Below are positions 1 through 64,000 of a stretch of DNA of 64,000 nt, in pieces. The first letter of the stretch is position 1; each line of letters begins with the position of its first letter. This DNA comes from Mytilus galloprovincialis (taxonomy: Eukaryota; Mollusca; Bivalvia; Mytilida; Mytilidae). The stretch covers positions 87,878,664 through 87,942,663 of the forward strand of contig NC_134844.1 in NCBI RefSeq assembly GCF_965363235.1, in the 5' to 3' direction. The notes under the pieces were generated by a model. The model was given only the letters and a program-made list of their open reading frames with translations. It made no database searches and had not been told where the DNA came from. A program made the position numbers and the translations under genes.

Positions 1-185
1 TAGGTCTCGACTAGGTCTCGACTTTACTTAATTAGTCTGATTCAGTACTTGATGATCTTTGTGTAGTCTGAAATGGTCTTGACCAAGGCTCGACCTGTCT
101 CGACCTGTCTTGACTAGTCTCGACCTGTCTCGACTAGTCTCGACTCAGTCTCAACCAGTCTCGACCTGTCTCGACTAGTCTTGAC
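1..185. repeat. GTCTCGAC-type short tandem repeat, left end of foldback
   Basis: About fifteen irregular copies of a 10-11 bp unit (GTCTCGACCT / GTCTCGACTA). The mirror-image block is at 3155-3420. The unit contains TCGA and pairs with its counterpart across the element. Confidence 0.8.
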
Positions 186-3154
186 CTTCAAATTTAGTTT
201 TGACTGGTGTAAATCAGCCCATCTAACTAAATTAAATATTGATCTTAAAAAATTCAAGCTTATTAGGTAGTTTGATTTATTACTGTGAAATGAAAGAATT
301 CAATTTTACAATATGTAAAAAAAAAATTATTATATAAAAATTCAGATAGGCATCTTTAATTTTTTTTATAACTTTTTCAAATCAACTTGGATTTTCATCA
401 AACTATGCAGATATCTTACATATATATCAAGCTTACTGAATCCCATTTCATTTAGTTTTTTGTTGTATTGCTGTAAAATTTAAGAATTAAAGTAATCTTG
501 GTATACATGGTATAAAAAACTAGGATTTGCAATTCGGACAAAATAGAGATAGCACACTTTAATTTTTTTAATAACTTTTTCAAATCAACTTGGATTTGCA
601 TCAAACTATGCAGCTATCTTACATATATATCAAGTTTACTGAATCCCATTTCATTTAGTTTTTTGTTGTATTGCTGTAAAATTTAAGAATTAAAGTAATC
701 TTGGTATAAAAAGCTAGGATTTGCAATTTGGACAAAATAGAGATAGTACACTTTAATTTTTTTTAAAACTTTTTCAAATCAACTTGGATTTGCATCAAAC
801 TATGCAGCTATCTTACATATATATCAAGCTTACTGAATCCCATTTCATTTAATTTTTTGTTGCATTGCTGTAAAATTTAAGAATTAAAGTAATCTTGGTA
901 AAAAAAGCTAGGATTTGCAATTCGGACAAAATAGAGATAGTACACTTTAATTTTTTTAATAACTTTTTCAAATCAACTTGGATTTTCATCAAACTATGCA
1001 GCTATCTTAAATGTATACTAAGCTTACTAAATCCCAGGTCATTTTGTTTTTTGTTGTAATGCTGTCAAATTTAAGAATTAAATTAATCTAGGTCAAAAAA
1101 GCTAGAATTTGCAGTTCGAACAAAATAGAGATAGTACACTTTAATTTGTTTTATAACTTTTTAAATTCAACTTGGATTTTATTGAAACTATATAGCTACC
1201 TTGGTGATGTATTCTTCTTACTGAATCCCAGGTTGTTATAAAGTTTGTTGTATTGCTGTCAAATTTAAGAATAATTTAATCTAGGTAAAAAAAGCTAGGA
1301 TTTGCAGTTTTCACAAAATAAAGATGGTACACTTTAATTTTTTTCATAACTTTTTCAAATCAACTTAGATTTTCATCAAACTCTACAAATATCTTAGCAA
1401 TATATTGATCTTACTGAATCATAGGTTGTTATTTTGTTTGGTGTATTTCTGTCAAATTTAAGAATTTAATTAATTTACCTAGGTCAAAAAGCTACGATAT
1501 TAGAAATATATCTTTTCTCATAATTTGGGAAAAAGTATACATAAAATATTAATATAATTCCTTTAATGTTTTATTCCTTTTGATATACACTATATAAATA
1601 TATCAAAAAGGGATGAAACATTAGAAATTATTAAAATAGTTCTTCTGATTTGTGGTGATTTATAAAGCAATACCTTCTGCTTGGGGCAAACTTATTAAAA
1701 AGATCACATCTACCAGAGTTTTAAATTCTAAATAACATTTATTCAAAGTTGCAACATCCTGTTAAATCTAAATCGCAGGGCTTTAATTCACTAGATAAGT
1801 AATACACGAGTTTAAGAAAAGTAGGGCTTTTTTTTACCTGTAAAACTCACGTGTACTGATGTAATTAAATCATGTATAGTGTCATATCATTAAATTTGAA
1901 AAAAATATATTTTAAAACTTCATAACAACCTGGGATTTAGTAAGATCACCAAGGTAGCTATATAGTTTTAATAAAATCCAAGTTGATTTGAAAAAGTTAT
2001 TAAAAAGCTTAAAGTGTACTATCTCTATTTTGTTCGAACTGCAAATTCTAGCTATTTTGACCTAGATTAATTTAATTCTTAAATTTTACAGCAATACAAC
2101 AAAAAACTAAATGAAATGAGATTCAGTAAGCTTGATATATATGTAAGATAGCTGCATAGTTTGATGCTAATCCAAGTTGATTTGAAAAAGTTATTAAAAA
2201 AATTAAAGTGTGCTATCTCTATTTTGTCCGAATTGCAAATCCTAGCTTTTAATACCAAGATTACTTTAATTCTTAAATTTTACAGCAATACAACAAAAAA
2301 CTAAATGAAATGGGATTCAGTAAGCTTGATATATATGTAAGATAGCTGCATAGTTTGATGCAAATCCAAGTTGATTTGAAAAAGTTATTAAAAAAATTAA
2401 AGTGTGCTATCTCTATTTTGTCCGAATTGCAAATCCTAGCTTTTAATACCAAGATTACTTTAATTCTTAAATTTTACAGCAATACAACAAAAAACTAAAT
2501 GAAATGGGATTCAGTAAGCTCGATATATATGTAAGATAGCTGCATAGTTTGATGCAAATCCAAGTTGATTTGAAAAAGTTATTAAAAAAATTAAAGTGTA
2601 CTATCTCTATTTTGTCCGAATTGCAAATCCTAGCTTTTTATACCAAGATTACTTTAATTCTTAAATTTTACAGCAATACAACAGAAAACTAAATGAAATG
2701 GGATTCAGTAAGCTTGATATATATGTAAGATAGCTGCATAGTTTGATGCTAATCCAAGTTGATTTGAAAAAGTTATTAAAAAAATTAAAGTGTACTATCT
2801 CTATTTTGTCCGAATTGCAAATCCTAGCTTTTTATACCAAGATTACTTTAATTCTTAAATTTTACAGCAATACAACAAAAAACTAAATGAAATGGGATTC
2901 AGTAAGCTTGATATATATGTAAGATAGCTGCATAGTTTGATGAAAATCCAAGTTGATTTGAAAAAGTTATAAAAAAAATTAAACATGCCTATCTGAATTT
3001 TTATATAATAATTTTTTTTTTACATATTGTAAAATTAAATTCTTTCATTTCACAGCAATAAATCAAACTACCTAATAAGCTTGAATTTTTCAAGATCAAT
3101 ATTTAATTTAGTTAGATGGGCTGATTTACACCAGTCAAAACTAAATTTGAAGGT

Positions 3155-3449
3155 CAAGACTAGTCGAGACAGGTCGAGACTGGTTGAAACTGAGTCGAGA
3201 CTAGTCGAGACAGGTCGAGACTAGTCGAGACTAGTCAAGACAGGTCGAGACAGGTCGAGCCTTGGTCAAGACCATTTCAGACTACACAAAGATCATCAAG
3301 TACTGAATCAGACTAATTAAGTAAAGTCGAGACCTAGTCGAGACCTAGTCGAGACCTAGTCGAGTACACTTAAGTACAGTTAAGTACAGTCGAGACAATG
3401 TCGAGACTAGTCGAGTAAAATGTGTGCTCGATTTTACTGGTCGAGCACA
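3155..3449. repeat. GTCGAGAC tandem repeat and terminal hairpin, right end of foldback
   Basis: This is the complement of the left-end block, running further out than the window shows on the left. It ends in a 9 bp perfect inverted repeat: TGTGCTCGA at 3423-3431 and TCGAGCACA at 3441-3449, with a 9-base loop. The repeat pattern stops after this hairpin, so the element end is probably here. Confidence 0.6.
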
Positions 3450-4898
3450 AAAACTGGTCAATTCAGACTCTGAGGAGTTTGTAGTGTATTCTTATAAAAC
3501 GTAAATAATTACAGCCCTAAAGGTTAAAGTAAGATTTTGTAAAATTGAAAATATAAAATTCAACTAAATTTAGACTAAGAAAACACATATCGCAGGCCTC
3601 GACAAAACAAATATCTAAAACAGATAGGTAAAACGTCATAACACACATTTGATTACAAAACATTTATATACGTACGTGAAATATGTTTCCAGCCTAAAAA
3701 GCAAAAGAAATATACCGGTTTTTATATATATATTCGCGAACATTCAAAAGAAAAAAGAAAACATATATATGTGAAGTTATGAAAAGTGTCGTAGTGTGTA
3801 CGTTTTCTACAAAAAGAAATCTATCTTATATAGTCATTGTCAAGCTATAAATCATTGTGTATTTGTAAAACTAATGTATTTTGGATTTATGAGTTTGATA
3901 GTTCTTCTGGTATCTTTCGTTACTCTTATATCTTTACAATTGTATCGATGACAAACATACTATTGATAATTGTTTAAACATTTCAGAGTATGAAATTGTC
4001 AATGAAATGTTCGGAAGCAAGTGATATCCACGGAGAAAGTGTCATGCATCAGTTCGACCCATCTAAGATGACCTAACACGACAATTTTTTGATCAAAACA
4101 ATCGTTCGTGTTTATTTCAAATATTTGTTTTTACGATATTCGATGCTGAATTGTATAAACATTGAAATATAAATAGCCTGTTAACTATTCAGCAAGATTC
4201 TGTTACTGCTATTATTTGATTTCAAATATTTAGATTTGTTAGTCTTTTACTAAACATGTTAAATACCTCATCACCTGCTAACAGCTTTTACCTCGTTTTT
4301 CTAATATCATTTATTTTTCAATATTTCCCTATCTCCTCCCATAGAGGTTGCAAAGATGATATTGCGACGGGTTCGTTCGTCCGTTGCTAACAAAATTGTA
4401 GAAAATACACAGTATGTATGTACTTTTCATCTCATTTCCCCACCTTTATATACAAATCAAATTTATTGAACCCATATTATTTTTTTTAAATCAAAGAACG
4501 GGATTGTTAAGATTATTCTTTACTGGTTTGGCAACGATTGAGATTCAACCCACCTTCTGAATGTACATGTAGTAATATTCCCACTGTACCTTTGTTTTGA
4601 GTTTATATTTCTCAACTCGAACTTTACTAGAGACGTTGCTGCTCTTTGAACATGTACTTAAGATATTTATTAGACGATGTTGTAAGAGTGCCAATGAGAC
4701 AATTCTCCATCGAAGTCATAATAAGTTAAAGTCAACAATTATAGTACGGTTTTCAAAACGAAGCCTTGTTTTCAAAGATTTATTTAATATGACATACAAT
4801 GCAAAACAAGAGTTTAAAAAAACCATACGTATACACTTAATAATACATAAAAATGAACATCATGAACGGTGATTTGTAACAAATATAAATTTACTCAT
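3450..4898. other. Non-coding; start of duplicated segment A
   Basis: No gene seen. 3481-3880 is closely matched at 54780-55195, including the stretch reading AAAGGTTAAAGTAAGATTTT. 4683-4760 carries a short copy of the repeat that begins AGTGCCAATGAGACA (fuller copies at 43700-44040 and 54490-54720). The block near 4500 resembles 54040. Confidence 0.6.
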
Positions 4899-6015
4899 TT
4901 ATGGAGGCTCGCGGGTATAAGATTTTCAGAAAAAAAATATACATTAATTCTTCATTACACATTTTATTTATTACCATTAGTAGTTGTTATTTTATCACAT
5001 GGTACAAAAATCATTCCAAAAAATCAATTTGTATTGGCCCCAAGTGACCTTAAAAATGTAGATATCATTGAAAATGCTCCAAATTATCTTCCTTTGGTGC
5101 AAAAATGCCATTTTTTGGCATTGAATTTGAACTATCTTTTTTAACTCATCGGTGACATATATTTTGTATTGTTGTTTTCGAAAAAGCTGTACATACACTA
5201 AATAATTGTAAAATTTAAGCGATTTCTGTAATTTAGTTCTCCTTTTATTTAGATATTACCGCTATTTCTTCTATAACATCAACAGAAAAAAAAGGACATT
5301 AAATTCTCCCTCGCCCTGCTCGTCCGAATTTAAAGCATTTAATCTCTAAATTCAATAGGCTGTAAACAAGACAAACACAGATATAGGATTAGTTGCTCGC
5401 AGTAACATTATTTTCTCTTGCGATACAATATTTTATTTTACTTCATTGTACATATTTCTTCGATTGAAACAATATATAACCAAATGACATATAACATTGT
5501 TCCTCTTTTGCATCGTTTCTTTCCCCCCGGCTAATACCTCCAACGCCTGTACGTACAATAAACATAGCAGCAACTGCACATACACCTATGTGACCAACTT
5601 CAATTCGACGTAACTGCGAGCACCTTCGATACTAATACATTTAAATCCCAAACTTTATATAGTACCTTTAAACCCCACCCATAAAAACCGCCAAAACTTT
5701 CCTCGTGCCTCCTGCACCTAACATCAAACTTATAATTAGTACATACTGTTACAAAAGCAGTATCCGAACTAGTTATACTAGTTCCCATCTATAAATAATA
5801 CTACAAATAGCAAACGGGAAAAACCCTATTTCAAACGAAATAAAATACATTTAACAAAAATGTATGCTTCTTTCGAAGGCAGATTGTGAGCGTAAATGAA
5901 CGGTGACCCCATTGTTATTTCATTTTTCTATTAAAAAGAAAGTTCATTTATAGAAAAATATAGAGAAATCCTATATTAAATTAAAAAAATGATTTAGACC
6001 CGCGATCCCCCTTAA
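4899..6015. mobile_element. MITE with GGAGGCTCGCGGG ends, long version
   Basis: The left end reads ATGGAGGCTCGCGGG. The right end is CCCGCGATCCCCCTTAAGG, roughly its complement, ending at a TTAA (6012-6015). A shorter copy of the same family is at 52837-53398. Relative to that copy, this one holds about 500 extra bases between roughly 5300 and 5840. TTAA borders point to a piggyBac-type target preference; the superfamily is inference. No transposase is seen. Confidence 0.55.
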
Positions 6016-7027
6016 GGTAAAAAGGAAAAGAGAAAGAAGCATTTTTTTCTAATAGATATTGACAAATTCTTACATAATTGGGCATGTCAAATTGACAAAG
6101 ATATTGTATTTTGGCATGCGTGGGGATTAATTCGGTGAAATACTGTGTAAATATTCGTTTCTAAATGTAATGCTATGTGTATTTTTGTCAACTGGATGTG
6201 ACAAACACCTTCAAATATTTTTTTTTCTAAATTTACATGCATTACGTACAAGTGTTTGATTGTTATCTTACTGACATTTTTTTATTTTTTACTTTTGCGT
6301 TTTAACCATAAAATGGCCAATAGTCAATTAGATCCTGAAACCAAGTTAATAAATGATTTCAATGTTTTCCATTGAAACCTGGAAAAGTAAATAATATAAG
6401 ATTCGTAGTAATCTAATCCAGACAATTGAATTCAACACTAAGACAGTATCAAGTTTGAAAACAAAACTTTATTTTGTACACCATTTCTTATAAAGCGTAA
6501 ACAAATACCATCTTAAAAGGTTTAGTAAAATTTTGTAAAACTGAATTGACTTTCACCAAATTAAGACCTAGGAAAACTTTGAGCACAGGCTACATCAAAA
6601 AAAAAAAATAATAATATAACACATAAAGTTGAAATGTCATAAAACATATTACATTCAAAAAATTTAATGTCGACGCAAGTTATCGATGTCTTTAGGATGA
6701 AAAGCAACAGCAATGTATCTATCTTCATTAATCAGCGAAATTAAAAAAAAAGAAGAAAGAAAATTAATATTTTTTCGAAGTCAAGAAAAGAGCATCAAGA
6801 CGGACTTTTCCATCAATAGACATATTTCCTGAATAGTCTTTATCAATCATTTTGTATTGATCAAGATAAATGTAATATAATCTTAATTTGTTTCACACAT
6901 TGAAATAATATAAAAAGAAAAACAGTTTTCAAAAATCAATCTCATTGGTTCTTCATCAAGTGTTGACAGGCATACGAACGTTATGCCGTTGTACATTCAA
7001 CAAAGTTCTTAACAACCTTTGAACAAA
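6016..7027. other. Non-coding, 3' flank of the RING gene
   Basis: AT-rich, with no coding sequence or strong repeat recognised. The right part (about 6990-7027) starts the stretch shared with 55315-55350, next to the RING pseudogene in segment B. Confidence 0.5.
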
Positions 7028-8694
7028 CTAATCAGTATTAATGATGGCATTGCACATTGGACACGTTTCTTTAATGTACGACCACTTTTTCAAACATGAT
7101 TCGTGAAAGAAATGATTACAGGGAGTAATCTTGGCTGATGTCATATCACGAAGGCAGATGGCACAGACATCGTTGAAAACAAGTAGCTGTTCTTGTGTTG
7201 CATTTGGTAGAAATGACAGTCTATGAACTGCAGTTCGACGCCTTTGAAATTCGTTCCATCCGTTGGTTACTCGCTCATAAGTAGTGTAAACAAGAATGGC
7301 TAGTATAATACAACTAAACCAGCTCCATTGAATCGTGGTTATATTCCACGTGAGAAAGCATATTTGAAGAAGTCCAAACCCTATATGCACTATTCCGATG
7401 GCAGCACGAATGCCATACATTATTTCATCTAAATGTTCAATTGGTTCCGATTTAAAGCTATCTAAAACCAACAAGAGGTAAACTGACAGAGACCCTACTG
7501 AATCAATGCACACAGATATCCAGGATGAAGTAGCTACAAGAAACCATATTATCCCTAAATCAAATCCAATTTCATAAAATTTCATAACCACCCAAATTGG
7601 ACATATTATCAATGCAATGATAATTGTTACCGCTTTGCATGTCTTTGTAATTCCACCTCCCGATGCTCCAAGTTCCAGCAAAAACGAATCAACAATCTTG
7701 TGTACTTCTTCTAGAACAGTACTAGCAACAAGAAAAATGCCAAAACACATCATCATACCATGAGATTTTACATCACTGTGAAATGACTGGATTGCTAAGA
7801 TACCCAAGACAAAGGCAGGTGTTAAGAGCTCCGAGGTATTAATTCCGTACTTACGCCCACGTAGAAACCAAATAGTTATTTTCGGAAAAATAAAACAGAA
7901 GTGAGTAATTATTGTTATAAAGGCAACCGTTCCTATATTGGTCGTACACATTATGGTGATTGTTGTCATAAAAATAGTCCCAGCTTGGATAATGTTATTG
8001 CTGTATAACAATATTGGGATAGAAATTGTCAACACAATTGCATAAGGAAGGAGAACGTAAACAATTCTGTTTTTCATTATGCTCACATAATCTTGTTGGA
8101 TTTCAGTTATTCTATTTTTTAGCAAACACAGTACTCGTTCTTTATCAATTTTACCCATAACAGAAAAAATAATAAGGTTAATAACAAAATACTGTGTGTT
8201 CGGCCAGTAAATCCTGTAGTATATTTGCAGTAAAATTAGATAAATACTCATGTTTATGTTAAATAAGTGATACGTCAAAATGATTAAAGCAACATGATAC
8301 AAACTGACCCAAACATGATTAAGAAATTCCGGTGCGAATACGCCAGTCATTGTATCACCTAAGATATACACTACTTTTAAACAAATTCCAATTATCGCTA
8401 GTCTTCTGGGAAAATACACGCACAATTTTGATATCAAACTCATCATTTTTAAGCAAGTAGCAATGGACAAAAACGCCATTCCAAGGAGGTAATACAACAG
8501 TATTTGCGGTGATTCCTTCGTCATTGTCAAAAACGTTTGATATTTTGCTGTCAATCTAGTAAGGGTGTTCCATATGTGGTTTTCCGAAGAAGCAGGCCAC
8601 ATCGATATTATGAAAAGAAAGCAAACCAAACTCTTGTATATTTTTCCGAGTTGTTCTTTGGTCAGCAGAAGTAAAAAGACAGCAATTGCCAAAT
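7028..8694 (-). CDS. RING-H2 multi-pass membrane E3 ligase, RNF139/RNF145 (TRC8)-like; 5' part missing
   Basis: One open exon of about 555 residues. Most of it is hydrophobic segments, consistent with a polytopic ER-type membrane protein. It ends in a RING-H2 finger (residues ~510-547) with all eight ligands: CAIC, then C-N-H, FF-H, ES-C and CPMC. The ITPCNHFFHESCLKKW stretch is very close to the TRC8/RNF139 and RNF145 RING. In that family the membrane part senses sterols and the RING transfers ubiquitin. No ATG opens the frame. A good acceptor (pyrimidines then TAG, exon from 8694) suggests an upstream first exon, but a dispersed repeat starts immediately 5' (from about 8730), so the 5' end may have been lost. 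Known members are ~660-690 residues, so 100 or more N-terminal residues are absent. A broken copy lies at 55351-56895. Whether this copy is expressed cannot be told from sequence. Confidence 0.75.
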
Positions 8695-8729
8695 CTACAA
8701 AAGTGAAATATACTAAAGCTATAAAACCA

Positions 8730-8885
8730 GTTTCAATCCACCATTTTCTACATAAGAAAATGCCTGTACCAAGACAGGAACATAACAGTTGTTATCCATT
8801 CGTTTGATGTGTTTGAACTATTGATTTTGCCATTTTATTTGGGACTTTCCTTTTTGAATTTTCCTCGGAGTTCAGAATTTTTGTG
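8730..8885 (+). repeat. Dispersed repeat R3, short copy
   Basis: Contains the R3 landmarks: CCACCATTTTCTACA, the CTGTACCAAGACAGGA palindrome-like core, CCATTCGTTTGATGTGTTT and TTTTCCTCGGAGTTC. Same family as 22030-22900, 28540-28760 and the complement at 39730-40450. It abuts the 5' end of the RING exon. Confidence 0.6.
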
Positions 8886-9224
8886 TTTTTACTTTATACT
8901 ATAGATGTATTCTACGTTTTATGAACAGTTAGTACTTTACTTTAACCAAGCACAATTGCTGTCTAGCTAGCATTTCGTAACAGATGTTTATTAAATGTGA
9001 ATGCAAATGGCAGTTTTTATTTATTTTCGCATTGTTTAGGAATAGCTATATTGTTAGTGTAGCAGTATTTATGTAGGTTTAACTATTTGCAGGTCATACA
9101 CGTCTATCAACGGTGAATAAGGTGTATTGTATCATCAGCTATAGAAGGCACATTATGACAAAATGTTAAATTATTAAAACATGGGCATATATACCATCAA
9201 TACGTTGTTGACCAATTGGTTTCT

Positions 9225-9310
9225 GTATCTGAAGACCTGTTGGTGACCTTCTGCTATTGTCGGTTCTATGATTGGGTTGTCGTCTGTTTGACACATTCCC
9301 CATTTCCATT
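9225..9310 (+). repeat. Dispersed repeat R2, 3' fragment
   Basis: Carries GACCTGTTGGTGACC and the ending TTTGACACATTCCCCATTTC, shared with 19850-19985 and, in part, 22850-22900. Confidence 0.6.
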
Positions 9311-10227
9311 CTCAATAGTTTGTTGACAAGTTGGTATCAAACAACACTTCCAAAATGAGAACGTTTTCATTTTCTCTTTTGTCAGTTTTTAATCTTAGAT
9401 TAAAAAAGTGTGTGCGTTATTCATACATTAGTATGATTTTCATTGTATGTGAGTAGTATACAGTCGTACATTCCTTTTTTTCATTAAACTAGTATTTAAG
9501 TATTTGGTTGTATTAGTCTTTTTGACACATTTTACATTCCTTAATACTTATTGCATTTGTGTATTTGTGTATGTGTTTATTGAAATAACAAAAAGTACCG
9601 TCATTTATAATTTTACGTACACATGTATAAAACGGATGTTGATATCATTTGAGTTGCATACATGCTTAGTAGAGCATCCATCAAGAACAGTAACGGCAAT
9701 CGTTGTAACGTTCCAACAATGGTACTTCCGTGATCTCTCATTTTACCTAGATTTACAAAAAAAGAAATAAGTATTTAAATACGCGTTTGATAATGACATT
9801 TTAATAATTTGAGAACTTTAAATAGGGAACGAAAACCCGAGGGTAACGTGCAGCTTTCAACCTCAATAAGTAGACTACATGTGCCTTACTAGGACGGCGT
9901 CAAAGGAAAAGACACTTTTAATGATACAAATAAATCAAAACATGACAGAAAGCAATGAAAGACAATACCGTAACACAAGAAACCTAGTTTTGTACTTCCA
10001 CACATAGGTCGTGTTTTTTTTACGTTTAATTTTCCCCTAAAGTCGAAATAAGAAAAGAAAAAAATATAAAAATCAGATGTAAGGCGCAAACAGAAAAAAA
10101 GAAATCCAAATAACAAAATTACTAATGGCCTATCGATCTACTCGGAGTACTCGGAGTGACTGACATTAAAGTCCAATTTTAACTAAACACTTGACTATTT
10201 ACTCTTAGACTGAACGGTATACATTTA

Positions 10228-10453
10228 TCACCAGCTCAGTAGTCAGCACTTTTTGTGCTGACATGAATTATCATTATGGTTATATTTATAAATTAACTGT
10301 TAACAAAATTTAGAATTTTTGAAATACTAAGGCTTTTCTACCTCAAGCATAGTTTACCTTAGCTGGATTCGAGTGTCGCTGATGAGTCTTTTGTAGACGA
10401 AACGCGCGTCTGGCGTATATACAAAATTTTGTCCTGATACCTATGATGAGTGT
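10228..10453 (+). mobile_element. Retrozyme-like repeat, partial monomer with hammerhead
   Basis: A 226 bp insertion starting TCACCAGCTCAGTAG and ending after a hammerhead motif and CCTGATACC. The paralogous site in segment B (57890-57910) reads straight through without it. The 5-base ATTTA occurs on both sides (10223-10227 and 10454-10458), a likely target-site duplication. Confidence 0.7.
10373..10416 (+). ncRNA. Type I hammerhead ribozyme motif
   Basis: Core CTGATGA at 10379-10385, stem II GTC/GAC with a 7-base loop, then GAAA, ACGC/GCGT and the GTC cleavage triplet ending at 10410. Stem I (GTGTCG with TGGCGT) relies on several G-U pairs, weaker than in the copies at 34006 and 59584. Confidence 0.65.
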
Positions 10454-10914
10454 ATTTAGCAATAATCAAAATACGAAAACATTTGTTTGAACAGCAGGTG
10501 CAATCTTACCTATCATTTTGAGCGACTTCTGCTAATCAACAATAACCAAACATAAATGTGGCAATCTTTCAATATTTTTACTTTCGGTTTAAACATGAAA
10601 ATTGGAATTTCTACCCTTCGCCATTAATGATTTTTTTAAAACTGTCCAACATTTTAATTTTAGGTTTAACGTAATGGTCTATACATCTATGTTTAGAATA
10701 GTGTGTTTACTGTGAATACAATCTAAAAATAAACTATCTTTTTAAATGTACTTAAATTACGTCTGTAAATATAACTGATTAACCGTAAGATATAAACAAT
10801 ATAACAGAGTTGAAGGGGTATATTTATTTAAGCTTATCGTGTTGTTGATTTTGTTACTTGATTATATATATATAAAGTCAACGAGATTAAAACACATTAA
10901 TGATATAGAGTTGT

Positions 10915-11295
10915 CGTGGTTTTAAATACTAGTATTAACTGTATTGAGGTTATTTGTATTGTAGTCCTGTCATGTAATGCTGTCATTTTAATGTTATAAT
11001 TAACATTGCCATTTAAGTGGGAGTTTTGGCATGCCACAAAACCAGGTTCAACCCACCATTTTTTTCTTAAAATGCCCTGTACCAAGTCAGGAAAATGGCC
11101 ATTAATATATTATAGTTCGTTTATTTGTGTGTAACATTTTAATGGTGTGTTTCTGTTGTGTCGTAGTTCTCTTATTTTTGATGCGTTTCCCTCAGTTTTA
11201 GTTTGTTACCCGGATTTGTTTTTTCTCTATCGATTTATGAATTTCAAACAGCGATATACAAATGTTGTCTTTATTTACGAAAAAAGAAAGATTTT
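10915..11295 (+). repeat. Dispersed repeat R1
   Basis: R1 landmarks in order: TTATTTGTATTGTAGTCCTG, GGCATGCCACAAAACCAGG, TTCAACCCACCATTTTTTTC, CTGTACCAAGTCAGG, a TTTCCCTCAGTTTTAGTTTG block, then TCGATTTATGAATTTCAAAC and a GTTGTCTTTATT end. Other copies: 13855-14290, 17060-17620, 58385-58700, and 37045-37440 on the opposite strand. No coding capacity. Confidence 0.7.
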
Positions 11296-12935
11296 TACTC
11301 TGTTCATTTGCAGTCGATTATACAGCATTTACAGTGGGATGCATAACATTCGAAATCTTATGTTGTGTTGTCACTTCAGGTTGATGTTGTCATGGGAGAT
11401 TAACAAAAACAACAAAATTCCTCTATCTGTACCGTTTGATTAGGGATGTAAGACAATATTCTGCTGTGAATTTGTCTGGCAATAGAACGCTGATGTACAA
11501 AGGCAACAGTAGTATAACCGCTTTTCGCAAATCATAAATCGATGATAAAAACAAATCTGGGTATGAATGTTGAAAAAAATGTATGACCTTAATTAGATGT
11601 GTATGGATAATTCCGTTTGTATAAAAAAAAACGTTTGCTTAAATAAAACTAATTTGAGCTACCAATGCATTTTCTCCACTGATCCTAAAAATTGGTTTCG
11701 TTTAAAAAAAACTATTTCGAAAATCAGTAGCTAGGTTAAGTATATTTTATTTCTTTTTTACATACTTTTCAAGATGCTGTTTATAAATTAAGTCAGAGGA
11801 CACCAGTCAATCAAAGTGATTGATTAAAAAATGATATTTACTGTTTACTAAATAATAACAATTGCCAATGATACAAATATCGATCAAAGGACGTGAAAGT
11901 TATCCAATATAGGTACACTATAACATTTGACTGTCACCAAAGGCACAAAAGACAACTATATTTAACAAAATCACAAATGACATATACCACCGATCTACTC
12001 AGAATACTCGAAATTTCAATTTAAACTAAATCGTGACTATGAACTCTATGATTCAGAGGTATACATTAAAGAATAATCTCAGTGTAAACATTACGGAATA
12101 ATCTTATTATAAAAACATGTTCTGAACAGTATGTGCTATCTTACCTATAATTTTGAACGACCTTCACTCGACAAAAGCTAAATTCAATTTTGTCAATTGT
12201 TTTTAACATTTGATGTTTCGATTAAGGTGTAAAAACGGAAATTTCCATACTGTGCTGTTGCCAAATTACAAACAACGTTGTGAAAAATGTTAAATTTAGA
12301 CTTAGTGTAATGGTTTGTATATTTGTGTATGGAAAACTTAAAGTAATGTGAATAAGATATTAAAATAAGTGTGATTTAATTTAAATGTCTTCATACCACG
12401 TATGATAGATATAAGTATATCGTATGAAGTTAACCGTAAAGATTGAAACGAGATGAAATTAAAGGGATATCCTTGTATTTGTTGAGTATGTGTTTCGATA
12501 AAATATTTTACACGGTAATACATTCTGTCTGGAGATTTGAATACCACCAGGACTCCTTCCCCATCTGAGGTATTACGTTATCACTTTAATAATACAATGT
12601 ACGATGTTTCCAAATACGCAAAAAATCAGTATAGATCGACATGTTTAAAGTTGCGAGTTATACAGAATATGTATGCCATTCCTTCACATTTGATTCATCG
12701 TCAAAAGGGTTTTCTTAACAAATAGTAACGTCCATGATGAGTGTTTTGGGTATGTTTTTTTCATTTGTCTCCAAATTTCTCGAACTTTTTTTCCTGATTC
12801 TATATTGGTTTCTATTCCTCTGTTTATTTCCCCTTTTAATAAAAAAAATAGTATTAAGTGTTTAGTATAAGATGTTAAAGATAATTAAATAATTGTGATT
12901 TCCTTCTAAGAATATGTTTTTAAAATATGTCTGAT

Positions 12936-13639
12936 ATATATTGCTGTCGTCTGATCTTTTTATTACCGAAACTGACTTATCCTCGATTTTGACTGTTTTC
13001 CTGAGTGAGAATTCGCATTGCTATAAGAAGTGCCACGGTACTTTTTTTTTTTTTTTTTTTTATCAAAAATGCATGTATTTAGTTTTGATGTCATATTGTT
13101 TATTCCCATCGGATTTTGTCAAAAGTCTTATCGTTTGTTGTTGTAAATCTGATGTTTTTCTTTTGTATTCGTGTTTTATGGTAAAGATAATTAATCATCA
13201 AGTTCATTTATTAGACTTAAATTTGGGTCAACTAAATTTATACGATATATTTGTTTTAAAGTTTGGTTAAGAACAAACACCGACATAGCTAGATAATGCA
13301 ATTAATTATCCACAATCTGATATTTATTAGTATTGAAATTTCATTGTTTTTAATAAATGTTATATAAATATAACGAACCTAATCTTGAAATCCATCTTAA
13401 ATTCTATCCTATTTTTGGGATAGTTTAAGAAATTCTAATATGACGTTACTTTGTGTGATTGCCGCTTTTGTTGACTCGGCTATGAACTTTTGTGTGCTTT
13501 TTGGGGTTGTTTAATTTGTCTGTTTTTATTCTATAGTTAGTCACCGCTTCGATTTTATCATGCATATCTATTACATAGTCTTTTTATAAAAAAAAAAACA
13601 CCAAACGCAAAAGTATGAATTATTCTAAATTATAAGGAT
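12936..13639. other. Non-coding; right boundary of the A/B colinear block
   Basis: Similarity to segment B ends near 12935. Contains a T-run at about 13044-13060. No gene or clear repeat recognised. Confidence 0.45.
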
Positions 13640-13830
13640 ATGTCCTTATCCCCGGCAAAAAACCCAAGCCGTATTAGGAACAACTTTTTGAACTTTTGTT
13701 CATTAATGCTTTTCAGTTTTGTACTTGTTTTGGCTTTCCAACTTTTTCCATCTGAGCGTCACTGGTTAGTCTTGTGTGGACGAAACACGCGTCTGTATAT
13801 TATATTTTAAACATGGTACCTTTTGTTAGC
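13640..13830 (+). mobile_element. Degenerate retrozyme-like repeat
   Basis: Matches the 3' half of the hammerhead-bearing monomer (CCGTATT, TTTGTACTTG, GGCTTTCCAAC). The motif itself has decayed: CTGGTTA replaces CTGATGA, although GGACGAAACACGCGTC remains. Confidence 0.55.
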
Positions 13831-13854
13831 TATTATTCGTTTGTTTCTCTGTAC

Positions 13855-14290
13855 TATATGTTCTCTCATTTATTTGTATTGTGTGCCAGTCATGTTATAG
13901 TTGTCATTTAAATGTTATATTTATCATTTCCATAAAAGCAGGAAGTTGCGTTAAACCAGGTTCAACAGACCATTTTTTTTAATTGTCCTTTTACCAAGTT
14001 AGGAAAATGGTCATTGTTATAATATTGTTCGTTTCTGTGTGTGTTACATTTTAATGTTGTCTTTCTAATGTTTCGGAGTTCTTCTCTTTTATTTGATTTA
14101 TGAATTTCGAACAACGGGATACTACTGTTGCCTTTATTTAGGTCTTTATACATATGTTTGGTTGTTTTCCTCTTATATTTGATATGTTTTCCTCAGTTAA
14201 ATTTTGTATGCCGGATTTTTTTTTCTCAATCGATTAATGACTTTTAAACAGCAGTATACCTCTGTTGCTTTTATTCACATACGTACTACA
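13855..14290 (+). repeat. Dispersed repeat R1, with a partly duplicated 3' end
   Basis: R1 block ending in CTACTGTTGCCTTTATTT at about 14140, followed by a second, more diverged copy of the R1 3' part (14160-14275: CCTCAGTTAAATTTTG, TCGATTAATGACTTTTAAAC, CTCTGTTGCTTTTATTC). Confidence 0.55.
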
Positions 14291-14769
14291 TGCATATGTT
14301 TACACTTCAACTGTTCTGTTTTTCATGTATCCTTGCTTTTCATATATTCAACTTTCGTCGATTCTGATGGAGGTAAATCAAGAAAAGCGTCCGAACATTA
14401 GCAAACTATGAATATCATAAAGTATTTTCTGACATTTTGAAAGACATTGACGATATATTTAAAATAACGGAAACAATATTTTATTATTTTATAGCGTAAA
14501 GACGTTTCAAGTTGCAAACAACTATTACTCTGTTTTAAATTTGAAGAAAGTCGAATTTAATCATAATAAAGTGTAAAGTAATGAATGGGCCATTCCAGTT
14601 AATTTAAATGTATCTAAGTTGGTTTCATCTATACTAACACGATGATCTTACATTTGTTTCAGTCTTTGTCGTTTGGTTTCTATCTCTCATATTGTTTTAG
14701 GTAAATTTCCTGTTTGAATTGTTTCTATCTTCTAATGTTGGTTCCTGTTATAGATGAATATTAGTCAAT

Positions 14770-15395
14770 GTCTTCTCCGAGGGTATCACCAGCCCAGTAG
14801 TCAACTCTTTGTTGTTGACATGAATATCAATAATGTGGTCATTTTTATAAATTTCTTGTTTACAAAACCTTGAATTTTTCGAAATACTAAGGAATTTCTT
14901 ATTTGGAATTTTGGATTATCAATGCTCTTCAACTTTGTACTAGTTTGGCTTTATAAATTTTTGATATGATCGTCACTGATGAGTCTTATGTAGACGAAAC
15001 GTACTGGCGTACTAAATTATAATCCTGGTATATTTGATAACAATTAACACCACTGGGTCGATGCCACTGCTGGTGGACGTTTCGTCCACGAGGGTATCAC
15101 CAGCCCAGTAGTCAACACTTCGGTGTTGACATGAATATCAATAATGTAGTCATTTTTATAAATTTCCTGTTTACAAAAATTAGAATTTTTCTAAAAACTA
15201 AGGATTTCCTTACCCCCGAAATAGATTACCTCAGCTGTATGAAGCACAATATCTTGAAATTTTGGTCCTCAATGATCTTCAACTTTGTAATTGTTTGGCT
15301 TTATAACTATATTGATCCAAGCGTCACTGATGAATCCAATGTAGACGTAACGCGCGTCTGACATATTAAATTATAATTCTGGTACCTTTAATAAG
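14770..15395 (+). mobile_element. Retrozyme-like tandem dimer
   Basis: Two adjacent copies of the hammerhead-bearing repeat. Equivalent cleavage positions fall after 15004 and 15358, giving a monomer of 354 bp, close to the 352 bp at 59270-59621. Both ribozymes are damaged: the first lacks the GCGC of stem III, and the second has GTAA in place of GAAA. The unit includes GGTATCACCAGCCCAGTAGT and TTTCCTGTTTACAAAA. Confidence 0.75.
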
Positions 15396-15540
15396 CAACG
15401 CTCAGAATAAAAAAAAATATATTGACATACAACTGCTGAGATATCTAATGGAAAGTATAATATAGATTTCAGCCAAGAAAAAATATAAAAACAAGTTGTA
15501 ACGCAAGGTAGGACTTTAGACTTGATCACAAAACAAATTC

Positions 15541-16212
15541 AATTTCCTTTTTCTTTTCCGTCGTAGCCGTTGTCATGCTCTTCGCGGCACAAGCCATGAC
15601 CAATATAAGTATCAGGTAAAAACCGCAGTGTAACAAAATATATATATTCATTCCTCATCCTATGAAGTTTTTAAAACATCTAATTTTACCACATACAAAA
15701 AAGAGATACATGTGGCAAAGTCAATAAAATGCTGTTTCTTAGAACAATATTTTTCAGACATGTCGGATCTCATGTTTACATGTTGTTATCTTTTTGAAGA
15801 CATAATAAAACTAGAAGATCCGGTTTGAGGACAATGTCATAAATTTACATAATTAGATTATTGTACGACATTACATTGATATTATAAGCACGTAATTTGC
15901 TACACATTTTTTTGATACACAACATGTTTTTGTATGCATTTGTGATACATAATACATTGAACATTGATATGTTTGTACTGAAAGACTTGTTTGTACTAGT
16001 ATGACATTTTTTAACATTGACATTGTGAAATTTCTCTTCTTAGTATGTGGTCGAATTTTTTTTTGTATTATATAATCTTTAAATTAACGGATTTGGTTTT
16101 GTTTTTGTTATCTAGGTATGACGTTCATGAACCAAATGGAGACATTGACCGCAATAGTTTGTATGCAGAGCTGCAGAATAAGATCGGATTTCCCAATTAT
16201 TACACTATATAA
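15541..16212 (+). CDS. Possible short secreted peptide gene or relic exons upstream of the 16271 gene
   Basis: A hydrophobic exon near 15541-15615 encodes FFFSVVAVVMLFAAQAMTNI, signal-peptide-like. Its counterpart at 63700-63768 differs mostly by conservative changes and by a gap that keeps frame, hinting at coding constraint. A possible second exon follows a TCTAG acceptor at 16116 and reads YDVHEPNGDIDRNSLYAEL to a stop at 16210. Joined through the CAG/GTAAAA donor at 15615, the frame is open and slightly EF-hand-like. Doubts: no ATG precedes the hydrophobic stretch (first ATG 15575). The donor position shared with the 63.7 kb copy would give another frame. The second exon also overlaps the TATA region of the next gene, and its counterpart at about 50400-50530 is not open. 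Confidence 0.3.
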
Positions 16213-16273
16213 TAAAATAGATTCGAATTAAATTATCAGTTTAACTTTCTAGCGAAAACTACACAGTAATATG
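16206..16273 (+). promoter_or_regulatory. Core promoter of the glycine-rich/EF-hand gene
   Basis: CACTATATAA (TATATAA at 16206-16212) lies about 60 bp before the ATG. It is followed by ATTCGAATTAAATT and, just before the start, ACTACACAGTAAT. The broken copy at 50524-50622 keeps CACTATATAG, ATTCGATTTAAATTA and ACTACACAGTAAA. The truncated copy at 23774 keeps TATATAA 53-59 bp before its ATG. Conservation across copies supports a TATA-driven promoter with a short 5' leader. Confidence 0.6.
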
Positions 16274-19200
16274 GTAGGTATTTTTTACATGATGAAGTTA
16301 TACATTGTTACACATTGCCATCGCGTTGTCAGTTAATTTTTCAGATTAATTTTGACTGACGAGACTGAATGTCTTTTTTGGTATCTTTTGTCTTTTTTGT
16401 ACATTGTCGATTGTTTTTTGGTTATTCTATGTAAGTTAATGTTGATAAAATAAATAGTTTGACACATTTATGATGAAGTAAAATCCAGAAAAGAGGCTAC
16501 AAATGGACAGATGAAACGGCTGATAAAAACATAGAATTTTCCAGAGTACAACATGTCTAATACAGGTATTTGTGTGTTAGTTTTGTCTCGTGTTCTAATT
16601 TAACAGCATCAATTTTGGGAAAATTTATCATACATGTAAAGAGCATGAACTGAAAACAAAAACACATCATTTTGCAACAATTTTATACACATCTAAACAT
16701 CAACTTAAAACCTATTTAAAAATACATTGATTATTTCCTACTTTTCAAAAATCTGTTAGTAAAGTATCTGTGTTGGGTAAAACGAGGCAGTTTACTAATT
16801 TACTAATACCTGTTGTCAATTATGTCAAATTGATTATTTAGTAAAAGAGTTCTAAAGAATGAAAAATGTATCATAAGTTACAAAGTGTACTATTAACCTA
16901 AAACGATATATATGGGGTCAATAAATTCCATATAAGGCGAGATCGATTGCGATGGATCAAAGAGGCCTTATCTAACGTAATAAACTCAACTGCAAACAAA
17001 GCGGTAGAAAAAAATTACCATATCACAATTAGTGGGTAATTAATTTTGTATTATTTAAATGTTCAACTTGTTGCCTTTTGTTGGCTGTTGTTCGTGTTTT
17101 TCTTTGTCAATTGTATTCTCCAATTTATTTATATTGTAGTCCTGTAGTGTTGAGTTGTCATCTTAATGTTATATTTCACATGACTAAAAAATGGGAGGTT
17201 TGGCATGCCACAAAACCAGGTTCAACCCGCCATTTTTTTCTTTAAAAATGTCCTGTACCAAGTCAGTAATATGGACATTGTTATATTATAGTTCGTTTCT
17301 GTATGTGTTACATTTTAACGTTGCGTCGTTTGTTTTCTCTTATTTTTGAGTGTAAATTCAAATTGCGATAATGAGTGTCACGGTACTTGTCTATCCCAAA
17401 TTCATGTATTTGGGTTTGATGTTATATTTGTTATTCTCGTGGAATTTTGTCTGATGCTTGGTCCGTTTCTGTGTGTGTTACATTGTAGTTTTGTGTCGTT
17501 GTTCTCCTCTGATATTTAATGCGTTTCCCTCAGTTTTAGTTTGTTACCCCGATTTTGTTTTTTGTCCATAGATTTATGAGTTTGAACATCGGTATACTAC
17601 TGTTGCCGTTATTGTATTTGTATTTTATTTGTATTTTGTTTTGTTTTTTTTATGGCTGCTTTCTATTCGTTGTGATATTATTTGTTTTCTAGTTATGATA
17701 AAAATGATTTTTTTTAGTGGGTATATATTTAGCTGGTATATAATTTGTCTGAAGCAGTACGATCTTTATGAACGTATTGTAGCAGCTACATGCATTTTAG
17801 TTCAAAATGATAACCTTTTAACGACAATACACTCTGTATGATTTAAGTTTATAGAACATTTTTTTGATATGTTTAAGCACTTATCTAGCATTAATGCGAG
17901 AGAAAGGAAACAATAATTTAACAATTATTTCGGTATAATTCAGGTTTGCCTACTGCAAGCATATATAGGATTTTTAGGATCAGCAATTCATATTATGAAT
18001 GATATAAAGTTGGGTGATTGTCTATTATACTACACCTATGTTGATCTTATATCAACAAAAAAGATGTTTGGTAAAAGTCGATAAGAAACGCCATCGGATC
18101 TTTCATGTTATGCCTATAATGATTGAATGAGTGAATTGATATTGTCATATCATTTGAAATATTTATATGATTGCAATTAAAATGTTTCACTGAGTGTATT
18201 ATTAAAAAATGGAGAAAACACAACTAATCTTGCTTTTGTCAAACAATGATCATAGATATTTTTTTTAGGACTTGAAACTGAGTTGCGTCCTGGTAGTATT
18301 AGCTTTTTGTTCAAGTCTTACTATAGCTCAAAGAAAGACCACAATTACTGGGGATTTGACTAAGGACAAAGATTTAACAAGAGTAGATCTAGGAATTTCC
18401 CATCAACGGGGAAAATGGGGTTTTAACGGATCAGGCTTCGGTACCTCTAGAGGACACAGAGGAGGAAGTTTGGGGATATCGCACAAACGTAAAAACTTTG
18501 AATTCGGAGGATCAGTTTTCGGGGATAATCAGGGAAATCGAGGTGCAAAATTAGGCTTCAAATGGAAGTTTGGAAAAAGATCTACAGCATGGGTTTGTAT
18601 ATTTTCTTTTTACTTATGTTATTAGTTACATGTACACGGTGTTATAGTTACCTAATACGAGATATATGGGGTCAGTAAATTCCATATGGGGTGAGAGCGA
18701 AATATTACCCCTAATATCTCGTATATCCCGACTATCTACACATGTGGTATTTTTACTAGAACCCTGTCAAAGTGATCAAGTCTTCAATATTTTGTATTAA
18801 GATCCTATACTTCCATTTGGCTATACAAAAAAAAATGCCACCTATTACAACTGTTTAGCTTTAAATTTATTATATAAATTTATTTCAATCGTGTATTACA
18901 TGTATTTATTTCTTCGTCTGTTGAATCTTTTCAGATTTCTTTTTGTTTTGTTTTGAAAGGGAAGCTAGTATCTCCGTTATGCCAACAGTATTTCCAAAAC
19001 TTCTACTGTTTATAACCTTTTATTCTGCAGTTTATATATATATTTTGCCGTTGTTACAGTTTCGTGAAAATAGATACGCTATGGTATAAATGCAAGTCAT
19101 TGGTAAACACTTTTAATTCACATATATCATGTTAATGAATGATTTACCTACATGTATGATTACCTGAGATATGTTCAAATACATCTGTAAGACGCCATAT

Positions 19201-20695
19201 TTGTATTCTGTGTCATGTAATACCAAGTAAACCTACCAATAACTTCCTTTATAATTAATACACATTATAATTTATTATTACATTCATTGTAACATGTGTA
19301 ATGTTGATGTTAAACACAAACATCAGATTGCAATTTAAACAGATATATATCGTAGTCTTATATTGCTATACTTATAAGAATACTTGTCTAGCTATTGTTT
19401 TTATATTTTTCTTAGAACGGTGAACATTTTGAAGTTCGAGTTATCGTAAACCATTGTGACTTCAATGTTTATGATATAAATGAAGACAGTGTTATCACAG
19501 TTGAAGAGATTTATGAATTATTTCCTCAAAGAACTGATGCACATAGGTTATTCAAGGCGCTGGATTCCACATCAGGTTAGTTTAGCTCTTTTATGATTTT
19601 GCAGGGGAGGGGGAGGTAAGTTACTATTGTTTATAAATGTCAACATCTTTATCAAATTATGTATATGTTATACCATTAATCTATAGTTTTGAAACCATTC
19701 AATTTTTTCAATCCGCATTTTTGCGCCTGTCCCAAGTCAGGAGCCTCTGGCCTTTGTTAGTCTTGTATTTTTTTATTTTAGTTTCTTGTGTACAATTTGG
19801 AAATTAGTATGGCGTTCATTATCACTGGACTAGTATATATTTGTTTAGGGGCCAGCTGAGGGACGCCTCCGGGTGCGGGATTTTCTCGCTACATTGAAGA
19901 CCTGTTGGTGACCCTCTGCTGTTGTTTTTTATTTGGTCGGGGTGTTGTCTCTTTGACACATTCCCCATTTCCATTCTCAATTTTAATTCCCCTCATCATA
20001 ATAAAAGAATTACATTCAACAACTGCATATATATTCAAGGACAGAGAGCACATTAGTATCATAATGATATTGTTTTCACTAGTCTAATATATTTTTGTAG
20101 TGTGTATTTCATGTATTGGCTTGTAAGATATTAGTCTTCCACTAAACATCTTAAATATTTTCAATACACGTAAGGACATTCCGAGGACAATTTTTATTTT
20201 CTTTAACATTAGAATGTAGTATGTGTACCTATGATATTGAACACTAACAGTCTTTACAGATTATTACCAGTCTATTTTAACATGACTATTATAACTGGGT
20301 TTGTTATCTATGCTTTTCTTTTAATAGTCTCATAATAATAGATGTGTTGATACGTTTAATGAAATCTTGTTTACGTTAAAAAGGTATGAATGGATTTTAT
20401 AATTATAAATATTATGATTGTCAATGATTCAAATATCCAGTGAAAATTGCCACGTATGAGACTATCCCCCATACATTAAAGTAGCCTGTAAAAAGTCCCG
20501 ATGTGTCAATATGACATAACTGAGATAACTAATGACCTTAATTATAAAAGAAATTACAAAAAAAAAAAAAACAGTTATTTTGATTTTAAGAATGTTTCTA
20601 AATTTTCAGTTGATGGTAAAGTGACCATTGACGAATTCAAGATGATGGCTCCACAAGTTATAAAGAAATGTGGATATATCAAGTATACGTATTAA
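16271..20695 (+). CDS. Secreted glycine-rich / EF-hand precursor, candidate antimicrobial type
   Basis: Exons 16271-16273, 18269-18592, 19416-19575 and 20610-20695 give one frame of 190 residues. Exon 1 is only the ATG, followed by a GTAGGT donor. Exon 2 encodes a signal peptide (MDLKLSCVLVVLAFCSSLTIA, likely cut after A21) and a glycine-rich, basic region with two and a half ~28-residue repeats: LGISHQR..FNGSGFGTSRGHRG, then LGISHKR..FGGSVFGDNQGNRG, then LGFKWKFGKR. KR at 104-105 is a furin-type site. Exons 3-4 encode an EF-hand pair: DINEDSVITVEE (129-140) fits the 12-residue loop, and STSVDGKVTIDE (160-171) is weaker at positions 1 and 3. The layout parallels mytimycin, a mussel antifungal precursor with a C-terminal EF-hand, but the mature part differs. 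Attacin-like beta-strand repeats are a weak by-eye comparison. Antimicrobial function is inference. AATAAA signals follow at 20721. Copies at 23.8 and 50.6 kb are broken. Confidence 0.8.
17060..17620 (+). repeat. Dispersed repeat R1, longest copy, in intron 1
   Basis: Runs from TTGTTGGCTGTTGTTCG to ATCGGTATACTACTGTTGCC. Contains GGCATGCCACAAAACCAGG, TTCAACCCGCCATTTTTTTC and two rounds of the GTTCGTTTCTGT/GTGTGTTACATT segment, suggesting an internal duplication. Confidence 0.7.
18649..18737. repeat. Short imperfect hairpin repeat in intron 2
   Basis: CTAATACGAGATATA on the left and TAATATCTCGTATATC on the right form inverted ends around ~50 bases. A related single arm (GATATATATGGGGTCAATAAAT) lies at about 16905-16955 in intron 1. 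Probably a tiny MITE-like element. Confidence 0.45.
19730..19990 (+). repeat. Dispersed repeat R2 in intron 3
   Basis: CCTGTCCCAAGTCAGGAGCC, GGGGCCAGCTGAGGGACGCC, GAAGACCTGTTGGTGACCCT and the ending TTTGACACATTCCCCATTTC. Related to 9225-9310, and by its middle part to the start of R3 at about 22020. Confidence 0.65.
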
Positions 20696-20760
20696 TGATG
20701 GTTCTTGTTAAATAGATATCAATAAAGCGATAGTCATAGTCATACATGTAAATAAAAGAT

Positions 20761-22020
20761 TCCTTTTTTATAATTTATTATAAAGCCAATGACATATGTC
20801 GTACAGGCATTGTATTTTTGTATACATTTACAAAGAAAATTTTATTTGTGTACACTTGTATTGGGATGGATAATTTTTAATAAAGTTTTACTACATGATA
20901 CTACCAGTTATTTATTATACATGTTATAAGCGGTATGTATTTTGCTCGTTCTTAATCTTTACAGTATGTCAAATACAAATAAGGAGATGTGGTATGATTG
21001 CCAATGATACAAATATACAGTGAATAACGACATGAATAAGACTAACTAATACATTATAGAGTGCTGTAAAAGGTCTCGACATGAAAATATATATAACAGC
21101 TGATATAACTAACGGCCTCAATAATAACAAAACAATTTACGAATAACAAACATGACAGACATAAAACGAATGCAACGACTGCAGGCTTCTTACTTGGAAC
21201 AGGCACATAGGGAATATTGCATTGAAACTGCTTTAACTTTGAACTGTGGAAATACAGCACAACATAAAACAGAACCTTTGAAAATTAGTTCAAAAGTACT
21301 TAAGTCATTAGATCGATACAAAACATCTAACAAAATTACAGACCGGACTTGTCTTGAAAGTGAACTGAGATTTGACTACAATTTTGATGCGAACATCTGG
21401 AAAATTTCACCGCTGAATATTTTTGGTACTTTGTCTTTACATTACTCAGCTAAGTATAACGTGGTCATCACGAGGAATGAAGTTTACACGCAATAACCCT
21501 TTCTGATTTCTAAGGGATTTTTTTGAAGAACCTTCATCTGGAAAACCATACATCAACAATTGTACAAGTCTAAGATCTGAATTTTATTTTCTCATAACAA
21601 ACTCTGCTGACAGTGTCTCATTACTTTTGATGAGGAAAAGTTTGGCTGTTAGGCCCTAAACAATGCTGAGTGGCAATATCTTTGATTTATGTTTGATATA
21701 AAAAAATCAAGTGATGATACGATCAAATGTGAAAATTGTCTTTGAAAATCATAGATACAAAGCACACGAACAGTTATACTTTCATAAAACGTACTAAGTA
21801 CCTGACAGTGGAATATAGACATTAAGTAGAATCAAACTAAATATTTTAACATCATCGTAAAATTAACAAAAATAGTTGTTTAACTGCAAAATTGTTGTCA
21901 GTTCCTTTTTAGCAAAGCGTGGAGACATGATACATATTCTTATCAGATTATGTATCTTATCCTAGAACGTTTACATCCATAGAAGTTTACAATATTAAAA
22001 AAGTACATTATTGTTTAATT
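20761..22020. other. Mostly non-coding; one unassigned open frame
   Basis: 20980-21160 carries a repeat with TTGCCAATGATACAAATAT, also seen near 11860, 20420 and 59770. An open frame at 21152-21496 (114 codons, MTDIKRMQRLQASYLEQAH...) has an ATG and a varied composition, but I recognise no domain, and no splice or promoter evidence supports it. Nothing else seen. Confidence 0.35.
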
Positions 22021-22905
22021 AGGTGCCAGCTGAACCCCACATCCGAAATTTTCTTTCTGTGTTGTAGACCCGGCTGTTATCTGTCATTTTTTGCTGTTGT
22101 GATTTGTAAATGCGACTTTTTGTATTTTTTTTTTTCTTATAACGTGACTCTGTACTTTAAAAGATACCTTCAATATGATATTCTTCTTTTATATGTCATT
22201 ATGATATATTTCTATTATGAATTAGAAAATACGTTGAACCACAAACGTCAAAATTATTCGCGTAGTGGAATGAACTATTTGTGGATTCTTATAAATTCTA
22301 TATAACTTTGAACTATTTTCAGTTTCGGTCTATTTTTGAAATTAATTCTTACATACTTTGAATTTCTAACCCTGTATGCTAACATTGCGCATGTGAAATT
22401 TTTAAATTGTTAGTATATTAATTGAACGACAAAAGTATGTGACATTTAAAAGTTTCTGACGTCAAACACACGAATCAATGAATGTGTTTGTAAATAGATG
22501 TGTTTTGTGTTCTGTTGAATTGTTCCTTTTAAAATTGTTACACGATGATGACTGCTGTACCCATATTTTGACTATTTTATTTATTATGTCTGTTTAGTTC
22601 ACGTATCATTGTAAATATAACAGAATTTGATGAGACTGTCATCAAAGTTAGAAGTTTAGCGCTTTAAACCCAGGTTTAATCCACCATTTTCTACATTTGA
22701 AAATTCCTGTACCAAGTCAGGAATATGACAGTTCTTGTCCATTCGTTTTTGATGTGTTTTGTCATTTGATTTTGCCATGTGATTATGGACTTTCCGATCT
22801 TCTTCTCCTATGAGTTTCGTATTTTTGTGATTTTTACTATCCGCTCTATGCATGGTCTGATTGTTGTCTCTTTGACACATTCCCGATTTCTATTCCATAT
22901 GGTAT
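22020..22905 (+). repeat. Dispersed repeat R3, long copy
   Basis: About 880 bp from TTAGGTGCCAGCTGAACCCC to TTTGACACATTCCCGATTTC. The reverse complement of most of it occupies 39730-40450. Contains AACCCAGGTTTAATCCACCA and CTGTACCAAGTCAGGAATAT. Fragments at 8730, 28540 and 53690. No coding capacity. Confidence 0.7.
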
Positions 22906-23773
22906 CGTTATTTTTTTATGTGTACAAAAGGAAAAGCAGTACGGTTGTGTCTGAGTTACAGCAAACATGCGTGGTTTAAAACATAAAATCAGAGGAGTTG
23001 TTTTTGATCATTAAGTAAAAGATTTATTATAACATTTAATTCTTGGTTTGTATGTGGTCATCCACGATTAACATCATGCACAAATGTACAGAAAAAACTT
23101 GTAGAATAGGGTTGCAACGGGTTCAACATCCTATTGGTAGTCCCAAAAAAATGTATACAATTTTAAACCTTAGTCTTAGTGTCTTTTTATGAATGTCGTG
23201 AAGCGTTTCACAAATAAAAGAAATCCACGTGGCAGAAATCTTTTTAATGCATTTTTTATGTGTATTTCGATGACAGAGTTGCATTTATAGAGTACATTTC
23301 GGATGATCCTTTTCTTTAAAAGTTAAATTCTAAAAATGGAGGTGAAGAAACCAAAGATATATTAAAACATTTTGGTTCAAGGAAAAAAGTCGTTCTATTT
23401 AATATTGACAACTACAAAATGACATAAATACTTTGGTTTTTGTTCAATACTAATTACATATTTCATGCACGTACATGATATTATACATGTACATTAATGA
23501 TAATTAACATATTTTTTGCTATGCATTTGATGTATGAAGTTCCATGAAATTTTGTATCGAATAAAACAATTATTTTTTATGATTAGGTTATATTACACAT
23601 TGACATCATAAACAATCTTAATGCGGTAAGAAGTATTATGGAAAGTACCACAATTGCAGTTTAAATTATAGTTTGTATTGTTTACACTGATTTAGTCGTT
23701 TCTATAAACCAGAATTTTGACCGCAAGTGTTTAATATTAGGCCACACACGGAAGATTTTTTTAATGTCAACAT

Positions 23774-24106
23774 TATATAAATAGACCTATTAGAGGAAAC
23801 ATAATACAGACAAATTGAGAAAGCATACGAACATGGTAGGCATTCTAATCATAATTGTATATGTTTTATGGAAGACGATTCAGCAAACTAGTATCACAAT
23901 ATACTTGTTAAATGTCTAAAATATTGCATTGAAAAATACATTTCTTTGGTACATCAAAAGTACATCGAGGTGGAAGTCTTGGGGTGTCAAACACACGTAC
24001 AAATGATCTGAAATTAGGTTTGTCAGTTTTTGGTGAACGAGGTGCCCTTGTGGGTTTTAAGTGGAACTCTAGAAGAAAGAAAACACTCCCTGCTCCGTTA
24101 TTTTAA
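23774..24106 (+). pseudogene. Truncated copy of the glycine-rich/EF-hand gene
   Basis: TATATAA at 23774-23780, then ATG at 23833-23835 followed at once by GTAGGC, as in the complete gene. After only ~100 bases, 23942-24106 encodes FFGTSKVHRGGSLGVSNTRT and onward to FGERGALVGFKWNSRRKKTL and a stop. This aligns with the repeat region of the complete gene (FGTSRGHRGGSLGISHKR, GAKLGFKWKFGKR). The signal-peptide part of exon 2 and most of intron 1 are missing, and a TGA lies just upstream in frame at 23930. No EF-hand exons were found downstream. Confidence 0.7.
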
Positions 24107-24443
24107 TGTTATTTTTCTTGTGATTTACCTGACTTTTAAAATGTTTAAAAGACACACATTAAAGATGTTCTAACTGTCAATATATAAGTTTCATTCTGAG
24201 ATGTGTGTTCATAAGTCAATCAATTCGCTACATTTTTAATATGATTATTATGAAGAGGCACAATTCTGTTTTTAATGAATGTTTTTTTTATCATGTATTG
24301 TGCCTTAAAATATCGGAGTTAAAATGAGTACAAACATATTCAAATGAATTTTCGTTTGCAATACTATGATGACAAAGACAATTGCCAAATTTATCACATT
24401 TTTCCTTTCATTTTACCACAATTGTGTGCATGCGAGTGTACGA

Positions 24444-24465
24444 TACAATACAATACAATACAGTA
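24444..24465. repeat. Microsatellite, ATACA-type
   Basis: GATACAATACAATACAATAC: about four pentamer copies. Confidence 0.8.
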
Positions 24466-24704
24466 TGCTTTATTTTAAAAACACTCCGTCATATTGACAT
24501 ATGAAACAAGAGGTAAATTACAAAATACGATCACACACAATTAAAGAGATAAATAAAACAACTTAAAAATGTAAATATATGCTATGAACAAAGAGCTACC
24601 AAAAATACAGTAAATATAAAATCGATAAAAGACAAAATAACAGTCATCAGAACACATTCGCAACTTGCAAACATGCCTGATAAATAGCAGAGCGCGTACG
24701 ACGT

Positions 24705-25025
24705 ACACAGTTGTAATCCTGGTCTCTAGGATAGATTTTGGACAACCATCATTGTTGATGCTACTGCTGGTGTTGGTTTTCCTCTTTAACGATACACACG
24801 CCCCGTAGTCACCACTTATGTGCTAACATGACATCATTGTTATGGTTATTGTAATAAATAAAATGTTTGAAAACTTACAAATTCCCTACAAATTAGTAGA
24901 ATATCAGAGCCGCATTTGGCGAAATCTTAAGGAATTTTGCTCCTCGATGCATTCGACTTTGTAATCTTTTGTGCCTTCTCAACTTTTTCTATTTTAACGT
25001 CACTGATGAGTTTTTCGTTTTTATT
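24705..25025 (+). mobile_element. Degenerate retrozyme-like repeat
   Basis: Follows the monomer order: GTTGATGCTACTGCTGGTG, ACACGCCCCGTAGTCACCAC, TGTGCTAACATGACATCA, then CGTCACTGATGAGTT. The hammerhead is cut off after CTGATGAG; GACGAAAC and the cleavage site are missing. Confidence 0.55.
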
Positions 25026-26092
25026 ATTGATAAATATGGCGGTTGAGTTTCTTGTTTGAATTATTTCATATTCGGTCACATTGAACCAGTAATGGAAAAC
25101 TAAATAGTACGAGCTTGCTTACTGTTGAAAACTGTACAATGTTCACTCTGTTCACACTTCATTGACAGGGTTTTCTCTGTCACATAAACTGCTGAACAAT
25201 TTATAAAAGAAAAGGAATATAATCAACGCTCAATACGTCTTACGAGCAACCTTAAGATTGATGATTGATATTTGTTTCCGTAACATTGAGAGGTAAATAT
25301 TTCTTAAATGTTCGGAACGAGAACAAATAAACAAAACATATGTGATACATGTTTAGGTATTGTAATAGAGCACGTCTGAGTGGAAAGTGATGAACATTTA
25401 GACTGGTACTTAAAAATAAAAGTATATTGGAAACAAAACCTTTACGAGTTGATTCAAGGCTTTTTGTCGTGTAATATTTTAAGAAGAATTGGGCTTGTGT
25501 CCTAATGCAAAACTTCAAATATTAACACAAAAAACATCAATTTTTGATCGTATTACTATGATGACAGCAATAAAAAGTTAGTTTTATTAGCACTAAATGA
25601 TGATATGTAAAATAAATATCCTATCAACAAAAAAATTATCTTAAAGACTTATGATGTCTTATTAAAACTAAAGGGATCATTATAAGACTATAATATATAT
25701 TTTTTTCGAATTAAAGGTGCGACACATTGACTTACAACTCAAAATGGAAATAGATAACAACATTAATTCAGCTCATAACATTAAACAAAACAACTTTTAT
25801 AGCAACTTGCAACCAACCACAACCAATGGACAACCGGTTCCGAGTTTAGCTGAATACAGATGTTTGAAACACATCTTCCTATCCATTAAACGATGGTGTA
25901 ACAAAATACTGTCATAATCATTTATAATCCAATCAACACACACACACACACACACATATTACAACATCACAAAATGCAAAAAGTACCAATCTAATCTAAG
26001 AGTATTCGATGAACTGAAGGCTAGTTTAATATTGAGTGTGAACTGATCATGCTGATCATTACCAAGTTTTGATATATCTGTCTATAATATTT
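25026..26092. other. Non-coding, with a CA microsatellite
   Basis: (CA)n at about 25937-25955. No gene recognised; small open frames lack support. Confidence 0.5.
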
Positions 26093-26290
26093 ATCAAAGG
26101 TACCAGGATTATAATTTAGACGCGCGTTTCGTCTACATAAGACTCATCAGTGACACATCAACATATTTATAAAGCCAAACAAGTACAAAGGTGACGAACA
26201 AAGGTTAAGGTTATCTATGCCTGGGATAAGAAAATCCTTAGTTTTTCGTAAAATTCAAAGTTTTGTAAACAGGAAATATATAAAAATGAC
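26093..26290 (-). mobile_element. Retrozyme-like repeat fragment with hammerhead core
   Basis: On the minus strand the order is TTTCCTGTTTACAAAACTTTG, CCAGGCATAGATAACC, TTTGTACTTGTTTGGC, then CTGATGAGTCTTATGTAGAC, GAAACGCGCGTC and CCTGGTACC. The hammerhead core (about 26118-26150) is intact. The 3' strand of stem I is lost because ~7 bases after the cleavage triplet are missing. Confidence 0.65.
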
Positions 26291-28435
26291 CACATTAAAA
26301 AAGACGTTCTGGAAGAAAAGTTTCGTGTATCGCAATAAATTAATGTATATTGTATATTGTGTACAACTTAATCAAAGAAAACAAGTGTTAAACTTTGGTA
26401 TTAAGTCAATTAAAACAAAATCATGTATACTGTAAAAAATATAACATCACTAACCAAAATAGTGTGATCACAGAAAAGAATAAAATAAGAGCCTTTATTT
26501 TGCCACTGAAAATGAAAAAAAGTTAATTAATTCAAACCTTTCATGTTAATTGTATTGGTAAATAATCAGGAAAATATTATCTTGACACTTTAACACATTC
26601 AAATCTTCGTAAAAATGTTGGTAGCATCTTATCATATTGTGTAAAGCAGTTGCTCAAAACTAAATATGAAAGAGATATTTCAAAAGAGGATAGTATGGGA
26701 GTTTTTAAATGGAATTAAGACGTTGAAAGCTTCGATGACAGTATGCAAGACACAATTCGAAAATATGAATACCGATGTTCAATAGACTTATTCAAAGGTT
26801 AGCATACCTCCTCCTTTAAAAATGTAAAAAAACAAATATTAAGAAATCGTAGAATCCATGTAGTATAAAGAAAGTTAACAATGTAATTGAAATAGCTCAA
26901 AACATGCATGCGTTATATTTTGAAACGCATGAAATATTTATCGTCAGTAGTAATCGAAATAAAAATATTTGCATATTAAAAGTAAGAGAATTAATTTCAT
27001 ACTAATAAAGATGCTCAAACCATCAAGGAAATCTACTGCATTTGGAAACCAGCAAATGTATTTAACTGATTTAACATCTATTTATATAGTTAGTATTTTT
27101 GATAAAAGAAAAAACACAACACAAAGTCTATTTGTTTTTTGCATACCAACCTCCATGACTTTATTTCCTTTTCAGATCAAAGAGTAGATGTGTGGTATTT
27201 ATTTCTGTTGTAGTCTGTTTTGCAAGTATACCATATACAAAAATGATTACAAATTATTACATAAGTAAATTTCAATAAGCACCATTAATACAAAGCGCAC
27301 AAAGATAAACCAGAAATCGTGAAAACAAAGATAACAAAGAAAGCACATGTTGTGTACCCGTCATCACCATACATTATGAATAATTGATGATTGATGAATG
27401 GATGTTTATCGCCACTTTCATGATAATTGGCTATATCGTAGCGGTAAATTTTTATTGGCAGAGGTACCCGGAGGACCCTGAGAGAACCATTTAACTTCGG
27501 CAGGAAAACTGACATTCCAAGTCAACTGAAATTAGAGTCGAACGTACCTGTTACGTGTGTAGTTTCTAACTTACAACCTCCGACTGGGTAGAAGATGAAC
27601 TTTTCAGACCACTCGGCCAACGCGGCTCCTTCAAATATAGAAATACAAAAAATAAAAAAGAACGCACATAGTACCAATCAGATTTATTATTGCCGATTGC
27701 AGAAACATATTTCTCTAACAAGAATTTCAATTATATTGAAACACTATTTTCTTCACGATATTTTACAATGTTAAAATTTATTTCTTCATAATATTTTACA
27801 ATATTAAAATCTATTTCTTCATGAGATTTTACAAAGTTGCAATGCATTTCTTCAAGATATTTTTGAAATTTTACAAAACGCTTTATCTGATGTCTGATGC
27901 TCGTTGACGGGACGTATTAAAGCATATCGTTGTCCGTCTATCCATCCGTCTGTCGTCAACATGTCGGACAATAACTAAAAAATGTTTTAACCATTGTTCA
28001 TGAAACTTTGGTGAATTGTTTATATCTATTGACGTAAGCTCCCTTTCGATTTTTATAAAGTTTGATTTAACGTTTCGGAGTTTTGGGATTCTATTCATAA
28101 AATGAGGGGGGGGGGGAGTTTACAGTTTTCGGATATTAACTCAAAAATGCATTAAGCAGTTTTCGTAAAACATTGATGACTGATTTGTATCAATTAGAAT
28201 AACCTCTCTCAATTTTTTATTTAATAAATTTCTGTTATGACATTGCGGAGTAATACAACTTAATTCGTTGAAAAAGCGACGGGCGTATCATGCGGTCATG
28301 GCGCAGCTGTCTGTCGTATTCCTGTCCTTCAATTTTGCATGTGTGCTTTGTCTATAAAGTGTATGCAATTTTGTGTTCTATGTTGGCTTAGTTGTTTGTT
28401 TTTTTATAATAATTAAAATTATAGCACACTGTTGA
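26291..28435. other. Non-coding stretch with a 33 bp minisatellite
   Basis: No gene recognised. 27748-27875 holds four ~33 bp units beginning TTTCTTCA (27748, 27781, 27814, 27847). A G-run is at about 28106-28117. Confidence 0.5.
27748..27875. repeat. 33 bp minisatellite, four units
   Basis: Units start TTTCTTCA and continue (C/T/A)GATATTTTACAA-like; exact 33 bp period in the four starts. Confidence 0.75.
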
Positions 28436-28539
28436 TTGCAGTACCCAAATTTTGACATGTTTACCTATTATGTCTGTTTGTTTTCCTTACACATTATGGA
28501 CAATATAATGGCATTTTATTCGACTGTCATGCAAGAGAG

Positions 28540-28760
28540 AGGTTTAGCTACCTATAAACCCAGTTTAATTCTTCATTTTCTACACAAGGAAATGCCTGTA
28601 CCAAGTCAGGAATATGAGAGTTATTTTCCATTCGTTTGATGTTTTTGAGCTTTTGACTCTTGCCATTTGACAATGTTTGATAAGGCATTTTCCGTTTTCA
28701 ATTTTCCGTGGAGTTCGGTATTTTTGTTATTTTACTTTTTACTTTACTCGATGTAGGTGT
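28540..28760 (+). repeat. Dispersed repeat R3, middle fragment
   Basis: AACCCAGTTTAATTCTTCA, CTGTACCAAGTCAGGAATAT, CCATTCGTTTGATGTTTTTG and CCGTGGAGTTCGGTATTTTT, matching 22670-22830. Confidence 0.65.
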
Positions 28761-29160
28761 CGATTTGAAAATCCCGACACTTTTTGGAGAGATTTTAAAT
28801 TGAAAAATTCAACCACTTGTAATGTCTTAAATTCCGAAAATGTAAGTAACAAACATTTAGATAAATTTTGAATCGATTGTCGTTGTGTTGCTGTCTTATT
28901 GAGGAACACAAGATAATTCATTTTATTCATACTTGATACTTTGTTTTAAGGATTATGTGATACATATACGGTTGATTCATACACTTGTAGCTCTTTCTCT
29001 TTCATGAATCAGCTTATATAACAATATTTAGTCTATTTTACATGTTAGCAGCTTATTGATGCTGATACTGATAGTATGCCTTCGATACGATGCTTTGTTC
29101 AGTAACAAAGACATAAATGATCATCTTTTTAAAGATGTTTGTTTTGAGAATTGTCTTTAA

Positions 29161-29877
29161 CAGTCAGGGTCGTTACTTAAAAACAAGTAACTTTTAAAAT
29201 TACCTATATAAGTAATGTTGAAAACGAGGCTATTTTAAAAAATTACTTATATAAGTAACTTTTCTAAATATTATTTTTATAGTTGACCAATTATACAAAT
29301 TTTACTAGTTTTAACAAATTTTTACAGTCATCTGGTTATTTTTCCCATGAAATATAAAATCTAATCCTTCTGAATCACTTATTGCTTTTCTGACTCACTT
29401 ATCTTTGATATCGACGTTTCTTGGTCAAAGCTTGGACTCTTGGGACTATTAAAATATCGTGTTCCTTCAAAATTTTGAAGGTAGACAGATATAAATAGAT
29501 AGAAACTGATTAATTAATTAAGACTTGAAGTTATTTATAATTTGTAACCCAAAACAATTACATATGTTCCTTAAATATGTATTTATACTAATTCTTTCAC
29601 ATATGTACAAAATAACTTATTCAGGTAACATATTTGTCATTATCTTAAAATAACCCTTTATGTCTATTCTCCTCTCAAATCGTACAAATTCTTAAATTTA
29701 TGATATAAAATGATGTAAAATTTCATGAAAACTACATTTTCATGAATTGTTACATTTAGTCCCTAATTCTATTGAAATTAAAAATAACTCTATTGAGTAA
29801 TTTTATATTTTTTAAAAACAAAAATTACCTATATAAGTAACTAAAAAAGTTACTTGTTTAAGTAACGCCCCTGACTG
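29161..29877. mobile_element. 717 bp MITE with ~50 bp terminal inverted repeats
   Basis: Left end CAGTCAGGGTCGTTACTTAA; the complement of the right end reads CAGTCAGGGGCGTTACTTAA. Both continue with ACAAGTAACTTTT and a TATATA(A/G)GTAA block, so the inverted repeats reach about 50 bp. Flanks are TTTAA at 29156-29160 and TTTAA at 29878-29882, a 5 bp target-site duplication. The interior has no open frame of note, so it needs a transposase supplied elsewhere. The superfamily is not settled by eye. Confidence 0.85.
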
Positions 29878-29882
29878 TTTAA

Positions 29883-32060
29883 AGGACGTTTTGTATTACT
29901 TTATTATAATAACCACCACGTATTCAGTCGCATTGGGGTGTATGTTCACTTTTGGACTGGCAGATATGTTTACATCGAATAAACGACGTTTTAGCTTTTG
30001 ATATCGGTAAGATCATTGTGTGATATAATAAAAACAAACACATACATACAACTAAAAGTATCAGTTCAACGAATGCATTTTATTGATACATATGATAAAA
30101 GGTTACAGGAAAGGGCTACTGACACTGATCTAAAACACTGAACATGTGTAACAGTATATCAACCTATAAAACAACTGTATTAATTCATGATTTATACACC
30201 AATATACATATTGTACTGTGTTACAAATTCTACAGATATTCAAAGCTAAACGTTTCATCAAAAACAATGTTACATAAAGCTGCATTACATAATACGACAT
30301 TGTTGATAATGACATACAATATGCATCAAATGGTTCACAAGACAAACTCATACATTTCAGATGATTTAAAGGTACGAATGCAACAGTTATTTTCAAGTGG
30401 AATTGATAAAATCGAATAAATTATATAAACAGAAATGGGGGTTTACGTCATGGATGATTCAAACCTAGACCAAACAACATCTATAATTCAATATAGAGCC
30501 TAAAACAATGCATAAACTTCGCCGAAAACTGTTTTGTCCAGAGGTATACAAGCATTATGAAGTTTACAAAGAGAATTTGTACTATGATACAACACCGTTT
30601 ATAACGTTCATTTTTTTATATAACATTTTAGGATATATTTTTAGCATCAATTCTGATTCATTTTGTTCTTCACAAAAAAAATTGAGTAAGTCGTCAGTGG
30701 ACTTTGGACATCATGGGTAATGATAAGAGTTTGTAATTTAATTTAAATGCTGATGTGGTTGATATTGCAATACGTTGTTAAAAAAACACTGAGGTTCAAT
30801 CACCCTCAAACAAAGTTGCTTGTAGATCGAGTAAGCTTTTCAAATAAGGCTCATTTTCGTATATACAGTTCTTCATAAATTCGTACTGTGACCTTTACTT
30901 GTTCACATCCTTGTCCTTTGGTCTTTGGTTGATAGTTGTTTTATTGGAGGTCATACAACACCTATCTATTTTTAAATGCTTAAATAAATTTAAACAAAAA
31001 AAGATGTACATGGCTACATTTGTAATAACATGAACTTTATAAGGGATATATTTAATAGCAATCAGTTATAGGCTGTCATGAACATTATGCGGGATGTATT
31101 TAATAACTATCAGTAACTTTTCTTGGCTGTCATGAACACTATGCGGAATCTATTCAATAGCAATCAGTTCTAGGATGGACTGTCATTATCATTTCTATTT
31201 ATTAAAGTTATCATCTTATTTGGTTTTTTTTAAATTTCAGGAAATTTAGGTGGCAGATGGGACTGTTTCTATGAGCCAGTATACTGACTGTCACGGAACA
31301 GGGAATATTCCTCATATTAGTAATAATGTCCATTTTGAGGAAAAAACAACGACAGGAACAGTTCAAACCAATTAGAACAAAAGAATGTAAATGAAACTCG
31401 ACCGGCTGTTTCGGACTAACAATATTTATAAAATGTTAATTATGTTTAATTTATTAATTCATATTCAAGTGGTATGTATCCATTTTCCTAACTACCACGT
31501 GTTTCTTAGTCGCCTTAGTTTATCAGGATGTCATCTTGCCAGTATATGTAATCTTATGATCAAAATTAAAAGCAACTAATAACGCATCCTGTCCGGGCTA
31601 TTATCTAAATCTTATTGAATTCAGCAGCATTCAGGACATCATACATTTGACGTAAAGCAAAGGATTGTTCAATATTTTCTGAACATTACAGTGAGGAAAA
31701 ACCTAACTTTCAATGGGAATTTGTTTTCCATTAAATTTTCTAAATTATTTGAAACATACAGTTGCAGAATGGCTCATATATTGCCACTTTATTTGTAATA
31801 ATCTGAATCTATATTGGTCTTTTGATTTAGGAAAATTATATTGTTAATGACACGTTTTTTCAAAAACTATTTACATGAACACAAACCTATGATATGTGCA
31901 TGAATAGCATAATTTTACTCATTTACGAGAGATTAAAAGAAGATAAATGTAAACAAAATAAGTAACTAGCTGTAGTGAGGCCTAATACAAATTCGATGAA
32001 AAAATCATTCACATATAGCTCCTCAATACTTTAGAATTAACTACCAAACGAAATAAATCT
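29883..32060. other. Non-coding stretch
   Basis: No gene recognised. 31030-31190 holds about three diverged ~60 bp units with GGCTGTCATGAACA(T/C)TATGC and ATTTAATA. Opposed open frames at 30130-30419 overlap each other and carry no recognisable domain. Confidence 0.45.
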
Positions 32061-32079
32061 ATATGAACATTTTTGTACT

Positions 32080-32337
32080 TTTAAAAGAAAATGTTTAGAT
32101 TTTTTAAACTGTAAGTGATATATAACAACTCTCTCATGTCTTTTAAATGTTTGTATATTATGTATAAATTTGTTGATTTACAGAAAATAATTTATCGTGA
32201 AAGTTAAATTATTAGTTAAAAAAATTGTAATGTTTGTAATACTTGTTCTGTATGTTTTTTTGTGAGGGCTTCAAGGTAGATTAGTGAATGCTAATTGAGT
32301 CACTCTCTTTAAATAAAGTCATTATTATTATTATTAA
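32080..32337 (+). mobile_element. 3' end of a non-LTR element (LINE or SINE tail)
   Basis: GAGGGCTTCAAGGTAGATTAG, then TAATTGAGTCACTC, TCTTTAAATAAAGTCA and a (TTA)n tail at 32320-32337. A microsatellite tail after AATAAA is typical of 5'-truncated non-LTR insertions. No coding part retained; the left boundary is approximate. Confidence 0.5.
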
Positions 32338-32895
32338 AAACAAATTGCTTGAAAAATAAAAAAGCAATGCGTAAACCCCATATCGCTGACCAAAACATTG
32401 TTGCTGAACTTTTTTGATTTTGATATTACATAATGTATCTTGATGCATTTATTTTATCTTTCATACCTTCAAATTTTGTTTCCTGTTTGCCTTCAACATT
32501 TTGCCCCTTCAGTGTTGGACTTATACTCATTATTGAAGATGTCTGTGATTAACATACCTAATTTATTTGTAAACGTAAGTCCTGTTAAATATGGGATATA
32601 AGGACAGTGTTAGTGTTAAAGTCTGTACAAGTCACATTGGACACTAAAATGTGAATTTTCGAATTACCTAATAAATTGAGGACAAGTAAGAGCTTGACAT
32701 GTGAAGATGGTCACCATTAAAATATATTAACCTCTAGTTGTTTCTTTTTTTTTTTTTTTTGTTACTGTCCTTTTGACTTTTACCCAACATATCCTTTTAT
32801 ATAAATTGTTCATTTGAGAGTATGTTCAGGTTTCATAAAACGTTTGAAACCAAGATATTCTTCAAAACCAATTTCTTCCTGTAGAGTATTTGGAT

Positions 32896-33182
32896 TGATT
32901 TAAGGTTGTACCCAACACTTTCACTAAAATTAATTTGGCTCGTTTAATTTTCATAAAATTTTGTCAAAGTATTTACTTTGACACTTTAACAAAAATATAA
33001 AAAATTAAATATTTTTTTTAACCAACCGTTTTGTCAGAAAAGTTACACTGGTTATATAGCAATTTGACAACCACCAATTTTGATCATTGAGAAGCTTAAT
33101 ATTCCTTTTACAACACAACGTTATTAAAACGTTTAGCTGACTTTACAGAGTTATCTCCCTTTAGTGTTAGGTACCACCTTAA
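32896..33182. mobile_element. TTAA-bordered MITE
   Basis: Starts TTAAGGTTGTACCCAACACT at about 32900 and ends AGTGTTAGGTACCACCTTAA at 33182; one is the complement of the other with two mismatches. About 283 bp, no open frame. TTAA at both borders suggests a piggyBac-type target. Confidence 0.75.
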
Positions 33183-33982
33183 GTAACTTCAGGAAATCCT
33201 TAAATTTGAGATGTGTTATGAAACCAAAATAATTTTCAAAATAATGAAGCTTGTGTGTTACTTACTCTCAAGAACAACAAACGAAACCTTCTTACAAGTT
33301 ACATCCTACAGAGTAACACGTAACAAGGAAGTTCAGTGGACTTTTAATTTATCTATACCTCTTCTACGATGACCAGTAGGTCATTATAGATAAGCCTTCC
33401 AAACCTTATGAATTTTATTCCTTAAGGGATGTACAGTTTCCAACTGTTTAAGAAACTAGAACTATTGAAATAAGTTTCAAAGCATATCAATTTATCAAAT
33501 CATGGAAATGGGAGCAATAAGATGTCATAGCAGAAACAACTTAAAATCCATGTTTCAAGATACCGTGCAACTATTTTTTGTCTTCATTACAGTTTAGATT
33601 TTAAATACTAATTTATTTATGTACATGCCTGATGACATAATATAACATTATTTATGATATATTTAGCCTCAGTTAAAACCTAATATTTTAATGGATATTT
33701 CCTTAGTTTTTACTGTCAAATGACAGTAATGAAATTAAATGTTTTTGTCAGATATATCGTTTTGTTTAATTATATGTTTGCTTTCCGATTTAAGAGTATA
33801 ATAGAAACACACAATAACATGGTAAAAGAATAACAATATTATAATTGATTAAAACTAGTGAATGTTATATTTATTGTTTTGTATTACGTGTGTATTCATA
33901 GTTGTATTTCCTATTTCGTAAACATTTCATAAACATGATGTTTCAAAATATTTCTAGTAGCTACAGATAAACTCATCATAGA
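33183..33982. other. Non-coding stretch
   Basis: No gene or clear repeat seen. A short near-palindrome, TTTACTGTCAAATGACAGTAA, is at about 33709-33729. Confidence 0.4.
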
Positions 33983-34165
33983 TACCAGGACTAAATTTTG
34001 TATATACGCCAGACGCGCGTTTCGTCTACAAAAGACTCATCAGTGACGCTCGAATCAAAAAAAGTTTAAAAGGCCAAATAAAGTACGAAGTTGAAGAGCA
34101 TTGAGGACCAAAATTCCTAAAAGTTTTGACAAATACAGCTAAGGTAATATGTCCTTAAATTTTTA
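33983..34165 (-). mobile_element. Retrozyme-like repeat with intact hammerhead
   Basis: Minus-strand copy of the 3' half of the monomer ending in the ribozyme and CCTGGTATC. Lies in the 3' flank of the esterase gene, on the same strand. Confidence 0.7.
34006..34049 (-). ncRNA. Type I hammerhead ribozyme, best-preserved copy
   Basis: Stem I GCGTCA/TGGCGT (34049-34044 with 34011-34006), core CTGATGA (34043-34037), stem II GTC/GAC with a 7-base loop, GAAA, stem III ACGC/GCGT with no loop bases, and the GTC cleavage triplet ending at 34012. All conserved core positions are present. Confidence 0.8.
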
Positions 34166-34397
34166 ATTTACTTAATATTTCTATAACATCAGCATTAAAT
34201 TGATTCGTGTGTGGCATGGCTTTCTACAGTAAATTCATTGGCTAAACAAATATATTGTTATCGAACTCGTAGTCATGACATAACATTTTTCTTTAAAATA
34301 AACCGAATCCCATCAAAAAATAAAAAAACCTTTAAAACTGAACAAAAATTATTACTGTAAAAGTAGTTTTCAAATAACTCGAAGTTTTATCAGCAAC

Positions 34398-37300
34398 TCA
34401 TTCCATGGTTTCTGTATGACTTCGGGGCAGTTGGGGAGTCCCGTCGGATGGTAATAACGTCTGAAGTGCTGTCCAGAATCGTTTGAAATATTCCAAAAAA
34501 TTATGAGATGACCCCGGGTATATGTTAATCCAAACATTACGATTCATGGTAAAACCAGGGATCTTTGATATCTGAATTGCAGCTTCAACAGTGGACTGTG
34601 TAAGTTTGTTTTCTTCACTCCCTACAATAGACCTTTTATTATTGTTGAGGTTGAAGCTTTTTATATTTTTGTTTACATGTATGTCCTGAAAATTTAACTA
34701 TTCCGTTGGCTATATCTTAATGGATACTAGTAGTCTTTTCTATTTTAAGCATATAACTAGTTTTGTAAAGTGTAATATTTCATGTGTTGTTTTTGAACAT
34801 TTTTTACATTAATTTCATTTAATTTATTAGTCACCTTATGTAAATTTAGATGTGGGAATAATAGTTTGCCAATTGAGACGGGAAGGTGGCACAATATACA
34901 AAGAGCTGATAGATTGTGTCACCTTTGCGACTCAGCTGACATCGGTGACAAATACCATTATATCATTTATATATTTTTTTAAAGATGAAAGAAACAAATA
35001 CTTACCACAATATTGTAATTATAATGTAAATAGTATTGAATTCAATCAAGTAATCAAGTATATTCAACACGAAATTGTGTTGAACTGGAGAAACTCTGTA
35101 GACTTTGAACGTCTATCCTCTTGGTTAAAAAACAACTGTATGTGTATATATATATACATTCTTAGACACTTATATATATATATAAATATATGTCTTTTGT
35201 CCAATATTAACTATATATTATTTGTTAGTCATGTATATCACACATGCTATATTCAATATATATTTGTTATCATTGTCTTATTATCTTCTCTGTAACTATG
35301 TATATGGTTTATGAGAAAAAGATAATTGATTTCATTCATTCATTGTTGACCGTATGGTGACATATAGTTGCTAAAATCTACGTCATTCGTTCCCTGGTTG
35401 ATAGTTGTTTCACTTGCAATCATACCACATCTCTTTATTTTGTATTGTGTATTTAACATGTTTAAGTATACATTTATTTTAAGTTTAGTTCATATGTTAG
35501 GATTCCCAATTGTTATTATGTAGCTTCTCATATATTTAATTAACTTGAATGTTCATACGTTTGTTTGGGGCATCTGCGTGATAGTTAATCAAGAAGTATA
35601 TGTATGCATCAAACGTGGCCTTTAATATTTGTTAATACTTTGATAGAAAAACAAATTTCTGGTAGTTTCAGTTACCTGCATCTAATAATATCTTCTGTGA
35701 GAACCTGCTTTGTTGAAGAGATTGGTTTCTGAGTGTGTGATTTATGAAATGAAAATCGCCATCTGTTAAAGTTGTATTATTTAGCGGCCACCATAATGAC
35801 GGGCTTTGGCAAGCGGCTAATCCAAAAATTGATGATCGTGTCCATGCAGCATAACATGACATCAAGCCACCAAGAGAATACCCCATCACTCCTGTATTGG
35901 GTTGATCTATCAAGATACGGTCATTCGTAAGTTCTCGTACTTTAGGGTAAACCCTGTTTATGAGGAAGTTAAGTAAACGGTCACCAGATCCTTCGATGTT
36001 TTCACGTTTTCCGCATTTTTCTTTCATCAGCCTGTACATTAATAAGAACATTATTACATTAAAACTTCAATCGAATGAATCAAATACATCATGTGACAAA
36101 AACTTTGCAATAGAAAATAAAATTAAGGAATATTATACAAATACGACTGAATCTGCAAACATTAGATCACGGACGAAATGGGCTGAAGACGGTGAAAAGT
36201 CAACTAAATACTTTTCAATTTGGAAAAGAAAAATGGGCAAATTAGGGCAACGTGTAAAACAGAAAACGGTGAGTATAAATGTGACATTGATTCTATCATT
36301 AATGAACAAGTAAAATGTTATACTAAATATTTGCCACAGAAGCTGGGATAAAACATCGGGGAGGGAGGGGACATAATAAATAAGGTAAGCATAGAAGACA
36401 AAGAAATTTTAGATAGAGATAGATATAAATATTTGCAAAGTAGAAAGAAATACTTAAATTACTTAAACAGAAGACAGAACAAATCATTTGGCGAAGATGG
36501 TATAGTTTCATAATTTTATATTTTATACGTAATAAAAGACGATTTCTTTACTTTACTACAAGAAATCTTTAATGATACGTTATTGAGTATTCTCAACATA
36601 AGGGGGTCTTAACCTTATTACATAAAGGAAGAGAAAGGGGGAAAAAATCGGAGACCACTTTCTTTACTAAATTGTGGTTATAGAATTATTGCAAAGATTT
36701 TATCTGAAAGGCTAAAAATAGTATTACCCAAATTATTCATACAGATCAGAAAGGGTTTGTTAAAGAAAGAAATATAAGCGAGGTTAACCGAATGTTTCAG
36801 GACATTATAGAATATATTGACAATGAAGATGAAGAAGGATTTATTTTATTTCTGGATCAACAAAAAGCATTTGATAGGGTTGCATGGGATTGAATTGATT
36901 TTGTACTGGAGAATTCTGAATTGGGGGGGGGGGGGGAATATAGAGCGAGGATCAAAATGCTATTATTTTATGCTTCGTGTATTTAAACCAATGGATTTGT
37001 ATCAAGATACTTTTCGATTACTCGCTCAGCTAGGCAAGGATGTCCAATAGCGCCTCTTTTGTATAAAGGCAACAGTAGTATACCGCTGTTCAATAGTCAT
37101 AAATCGATTAAGCGAAAACAAATCTGGGTTACAAACTTAAACCGAGGGCTATCAACTATCAGAGGAAAACAACGGAATAACAAAAATAATGAACAGCAAC
37201 AAAAACAAACGCCAACATACATAGAAACCGACTATTAGATAGCAACTGCCATATTCCTGACTTGGTACAGGACATTTTAAGAAAAAAAAATGGTGGGTTG

Positions 37301-40300
37301 AACCTGGTTTTATGGCTAGCCAAACCTCCCGCTTTTATTGGAATGTTAAAAATAACGCTGAAATGACAACACTACGTGACAAGAATACAGTACAAACAAA
37401 CGCAAGAACACTCAGAACAGAGAAATACATAATATAATAGTACATTACAACAGGTAAACCGCAGGATAACAACGGATACCTATATCATACAGGCTGAACC
37501 CATAGCATGTCCGATTAGGCGTAATATTGAAATAGAGGTTTAAAAATACCAGGAGAAAGGGGGAGTTTATAGAAACTAAAGTATGTATGTTTGCAGTTGA
37601 CACCCAGGTATCTAATTAGAACGAACAATCTATAGAAAATTCATTTGATATTTTGTCTTTATATTTAAAAGCTTCGGGCTCTAGAATAAATTATGACAAA
37701 ACAAAAGGCTAACTTTTAGGGCTTCTTAAACATGTGAAAGAAACAGACCTAAATTTGATAAAATCAAATGGATCACAAGTAATGTTAAAACTTTAGGTGT
37801 GTACCATGGTTATGAAATAGAAGACGATGATATATGGAGAACAATAATTGATAAAGTTAAAAATTGTGTACACGTATGGAAAAGTAGGAAAGTTACATTT
37901 ACAGGTAAAACACTTATAGTTAAAATATGATACTTTCTCTCTGTTCTTACGAGATTGAAATACGAGGAATTCCGGATAAATATAATAAAGAGCAAAATGA
38001 TATAATTTTAAATTTTAAATGGGACGGAAAAGTTAAACAGGTAAACATGCTGCTTGCATGAAATAAAAGAAGTGATGGGCATAGATATGTTCATTAAAAG
38101 TAAACAAATAAAGCTTTTATATCGCTGGCACCATTGGAAAGCTGGAATGCCATTGATAAGTATTGGCTACGAAATTTTGAGGAAAAATATAATGATACCT
38201 TTTTTGTATGTGAATGTTTAAATTTGAATGGTTTAGATATGAACCCATTACCACATTTTTATTAGAAAAATATAAATACATGATCCGGTCGTCTCATAAA
38301 AAATATTGATTTTGTAGAATTAAACAGGCAACTCCTAAAGATTTCATGCAAATTTTGAAATCTTGCGGAAACAAGAATTTGCATAATGAAAAGAAATTAA
38401 AGTTATCAAATGACCATGAGATTATGAACTTAAAACCACCAACTTATTACATTATCAAAGTTAAAACTTAAATATATTCGTACGTTATTAAAGAAAGACG
38501 TATCTTCAAAATGTCAAATTAAATAGGTTGAAATATTTGGAAACAATTTACATTGGGGAAATTTGTGGTCGGGATTAAAATAAATGAGCATTGCAAGTAA
38601 AGGAATTTCAATGGAGATCCGTGCACAATATTTTATATACAGGAGGTAGACTGAACAAATGAAACTATCAAAATTGGAAAATGCTATATTTGTCAAAATG
38701 ACAACAACAAAGAAACTCCGCAACACTTATTTTAAAGTAGTAGTACATCAAAGTTAATTGTAAACAAGCTGCAAAAGCTACTTACCAAATCAAACATAGG
38801 AATAAATAATCCGATTGTTGAAAAGGACATGCTGTTTGGAATAAAGTTTAACACAGGAATATTCAAATATCAAAATGTTCTATAAACAATTATAATATAT
38901 TCTAAATGGACTCTATGGAAAATTAGGAATTCAATAAAATACAACAAAACGCCTCTAGCACCACAAGCTATTATAGTATGTGGAAATATAACCTTAAAAT
39001 TAATCAAAAATGTTCTTCAATTAAAAGGCATTGATGTATCGATAAGACAAAATTGAAGTCAGTGATAATGAAAATTTAGAATAAAAATATAACTTTAACT
39101 TTAAATGAAGTTTTAAGTATAATAGCATTATTATTAACTTACATTGTTGAAGTTCATGTATAGAGTTAGATGCTTCTAACATCATGTGGTTATATTTTTA
39201 AAACTAATTGTAAATCCAAGGTAAAAAGTGGACTTCATTTTAGCCCTCTATTACCCCTGGATAGATGGCTCATTTTTGCAAACAGGGACCCTTAGTCTGT
39301 TGACAAAGGTAATTATATACAGGAAATAATTAGGAATAAAACGTTTATAAATGTTAAAAAAAATAATAAAAAATTAAAATGTCAATTGTTCGTGTTCGTG
39401 AACATTTGATAGGTCTTTCCTTTTCATAATGTAAAATGTATGTTAAAATAGACATAGAACGCATTGAAAAGCTTTAAAACACACAAAAAACCCTTAAAGT
39501 AGTGTCAAAACACAAAATTCGCTATCTAGCACATGACCTTGACCTTTGACTCTATGACCTGTTTCAAGGTCATTGGTCCGCAATGTCATTGCAAAAGACC
39601 CTGTTGGTCTAGGACCTTTGGTTAAGGAGTTTAAGCTAATTTTGTCTTTTCAGAAACCGTTAATGGGGGTTATGTCCCTTACGGAAAGGTCAGATCTCTT
39701 CGGTCAACTGTAACAAAAAGTAAAATCACAAAAATACTGAACTTAGAGGAAAATCAATTCGGAAAGTCCATAATCACATGGCAAAAACAAGTAAAAAAAC
39801 GCATCAAAAACGAATGGACAAGAACTGTCATATTCCTGACTTGGTACAGGCATTTTCAAATGTAGAAAATGGTGGATTAAACCTGGTTTTATAGCGCTAA
39901 CCCTCTCACTTTGATGACAGTTCCATCAAATTCCGTTATATTTACATTGACGCGTTAACTAAACAGACACAATAAATAAAATAGTTAGAATATGGGTACC
40001 TCAGTCATCATCGTATAACAATTGTAAAAGGAATAATTTAACAGAACACAAAAACATCTATCTACAAAGACATTCATTGATTTGTGTGTCTGACGATAGA
40101 AAATTGTATACGTCACATAGATTTGTCGTTCAATGTGCATACAAACAATGTTAAAATTAACCTAGGCAATGTTAGCATACAGGGTTAAAAAATCAAAAGT
40201 ATGTCAGAATAAATTTCAGAAATAGAAAAGTTATATATAGAATTTATAAGAATCCACAACTAGTTAATTCCACTACGCGATTGAATGATTTTGACGTTTG

Positions 40301-43300
40301 TGGTTCAAGGTATATTGTAATTCATAATAGAAATGTATCATAATGACATAAATAGAACAATATCATACTGAAGGGATCTTTTAAAGTACAGAGTGACGTT
40401 ATAAGAACCAAAGAAATACAAAAAGTCGCATATACAAAACACACCACCAAAAAATGAAAGACAATACAAACACATTGACGAGATGTTTAAGTACCGAGTC
40501 ACGTCAAACGGATATCACATAAAACCATTCAACAGTCAAAGTAATATTAATAATAGAACAAAGACAAATGAAAGAACTATAAAACACGTTGTTAAGATGC
40601 TAAACAACATCAGTACGCAGAATCTATACATCAAGACCAGCGTGTATTATTTGTGAAGTTGATACGGAATATTTATCAACAAGGTCTTGGTACCTTCCGA
40701 TGAACTTTTTTTAGAAAAAGGACGAGACGTTCTTTAACATACCCCTGGTTCATCAACTTTCTACTCAGACACTGATGACGTTTTATAAAGTCTGAGTAGT
40801 TGGTATACTGCTACTAAGGTGGGAGAAATTTATAATTTCAAAATCAAAATCGTCTCATTTGTCATAGATTCTAGTACTGAGCAGACTGTGTAAGTCAAAT
40901 TCGAGATATAAGTCTAAAAATGAAGCGGAGGAAACCGTGTCTGAGGTTTCTTTTATCTCTAGTTCTGGGGGATATATTAATAGAACCCAATCAGAAAAGT
41001 TGCGCATTAATGACCCAAACATTTTTCACTATTGAAGACTTCTGTAAGTATAATGGTTTCTGATATATCCCGTAATAAGGTGTAAGGTCAAAGTTCAAGG
41101 TCAACGTTAACATTTGACCTTGAGGCATTTTCAAGGTCACACGAATTGATGATCATTGCTGTATATCCAAGCTGTCTACTTCTGACGGTTTCTGAGTTGA
41201 AGTGGCCAACCGACATCCGTTAACTTTCAAAGGGGCATAACACTACCGATGAGTCGTTGAATCTTTTCGATCCAAATATAACGAAGAACCAGGGTCCGGT
41301 CTTGAACACATCACACCCTTTGGTTTTTTTCTACCTATTACGGTTACGGTGTTTGAATGATAACAAGTTTTTTGGTTTCAGGCAGATAACTCTGGACCGA
41401 CAAAATTTTACGACCCACCCGGATAGGTATTTATGACATCGATACAAAATGTGAATCTGAAAGGGACATGTCTTTTGAAAAAGGAAAGACCTTAATAATA
41501 ATTAAAATGTCAATTGTTCGTGAACAATTGAGAGGTGTTTCCTTTTCATAGTTTAAAGTATATTAAAAGCTTTAAAACACACATAAAACCCTTAAAATAG
41601 TGTCAAACACACATAATTCGCTATCTAGAGCATGACCTTGACCTTTGACCCTATAACCTTTGTCAACGTCATTGGTCTTCAATGCCATTGAAAAAGACCC
41701 CTTGGAACTATGACCTTTGGTTTAAGAGTTGAAGATTTATGTAAGTTAATTGTTTCTGAGATACCCTGAGATAGACTGAAATTCTAATAAGTTGCAAGGT
41801 CAAAGGTCAAGGTCAACCTAAAAAAGCTTAACACAGACACATAAAGCCCTAAATATGTGGTCAAAAACACAAAATTAGCTATCTAGGACATTACCTTGAC
41901 CTTTGATCTTGTGACCTTTTCTACCTATTACGGTTACGTTGTTTGAATGATAACAAAGTTTTTAGGTTCCGAGCAGATAACTCCGGACCGACAAATTTTT
42001 ACGACTCACAGGGTGAGTTCCGGATAGGTATTTGTGACACCGATACAAAGTGTGAACCTGAAAGCGACATGGCTTACGGTTACGGAGGGAAATTTTGTCA
42101 AAGTTTGGCGGAACAAAAAAAATAATAATAATTATAATAACTAGTATCTCAATTGTTTGTAAAATAATTGAAAGGTTTCCCTATAAAATCTGATATATGT
42201 AATGCACTCTTTACGACCTTTCATTTGATATGCGACAAGCATACCCTCTAAAACCTTTCACTTTTCGCACTTAATGACCCTATCCACCTAAATTTTCCAG
42301 ATCGGAAGTATGATGTTTGTAATGTAGACTTGATGACCTTTCATTTGCTATGCGACAACACCATCTTCTAAAAGTTTTTATTTTTGCACTTAATAACCCA
42401 ATCCAACTTATTTTTGGAGGACAGGAATTTGATATTTGAAATGTAAACATTATGACCTTTCAATTGATATACGATAACCTTAGAAGACAGTTTACTTTTT
42501 GCACTCAATGACCCCACCCAACCCATTTTTGGGGGACGTAAATTTGATATTTGAAATGAACGCTTTATGGACTTTCATTTGATATGCGACAACCTAACCA
42601 TCTGAGAAGTTTGAATTTTTTGTACGAAATGACCCCATCCTTCCCACTGGGATGAAAAAGGGGTTTAAAATTTTCATTTTTGAGTAGAGCTCATTAAGAC
42701 GTTCAATTTGATATACCAAATGACCCCATTTGGCATTTGGCAAAGTGCCAAAAATGATGCAATATCAATTGTATAAATAGAATTTATGAAACATACAAAG
42801 TCAATGCAAAACATGAAAATTTCAAATTGATTTTTGGTTTTTAATTGATTTTTTTTGGTAATTTGTCAAACATATAATTGTGTTAAACTCTTCAATTTCT
42901 GAAAATTTCAGGTTGATTCAGAAATACATGCCTCCGCTCGAAAACTTTCAAACTGCATTATCTCTTAAACGACAACAGATATCTCAAATCTGCTAGTTGA
43001 AGTACAACATTGTAAAAAAAAAATTGGACAACTCCAAAGTTCATCAAGGTCACAATGAATAATCAAATATATGATGCAATACCAAACTTGAGAACCGGAA
43101 GTCGTAGAAACATGGGACTACCACCAATTCAACTCAGGACCACTTGACCTTTTAAATTTCACAAGGTCAAGGGCATAGTACACTTTGAAGGTCAAGGTAA
43201 AATTTCTTCATAACCTTGACATTGACCTCAAATTGAAGGTATTGAAATACTGATTAAGAATGCAATTCATAGTATTTGAATATCTGTTAACCTTTCAGAG

Positions 43301-46300
43301 ATATACACAAAATACTTTACTTTTAAGAATTAGATCGTAGTTTCTTTTGAACGGATTGTCGGACAGTTTTTTAATGTATAAAATGTAGAGCTCGTTGAGA
43401 GGAACATTTTATACACTAAATGTATGCAGCAATCTTTTTTTGTTTTCTTAATATGTAAGCTTGAAATTGCAGCGTAAATTTTGTGGCACTCGGTGACCTT
43501 TGACTTTGGGTGCAAATAAAAGGTCACATGAACTTAAGATTATTGATGAAGGTCCCATGTCTCCAAGACTTCCGATTCTCGAAATGAATATTTTTCAAAA
43601 ATTATGTATAATTTTTCAAGGGAAATAACTCTTATAAGGGTTGATAACAAATAATTGTTTATGTTTATTAACATTATCATCTGTTCCTCGATATAGGAAG
43701 ATGTGTTGTGAGTGCCAATGAGACAACTCTCCATCCAAATAACAATTTTAAAAAAGTAAACCAATATATGTCAATGTACGGCCTTCAACACGGAGCCTTG
43801 GCTCACATTGAACAACAAGCTATAAAGGGTCCCAAAATTACTAGTGTAAAACCATTCAAACGGGAAAACCAACGGTCTAATCTATATAAAATTTAAAAAA
43901 ACGAGAAACAAGAAACACGTATAAATTACATAAACAAACGACAACGACTGTACATCAGATTCCTGACTTAGGACAGGCGCAAACATTTGCAGCGGGATAA
44001 AACGTTTTAATGGATCCAAACAATTTCGCGCTTTTTCTGAAACAATGGCATAACATCACAACATAGAAAAACACACGATAAAATATCAATTGGCAGGCTT
44101 AACTCAATCAAAAAACGTACATTAATACAATATGAACGAATAAATTTGATCTGCGATATCTGAATGCAAATGCACAGTTAATAAAATATTAGGAACAACT
44201 ATTCAAGGCAAAAAAGCAAACAAACAAGTCCAAACAAAGCCATGTCAAGACACCACTGCGAAATATTTAACCCTTCGAAAATATTTACTTTAGAAAAAAA
44301 AACGGTTTTAAAAAAATACAGGTAAATCTTGAAGTTGATGAGATTTACCTTTTGTCCAAATAAGGTCAGGATAACTTCAAAAACAACGAGGGGAGGGAGC
44401 CATGTCGAAAAAAACATTAAAAGGGACATAACTGCTGACGGGGATGATGAAATCTTTCACAGCCTCATCTGGTAATACTTCATGATGAGGTTTATACATT
44501 TTAGATGGTCCATATTTGGTCCTGATAACTTCAATAGAAACGAGAGGAGGGCATGTCAAAAAAATGTTGGAAGAAAAACAGAAAAAAACAGACGAAAGCC
44601 AATAAGGTCTTTCCAGACCTTAATACTAATAATACTAATAATCAGAAAAAATACAGTAAGGTCTTTCCCTTTTTGAAAAGGAAAAACCTTAATAATTAAT
44701 AATCAGAAGAAATACAGTAAGGTCTTTCCCTTTGGGAAAAGGAAAGACCTTAATAAGAACATTATTACAGATAACCTTTACCCAGGAATACTTTTAATAT
44801 ATTTGGTAATCAAATCTAACCAGCATGTAATATTCTTAAGCCGATTGTTATGTCAAACATAGTACTCCAATATGACAAATTTTCTTTTTTAAAGATTCGA
44901 AAGTGTTCACAATTCACATTAAAATAACATAATAGTAGCCGTTGTTAAATACAATGAATTTTAATCTAAGTCAATAAACGGAGAACGATTACACTGTTTG
45001 ATAATGTATATATGCTAACATTGCTTAGTGCATTTTAAATCTAATTTATGATGTGCTTACTTCTTTCTAAATGCTATTTAGTGGTCGACTGCTTTGTAGT
45101 GCTGGTTTTTTCTTAGTGTGCGTTTAACTTTACCTCGTTTGGTTATCAATATGTGTGCAGAAGTTAAGGTACCAGAAAAATCGTTGAATCTTAACAGATT
45201 ATGTGCCTATATCAAGTCAGGTGACTGATCGTATTTCCTTGGATTAACTATTTTTCATTGAACAAGACACTATAATAAATACCTTCGATGTTCATCATCA
45301 GTCAAATTACTTGTCAAACAGTTGTCGCATGAATTGGTAAAGTTTCCCTTTATACATGTCATGACGGTTCCTGGAGTAGGTGTTAGTAAATCAACGCGTT
45401 CATGTTCTGGTTGATAATCTCCGTACCCAATGATAATAAACTCTTTAATTGTTCCAGATTCAGCTAATATTTTATCAACAAAAGAGGTGAGTAACTCAGA
45501 ATAACTACCCGGATATAAATCAAAAACAAGCAAATTAGGATACTTCTTAAAGGTGTTTTCGTTAAAACTTGGTGGCAAATACAGATAAATCTGGCGTTCC
45601 TTCCCGATTTCTGGAGAATTAATAGTGAAATTGGATGTACGTCCCGCGTTTGAGTAGAACCACGGAAATACCTCAAACAAAGGCTTTTCGTCGAAATATG
45701 AAGAAGACATTGATACGGGTAAATCAACAATGAAATTGCCACCAATCATATTAGTTCTGTCTGCAATCCAAATTCGATATTCAAGTTTCTTTGTTATGTT
45801 TATATCATTTGAACAGTCTTTGCATCGGAAGCCGTCATCTGATGATGTGAATTTCAAGTTTACTTCCCATGTATCAGTCAAAATTTTTCTCATTTTCATT
45901 CCTGTCGTCCAGTTTAAACATAAGCCACTTCCTCTTATGTATAAAACTTTGTTTTCAATTTCCTGAATTAAAAAATGTATATGACTACATTTTATAAATA
46001 AGTTTCATCAAATATATCTTTGAAATTTCATATCTTTATACTTACATTGTAAGATGTGCGAAAGAGTAAAATCAAAGCATCAAACCATAGCCTATAATTT
46101 AACAGCAAAATTATGAGAAGATATTTGTTTTGAAAAATGGACAAATTATCACTGCAGTTCATAATGTTGTCACTGTATCACAATCGTCACTAATTACAGT
46201 TCTCGTGAGCTACAGCTAATTTGGATGGTATGTTGCAAAATGAGAATTTATAAACAATTTTTTGCAAATGTGCGATTCTGTAAGAATGGTAAGGAATACT

Positions 46301-46771
46301 AAACTTTGTGCGAAGAACCAATTAAGTATTAAAAGTGTTTCCATAATTGGGACGTTCAAAACGCGGTTTTTATTACAATAAACAGAAATTAAAAACAAGG
46401 GATTTTTTACCCGAAAATATGCTATCTATTTGCCCCTTTGTCTCATATGTGAGAATGATAAATATAAAACCTACTAGAATGTACTATTCAATGGCATTTG
46501 TATTCGCCGTTTCTTTAGATGGAAAAAATATGAATTAATTAATTGTAGTGATATCATTATTATCATTCTATACCTTCATATTTATCTCTGGGTATTTAGC
46601 CACTATCCGAATTTCTAGGTCAAATCTTGGCGCAGATTGGATTTCTGTTAAGCATTGTCCTCCCATGCAATACCCATACTTGCCTTCTTGTGTTACACAT
46701 GAAAGAGTCCCCATGCACACACTGCCGACATTCCAAATCGAAAATGTAACTAAACAACATATCTGTAAAAC
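34398..46771 (-). CDS. Secreted putative esterase (alpha/beta-hydrolase, PF00756-like), four exons found
   Basis: Exons in order: 46771-46574, 45962-45283, 36031-35676 and 34621-34398. Phases 0, 2 and 1 all match, giving 485 codons without a stop. The ATG lies in an unfound upstream exon. Residues ~1-19 look like a signal peptide (ICCLVTFSIWNVGSVC); C19, C25, C34 and C40 form a small Cys cluster. A beta-sandwich-like part follows (LCLNWTTGMKM..WEVNLKF..LEYRIWI), reminiscent of CBM20, by eye only. The hydrolase has RQIYLYLPPSF, the nucleophile elbow GYSLGG (Ser345), LLDAGSEEN (acid, D410 or nearby Glu) and YPGSSHN (His451), so a full catalytic set is present. The family includes esterase D and siderophore esterases; the substrate is unknown. 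Intron 3 is ~9.25 kb, filled by a LINE and repeats. The next open frame on the other strand (34852-35295) looks incidental. Confidence 0.85.
36062..39135 (+). mobile_element. Degenerate L1/Tx1-type LINE in the esterase intron
   Basis: Plus-strand fragments read like ORF2: RSRTKWAEDGEKSTKYF (about 36165), KNRRPLSLLNCGYRIIAKIL (about 36635), QKGFVKERNI and the RT palm FLDQQKAFDRVAWDW (about 36850-36890). RQGCPIAPL follows at about 37035, and a decayed FADDT-type motif (FAVDTQV) near 37590. The SRxKWxxxGEKxTKYF and FLDQxKAFDRV signatures are typical of L1/Tx1 elements. The frame shifts and stops several times, and the 5' end and endonuclease are missing. It starts about 30 bases from the acceptor of esterase exon 3, antisense to the gene. 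The 3' boundary is approximate. Confidence 0.75.
37045..37570 (-). repeat. Repeat R1 (reverse orientation) inserted in the LINE
   Basis: Begins TATAAAGGCAACAGTAGTAT and contains TGACTTGGTACAGGACATTT and GGTGGGTTGAACCTGG, the complement of R1 copies elsewhere. It separates the LINE RQGCPIAPL region from the later FAVDT region, so it inserted after the LINE. Confidence 0.7.
39360..39730. repeat. Repeat with AGGTCA-like half-sites, copy 1
   Basis: Shares AATGTCAATTGTTCGTG, TTTCCTTTTCATA, AAGCTTTAAAACACAC and ATTCGCTATCTAG with 41495-41700, and continues into CATGACCTTGACCTTTGAC. Contains at least five TGACC(T/C)-type half-sites. Confidence 0.65.
39730..40450 (-). repeat. Dispersed repeat R3, reverse copy
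   Basis: Reverse complement of about 22110-22810: TCGGAAAGTCCATAATCACA, TTCCTGACTTGGTACAGG, GGTGGATTAAACCTGG and AAAAGTCGCATATACAAAAC. Confidence 0.7.
41020..42130. repeat. Tandemly duplicated repeat with AGGTCA-like half-sites
   Basis: A segment with TGACCTTGACCTTTGAC, then CTACCTATTACGGTTACG(G/T)TGTTTGAATGATAACAA, then GCAGATAACTC(T/C)GGACCGACAAA occurs at about 41090-41480 and again at about 41635-42100. The second copy keeps a short open frame (41943-42125, IGICDTDTKCEPESD); the first copy does not. I read this as repeat, not gene. 41512-41531 includes CAATTGTTC/GAACAATTG inverted arms. Confidence 0.6.
42191..42665. repeat. Satellite-like tandem repeat, four ~118 bp units
   Basis: Units start TGATAT(A/T)TG or TGATGTTTG at 42191, 42311, 42430 and 42544. 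Each contains TGACCTTTCA(T/A)TTG, ATGCGACAA, a CACTTAATGACCC-type block and a purine-rich end. Confidence 0.8.
43130..43520. repeat. Half-site-rich repeat stretch
   Basis: Contains CACTTGACCTTTTAAA, CACAAGGTCAAGGGCA, GAAGGTCAAGGTAAAA, AACCTTGACATTGACCTC and GGTGACCTTTGACTTT: several AGGTCA-like hexamers within ~90 bases, plus one more. Confidence 0.55.
43695..44040 (+). repeat. Dispersed repeat R4
   Basis: GTGAGTGCCAATGAGACAAC, TCAATGTACGGCCTTCAACA, CTATAAAGGGTCCCAAAATT, GGGAAAACCAACGGTCTAAT, then CCTGACTTAGGACAGGCGCA. A shorter copy is at 54490-54720 and a fragment at about 4683. Confidence 0.65.
44600..44757. repeat. Clustered AAGGTCTTTCC hairpin ends
   Basis: Three short inverted units in 150 bases. 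Two are full hairpins: TAAGGTCTTTCCC...AAAAGGAAA(A/G)ACCTTA at 44656-44692 and 44719-44753. The first (about 44607-44622) is a bare AAGGTCTTTCCAGACCTT palindrome. The same end sequence (GAAAAAGGAAAGACCTTAAT) occurs at about 41477-41496. They look like terminal repeats of a MITE family. Confidence 0.55.
44760..45240. other. Non-coding intron sequence
   Basis: Left part is intron 3 next to esterase exon 2. No repeat family recognised. Confidence 0.4.
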
Positions 46772-49290
46772 CTGAAAGTGATGATTTATAATTCGACAGT
46801 TAATTAAAAAACGCTTTTATCTTGTGAAAATATACATCTTTTATGTAACATGTCCGTACAAATATAAACACACATCTTTTTGAACATTGTTCATTTTTCG
46901 TGCGTATTTTTTATGTATTTTAGGGTTTTTTTTACATATATTTTATTGCTTTAATTGTAATAGCTCTACAAATAACACGAAATGATACAATAGTTAGTAG
47001 TAAGACTAGTATAAGTTTCCCTGTTCGCAACTTTTTGTATTTATTATATATGGTTAGTCTTCAGCATCATTATTTCTTCACCTCTTACAAATATTTCTTA
47101 CCATTTATATCACTGCTGTAAAAAATGTATACCCAAACTAATATTATCCTGTGAAATATGTGTTGTGGAGAAGTGGCTACGGTCTACGAAAAAGGGAGAA
47201 GATACCATGGCGCCAGATGTTGCTGCTGGATTGTTACAACATGGATATGAAAAGTTCCAAGTATGTAAGACCAATGTCTTAATGCTATGGTTTTTGTTTA
47301 GATGTTCTTACCTAATAAGAGATAAATGCTTATTGGAATAATACAGAAACTACTGATAGGATTAAATGTTTATTACATTCGTTAAATGTCCCAATGAATA
47401 ACATCAAACATCCCGTAACAAATATCATACAAGTTTTCATTACATCTTTTTGTATGTCATTCAGACATTCGAAAAAGAAGAATGTCGTTCGAAATCCAAA
47501 ATTTAAATTTGAGATTCAATATATGAAGTTAAGGAATTTTATAATACTTAATCAGAAGAAAAGTGTTTTGCTATAAACCACATGTTATACACGACACTTC
47601 CTTATACTTTAAATTTTGAACCGAGGAAATCGTAAAATATCCGCTGCGGTCGGCCTTTCTCCGTTGACGATCCGTCGCCTGAAAATTTTCTAAGGTTACT
47701 GGCCTACTAACTGATACGCTTTATGAATAACAAGTTTTCGACTGCTGTCATGACGACCACTTCTTTCTTTTAACATGCAATTAATCAGTTTTGGAAAAAG
47801 GAATGTAAATATTATTTTTTATCTTATTGTACAACGGAAATGTTTGGTATGAAAAAAGGGAGATGGAAGAAAAATCTTTTACTCCTTGCAAATCATGAAC
47901 GATCAAACATGTTAAACGTTAAAAGAGCTTACGTAGCAAAAAGGAGCCAACGTAGACATATTAAAATGGTGGCATAAATAAATTATTGTTTTACAAAAAA
48001 AAAATAAAGGTCACCCACTTATTGACATCAGTTTAATGCAATTAAGACTATCAAGAGTTATACATGGCGAAGTATTGTGGTCAAACCTTTTGCGCATGTG
48101 CCAATTTTGCAATTAGTTACCGGAACTTATTACAAGAGAAAGTTACCGGAAAGCCGGTTTTATACTTCAATAAAACTGATATTGCTAAATTTGACTGTTT
48201 GGACGTTCATATCACCGTTTATTTCCATTCTTTATCTTTCATTTGGTACTATTCACATTAAGATATGTTTCGGTTTAGATACTTCCATTTTTGTTCAAAA
48301 TTCTGTCTTTATTCCTCAAAGTGTTCCTTTAAATGAATTGAAATATTGCATGATCTCCCTTTTTTTTATGTAAAATAACTTTTTTGTCATAAATTATTAA
48401 AAATGAACGTTCATATCCTTGTATTCTCTAGAATATGTGGTTTTAATTGATATCATTTATGATTCATATAAGTAATGTTTGAATATTTTCATTTTTGTTC
48501 AAATATGCACAGGTAAACAAGGAACTGTTGTACCTACATGTAATGGGGGTTTGAAGTGGGGTTTTCAATTTATTTGTATTTATTTCTTTTAAATAAAAGG
48601 AAATTAAAAATTCGAGGTTGCTATTAATGTTATTTTACCATTGATGTGAATGTTTAAAGGCTAAAAATAAATTACTAAAATGGAATTAAATAAAAATTCA
48701 GAACATAAACAAGTACATTGTGTAAATGTTATTAATTGAACAAGTTCTTGTTTATAAATTAAAATTAAATGATTATAATAATAATAATAATTAAAATGAA
48801 AAAATAAAATAGAAAACGATTTTGCATAACTCATAATTACCTTTGAAAGCATTATCCCTCTGCGCACATAACTTCTCAAGTATACTGTTCACTGCGTTTT
48901 AGATTGTTAGTGTACAACGTATTTTGTTTGTTCAAGACGTGGGTTTTTCCATTAGAGGTATAATGTGTGTTGAATAGAATTTCCGATGTGGTTTAGGGTC
49001 AATTTATGTCATAGAGTTTTATGAAAGTTTGCCTACAACTTCCACATGTTAAACTTGGACTTAAAGTCGGGAAAAAAACAAAGCATTAATTTTATCTCTT
49101 TTATTTTTCTGATTGAAAATCTATTTTTATAATAGGTGTAAATTCGTAAAGAATTCACGTAAAATCGGTGAATAAAGTTCTTAAAATTGTTTTGAAATCA
49201 TCAAATCGATTAAACCAATCCACCAATTTTTTTCTTCACCAAACTAAAGATTAAGTGAAATCCTCCCCCCCCCCCTTTCCCCCCCCCCCA
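46772..49290. other. Non-coding; expected to hold the missing esterase first exon
   Basis: No gene recognised. The 5' start exon of the esterase should lie on the minus strand here or beyond, but a short exon cannot be fixed by eye. C-runs at 49262-49290. Confidence 0.35.
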
Positions 49291-49299
49291 AAAAAAACG

Positions 49300-49650
49300 G
49301 GGATAAACACGGATGCTCCGGAAGGGAATGCATTGATGAGTCATATAAAGCGACAATTTATCTTACAGTGCGGATTGCCAAATGTCTCTTGTTAACCCTT
49401 AGACATTACTAAATTCAGAAACTATCGGTACATGACCAAATGTGAAAAAATGATTTCAAAGGAAAAAGGACAAACAAGATTTTAACCGGTAGAAACAAAA
49501 TAGACATTAAAAAACGAAATAGCACAAAATACAACACTGAACACAAAAGCAAAGGCTGAACGTATCCCTTTAAACTAAACTAATGGTTAACCAGTTGCTC
49601 CGGAAGGGTAAGCAGTTCCTGTTCCACTAGTGGCACCCACTGACTCATTA
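49300..49650. repeat. Dispersed repeat R5
   Basis: Shares GCTCCGGAAGGGTA with 50960-50985, and a run of AAACAAAATAGACATTAAAAA / AACACTGAACACAAAAGC resembling 50860-50930. A related piece is near 63005-63110. Confidence 0.45.
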
Positions 49651-49869
49651 CAACTAAAGATTCACTGAAGTCACAATCGAGGAAAAAGGGACAGGTTGTG
49701 GCTACACAAAGTGCAACATATCCGAGTTGAACATGCATCTTTAGGAGGTTCTATGCAAAATCCTACAAAAGTCTATGACATAGCACATTAACTGTTTCTT
49801 AATCCCTATTTACGTTCATGCATCATTAACGAAATAGTATTTCATCATGGAACAGACATTGTAACAGTT

Positions 49870-50535
49870 GTAAATATTCGCGACTTGACTAAACCTCATT
49901 TATACCTCTAAATGGTGTACACAAAAAGTGTGAGCTTGCGACAGTTTTTAGATTTTCTTTGATATGTCTCCCGATTAAAGTATGGCCACTTTGCCAATAT
50001 AGAGCGTCGAGCAAAGACAAGTTGGTTTTGTTAGACGTAATTACAAGAAAAGATCTGGTCTAAGTACAAATATTTGTGTATACTTAGTTGCAAGAAAAGA
50101 TCCGGGCTAAATACAAATATTTTGTATACATTTGTACTTAATTGCAAAAAAAGATCCGGTTTAAAGACAAATATTTAACAACAAGTTGGTTCTAACGGCA
50201 TTTTGTTAACAACCTAATGTCATATACACGCACGCAAATTACTACACAATACAATATGTTTTTATGTATATGTTATATGCGATACATTGATACTGTGTAC
50301 TTAATGATTCTTTCAGATTTCATATGCATACGTAACATGTTAACATTATAAAAGTTTCCCTTTATATTATGAGGTCAAATTGTCTTATCGAGCAACCTTC
50401 AAAATGCGGATTTGATTTTTTTGAACCACAGGAATGACATTAATTTAACATAAGGGAATTTGGCCGCAAATTTGGTTTTTGTAAATGTTGCAGAATCCGG
50501 TAGGATATTTTAAATCCTTTCACTATATAGAAAGA
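49870..50535. other. Upstream region of the second glycine-rich gene copy, paralogous to 15790-16210
   Basis: Weak but ordered similarity: AAGATCCGGTTTAAAGACAA with AGAAGATCCGGTTTGAGGACAA, ATTACTACACAATACAATATG with TTTGCTACACATTT..., and TTGAACCACAGGAATGACATT with ATGAACCAAATGGAGACATT. No signal-like exon equivalent to 15541 was found here. Confidence 0.45.
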
Positions 50536-50622
50536 AAGATTCGATTTAAATTAAATGTTAAATTTATATGAATTTTTTTAATAAATTATATGCTTCTCAG
50601 TGATTAACTACACAGTAAAATG
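50524..50622 (+). promoter_or_regulatory. Promoter of the broken glycine-rich/EF-hand copy
   Basis: CACTATATAG at 50521-50530, ATTCGATTTAAATTA and ACTACACAGTAAA immediately before the ATG. About 30 bases longer than the promoter at 16206-16273. Confidence 0.5.
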
Positions 50623-50764
50623 GTAGGTATTTGAGTTCATAGTTTTGATTTCTGTTTGAAGTTTTATTTTGGTCATACAAATTGTTCAGAATCGATACAT
50701 GATCGGCTGTTACATTTTTGATTTTGACCGTTTCTGATTAAGTTTAATCCAGAAAATTGATGCA

Positions 50765-50990
50765 TGTACTTCATTCGTAATAGTAGAAGAGAGGTTTGAA
50801 ATATACCAGGGGGACATTAAAACTCATAAGTCGAAAATAAACTGACAACGCCATGGCTAAAAAAGGAAAAGACAAACAGACAAACAATAGTACACAAAAC
50901 ACAACACAGAAAACTCAAGACTAAGCGACACGATCCCTACCAAAAACTGGGTGTGATCTAAGGTACTCCGGAAGGGTAGCTATTGAACGA
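50765..50990. repeat. Dispersed repeat R5
   Basis: AGGGGGACATTAAAACTCAT, AAACTGACAACGCCATGGC, AGACAAACAGACAAACAATA and GTACTCCGGAAGGGTAGC. Lies in intron 1 of the broken gene copy. Confidence 0.6.
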
Positions 50991-51054
50991 CGACAATAAA
51001 AATCGGTACACAAATTCATTAGCTTTTCGTTTGAAGTTTTGTTGGGTGAAAGCT

Positions 51055-51235
51055 AATTATAGATACCAAGCTCAAACATGTGTATGCCAGCCGCATAAGA
51101 CACATCAGTGATGCTCGATTTAAAAAAACAAAAGTTTAAAATCACGAATACAACACGAAGTGGAAGAGCATTGAGGACTCAAACTTCCGAGAGGTTTTGC
51201 CAAACAGCTTAGATGTTCTATTGCAGGGGTAGAAA
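51055..51235 (-). mobile_element. Degenerate retrozyme-like repeat
   Basis: The minus strand carries AGCTGTTTGGCAAAACC, TGAGTCCTCAATGCTCTTCC and CGAGCATCACTGATGTGTCT. The hammerhead has lost GACGAAAC and the cleavage triplet. Confidence 0.55.
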
Positions 51236-52836
51236 ATAGTTAGTTAAATGAGAAATAATGTTAGAATATTTGAACATTGCATATTTTTGACACACTTCGA
51301 TTTATTGAGTTTAAACTTTTATGAGTGAAATATGAGTGTAAAAAACAGCGATACATAGTAAACGAACAAATTTATATTTTGAACCATGTGAAGTTGTGAT
51401 CACTTGTCTATTAATCGAGACCTATTATGACCTTTTGATTTGCAAACCGAGATTGTGGATAAATTTGTATACGAATAGTGACGTAATTTGGTTGATTACG
51501 TGACACCAATACATCGATCTCTGAAATAAATTTAAACAAACATACTATTTTATTTAAATGCAGTAATGATAAGAGTGTTGGTTTCTAGTCAGTCAAACAA
51601 TGTATATCAATATTTATCTTTTTAGGACATTACACTGAGTTGCTTCTTTGTATTATCAGCATTCTGTACTTTTGCAAAAAATGAGAAAACCACCTTAACT
51701 GGAAGTTTGACGACAAATGAAGATAGTGGACTAAGAGTAGATCTTGGAATTACCCATACACAAAAAAGAGTTAGGCGGATCGGTTTATGGCAATAGTTGG
51801 GGAAATGCAGGTGTAAAACTAGGCCTCAAAGGGAAGTTTCGAAAGAGATCTGCAAGATGGGTTGTATTTGTATTTTTAACTTATCTTTCATTTAAATCCA
51901 CTTTTCTCATTCATTTGGTTTTTTAAAAGATTTTTTTTTAAATCTTAAAAATGTTGATTATTTCCCTTTATATCTTACAATAACTTTAGTTTGATACTTG
52001 ATTCGACAATACATATCTATTAATGACATCTATATTGTTTATGCTGTTTTTTTGTGGTTGGTTTGCCAGGCATACATACAAGAATTGATATCCAGGTTTA
52101 ACATGTTTAAAGAATGATTATTAAAGCGCCACAAAAATATAAAATAAATGTGTTACAGTTCCAGTCATAAAGCTTCGTGAGCTTATAGCTTTGCTTTAAT
52201 TTTACTATTTCAATGATTAACTACTTCTTCACTAGTTGACGTTAATATGAAATTTAATTCAGTGTATTTGATGTGTTATGAAAACAATTGTTATTATCTG
52301 GTTAAATTTTTTTTTCCTATCGTTCAGTTGATGGTAAAGTGACCATTGAATAATTCAAATTGATGGCTCCCCAAGTTATAAAAACATGTGGATATTACAA
52401 TTTAACTATGCATTTAGTAATGGTTCTTACAAAATCAAGAGTGGTACAAGAAGATACCATATGAATTATTTTATACATAATTCTTAAATAAATAGCATAC
52501 GTCGAAGAATCAAGTTTTTTTCTTTATATTTCTATTCGATTATATTTATACAAAGTAGGTAAAATGATATTTGCATCCCAGCATTAAACATCTTAAATTA
52601 AATGAATAATGATGTAGTACTGTATTGTTCACAATCAAGTGCAAGTCACGTGGCAATTGTCATGCCTTCTCAAGATCCATGTCAGATCATCCAACCCCGA
52701 CTACTTCCTATCATTATTTAAGGAACATTCGAGCACTATGAACTTAAATGCATTCAACATGGTTTTCGTGATTTAACTTAACCCGGAACGATCGTAATAG
52801 CAGAATTAAAAAAGCCAAGGATTATAATATTCTGAA

Positions 52837-53398
52837 TTAAGGAGGCTCGAGGGAATATAAATTTCAGAAAAAAATTAAACTTTTGGTTTTCATTACAAAT
52901 TTTATTTGTTACCTTTTGTAGTTGTTACTTTATTATATGGTACAAAAATCATTCAAAACAATCAATTCGTGTTGGCCCTAGATGACTTTTAAAATTTATA
53001 CATCATCGAAAAAGTTCCAAATTATCTACCTTTCAAGGAAAAATGCGATTTTTTTGGCTTTAAAATTGAAATGTCTTTTTCAACTCATCGGTGACCTATA
53101 TTTTTTAATATAATTTCCATTTAGCTTTACTTAAACTAAATAATTGTAAAATTTGAACGATTTCTGTAATAAATTTCTTTTTTTATTTCGATATTAACTT
53201 TATTTTTCCTATTACTTCAACAGATAAAAAAAAACTTTTACAAAAATGTATGCTTCTTTCGAAGGCAGATTGTGAGCGCAAATGAACGGTGACCTCACTT
53301 TTTTATTTTATTTTTCCATTAACTATAAGATAAAGTTCATTTGTAGAAAAATATAGAGAAATCCTATATAAATGATTTAGACCCGCGAACCCCCTTAA
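52837..53398. mobile_element. TTAA-flanked MITE, short version
   Basis: TTAA at 52837-52840, then GGAGGCTCGAGGG; the right end is CCCGCGAACCCCC, then TTAA at 53395-53398. Complementary ends with a few mismatches. Interior matches 4899-6015 piecewise (AAAATGTATGCTTCTTTCGA, GAACGGTGACC). No open frame. Confidence 0.7.
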
Positions 53399-54480
53399 GG
53401 AGTGTAAAACAGGTGAATGGTTATATTTCCAACGGGGTCAAAAATTAAATACGAAACAAAATCGAAAAGTTGGAATGACGTCCATTACTTTCATTGTATT
53501 TTTAAATTAGTCGTCATGTTGTTTACCTGATGTTGGATTGTGGATCCTTGTCATATTAATGTATTATGCCTATTTGCGTTGCTCAGACAACATTGTCAAT
53601 ACAACATAGTTTTAAACAACTGGCTTGCAAGTAGGTGATTAAGTTAGCTTCAATACCAAGATAAACCAACCCTATTCCTAAGAGAGTAAAATAAAACTGT
53701 GCCAAGTCAGGAATATAACAGTTTTCACATGTACCGTCGATTGTTTACTTTTGATTTTGTTAGGCTTATAGGTTTATTTATTTTGGTCAGTTTGTTGTTT
53801 CTACATTTCATTAGTCCTGCAACAGAAAGGTTACAGAGAGCATCGAAACGAGTATGTTCGTCCGTCGGTGACATACTAACGTACGTGCAATCAATGCATA
53901 ATGTGTTTTTTTTCAACTTATCAAACAACAATTGGCGTACCTTTTATGTTTAGTGAGCCCTGATTGATTTTAAAGGTCAAATATCTAGATTACATTACTT
54001 TTTTTTATTTAAAAGGAATATTCCGCTTTCTGGAAGTATTCTTATTGTTAAGATTATTCTTTACTGGATTGATAACTATTGATAAGATAATCAACTTCCC
54101 ATTAATATGTAGATATAGCGATATTTTAGCAGGTCCAACTGAGTTTGAGTTAAAAAATTTTTAACTCAAACGTTGCTACAGACGATGCGGCCATTTTAGA
54201 TTGCTCAAATCTATTAAGATTTTATTTGATACATAAAAACAATGTGTTACAAAAAGTTAATAATAATACTATATACAAAATGACATAATAAAATGAATAA
54301 CTGATTTGCAACAAATCGATATGACGCTATAAATGTATACTTTTTTGTTGCAAACACCAACAGGTAATTAGATTTTGTTGTATATGGTAGATTCTACTTT
54401 GCTGAGTATGTCAAATTGATAAAAGGCTTTTTATCTTGGTAAACGTTTGTATTTTGTCTTTATATTATTGTTGTTCATAG
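53399..54480. other. Non-coding
   Basis: A short R3 fragment (GTGCCAAGTCAGGAATATAA) is at about 53699. 54040-54175 resembles 4500-4640 in segment A. No gene seen. Confidence 0.4.
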
Positions 54481-54489
54481 ATGAAGAAC

Positions 54490-54720
54490 GATGCGGTGTG
54501 AGTGCCAATATCAATTTAAAAAAAAACCATTATAGGTCAATGTACGGCCTTCAGCACGGAACCTGGGCTCACACCGAACAACAAACTATAAAGGGCCCCA
54601 AAATTAGTAGTGTAAAACCAATCACGGGAAAACAACGGTCTAATCTATATATAAAAAAAATGAGAAACGAGAAAGACGTATAAAGTACATAAACAAACGA
54701 CAACTTCTGTACATAAGACT
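54490..54720 (+). repeat. Dispersed repeat R4, shorter copy
   Basis: GTGTGAGTGCCAATATCAAT, TCAATGTACGGCCTTCAGCA, CTATAAAGGGCCCCAAAATT and AACAACGGTCTAATCTATAT, as at 43695. Confidence 0.65.
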
Positions 54721-54779
54721 CCTCGTTTCTATCATCTAATTTATTAAATCCACTGATTCGTGTTGAACTTATTCCAATA

Positions 54780-55195
54780 ACTATTCTTATAAAGCGTAAA
54801 TAATTACAACACTAAAGGTTAAAGTAAGATTTTGTAAAATTGAGATTTTAAATTCAACTAATTTAGACTAAGAAAACACATATCGGAGGTCTCGACAAAC
54901 CAGATATTTAAAACAGATAGGTAAAACGTCATAACACATTTGGTGACAAAACATGTATGGCACTCACACCACATCTTCCTATATCTATATACATACGCGA
55001 TATATGTTTCCAGCCTAAAAAGCAAAAAAAAATATACCGGTTTTCATACATATTCGCGAACATTCAAAAGAAAACAAAAACATATATATGTGACGTTATG
55101 AAAAGTGTCGTAGTGTGTAAATTTTCAACAAACAGAAATCTTTCTTATCTAGTCATTGTCAAGCTATAAAGCATTGTGTATTGGTAAAACTAATG
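54780..55195. repeat. Segment B block paralogous to 3481-3880
   Basis: Long identity with 3481-3880, with small indels. In segment B the RING pseudogene follows after ~150 bases; in segment A about 3.1 kb, including a MITE, lies between. Confidence 0.7.
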
Positions 55196-55350
55196 TGATG
55201 TCATCTTAAATGTAATGGTACATTTACATTATATAAAACAAACTGTTTTCAAGTTATAAATTCATTGTTTCCCTTCAAGTATCCAAATGCACTTGCATGA
55301 TTTGTCTTTGCACATTTAACAAAGTTCTAAACAACCTTTTTAACTAAACA

Positions 55351-56895
55351 ATTAGTATTAATTATTGCATTGCACATTGGACAGGTTTCTTTTAAGTATG
55401 ACCATTTTTGTAAACATGATTCGTGGAAGTAGTGATTACACGGCGTAATCATAGCAGACGTCATATTGCGAAGGCAGATGGCATAAGCATCGTTTAAAAG
55501 ATGTAACTGTTCTTGTGTTGCATTTGGCAGGAATGAAAGTCTGTAAACTGCAGTTCGACGCCTTTGAAATTCGTTCCATCCGTTGGTTACTCGCTCATAA
55601 CTAATGTAAACAAGAATAGCTAATATAATACAACTAAACCAGCTCCATTGAATCGTGGTTATATTCCACGTGAGAAAGCATATTTGAAGAAGTCCAAACC
55701 CTATATGCACTATTCCGATTGCCGCACGGACGCCATACATTATTTCATCCAACTTTTCAATTGGTTCTGATTTAAAGCTATCTATTACCAACAAGAGGTA
55801 AACTGACAGAGACCCTACTGACTCAATGCACACTGATATCCAGGATGCAGAAGCTACAAGAAACCATAGTATCCCTAAATCAAATCCAATTTTATAAAAT
55901 TTCATAACCACCCAAATTGGGCATATTATTAATACAATGATAATTGTTACCGCTTTGCATGTCTTTATAATGCCGCCTCCCGATACTCCAAGTTCTATCA
56001 AAAACGAATCAACGATCGTGTGTACTTCTTCTAGAACAGTACCAGCAACAAGAAAAATTTCAAAACACATCATCATGATGATCATACCATGAAATTTTAC
56101 ATCACTGTGAAATGACTGGATTGCAAATAGGATAGCCAAGACAAAGGCAGGCGTTAAGAGGTCCGAGGTATTAACTCCGTAGTTACGCCCACGTAGAAAC
56201 CAAATCGCTGTTTTTGGAAAAAATAAAACAGAAGTGAGTAATCATTGTTATAAAGGCAATCGTTCCTATATTGGTCGTACACATTATGGTAATTGTTGTC
56301 ATAAAAATAGTCCCAGCTTGGATAATGTTATTGCTGTATAACAATATTGGGATAGAAATTGTCAACACAATTGCATAAGGAAGGAGAACGTAAACAATTC
56401 TGTTTTTCATTATGCTCGCATAATCTTGTTGGATTTCAGTTATTCTATTTTTTAGCAAACACAGTACTCGTTCTTTATCAAATTTACCCATAACAGAATA
56501 TATAATAAGGTTAATAACAAAATATTGTGTGTTCGGCCAGTATATCCTGTAGGATATTTGAAGTAAAATTAGATAAATACTCATGTTTATGTTAAATAAG
56601 TGATACGTTAAAATTATTAAAGCAACATGATACAAACTGACCCAAACATGATTAAGAAATTCCGCTGCAAATACGCCAGTCATTGTATCACCTAAGACAG
56701 AAACTACTTTAAAACAAATTCCAATTATCACTAGTCTTCTGGGAAAATACACGCACAATTTTAATAGATATCAAACTCATCACTTTTAAGCCAATAGCAA
56801 TGGTTAAAAACGTAATTCCGAGGAGATAATACAACAGTATTTGCGATGAATCCTTCGTCATTGTGAATAACGTTTGATATTTTGGTGCCAATCTT
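55351..56895 (-). pseudogene. RING-H2 membrane protein pseudogene (copy of 7028-8694)
   Basis: Very similar to the segment A gene, but split across frames near 56160-56200 and again near 56760, and without the N-terminal part: similarity stops at 56895, where the sequence jumps to the equivalent of 9325. The first RING cysteine is Tyr (DAYAIC instead of DVCAIC), so zinc binding would be impaired even if the frames were intact. The C-terminus runs ~7 residues longer (TNCLVKKVV). A small in-frame insertion (MIIM) sits near 56075. Stretches such as the 56240-56500 block are almost unchanged from segment A, so the duplication is young or has been homogenised. Confidence 0.85.
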
Positions 56896-56900
56896 ATAAG

Positions 56901-56978
56901 TTTGTTGACAAATTGGTATTAAAATATCGATGAAAGAGTTTGTTGACAAATTGGTATTAAACAGCACTTCCAAAATGA
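56901..56978. repeat. Local tandem duplication at the pseudogene breakpoint
   Basis: TTTGTTGACAAATTGGTATTAAA occurs at 56901 and again at 56939, about 38 bases apart, exactly where the RING copy is cut off. Segment A has it once, at 9320-9342. Confidence 0.7.
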
Positions 56979-58384
56979 GAACGTTTTCATTTTCTCTGTC
57001 GCCAGTTTTTTGTTTGTTTTTGGTCCATAGTGATAGATTTACGAATTTTGAACAGCGGTATACTACTGTTGCCTTAATTTAATTTATATATTAATAAAGT
57101 GTATGCCTTATTCATACATAAGTTTGATTTTTGTCTTGTTTACATTCATTCTTTTTATCATTGAATTAGTATTTCAGTATCTAGGTTGTATTAGTCTTTT
57201 TGACACATTTATATTCCCCCATACTTTATTGTGTATTTGTGTATGTGTTTATAGAAATAACCAAAAGTACCATCATTTATAATTTTACGTACACATGTAT
57301 AAAACAGATGTCGATATCATTTGAGTTGCATCCATTCTTAGTAGAGCATCCATCAAGAACAGTAACGGCAATCGTTGTAACGTTCCAATTATGGTACTTC
57401 CGTGATCTCTCATTATACCTAGATTTACAAAAAAAGAATTAAGTATTTAAATATGCATTTGATAATGACATTTGAATAATTTGAGAACTTTAAATTGAGA
57501 ACGGAAACCCAAGGGTAACGTGCAGCTTTCAATCTCGATAAGTAGATTACATGTGCCTCACTCTGACAGCGCCAAAGGAAAAAACACTGTTAATGATACA
57601 AATAAATCAAAACATGACAGACAGCAATTAAGGACCACACCGTAACACAAGAATCCTAGCTTTGGACTTGCACACATAGCACGTGTTTTGTACGTTTAAT
57701 ATTCCCCTTAATTCGAACTAAAAACAGAAAAAAATCAAAAAATCAGATGTTAGGCGCAAAAAGAAAAAAAGAAATCCAAATAACAAAATGACTAATGACC
57801 TACCGTATCGATCTACTCGGAGTAAACGAAGTGACTGACATTAAAGTCCAATTTGAACTAAACACTTGACGATTTACTCTTAGACTGAAAGGTATACATT
57901 TAGCAATAATCAAAATACGAAAACATTTTGAACAGCAGGTGCAATCTTACCTATCATTTTGAGCGACCTCTGCTACACAACAATAACCTAACAAAAATGT
58001 GGCAATCTTTCAATATTTTTACTTTCGTTTTAAACATGAAAATGGGAATTTCTATCCTTCGCCATTAATGATTTTTAAAAAACTGTGTCCAACATTTTAA
58101 TTTTCGGTTTAATGTAATGGTCTATGCATCTATGTTTAGCATAGTGTGTTTACTGTGAATACAATCTAAAAATAGGCTATGTTTTTAAATGTACTTAAAT
58201 GACGTCTGTAAATATAACTGATTAACCATAAAGATATAAACAATATAACAGAGTTGAAGGGGTATATTTATTTCAGCTTATCGTGTTGTGAATTTGTTAC
58301 TTGATTATATATAAAAAGTCAACGAGATTAAAACACATTAATGATAAAGAGTTGTCGAGGTTTTAGATACTAGTATTGACTGTA

Positions 58385-58700
58385 TTGAGGTTATTTGTAT
58401 TGTAGTCCTGGCATGTAATGGTGTCATTTTAAAGTTATAATTAGCATTGCCATTTAAGTGGGAGTTTTGGCATGCCACAAAACCAAGTTCAACCCACCAT
58501 TTTTTTCTTAAATGCCCTGTACAAAGTCAGGAAAATGGCCATTTATATATATTATAGTTCTTTTATTTTTATATTGTGTTTCTGTTGTGTCGTAGTTCTC
58601 CTACTTTTGATCCGTTTCCCTCAGTTTTAGTTTGTTATTCGGATTTGTTTTTTCTCTATCGATTTATGAATTTCAAACAGCGATATACAACTGTTGTCTT
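58385..58700 (+). repeat. Dispersed repeat R1 (paralogue of the 10915 copy)
   Basis: GGCATGCCACAAAACCAAGT, CCCTGTACAAAGTCAGG and TTTCCCTCAGTTTTAGTTTG. Being shared by both segments, it predates the duplication. Confidence 0.65.
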
Positions 58701-59232
58701 TATTTACGAGAAAAGAAAGGTTTTGAATATAATCATTTGCAGTCGATTGTACGGCATTTACAGTGGGATGCATAACATTCGAACTGTTATGTTGTGTTGT
58801 CACTTCAGGTTGATGTTGTCATGATTGATTAACACTACAACGAAATTCCTCTATATGTACCGATTGATTACGGAGTGTAAGACAAAATTCTGATGTGAAT
58901 TTGTCGGGCAAAAACGTATGGTGTATGGATGTTGTAAAAATTTGTATGACCTTATTTAGATTGGTATGGATAATTCCTTTTGTAAAACAAAAACGTTCGT
59001 TTAAATAAAACTATTTGAACTACCAATATTTTTTTCCACTGATCATAAAAAAGGTTTTGTTTAAGACAAAATGTTTTCAAAAATCAGTAGTTAGGTAAAG
59101 TATATTTCATCACTTTTTATTTCTCGTTCATATATTACCTTAGCCGTATTTGGCACATTTTTTTTTCAATTTCGGATCCTCAATGCTCTTGAACTTTTTA
59201 CTTGTTTGCCTTTATAAATATTTTAAGATGAT

Positions 59233-59274
59233 CGTCACTGATGAGTCTTATGTAGACGAAACGCGCGTCTGGCG
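59233..59274 (+). ncRNA. Type I hammerhead ribozyme, first of array
   Basis: CGTCA/TGGCG stem I, CTGATGA at 59238-59244, GTC/GAC stem II with loop TTATGTA, GAAA, ACGC/GCGT, and cleavage triplet GTC ending at 59269. All core bases intact. Confidence 0.8.
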
Positions 59275-59583
59275 TACTAAATAATAATCCTGGGACCTTT
59301 GATAACTTTTACACCACTGGGTCGATGCCACTGCTGGTGGACGTTTTGTCCCCGAGGGTATCACCAGCCCAGTAGTCAACACTCCGGTGCTGACATGAAT
59401 ATCAATAATGTGGTCATTTCCTGTTTACAAAATTTAGATTTTTTCGAAACATTAAGGATTTTCTTATTCCAGGCAAAGATTACTAGTACCTTAGCCGTAT
59501 TTAGCACAACTTTTTGAATTTTTTTATCCTCAATGCTCTTCAACATTTTGTACTTGTTTGGTTTCATAAATATTTTGATATGA

Positions 59584-59627
59584 GCGTTACTGATGAGTCT
59601 TTTGTAAACGAAACGCGCGTCTGGCGT
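59584..59627 (+). ncRNA. Type I hammerhead ribozyme, second of array
   Basis: Stem I GCGTTA/TGGCGT with G-U pairs, CTGATGA at 59590-59596, GAAA, ACGC/GCGT and GTC ending at 59621. Stem II reads GTC with AAC, losing one pair, so this copy may be less active. Confidence 0.7.
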
Positions 59628-60974
59628 ACTAAATTATAATCCTGGTCCCTTTGATAATTTTTACATATTTTTTAAAGATGTCATTTTAGAAATTAAGTCA
59701 GAGGACACCATACGATCAAGGTGATTGACAAAAAAGGATATTTACTGCTTAATAAATGAGAACAATTTCCAATGATACAAATATCCATCAAATGACATGA
59801 AAATTAGCCAAGATAGGTACAAACTGTAACATTTGACTGTCACCAAACGCACACAAAAGCAACTATATTTAACAAAATCACAAATGACATATATTACCGA
59901 TCTTCTCAGAATACTAGAAATTCCAATTTAAACTAAAACGTGACTATGTACTTTAAGATTAAGAGGTATACATTAAAGAATAATCTCAATATAAAAACAT
60001 GCTTTGAATAGTATGTGCTATCTTACCTATCATTTGGGCGACCTTTACTCGACAAAAGCTTACATCAAGTCAATTTGTCAACATTCGAAGCTTCGATTAA
60101 GGTGTAAAAACAGAAATTTCCACACTTTGCTGTTGATAATTTTCAAACAACGTTGTTCAAAATGTATAAATAGGCTTAGCGTAATGGTTTATATATATGT
60201 GTATAAAAAACTTATAGTAATGTGAATAAGATATTAAAATAAGTTTAATTTAAATGTCTTCATACGACGCATGATAGGTAGAAGTATTTCGTATGTAGTT
60301 AACCGTAAAGATTGAAACGATATAAAAATCAAAGGGATAGACATGTATTTGTTGAGTATGTATGTGCTTCGATAAAATATTTAACACAGTAATACAAGGA
60401 GTCTAGAGATTTTAATGACGAATATATTACGTTATCACTTAAATAGTACAATGTACGATGTTCCTAACTATAAAAAAAATCCCCAGTATAGATCGACATG
60501 TTCCAAATTGCGTGTTACACAGAATATGGATGTCATTCCTTTACATTTGCATTGATTCATGGTCAAGGGGTTTTTCGTAGCAGTCAGTAAAGTCCATAAT
60601 GAGTGTTTTGATTTTGCTTTTTCATTTGTCTCAAACTTTTTCGAGCTTTTTTTCCTGATTCTTTATTGGTTTCTATTTCTATGTTTACATTAAAAAAAGG
60701 TATTTAGTATTTAGTATAACATGTTATAACATGTTAAAGATAATCAAATAATTGTGATTACCATCTAAGAAAATGTTTTTTTAAATGTTTTAACATTATG
60801 TCTGACCCATTGAATACGGTAGCTTGACGTCTGTAAAAATATGACATTACGTAATGGTTACGACTCAATGAAGACTTATTTAAGCAAACGTCAAATGTCA
60901 CTATAGCAACAACCTCCAATTAACTTCACTTTGCGTTCACATTAATAAGTGTGTAAGTTGACTCAAATGAGGGA

Positions 60975-61360
60975 TAATTTAATCTGGGGTCTGGTACCTT
61001 TGATAACTATTTACATAACTGGGTCGATGCCACTGCTGGTGGACGTTTCGTCCCCGAGGGTATCACCAGCCCAGTAGTCAACATTTTGGTGTTGACATAA
61101 ATATCAATAATGTGGTAATTTTTATAAATTTCCTGTTTACAAAACTTTGAATTTTTCGAAAAACTAAGGATTTTCTTATCCCAGGCATAGATTACCTTAG
61201 CCGTATTTGGCCGAACTTTTTGGAATTTTGGATCATCAATGCTCTTCAACTTTGTACTTGTTTGGCTTTATAAATATTTTGATTTGAGCGTCACTGATGA
61301 GTCTTATGTAGACGAAACGCGCGTCTGGCGAACTAAATTATAATCCTGGTACCTTTGATA
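60975..61360 (+). mobile_element. Retrozyme-like repeat, near-complete monomer
   Basis: Begins with CTGGTACCTTTGATAACT (60990-61008), passes GGGTCGATGCCACTGCTGG and GGTATCACCAGCCCAGTAGT, and ends with a hammerhead followed by a second CCTGGTACCTTTGATAACT. The monomer-boundary sequence at both ends fits a tandem or circular precursor. Confidence 0.75.
61289..61330 (+). ncRNA. Type I hammerhead ribozyme
   Basis: CGTCA/TGGCG stem I, CTGATGA at 61294-61300, GTC/GAC stem II, GAAA, ACGC/GCGT and GTC ending at 61325. Core intact. Confidence 0.8.
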
Positions 61361-63584
61361 ACTAATTCGACCCTGGGTAAGGCGTCCACACTACATAAAT
61401 TTAACCCGGATTAACTAATTCGGGTCGAACCTGGTTTGAACAGGCATAGTGTAAACGGGGATATGTTTCATATTGCCAGGAATTATAATCAAAATGTATT
61501 TAGTCTCAAATATTTTCGGGTATTGCAATTTGAAAAATAATATAAAGATGTTTCAGAGTAATTTAACTTATATTTGACTACTTAAAACACTCAAATTATA
61601 TAATTTTCATAACCTGTGCATTTGTTATATTAGATAATTCTGTTTGATAATCTTAATGGTAAACTTCTTTTTTGATATAAATGACATATGGTATATATTT
61701 TATTTTTTTTGAAGTATGGAAAATTGTATGTATAATAGTAACAAAAACTAACAGCAATACAAATGTGCTCTTTACGAATGTCAACGAGGCCAGAATAAGG
61801 TACCGGTACTTGATGTGTTTCAACTAACAAATGAACAGATTTCAATACAAACTACCAAATAAAATAAAAATAAGAATACTTTAACACGATAAAGGCCAAT
61901 ATACGAAACGATCGTTCTAAAGAATTTGTTGAATTAAATTCCCTTTTTTGACAAACTTCTTTTGAAAAGGTTCAAATTATTAGTTTTTTTTTAATTTTTA
62001 TTGGGCACCAGAAAACAACATTAAATGAAACAGCTCGCGCAAAACTAGGAATAATTATTTTTAGCAGAGTCTCTAACATACCTTATTTATACCTAAATTA
62101 TATTCTGACAATTGTAATTCGTTACTTTAAAAAAACATTCATTTTGTCGCAATTGCTATACTATCATGGTACTTATTCATGGTATACATATGCAAAGCAT
62201 TCAACATCTATCCCAGACACTTATAATAAAAGTAATAATTGTAAGTACTAAAATAGAATAAAGTCTTTAAAGTCCTTGACTTTAAATTAAAAAAAATGTC
62301 TGGCGATGATGGAAATAGTAAGTGTTACTTTATAAAGATAGAAAAAGGTCGCCAGCATAAAATTCATAGAATATGTAAACTCTTTCACTTCTTGGACGTG
62401 TCCTGTTTGAATACACATGTACATGAACAAAAATTCTAAGAGATAATGTAATTGTAAGGTGCTACAATTCTCATAATTGTTTGTCTCTTATCCCAAACAA
62501 AACGTACACGAAATGCTTAACCCTTATATCATGAAACTAAATATAATATGGTTTCAAACATTGGTTTCTTCTTCTTCTTCTTCTTCTTCTTCTTTTTTCA
62601 AAATACTGGTGCAACCTAGGTATTTTGTTGAGACTGCATGCACCAGAATATGGCCGTGGAGTTTGTTTTGACACTGGATTTTTTTTTTTTCCTTTTTGTG
62701 ACTGTGAGAGTCCTGCATTTTTAGAATGGAACTCTATATTCCAGAGTGTTTTCCATTTTGCCAGTTTGTCCAGGTATTTTTTTTTAGAGTTTACGGCAGT
62801 CGCAGTCTGATGCTATAGACCACACTCATTTGAACTGAGACATCGCTCTTCTATTTTATTGTACATGTATTATCTTTATGAATTGTTTTGTCTTTGTTAT
62901 CTTATGTTTAATTTCTGTTTTTTTTTTGTTTTTTGTCACACAATAATTATGCTTAAAATACAGATATTGAATCAATGGGTTGTACAATTTAAGGATTTGA
63001 TTTATAAGAGATGCGAGAGACTACAAAGAGGGACGTCCAAACTCAACTGTTAATAACAACATCAAGGCTAACAAAAAATCAGACAAACAGACGAACAATA
63101 CTGCACATAAAAAAAACGATGAGCAACAAAAACCTCATTAAAAACTGTTGACAATTGACAATGAGACAAATACCCCTCAGAGATCAAATAACTAGGTTTA
63201 TATCAGCCACAAATTACACCATGTAACAGTCATGAACTTAAATCCAACATATAATGTAAAAGCTTTGTTCAATTTTGAAGGCCATCAGGTAAAATATAGC
63301 TGATCCTTTCTGTGACATTTGATCTCTGTGACAATCAAACTACATCTAAAGACTTTGTCTTACCGGCAGGTCACATAAAGAAGAAAAAAACACGGAAATT
63401 GTTTCACTCTTCATTGTGCTGTGGAAATGTCTGCTTCTTTTAACTGTTCCGTATGATACAGCTTTGAAAGAACGATTTATGCACTGATTCATGATATAAA
63501 GTCGATTGTCTGTTGTTATGCAGTTTAATTGTCCGTATTTTGTGTTACTTAATGAATTGTATCAACGCTCAGGATAATCAATAT
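61361..63584. other. Non-coding stretch with a TTC microsatellite
   Basis: (TTC)n at about 62566-62595. Around 61362-61455 lie GAC/GGG-rich short repeats (TAATTCGACCCTGGG, TAATTCGGGTCGAACC). An R5-like piece is at 63005-63110. No gene recognised. Confidence 0.45.
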
Positions 63585-63965
63585 ATTGACATACAACTGC
63601 TAAGATATCGATCGGAAAGTATAATATACCTTATTAGCCAAGAAAAAAATATTAAAAAAGGTTGTAATTCAGGATAGGACGAAAGACTTGATCGCAAAAC
63701 AAATTTGATTTCCTTTTCCTTCGTGGCCGTTATCATGTTCTTCGCGGCACAGGCCATGACCAATATAGGTATGAGTGATTACCTCATTGTAATACATATA
63801 TATATATATTCTTATGATCCTTCTCTGTTGTCCTCATCTAATAAAGTCTTTAAAAAGAGGTTATTATACCATATTAAAGCAAGCGAAGCATGTGGCAAAG
63901 TTATTTAAATGTTTTTTCGTAGAAAAATTTGTTTATCAGACATGTCGAATTCCAAGTTAATGGGT
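63585..63965 (+). repeat. Segment B copy of the 15418-15790 exon region
   Basis: ACATACAACTGCTAAGATAT, GAAAGTATAATATA and GCGGCACAGGCCATGACCAA match 15425-15605. The hydrophobic exon reads LISFSFVAVIMFFAAQAMTNI and meets a GTATGAGT donor at 63769. No in-frame ATG precedes the hydrophobic stretch except the internal one at 63735. The following exon, if any, is outside the window. Confidence 0.55.
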
Positions 63966-64000
63966 TTTTTTCATTTTATTTAAATACATAATAAAAAGAT

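Follow-up and report, generated by a model that had tools for sequence, protein, structure and literature searches.

We identified a four-exon gene, probably of mussel origin, on the forward strand of the 64 kb window (the whole stretch of DNA that was analysed), whose predicted 190-residue product joins a basic, glycine-rich part to an acidic pair of EF-hands. Judged from its sequence, it is a probable candidate for a new type of defence-peptide precursor. We put at about even the chance that it encodes a secreted prepropeptide, in which a cationic effector is parted from an anionic EF-hand tail at a KR site. Specialists stated in 2025 that no glycine-rich antimicrobial peptides had come from mussels or other bivalves (PMC12294457, in the part cited), and the cited part of a 2021 paper calls the role of the EF-hand in mytimycin precursors unexplained (PMC8004829). 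A second, cysteine-free EF-hand-tailed precursor would be a concrete gene for asking whether the tail has been swapped between unrelated effectors, and the same gene model bears on the function of calcium-binding pro-domains in defence peptides.

Gene model and partial copies

The coding sequence (573 nt, 190 codons plus stop) is spliced in frame from four + strand exons, as an earlier note on this DNA had claimed, and the exon ends needed no change. All three introns have GT/AG borders, and the exon lengths give intron phases of 0, 0 and 1. A TATA-like motif (16206..16211, +) lies 65 nt 5′ of the ATG, which is by itself the coding part of exon 1 (16271..16273, +; donor GTAGGT). Exon 2 (18269..18592, +) encodes the signal peptide, the basic glycine-rich repeats and GKR; an in-frame TAG immediately precedes it and no Met lies near its start, therefore an upstream ATG is required. 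Exon 3 (19416..19575, +) encodes the first EF-hand, and exon 4 (20610..20695, +) the second, degenerate one with the stop codon. AATAAA polyadenylation-type signals follow, the first two at 20721 and 20751 (20721..20756, +) and a third at 20879. The GC content of exon 2 (41%) is matched by 0.3% of 324-nt windows, and no Rfam family reached its gathering threshold in the window. The locus is almost certainly a real gene, and its sequence makes it very probable that all four exons share one transcript.

Two partial copies on the same strand had been overlooked in the first reading. Copy 2 (23833..24085, +) consists of an exon-1-like ATGGTAGG at 23833 and an exon 2 fragment at 23945-24085; neither a signal peptide nor an EF part was found in it. 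Copy 3 (50620..52407, +) is a pseudogene with exon 1 at 50620, exon 2 at 51626-51860 and exon 4 at 52324-52407; its exon 2 has lost the middle repeat and has a broken frame, and its exon 4 contains an internal stop. The surroundings of exon 1 are identical at 26/27 nt between gene and copy 3 (E 1.4e-6 for exon 1 with its 5′ flank), exon 2 matches at E 1.6e-18 and 1.5e-12, and exon 4 over 73 nt at 90% (E 2e-23). A TATA-like motif lies 59 nt before the ATG in copy 2 and 96 nt in copy 3. A second copy of exon 3 was found nowhere in the window, copy 3 included.

Exons 1, 2 and 4 stand in copy 3 in the same order as in the gene, which argues that the glycine-rich and EF-hand parts belong to one gene. 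The possibility, raised earlier, of the EF-hand exons being a separate gene is partly countered by the place of exon 4 in copy 3 and by the pair model EF-hand_7, whose match spans the exon 3/4 junction, though below its cut-off (20.5 bits against 30). Exons 3 and 4 contain no Met ahead of loop 1; to start on its own, an EF-hand gene here would therefore need an extra exon in intron 2. Joint duplication of two neighbouring genes may be another reading of the order in copy 3. Upstream, an EF-like reading at 16117-16212 (YDVHEPNGDID...) resembled the terminal exon of an EF-hand gene lying ahead, but we regard this as unproven: its likeness to exon 4 is reached by 613/5000 shuffles. The matching stretch before copy 3 is, by eye, not open.

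Glycine-rich part and its past selection

The 190-residue product contains each of the parts that the earlier note had described: a signal peptide (assigned by eye), cysteine-free basic glycine-rich repeats, a GKR site and an EF-hand pair. Residues 22-104 have a pI of 11.1 and no cysteine, and residues 22-105 (84 aa) include 18 G and 18 K+R with 6 D+E. The two full repeat units are identical at 14/28 residues, with an alignment score above all 5000 shuffles, whilst the self-offset of 27 residues was reached by 5/5000. GKR (residues 103-105; 18572..18580, +) is a dibasic site with an amidation-type glycine. This motif is basic in all three copies (GKR in the gene, RRKK in copy 2, RKR in copy 3), and the glycine is absent from copies 2 and 3. 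Cleavage of the precursor at KR is, on the sequence, fairly probable. Signal peptidase would cut after residue 21 (after TIA) and a proprotein convertase after KR105, and trimming would then leave an 81-residue basic peptide, residues 22-102 (18329..18571, +). Its start could become pyroglutamate, and its end might be amidated via Gly103.

The gene was compared with copy 2 in three ungapped blocks (38 codons, picked by eye from a protein-likeness alignment, a mild bias). The 36 differences in exon 2 fall 9, 6 and 21 on codon positions 1, 2 and 3 (p 0.0018), and 25 of the 38 residues are identical, whereas random trials average 16 and none of 10,000 reached 25. Over 43 codons dN/dS is 0.17, in an alignment selected by protein likeness, and we therefore relied on the three blocks. 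The third-position excess and the residue identity together argue that the glycine-rich frame was a selected protein; past purifying selection on exon 2 is supported by the sequence, with a comparator, copy 2, that is itself a fragment. Copy 3 gave no evidence of selection: differences from the gene in the C-terminal block of exon 2 are 9, 6 and 6, without a third-position excess, and its identity there was reached by 1965/10,000 random trials. Positive selection on the mature region was considered and discarded, there being no sign of it (dN/dS with copy 3 of 0.52 over 72 exon 2 codons). Between gene and copy 3, exon 4 is identical at 62/69 nt and exon 2 at 158/216 nt (Fisher p 0.003); as a sign of selection on exon 4 this was given no weight, its codon pattern being reached by 2084/10,000 trials.

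EF-hand tail and related precursors

The sequence supports the four-exon model and a putative EF-hand pair tail opposite in charge to the glycine-rich part (pI 5.2 for residues 105-190; 14 D+E and 9 K+R in residues 106-190). Taken alone, the tail matches Pfam EF-hand_6 in two stretches and exceeds the cut-off of 25 bits (25.5 bits, E 8.4e-6). Within the 190-residue protein the same model falls below its cut-off (22.6 bits), and three other listed EF-hand models are below theirs in both. Read by eye with the position rules for 12-residue EF-hand loops, loop 1 in exon 3 (DINEDSVITVEE) has D, N and D at positions 1, 3 and 5, E at 12, and S instead of G at 6; it probably binds calcium. Loop 2 (STSVDGKVTIDE), completed across the exon 3/4 junction, is degenerate, with S at positions 1 and 3. 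The nearest solved sequences to the tail are neuronal calcium sensor/KChIP EF-hand proteins, the best being 3dd4 (whole-sequence E 1.1e-5), in which no single aligned stretch is significant alone (best 12.3 bits). These proteins are cytosolic and have four EF-hands. A KChIP4 alignment over the exon 3/4 junction was dropped as junction evidence, at 9.2 bits by itself. The acidic tail might keep the basic peptide soluble and harmless in transit or granule storage, and calcium in loop 1 would aid this holding role.

The proposed likeness to mytimycins, which are antifungal peptides of Mytilida, agrees with published descriptions, as far as cited here, of a cationic mature part, a dibasic site and an anionic C-terminal extension with an EF-hand (PMC8004829, PMC3210125), and the gene model supports the further claim that such a tail is joined to a cysteine-free glycine-rich part. 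However, 10 cysteines are invariant in mature mytimycin according to the cited account (PMC8004829), and residues 22-104 have none; mytimycin is reported with 3 exons and 2 introns, a 152-aa precursor and a 54-aa mature peptide, against 4 coding exons and 190 aa here. The mytimycin family is likewise said to be duplicated, with in-frame stops in 18/106 variants (PMC8004829, in part). Mytimycin promoter motif 1, which is common but not defining, had no match in the 64 kb at ≤3 mismatches. We read the EF-hand extension after a dibasic site as a likeness of design, not as proof of common descent; independent gain of the two tails may be the alternative to a shared module.

The precursors of myticalins, which are linear mussel peptides, are described as tripartite, with a dibasic site and a glycine for amidation, and in the passages cited they resemble the present product in a cysteine-free cationic mature part, a possible amidation glycine and an anionic extension beyond that site (PMC5577615, PMC12294457). 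Their mature peptides are given as far shorter and Pro/Arg-rich (17-38 aa in subfamilies A and B), and their extension as low-complexity, those passages mentioning no EF-hand, whereas an EF-hand tail stands here. Moreover, myticalin genes are reported in the part cited with three exons, the ATG starting exon 2 and the second intron in phase 1 (PMC5577615); here the ATG is a separate coding exon and the phases are 0, 0 and 1, a different layout.

Possible mode of action and alternative readings

The best of five models of residues 22-105 has six beta-strands at a mean pLDDT of 65 (30/84 residues at 70-90); three of the five average below 50, and a model with paralogues included averages 46. Its top four PDB fold matches (E 0.05-0.12) are barrels of the trimeric autotransporters Hia and AtaA, followed by a mixture of unrelated folds, and none of the 478 or 801 matches reached E 0.001. 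Pfam YadA_anchor matched the mature region at E 0.01, short of its cut-off, and the whole protein at E 0.13; it was absent from 8 controls (1 reversed, 7 shuffled) and from two short paralogue pieces. NCBIfam gave no match for 3 queries, and the best PDB sequence match in the search for exon 2 relatives had E 0.09. A horizontal origin, prompted by the YadA_anchor match, was dropped: neither the 108 nor the 23 pattern matches contained a bacterial or viral relative of exon 2 that could be confirmed, with a single-protein query that detects close relatives only. Amphipathic beta-strands were rejected as support for membrane insertion, their amphipathicity being reached by 942/5000 shuffles. The models suggest a weak, low-confidence likeness of the effector to outer-membrane barrels, and an attacin-like action, though possible, is less likely than not.

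Insect attacins, in the cited parts of two papers (PMC10690985, PMC12940664), share with the predicted peptide a cysteine-free, glycine-rich composition, and the low-confidence model of the peptide may match them in 5-6 predicted antiparallel strands and an outer-membrane barrel likeness; one insect attacin was modelled as an antiparallel sheet resembling such barrels and damaged outer membranes (PMC10690985). They are given there as larger, 150-250 aa against 81. No attacin profile was among the Pfam matches listed at E ≤10, where HMMER filters discard most matches above ~0.1. We know of no attacin with an EF-hand tail. It is as likely as otherwise, from the sequence, that the peptide is antimicrobial. 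That it is the first bivalve attacin-like glycine-rich antimicrobial peptide, a beta-sheet without cysteines that arose independently of the insect attacins, inserts in bacterial outer membranes and is held inert by a calcium-loaded EF-hand pro-domain of the type found in mytimycin, we consider unlikely; if true, EF-hand tails would be intramolecular guardian modules that mussel defence precursors can exchange.

An uncut secreted protein of structural or shell/byssus matrix type, binding calcium and mineral or matrix and with no antimicrobial role, seems rather unlikely. The glycine-rich composition is one that fits matrix proteins. Secreted EF-hand shell proteins also occur in molluscs (abalone SMP5 in the cited part of PMC10741955, for example), yet the motif at the domain border is basic in three copies, the repeats are strongly basic, and the copies are duplicated and decaying inside 64 kb, as the cited accounts have it for mussel antimicrobial families (PMC8004829, PMC5577615).

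Four open exons with GT/AG sites, TATA-like and polyadenylation-type signals, and exon 4 again 3′ of exon 2 in copy 3, all speak against an unexpressed relic or wrongly joined exons, such as an exon 2 read-through (118-residue frame) without the EF tail and exons 3-4 of a neighbour. We hold this improbable, even with two of the three copies broken, an exon 2 frame that stays open for 10 codons beyond its donor before a stop, and an exon 3 placed without copy support. Most improbable is a peptide hormone or neuropeptide-like precursor, in which GKR would yield an amidated messenger and the EF-hand tail would help granule sorting: GKR is a classic amidation site, the signal peptide is seen by eye and an inner cut is possible at KRK 74-76, but the amidation glycine is missing in the copies, the predicted product is long at 81 residues, and the Pfam matches are EF-hand models and the sub-threshold YadA_anchor only.

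Gene model and precursor layout

The gene lies on the + strand of a region with 31% GC and no Ns. Exon 1 contributes only the ATG (16271-16273) and is followed by exon 2 (18269-18592), exon 3 (19416-19575) and exon 4 (20610-20695). Joined, these give 573 nt encoding 190 residues, with GT/AG at every intron, bearing out the four in-frame exons proposed in an earlier sequence-only note. Exon 2 needs the ATG of exon 1, because an in-frame TAG lies directly before it and it has no early methionine. Reading through the exon 2 donor (18593-18622, +) adds 10 residues before a stop, so a tail-less secreted form would be possible by intron retention.

By eye, residues 1-21 resemble a signal peptide, with TIA preceding the putative cut. 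The part that follows (residues 22-105) contains 18 glycines, 18 K+R against 6 D+E, and zero cysteines, confirming the cysteine-free, basic, glycine-rich part described previously. Its two full glycine-rich units are identical at 14 of 28 positions, scoring higher than all 5000 shuffles. GKR (residues 103-105) forms the border with the tail (residues 106-190; 14 D+E, 9 K+R); split after residue 104, the computed pI is 11.1 for the glycine-rich part versus 5.2 for the tail.

The tail alone matched Pfam EF-hand_6 barely above the cut-off (E 8.4e-6), and the full protein scored barely below it. The pair model EF-hand_7 crosses the exon 3/4 junction at 20.5 bits, below its cut-off of 30. Two EF-hand loops, the first canonical, had been claimed: loop 1 does keep the usual chelating positions, glycine 6 excepted, and loop 2 lacks its first aspartate. 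KChIP proteins are the solved sequences nearest to the tail (best whole-sequence E 1.1e-5), with no individual aligned stretch of the best match significant by itself (≤12.3 bits). A further EF-hand-like open stretch (16117-16212, +) ends ~60 nt 5′ of the ATG; its likeness to exon 4 was not significant (matched by 613/5000 shuffles), and by eye its counterpart upstream of the third, decayed copy is not open.

Paralogous copies and the probable unity of the gene

Searching the window with the protein (tblastn) recovered two further loci that the earlier note had missed, best E 4e-14 and 1.8e-10, with exon 4 of the former at E 1.2e-8; the next match had E 0.58. In copy 3 (50620-52407, +) the 5′ flank and exon 1 (26/27 bases identical to the gene) are followed, in gene order, by exons 2 and 4. 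It has lost the middle repeat, has a frame break between 51757 and 51759 and a stop in exon 4, and the window search did not find its exon 3. For copy 2 (+), ATGGTAGG lies at 23833, accompanied by a TATA-like motif, and a stretch of exon 2 spans 23945-24085; neither a signal peptide nor an EF part of this copy was found in the window. The + strand has three occurrences of ATGGTAGG, each preceding the gene or one of its copies; the other strand has none.

The exon order of copy 3 implies that glycine-rich and EF-hand exons were adjacent on one strand before duplication, which, for exons 1, 2 and 4, argues for one gene. A separate gene for the EF-hand exons, named earlier as a refuting outcome, is thus disfavoured, exon 4 again following exon 2 in copy 3, with exon 3 outside this argument. 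Alternatively, two neighbouring genes, instead of one, may have been duplicated jointly.

Copy 2 was compared with the gene in three ungapped blocks (38 codons). Of 36 differing bases, 21 fall at third positions (p 0.0018), and 25 residues are identical, whereas 10,000 random placements of as many changes averaged 16 and never exceeded 24. The glycine-rich frame has therefore encoded a functional protein. In copy 3 the blocks of exons 2 and 4 that were tested gave no such pattern, which fits its decayed state.

Relation to known precursors and possible action

Mytimycins carry a C-terminal EF-hand extension of unknown meaning after a dibasic site, and 10 invariant cysteines (PMC8004829); in one form 54 mature residues are cut from a precursor of 152, and 3 exons are described for two of the genes (PMC3210125). 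The gene shares this tail type, whereas its predicted effector is cysteine-free. Myticalins are likewise cysteine-free, with a dibasic site and often an amidation glycine, yet their extension is low-complexity and anionic (PMC12294457, PMC5577615), in contrast to the EF-hand tail here. The gene model pairs a tail of mytimycin type with a cysteine-free effector that is neither a mytimycin nor a myticalin. PMC12294457 states that no glycine-rich peptides are known from mussels or other bivalves, and among the papers listed (mainly open, peer-reviewed, judged by title, opening of the abstract or excerpts) none describes such a precursor.

When the paralogues served as its alignment, AlphaFold2 produced no usable model (pLDDT 46). 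For residues 22-105 by themselves, the best of five models shows six strands, assumed to form a meander, and has a mean pLDDT of 65; three of the five fell below 50. Foldseek ranked trimeric autotransporter barrels (Hia, AtaA) 1-4 (E 0.05-0.12, query TM 0.42-0.50), while the lower ranks were a mixture of folds. E 0.001 was reached by none of the 478 matches and by none of 801 to viral models. The Pfam family YadA_anchor, which covers barrels of this kind, matched the mature region at E 0.01 and the whole protein at E 0.13, below cut-off; it was missing in 8/8 reversed or shuffled controls, but also in both short paralogue pieces. These weak hints point the same way. They matter because modelling of a cysteine-free, glycine-rich insect attacin gave an antiparallel sheet resembling outer-membrane barrels, and that attacin was shown to damage outer membranes (PMC10690985); a 2026 review treats the barrel form as unproven (PMC12940664). 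By analogy, the effector might, rather tentatively, work like an attacin. We do not propose that it is one, since no attacin profile matched in the Pfam search of the protein.

Other genes in the window

An Esterase-family exon (PF00756, E 3.2e-8) lies at 35671-36066 (-), and a frame at 45273-46004 (-) is esterase-like by eye, with no Pfam match. At 7031-8791 (-) an unbroken, apparently intronless stop-to-stop frame of 587 residues reads as a multi-pass membrane RING ubiquitin ligase of TRC8 type (Pfam TRC8_N, E 3.8e-23, and RING). A second copy, probably a pseudogene, is spread over two frames at 55330-56770 (-), one matching TRC8_N and RING, the other without a Pfam match and resembling the first copy by eye. 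It sits 3 kb past copy 3, so both may derive from one old segmental duplication.
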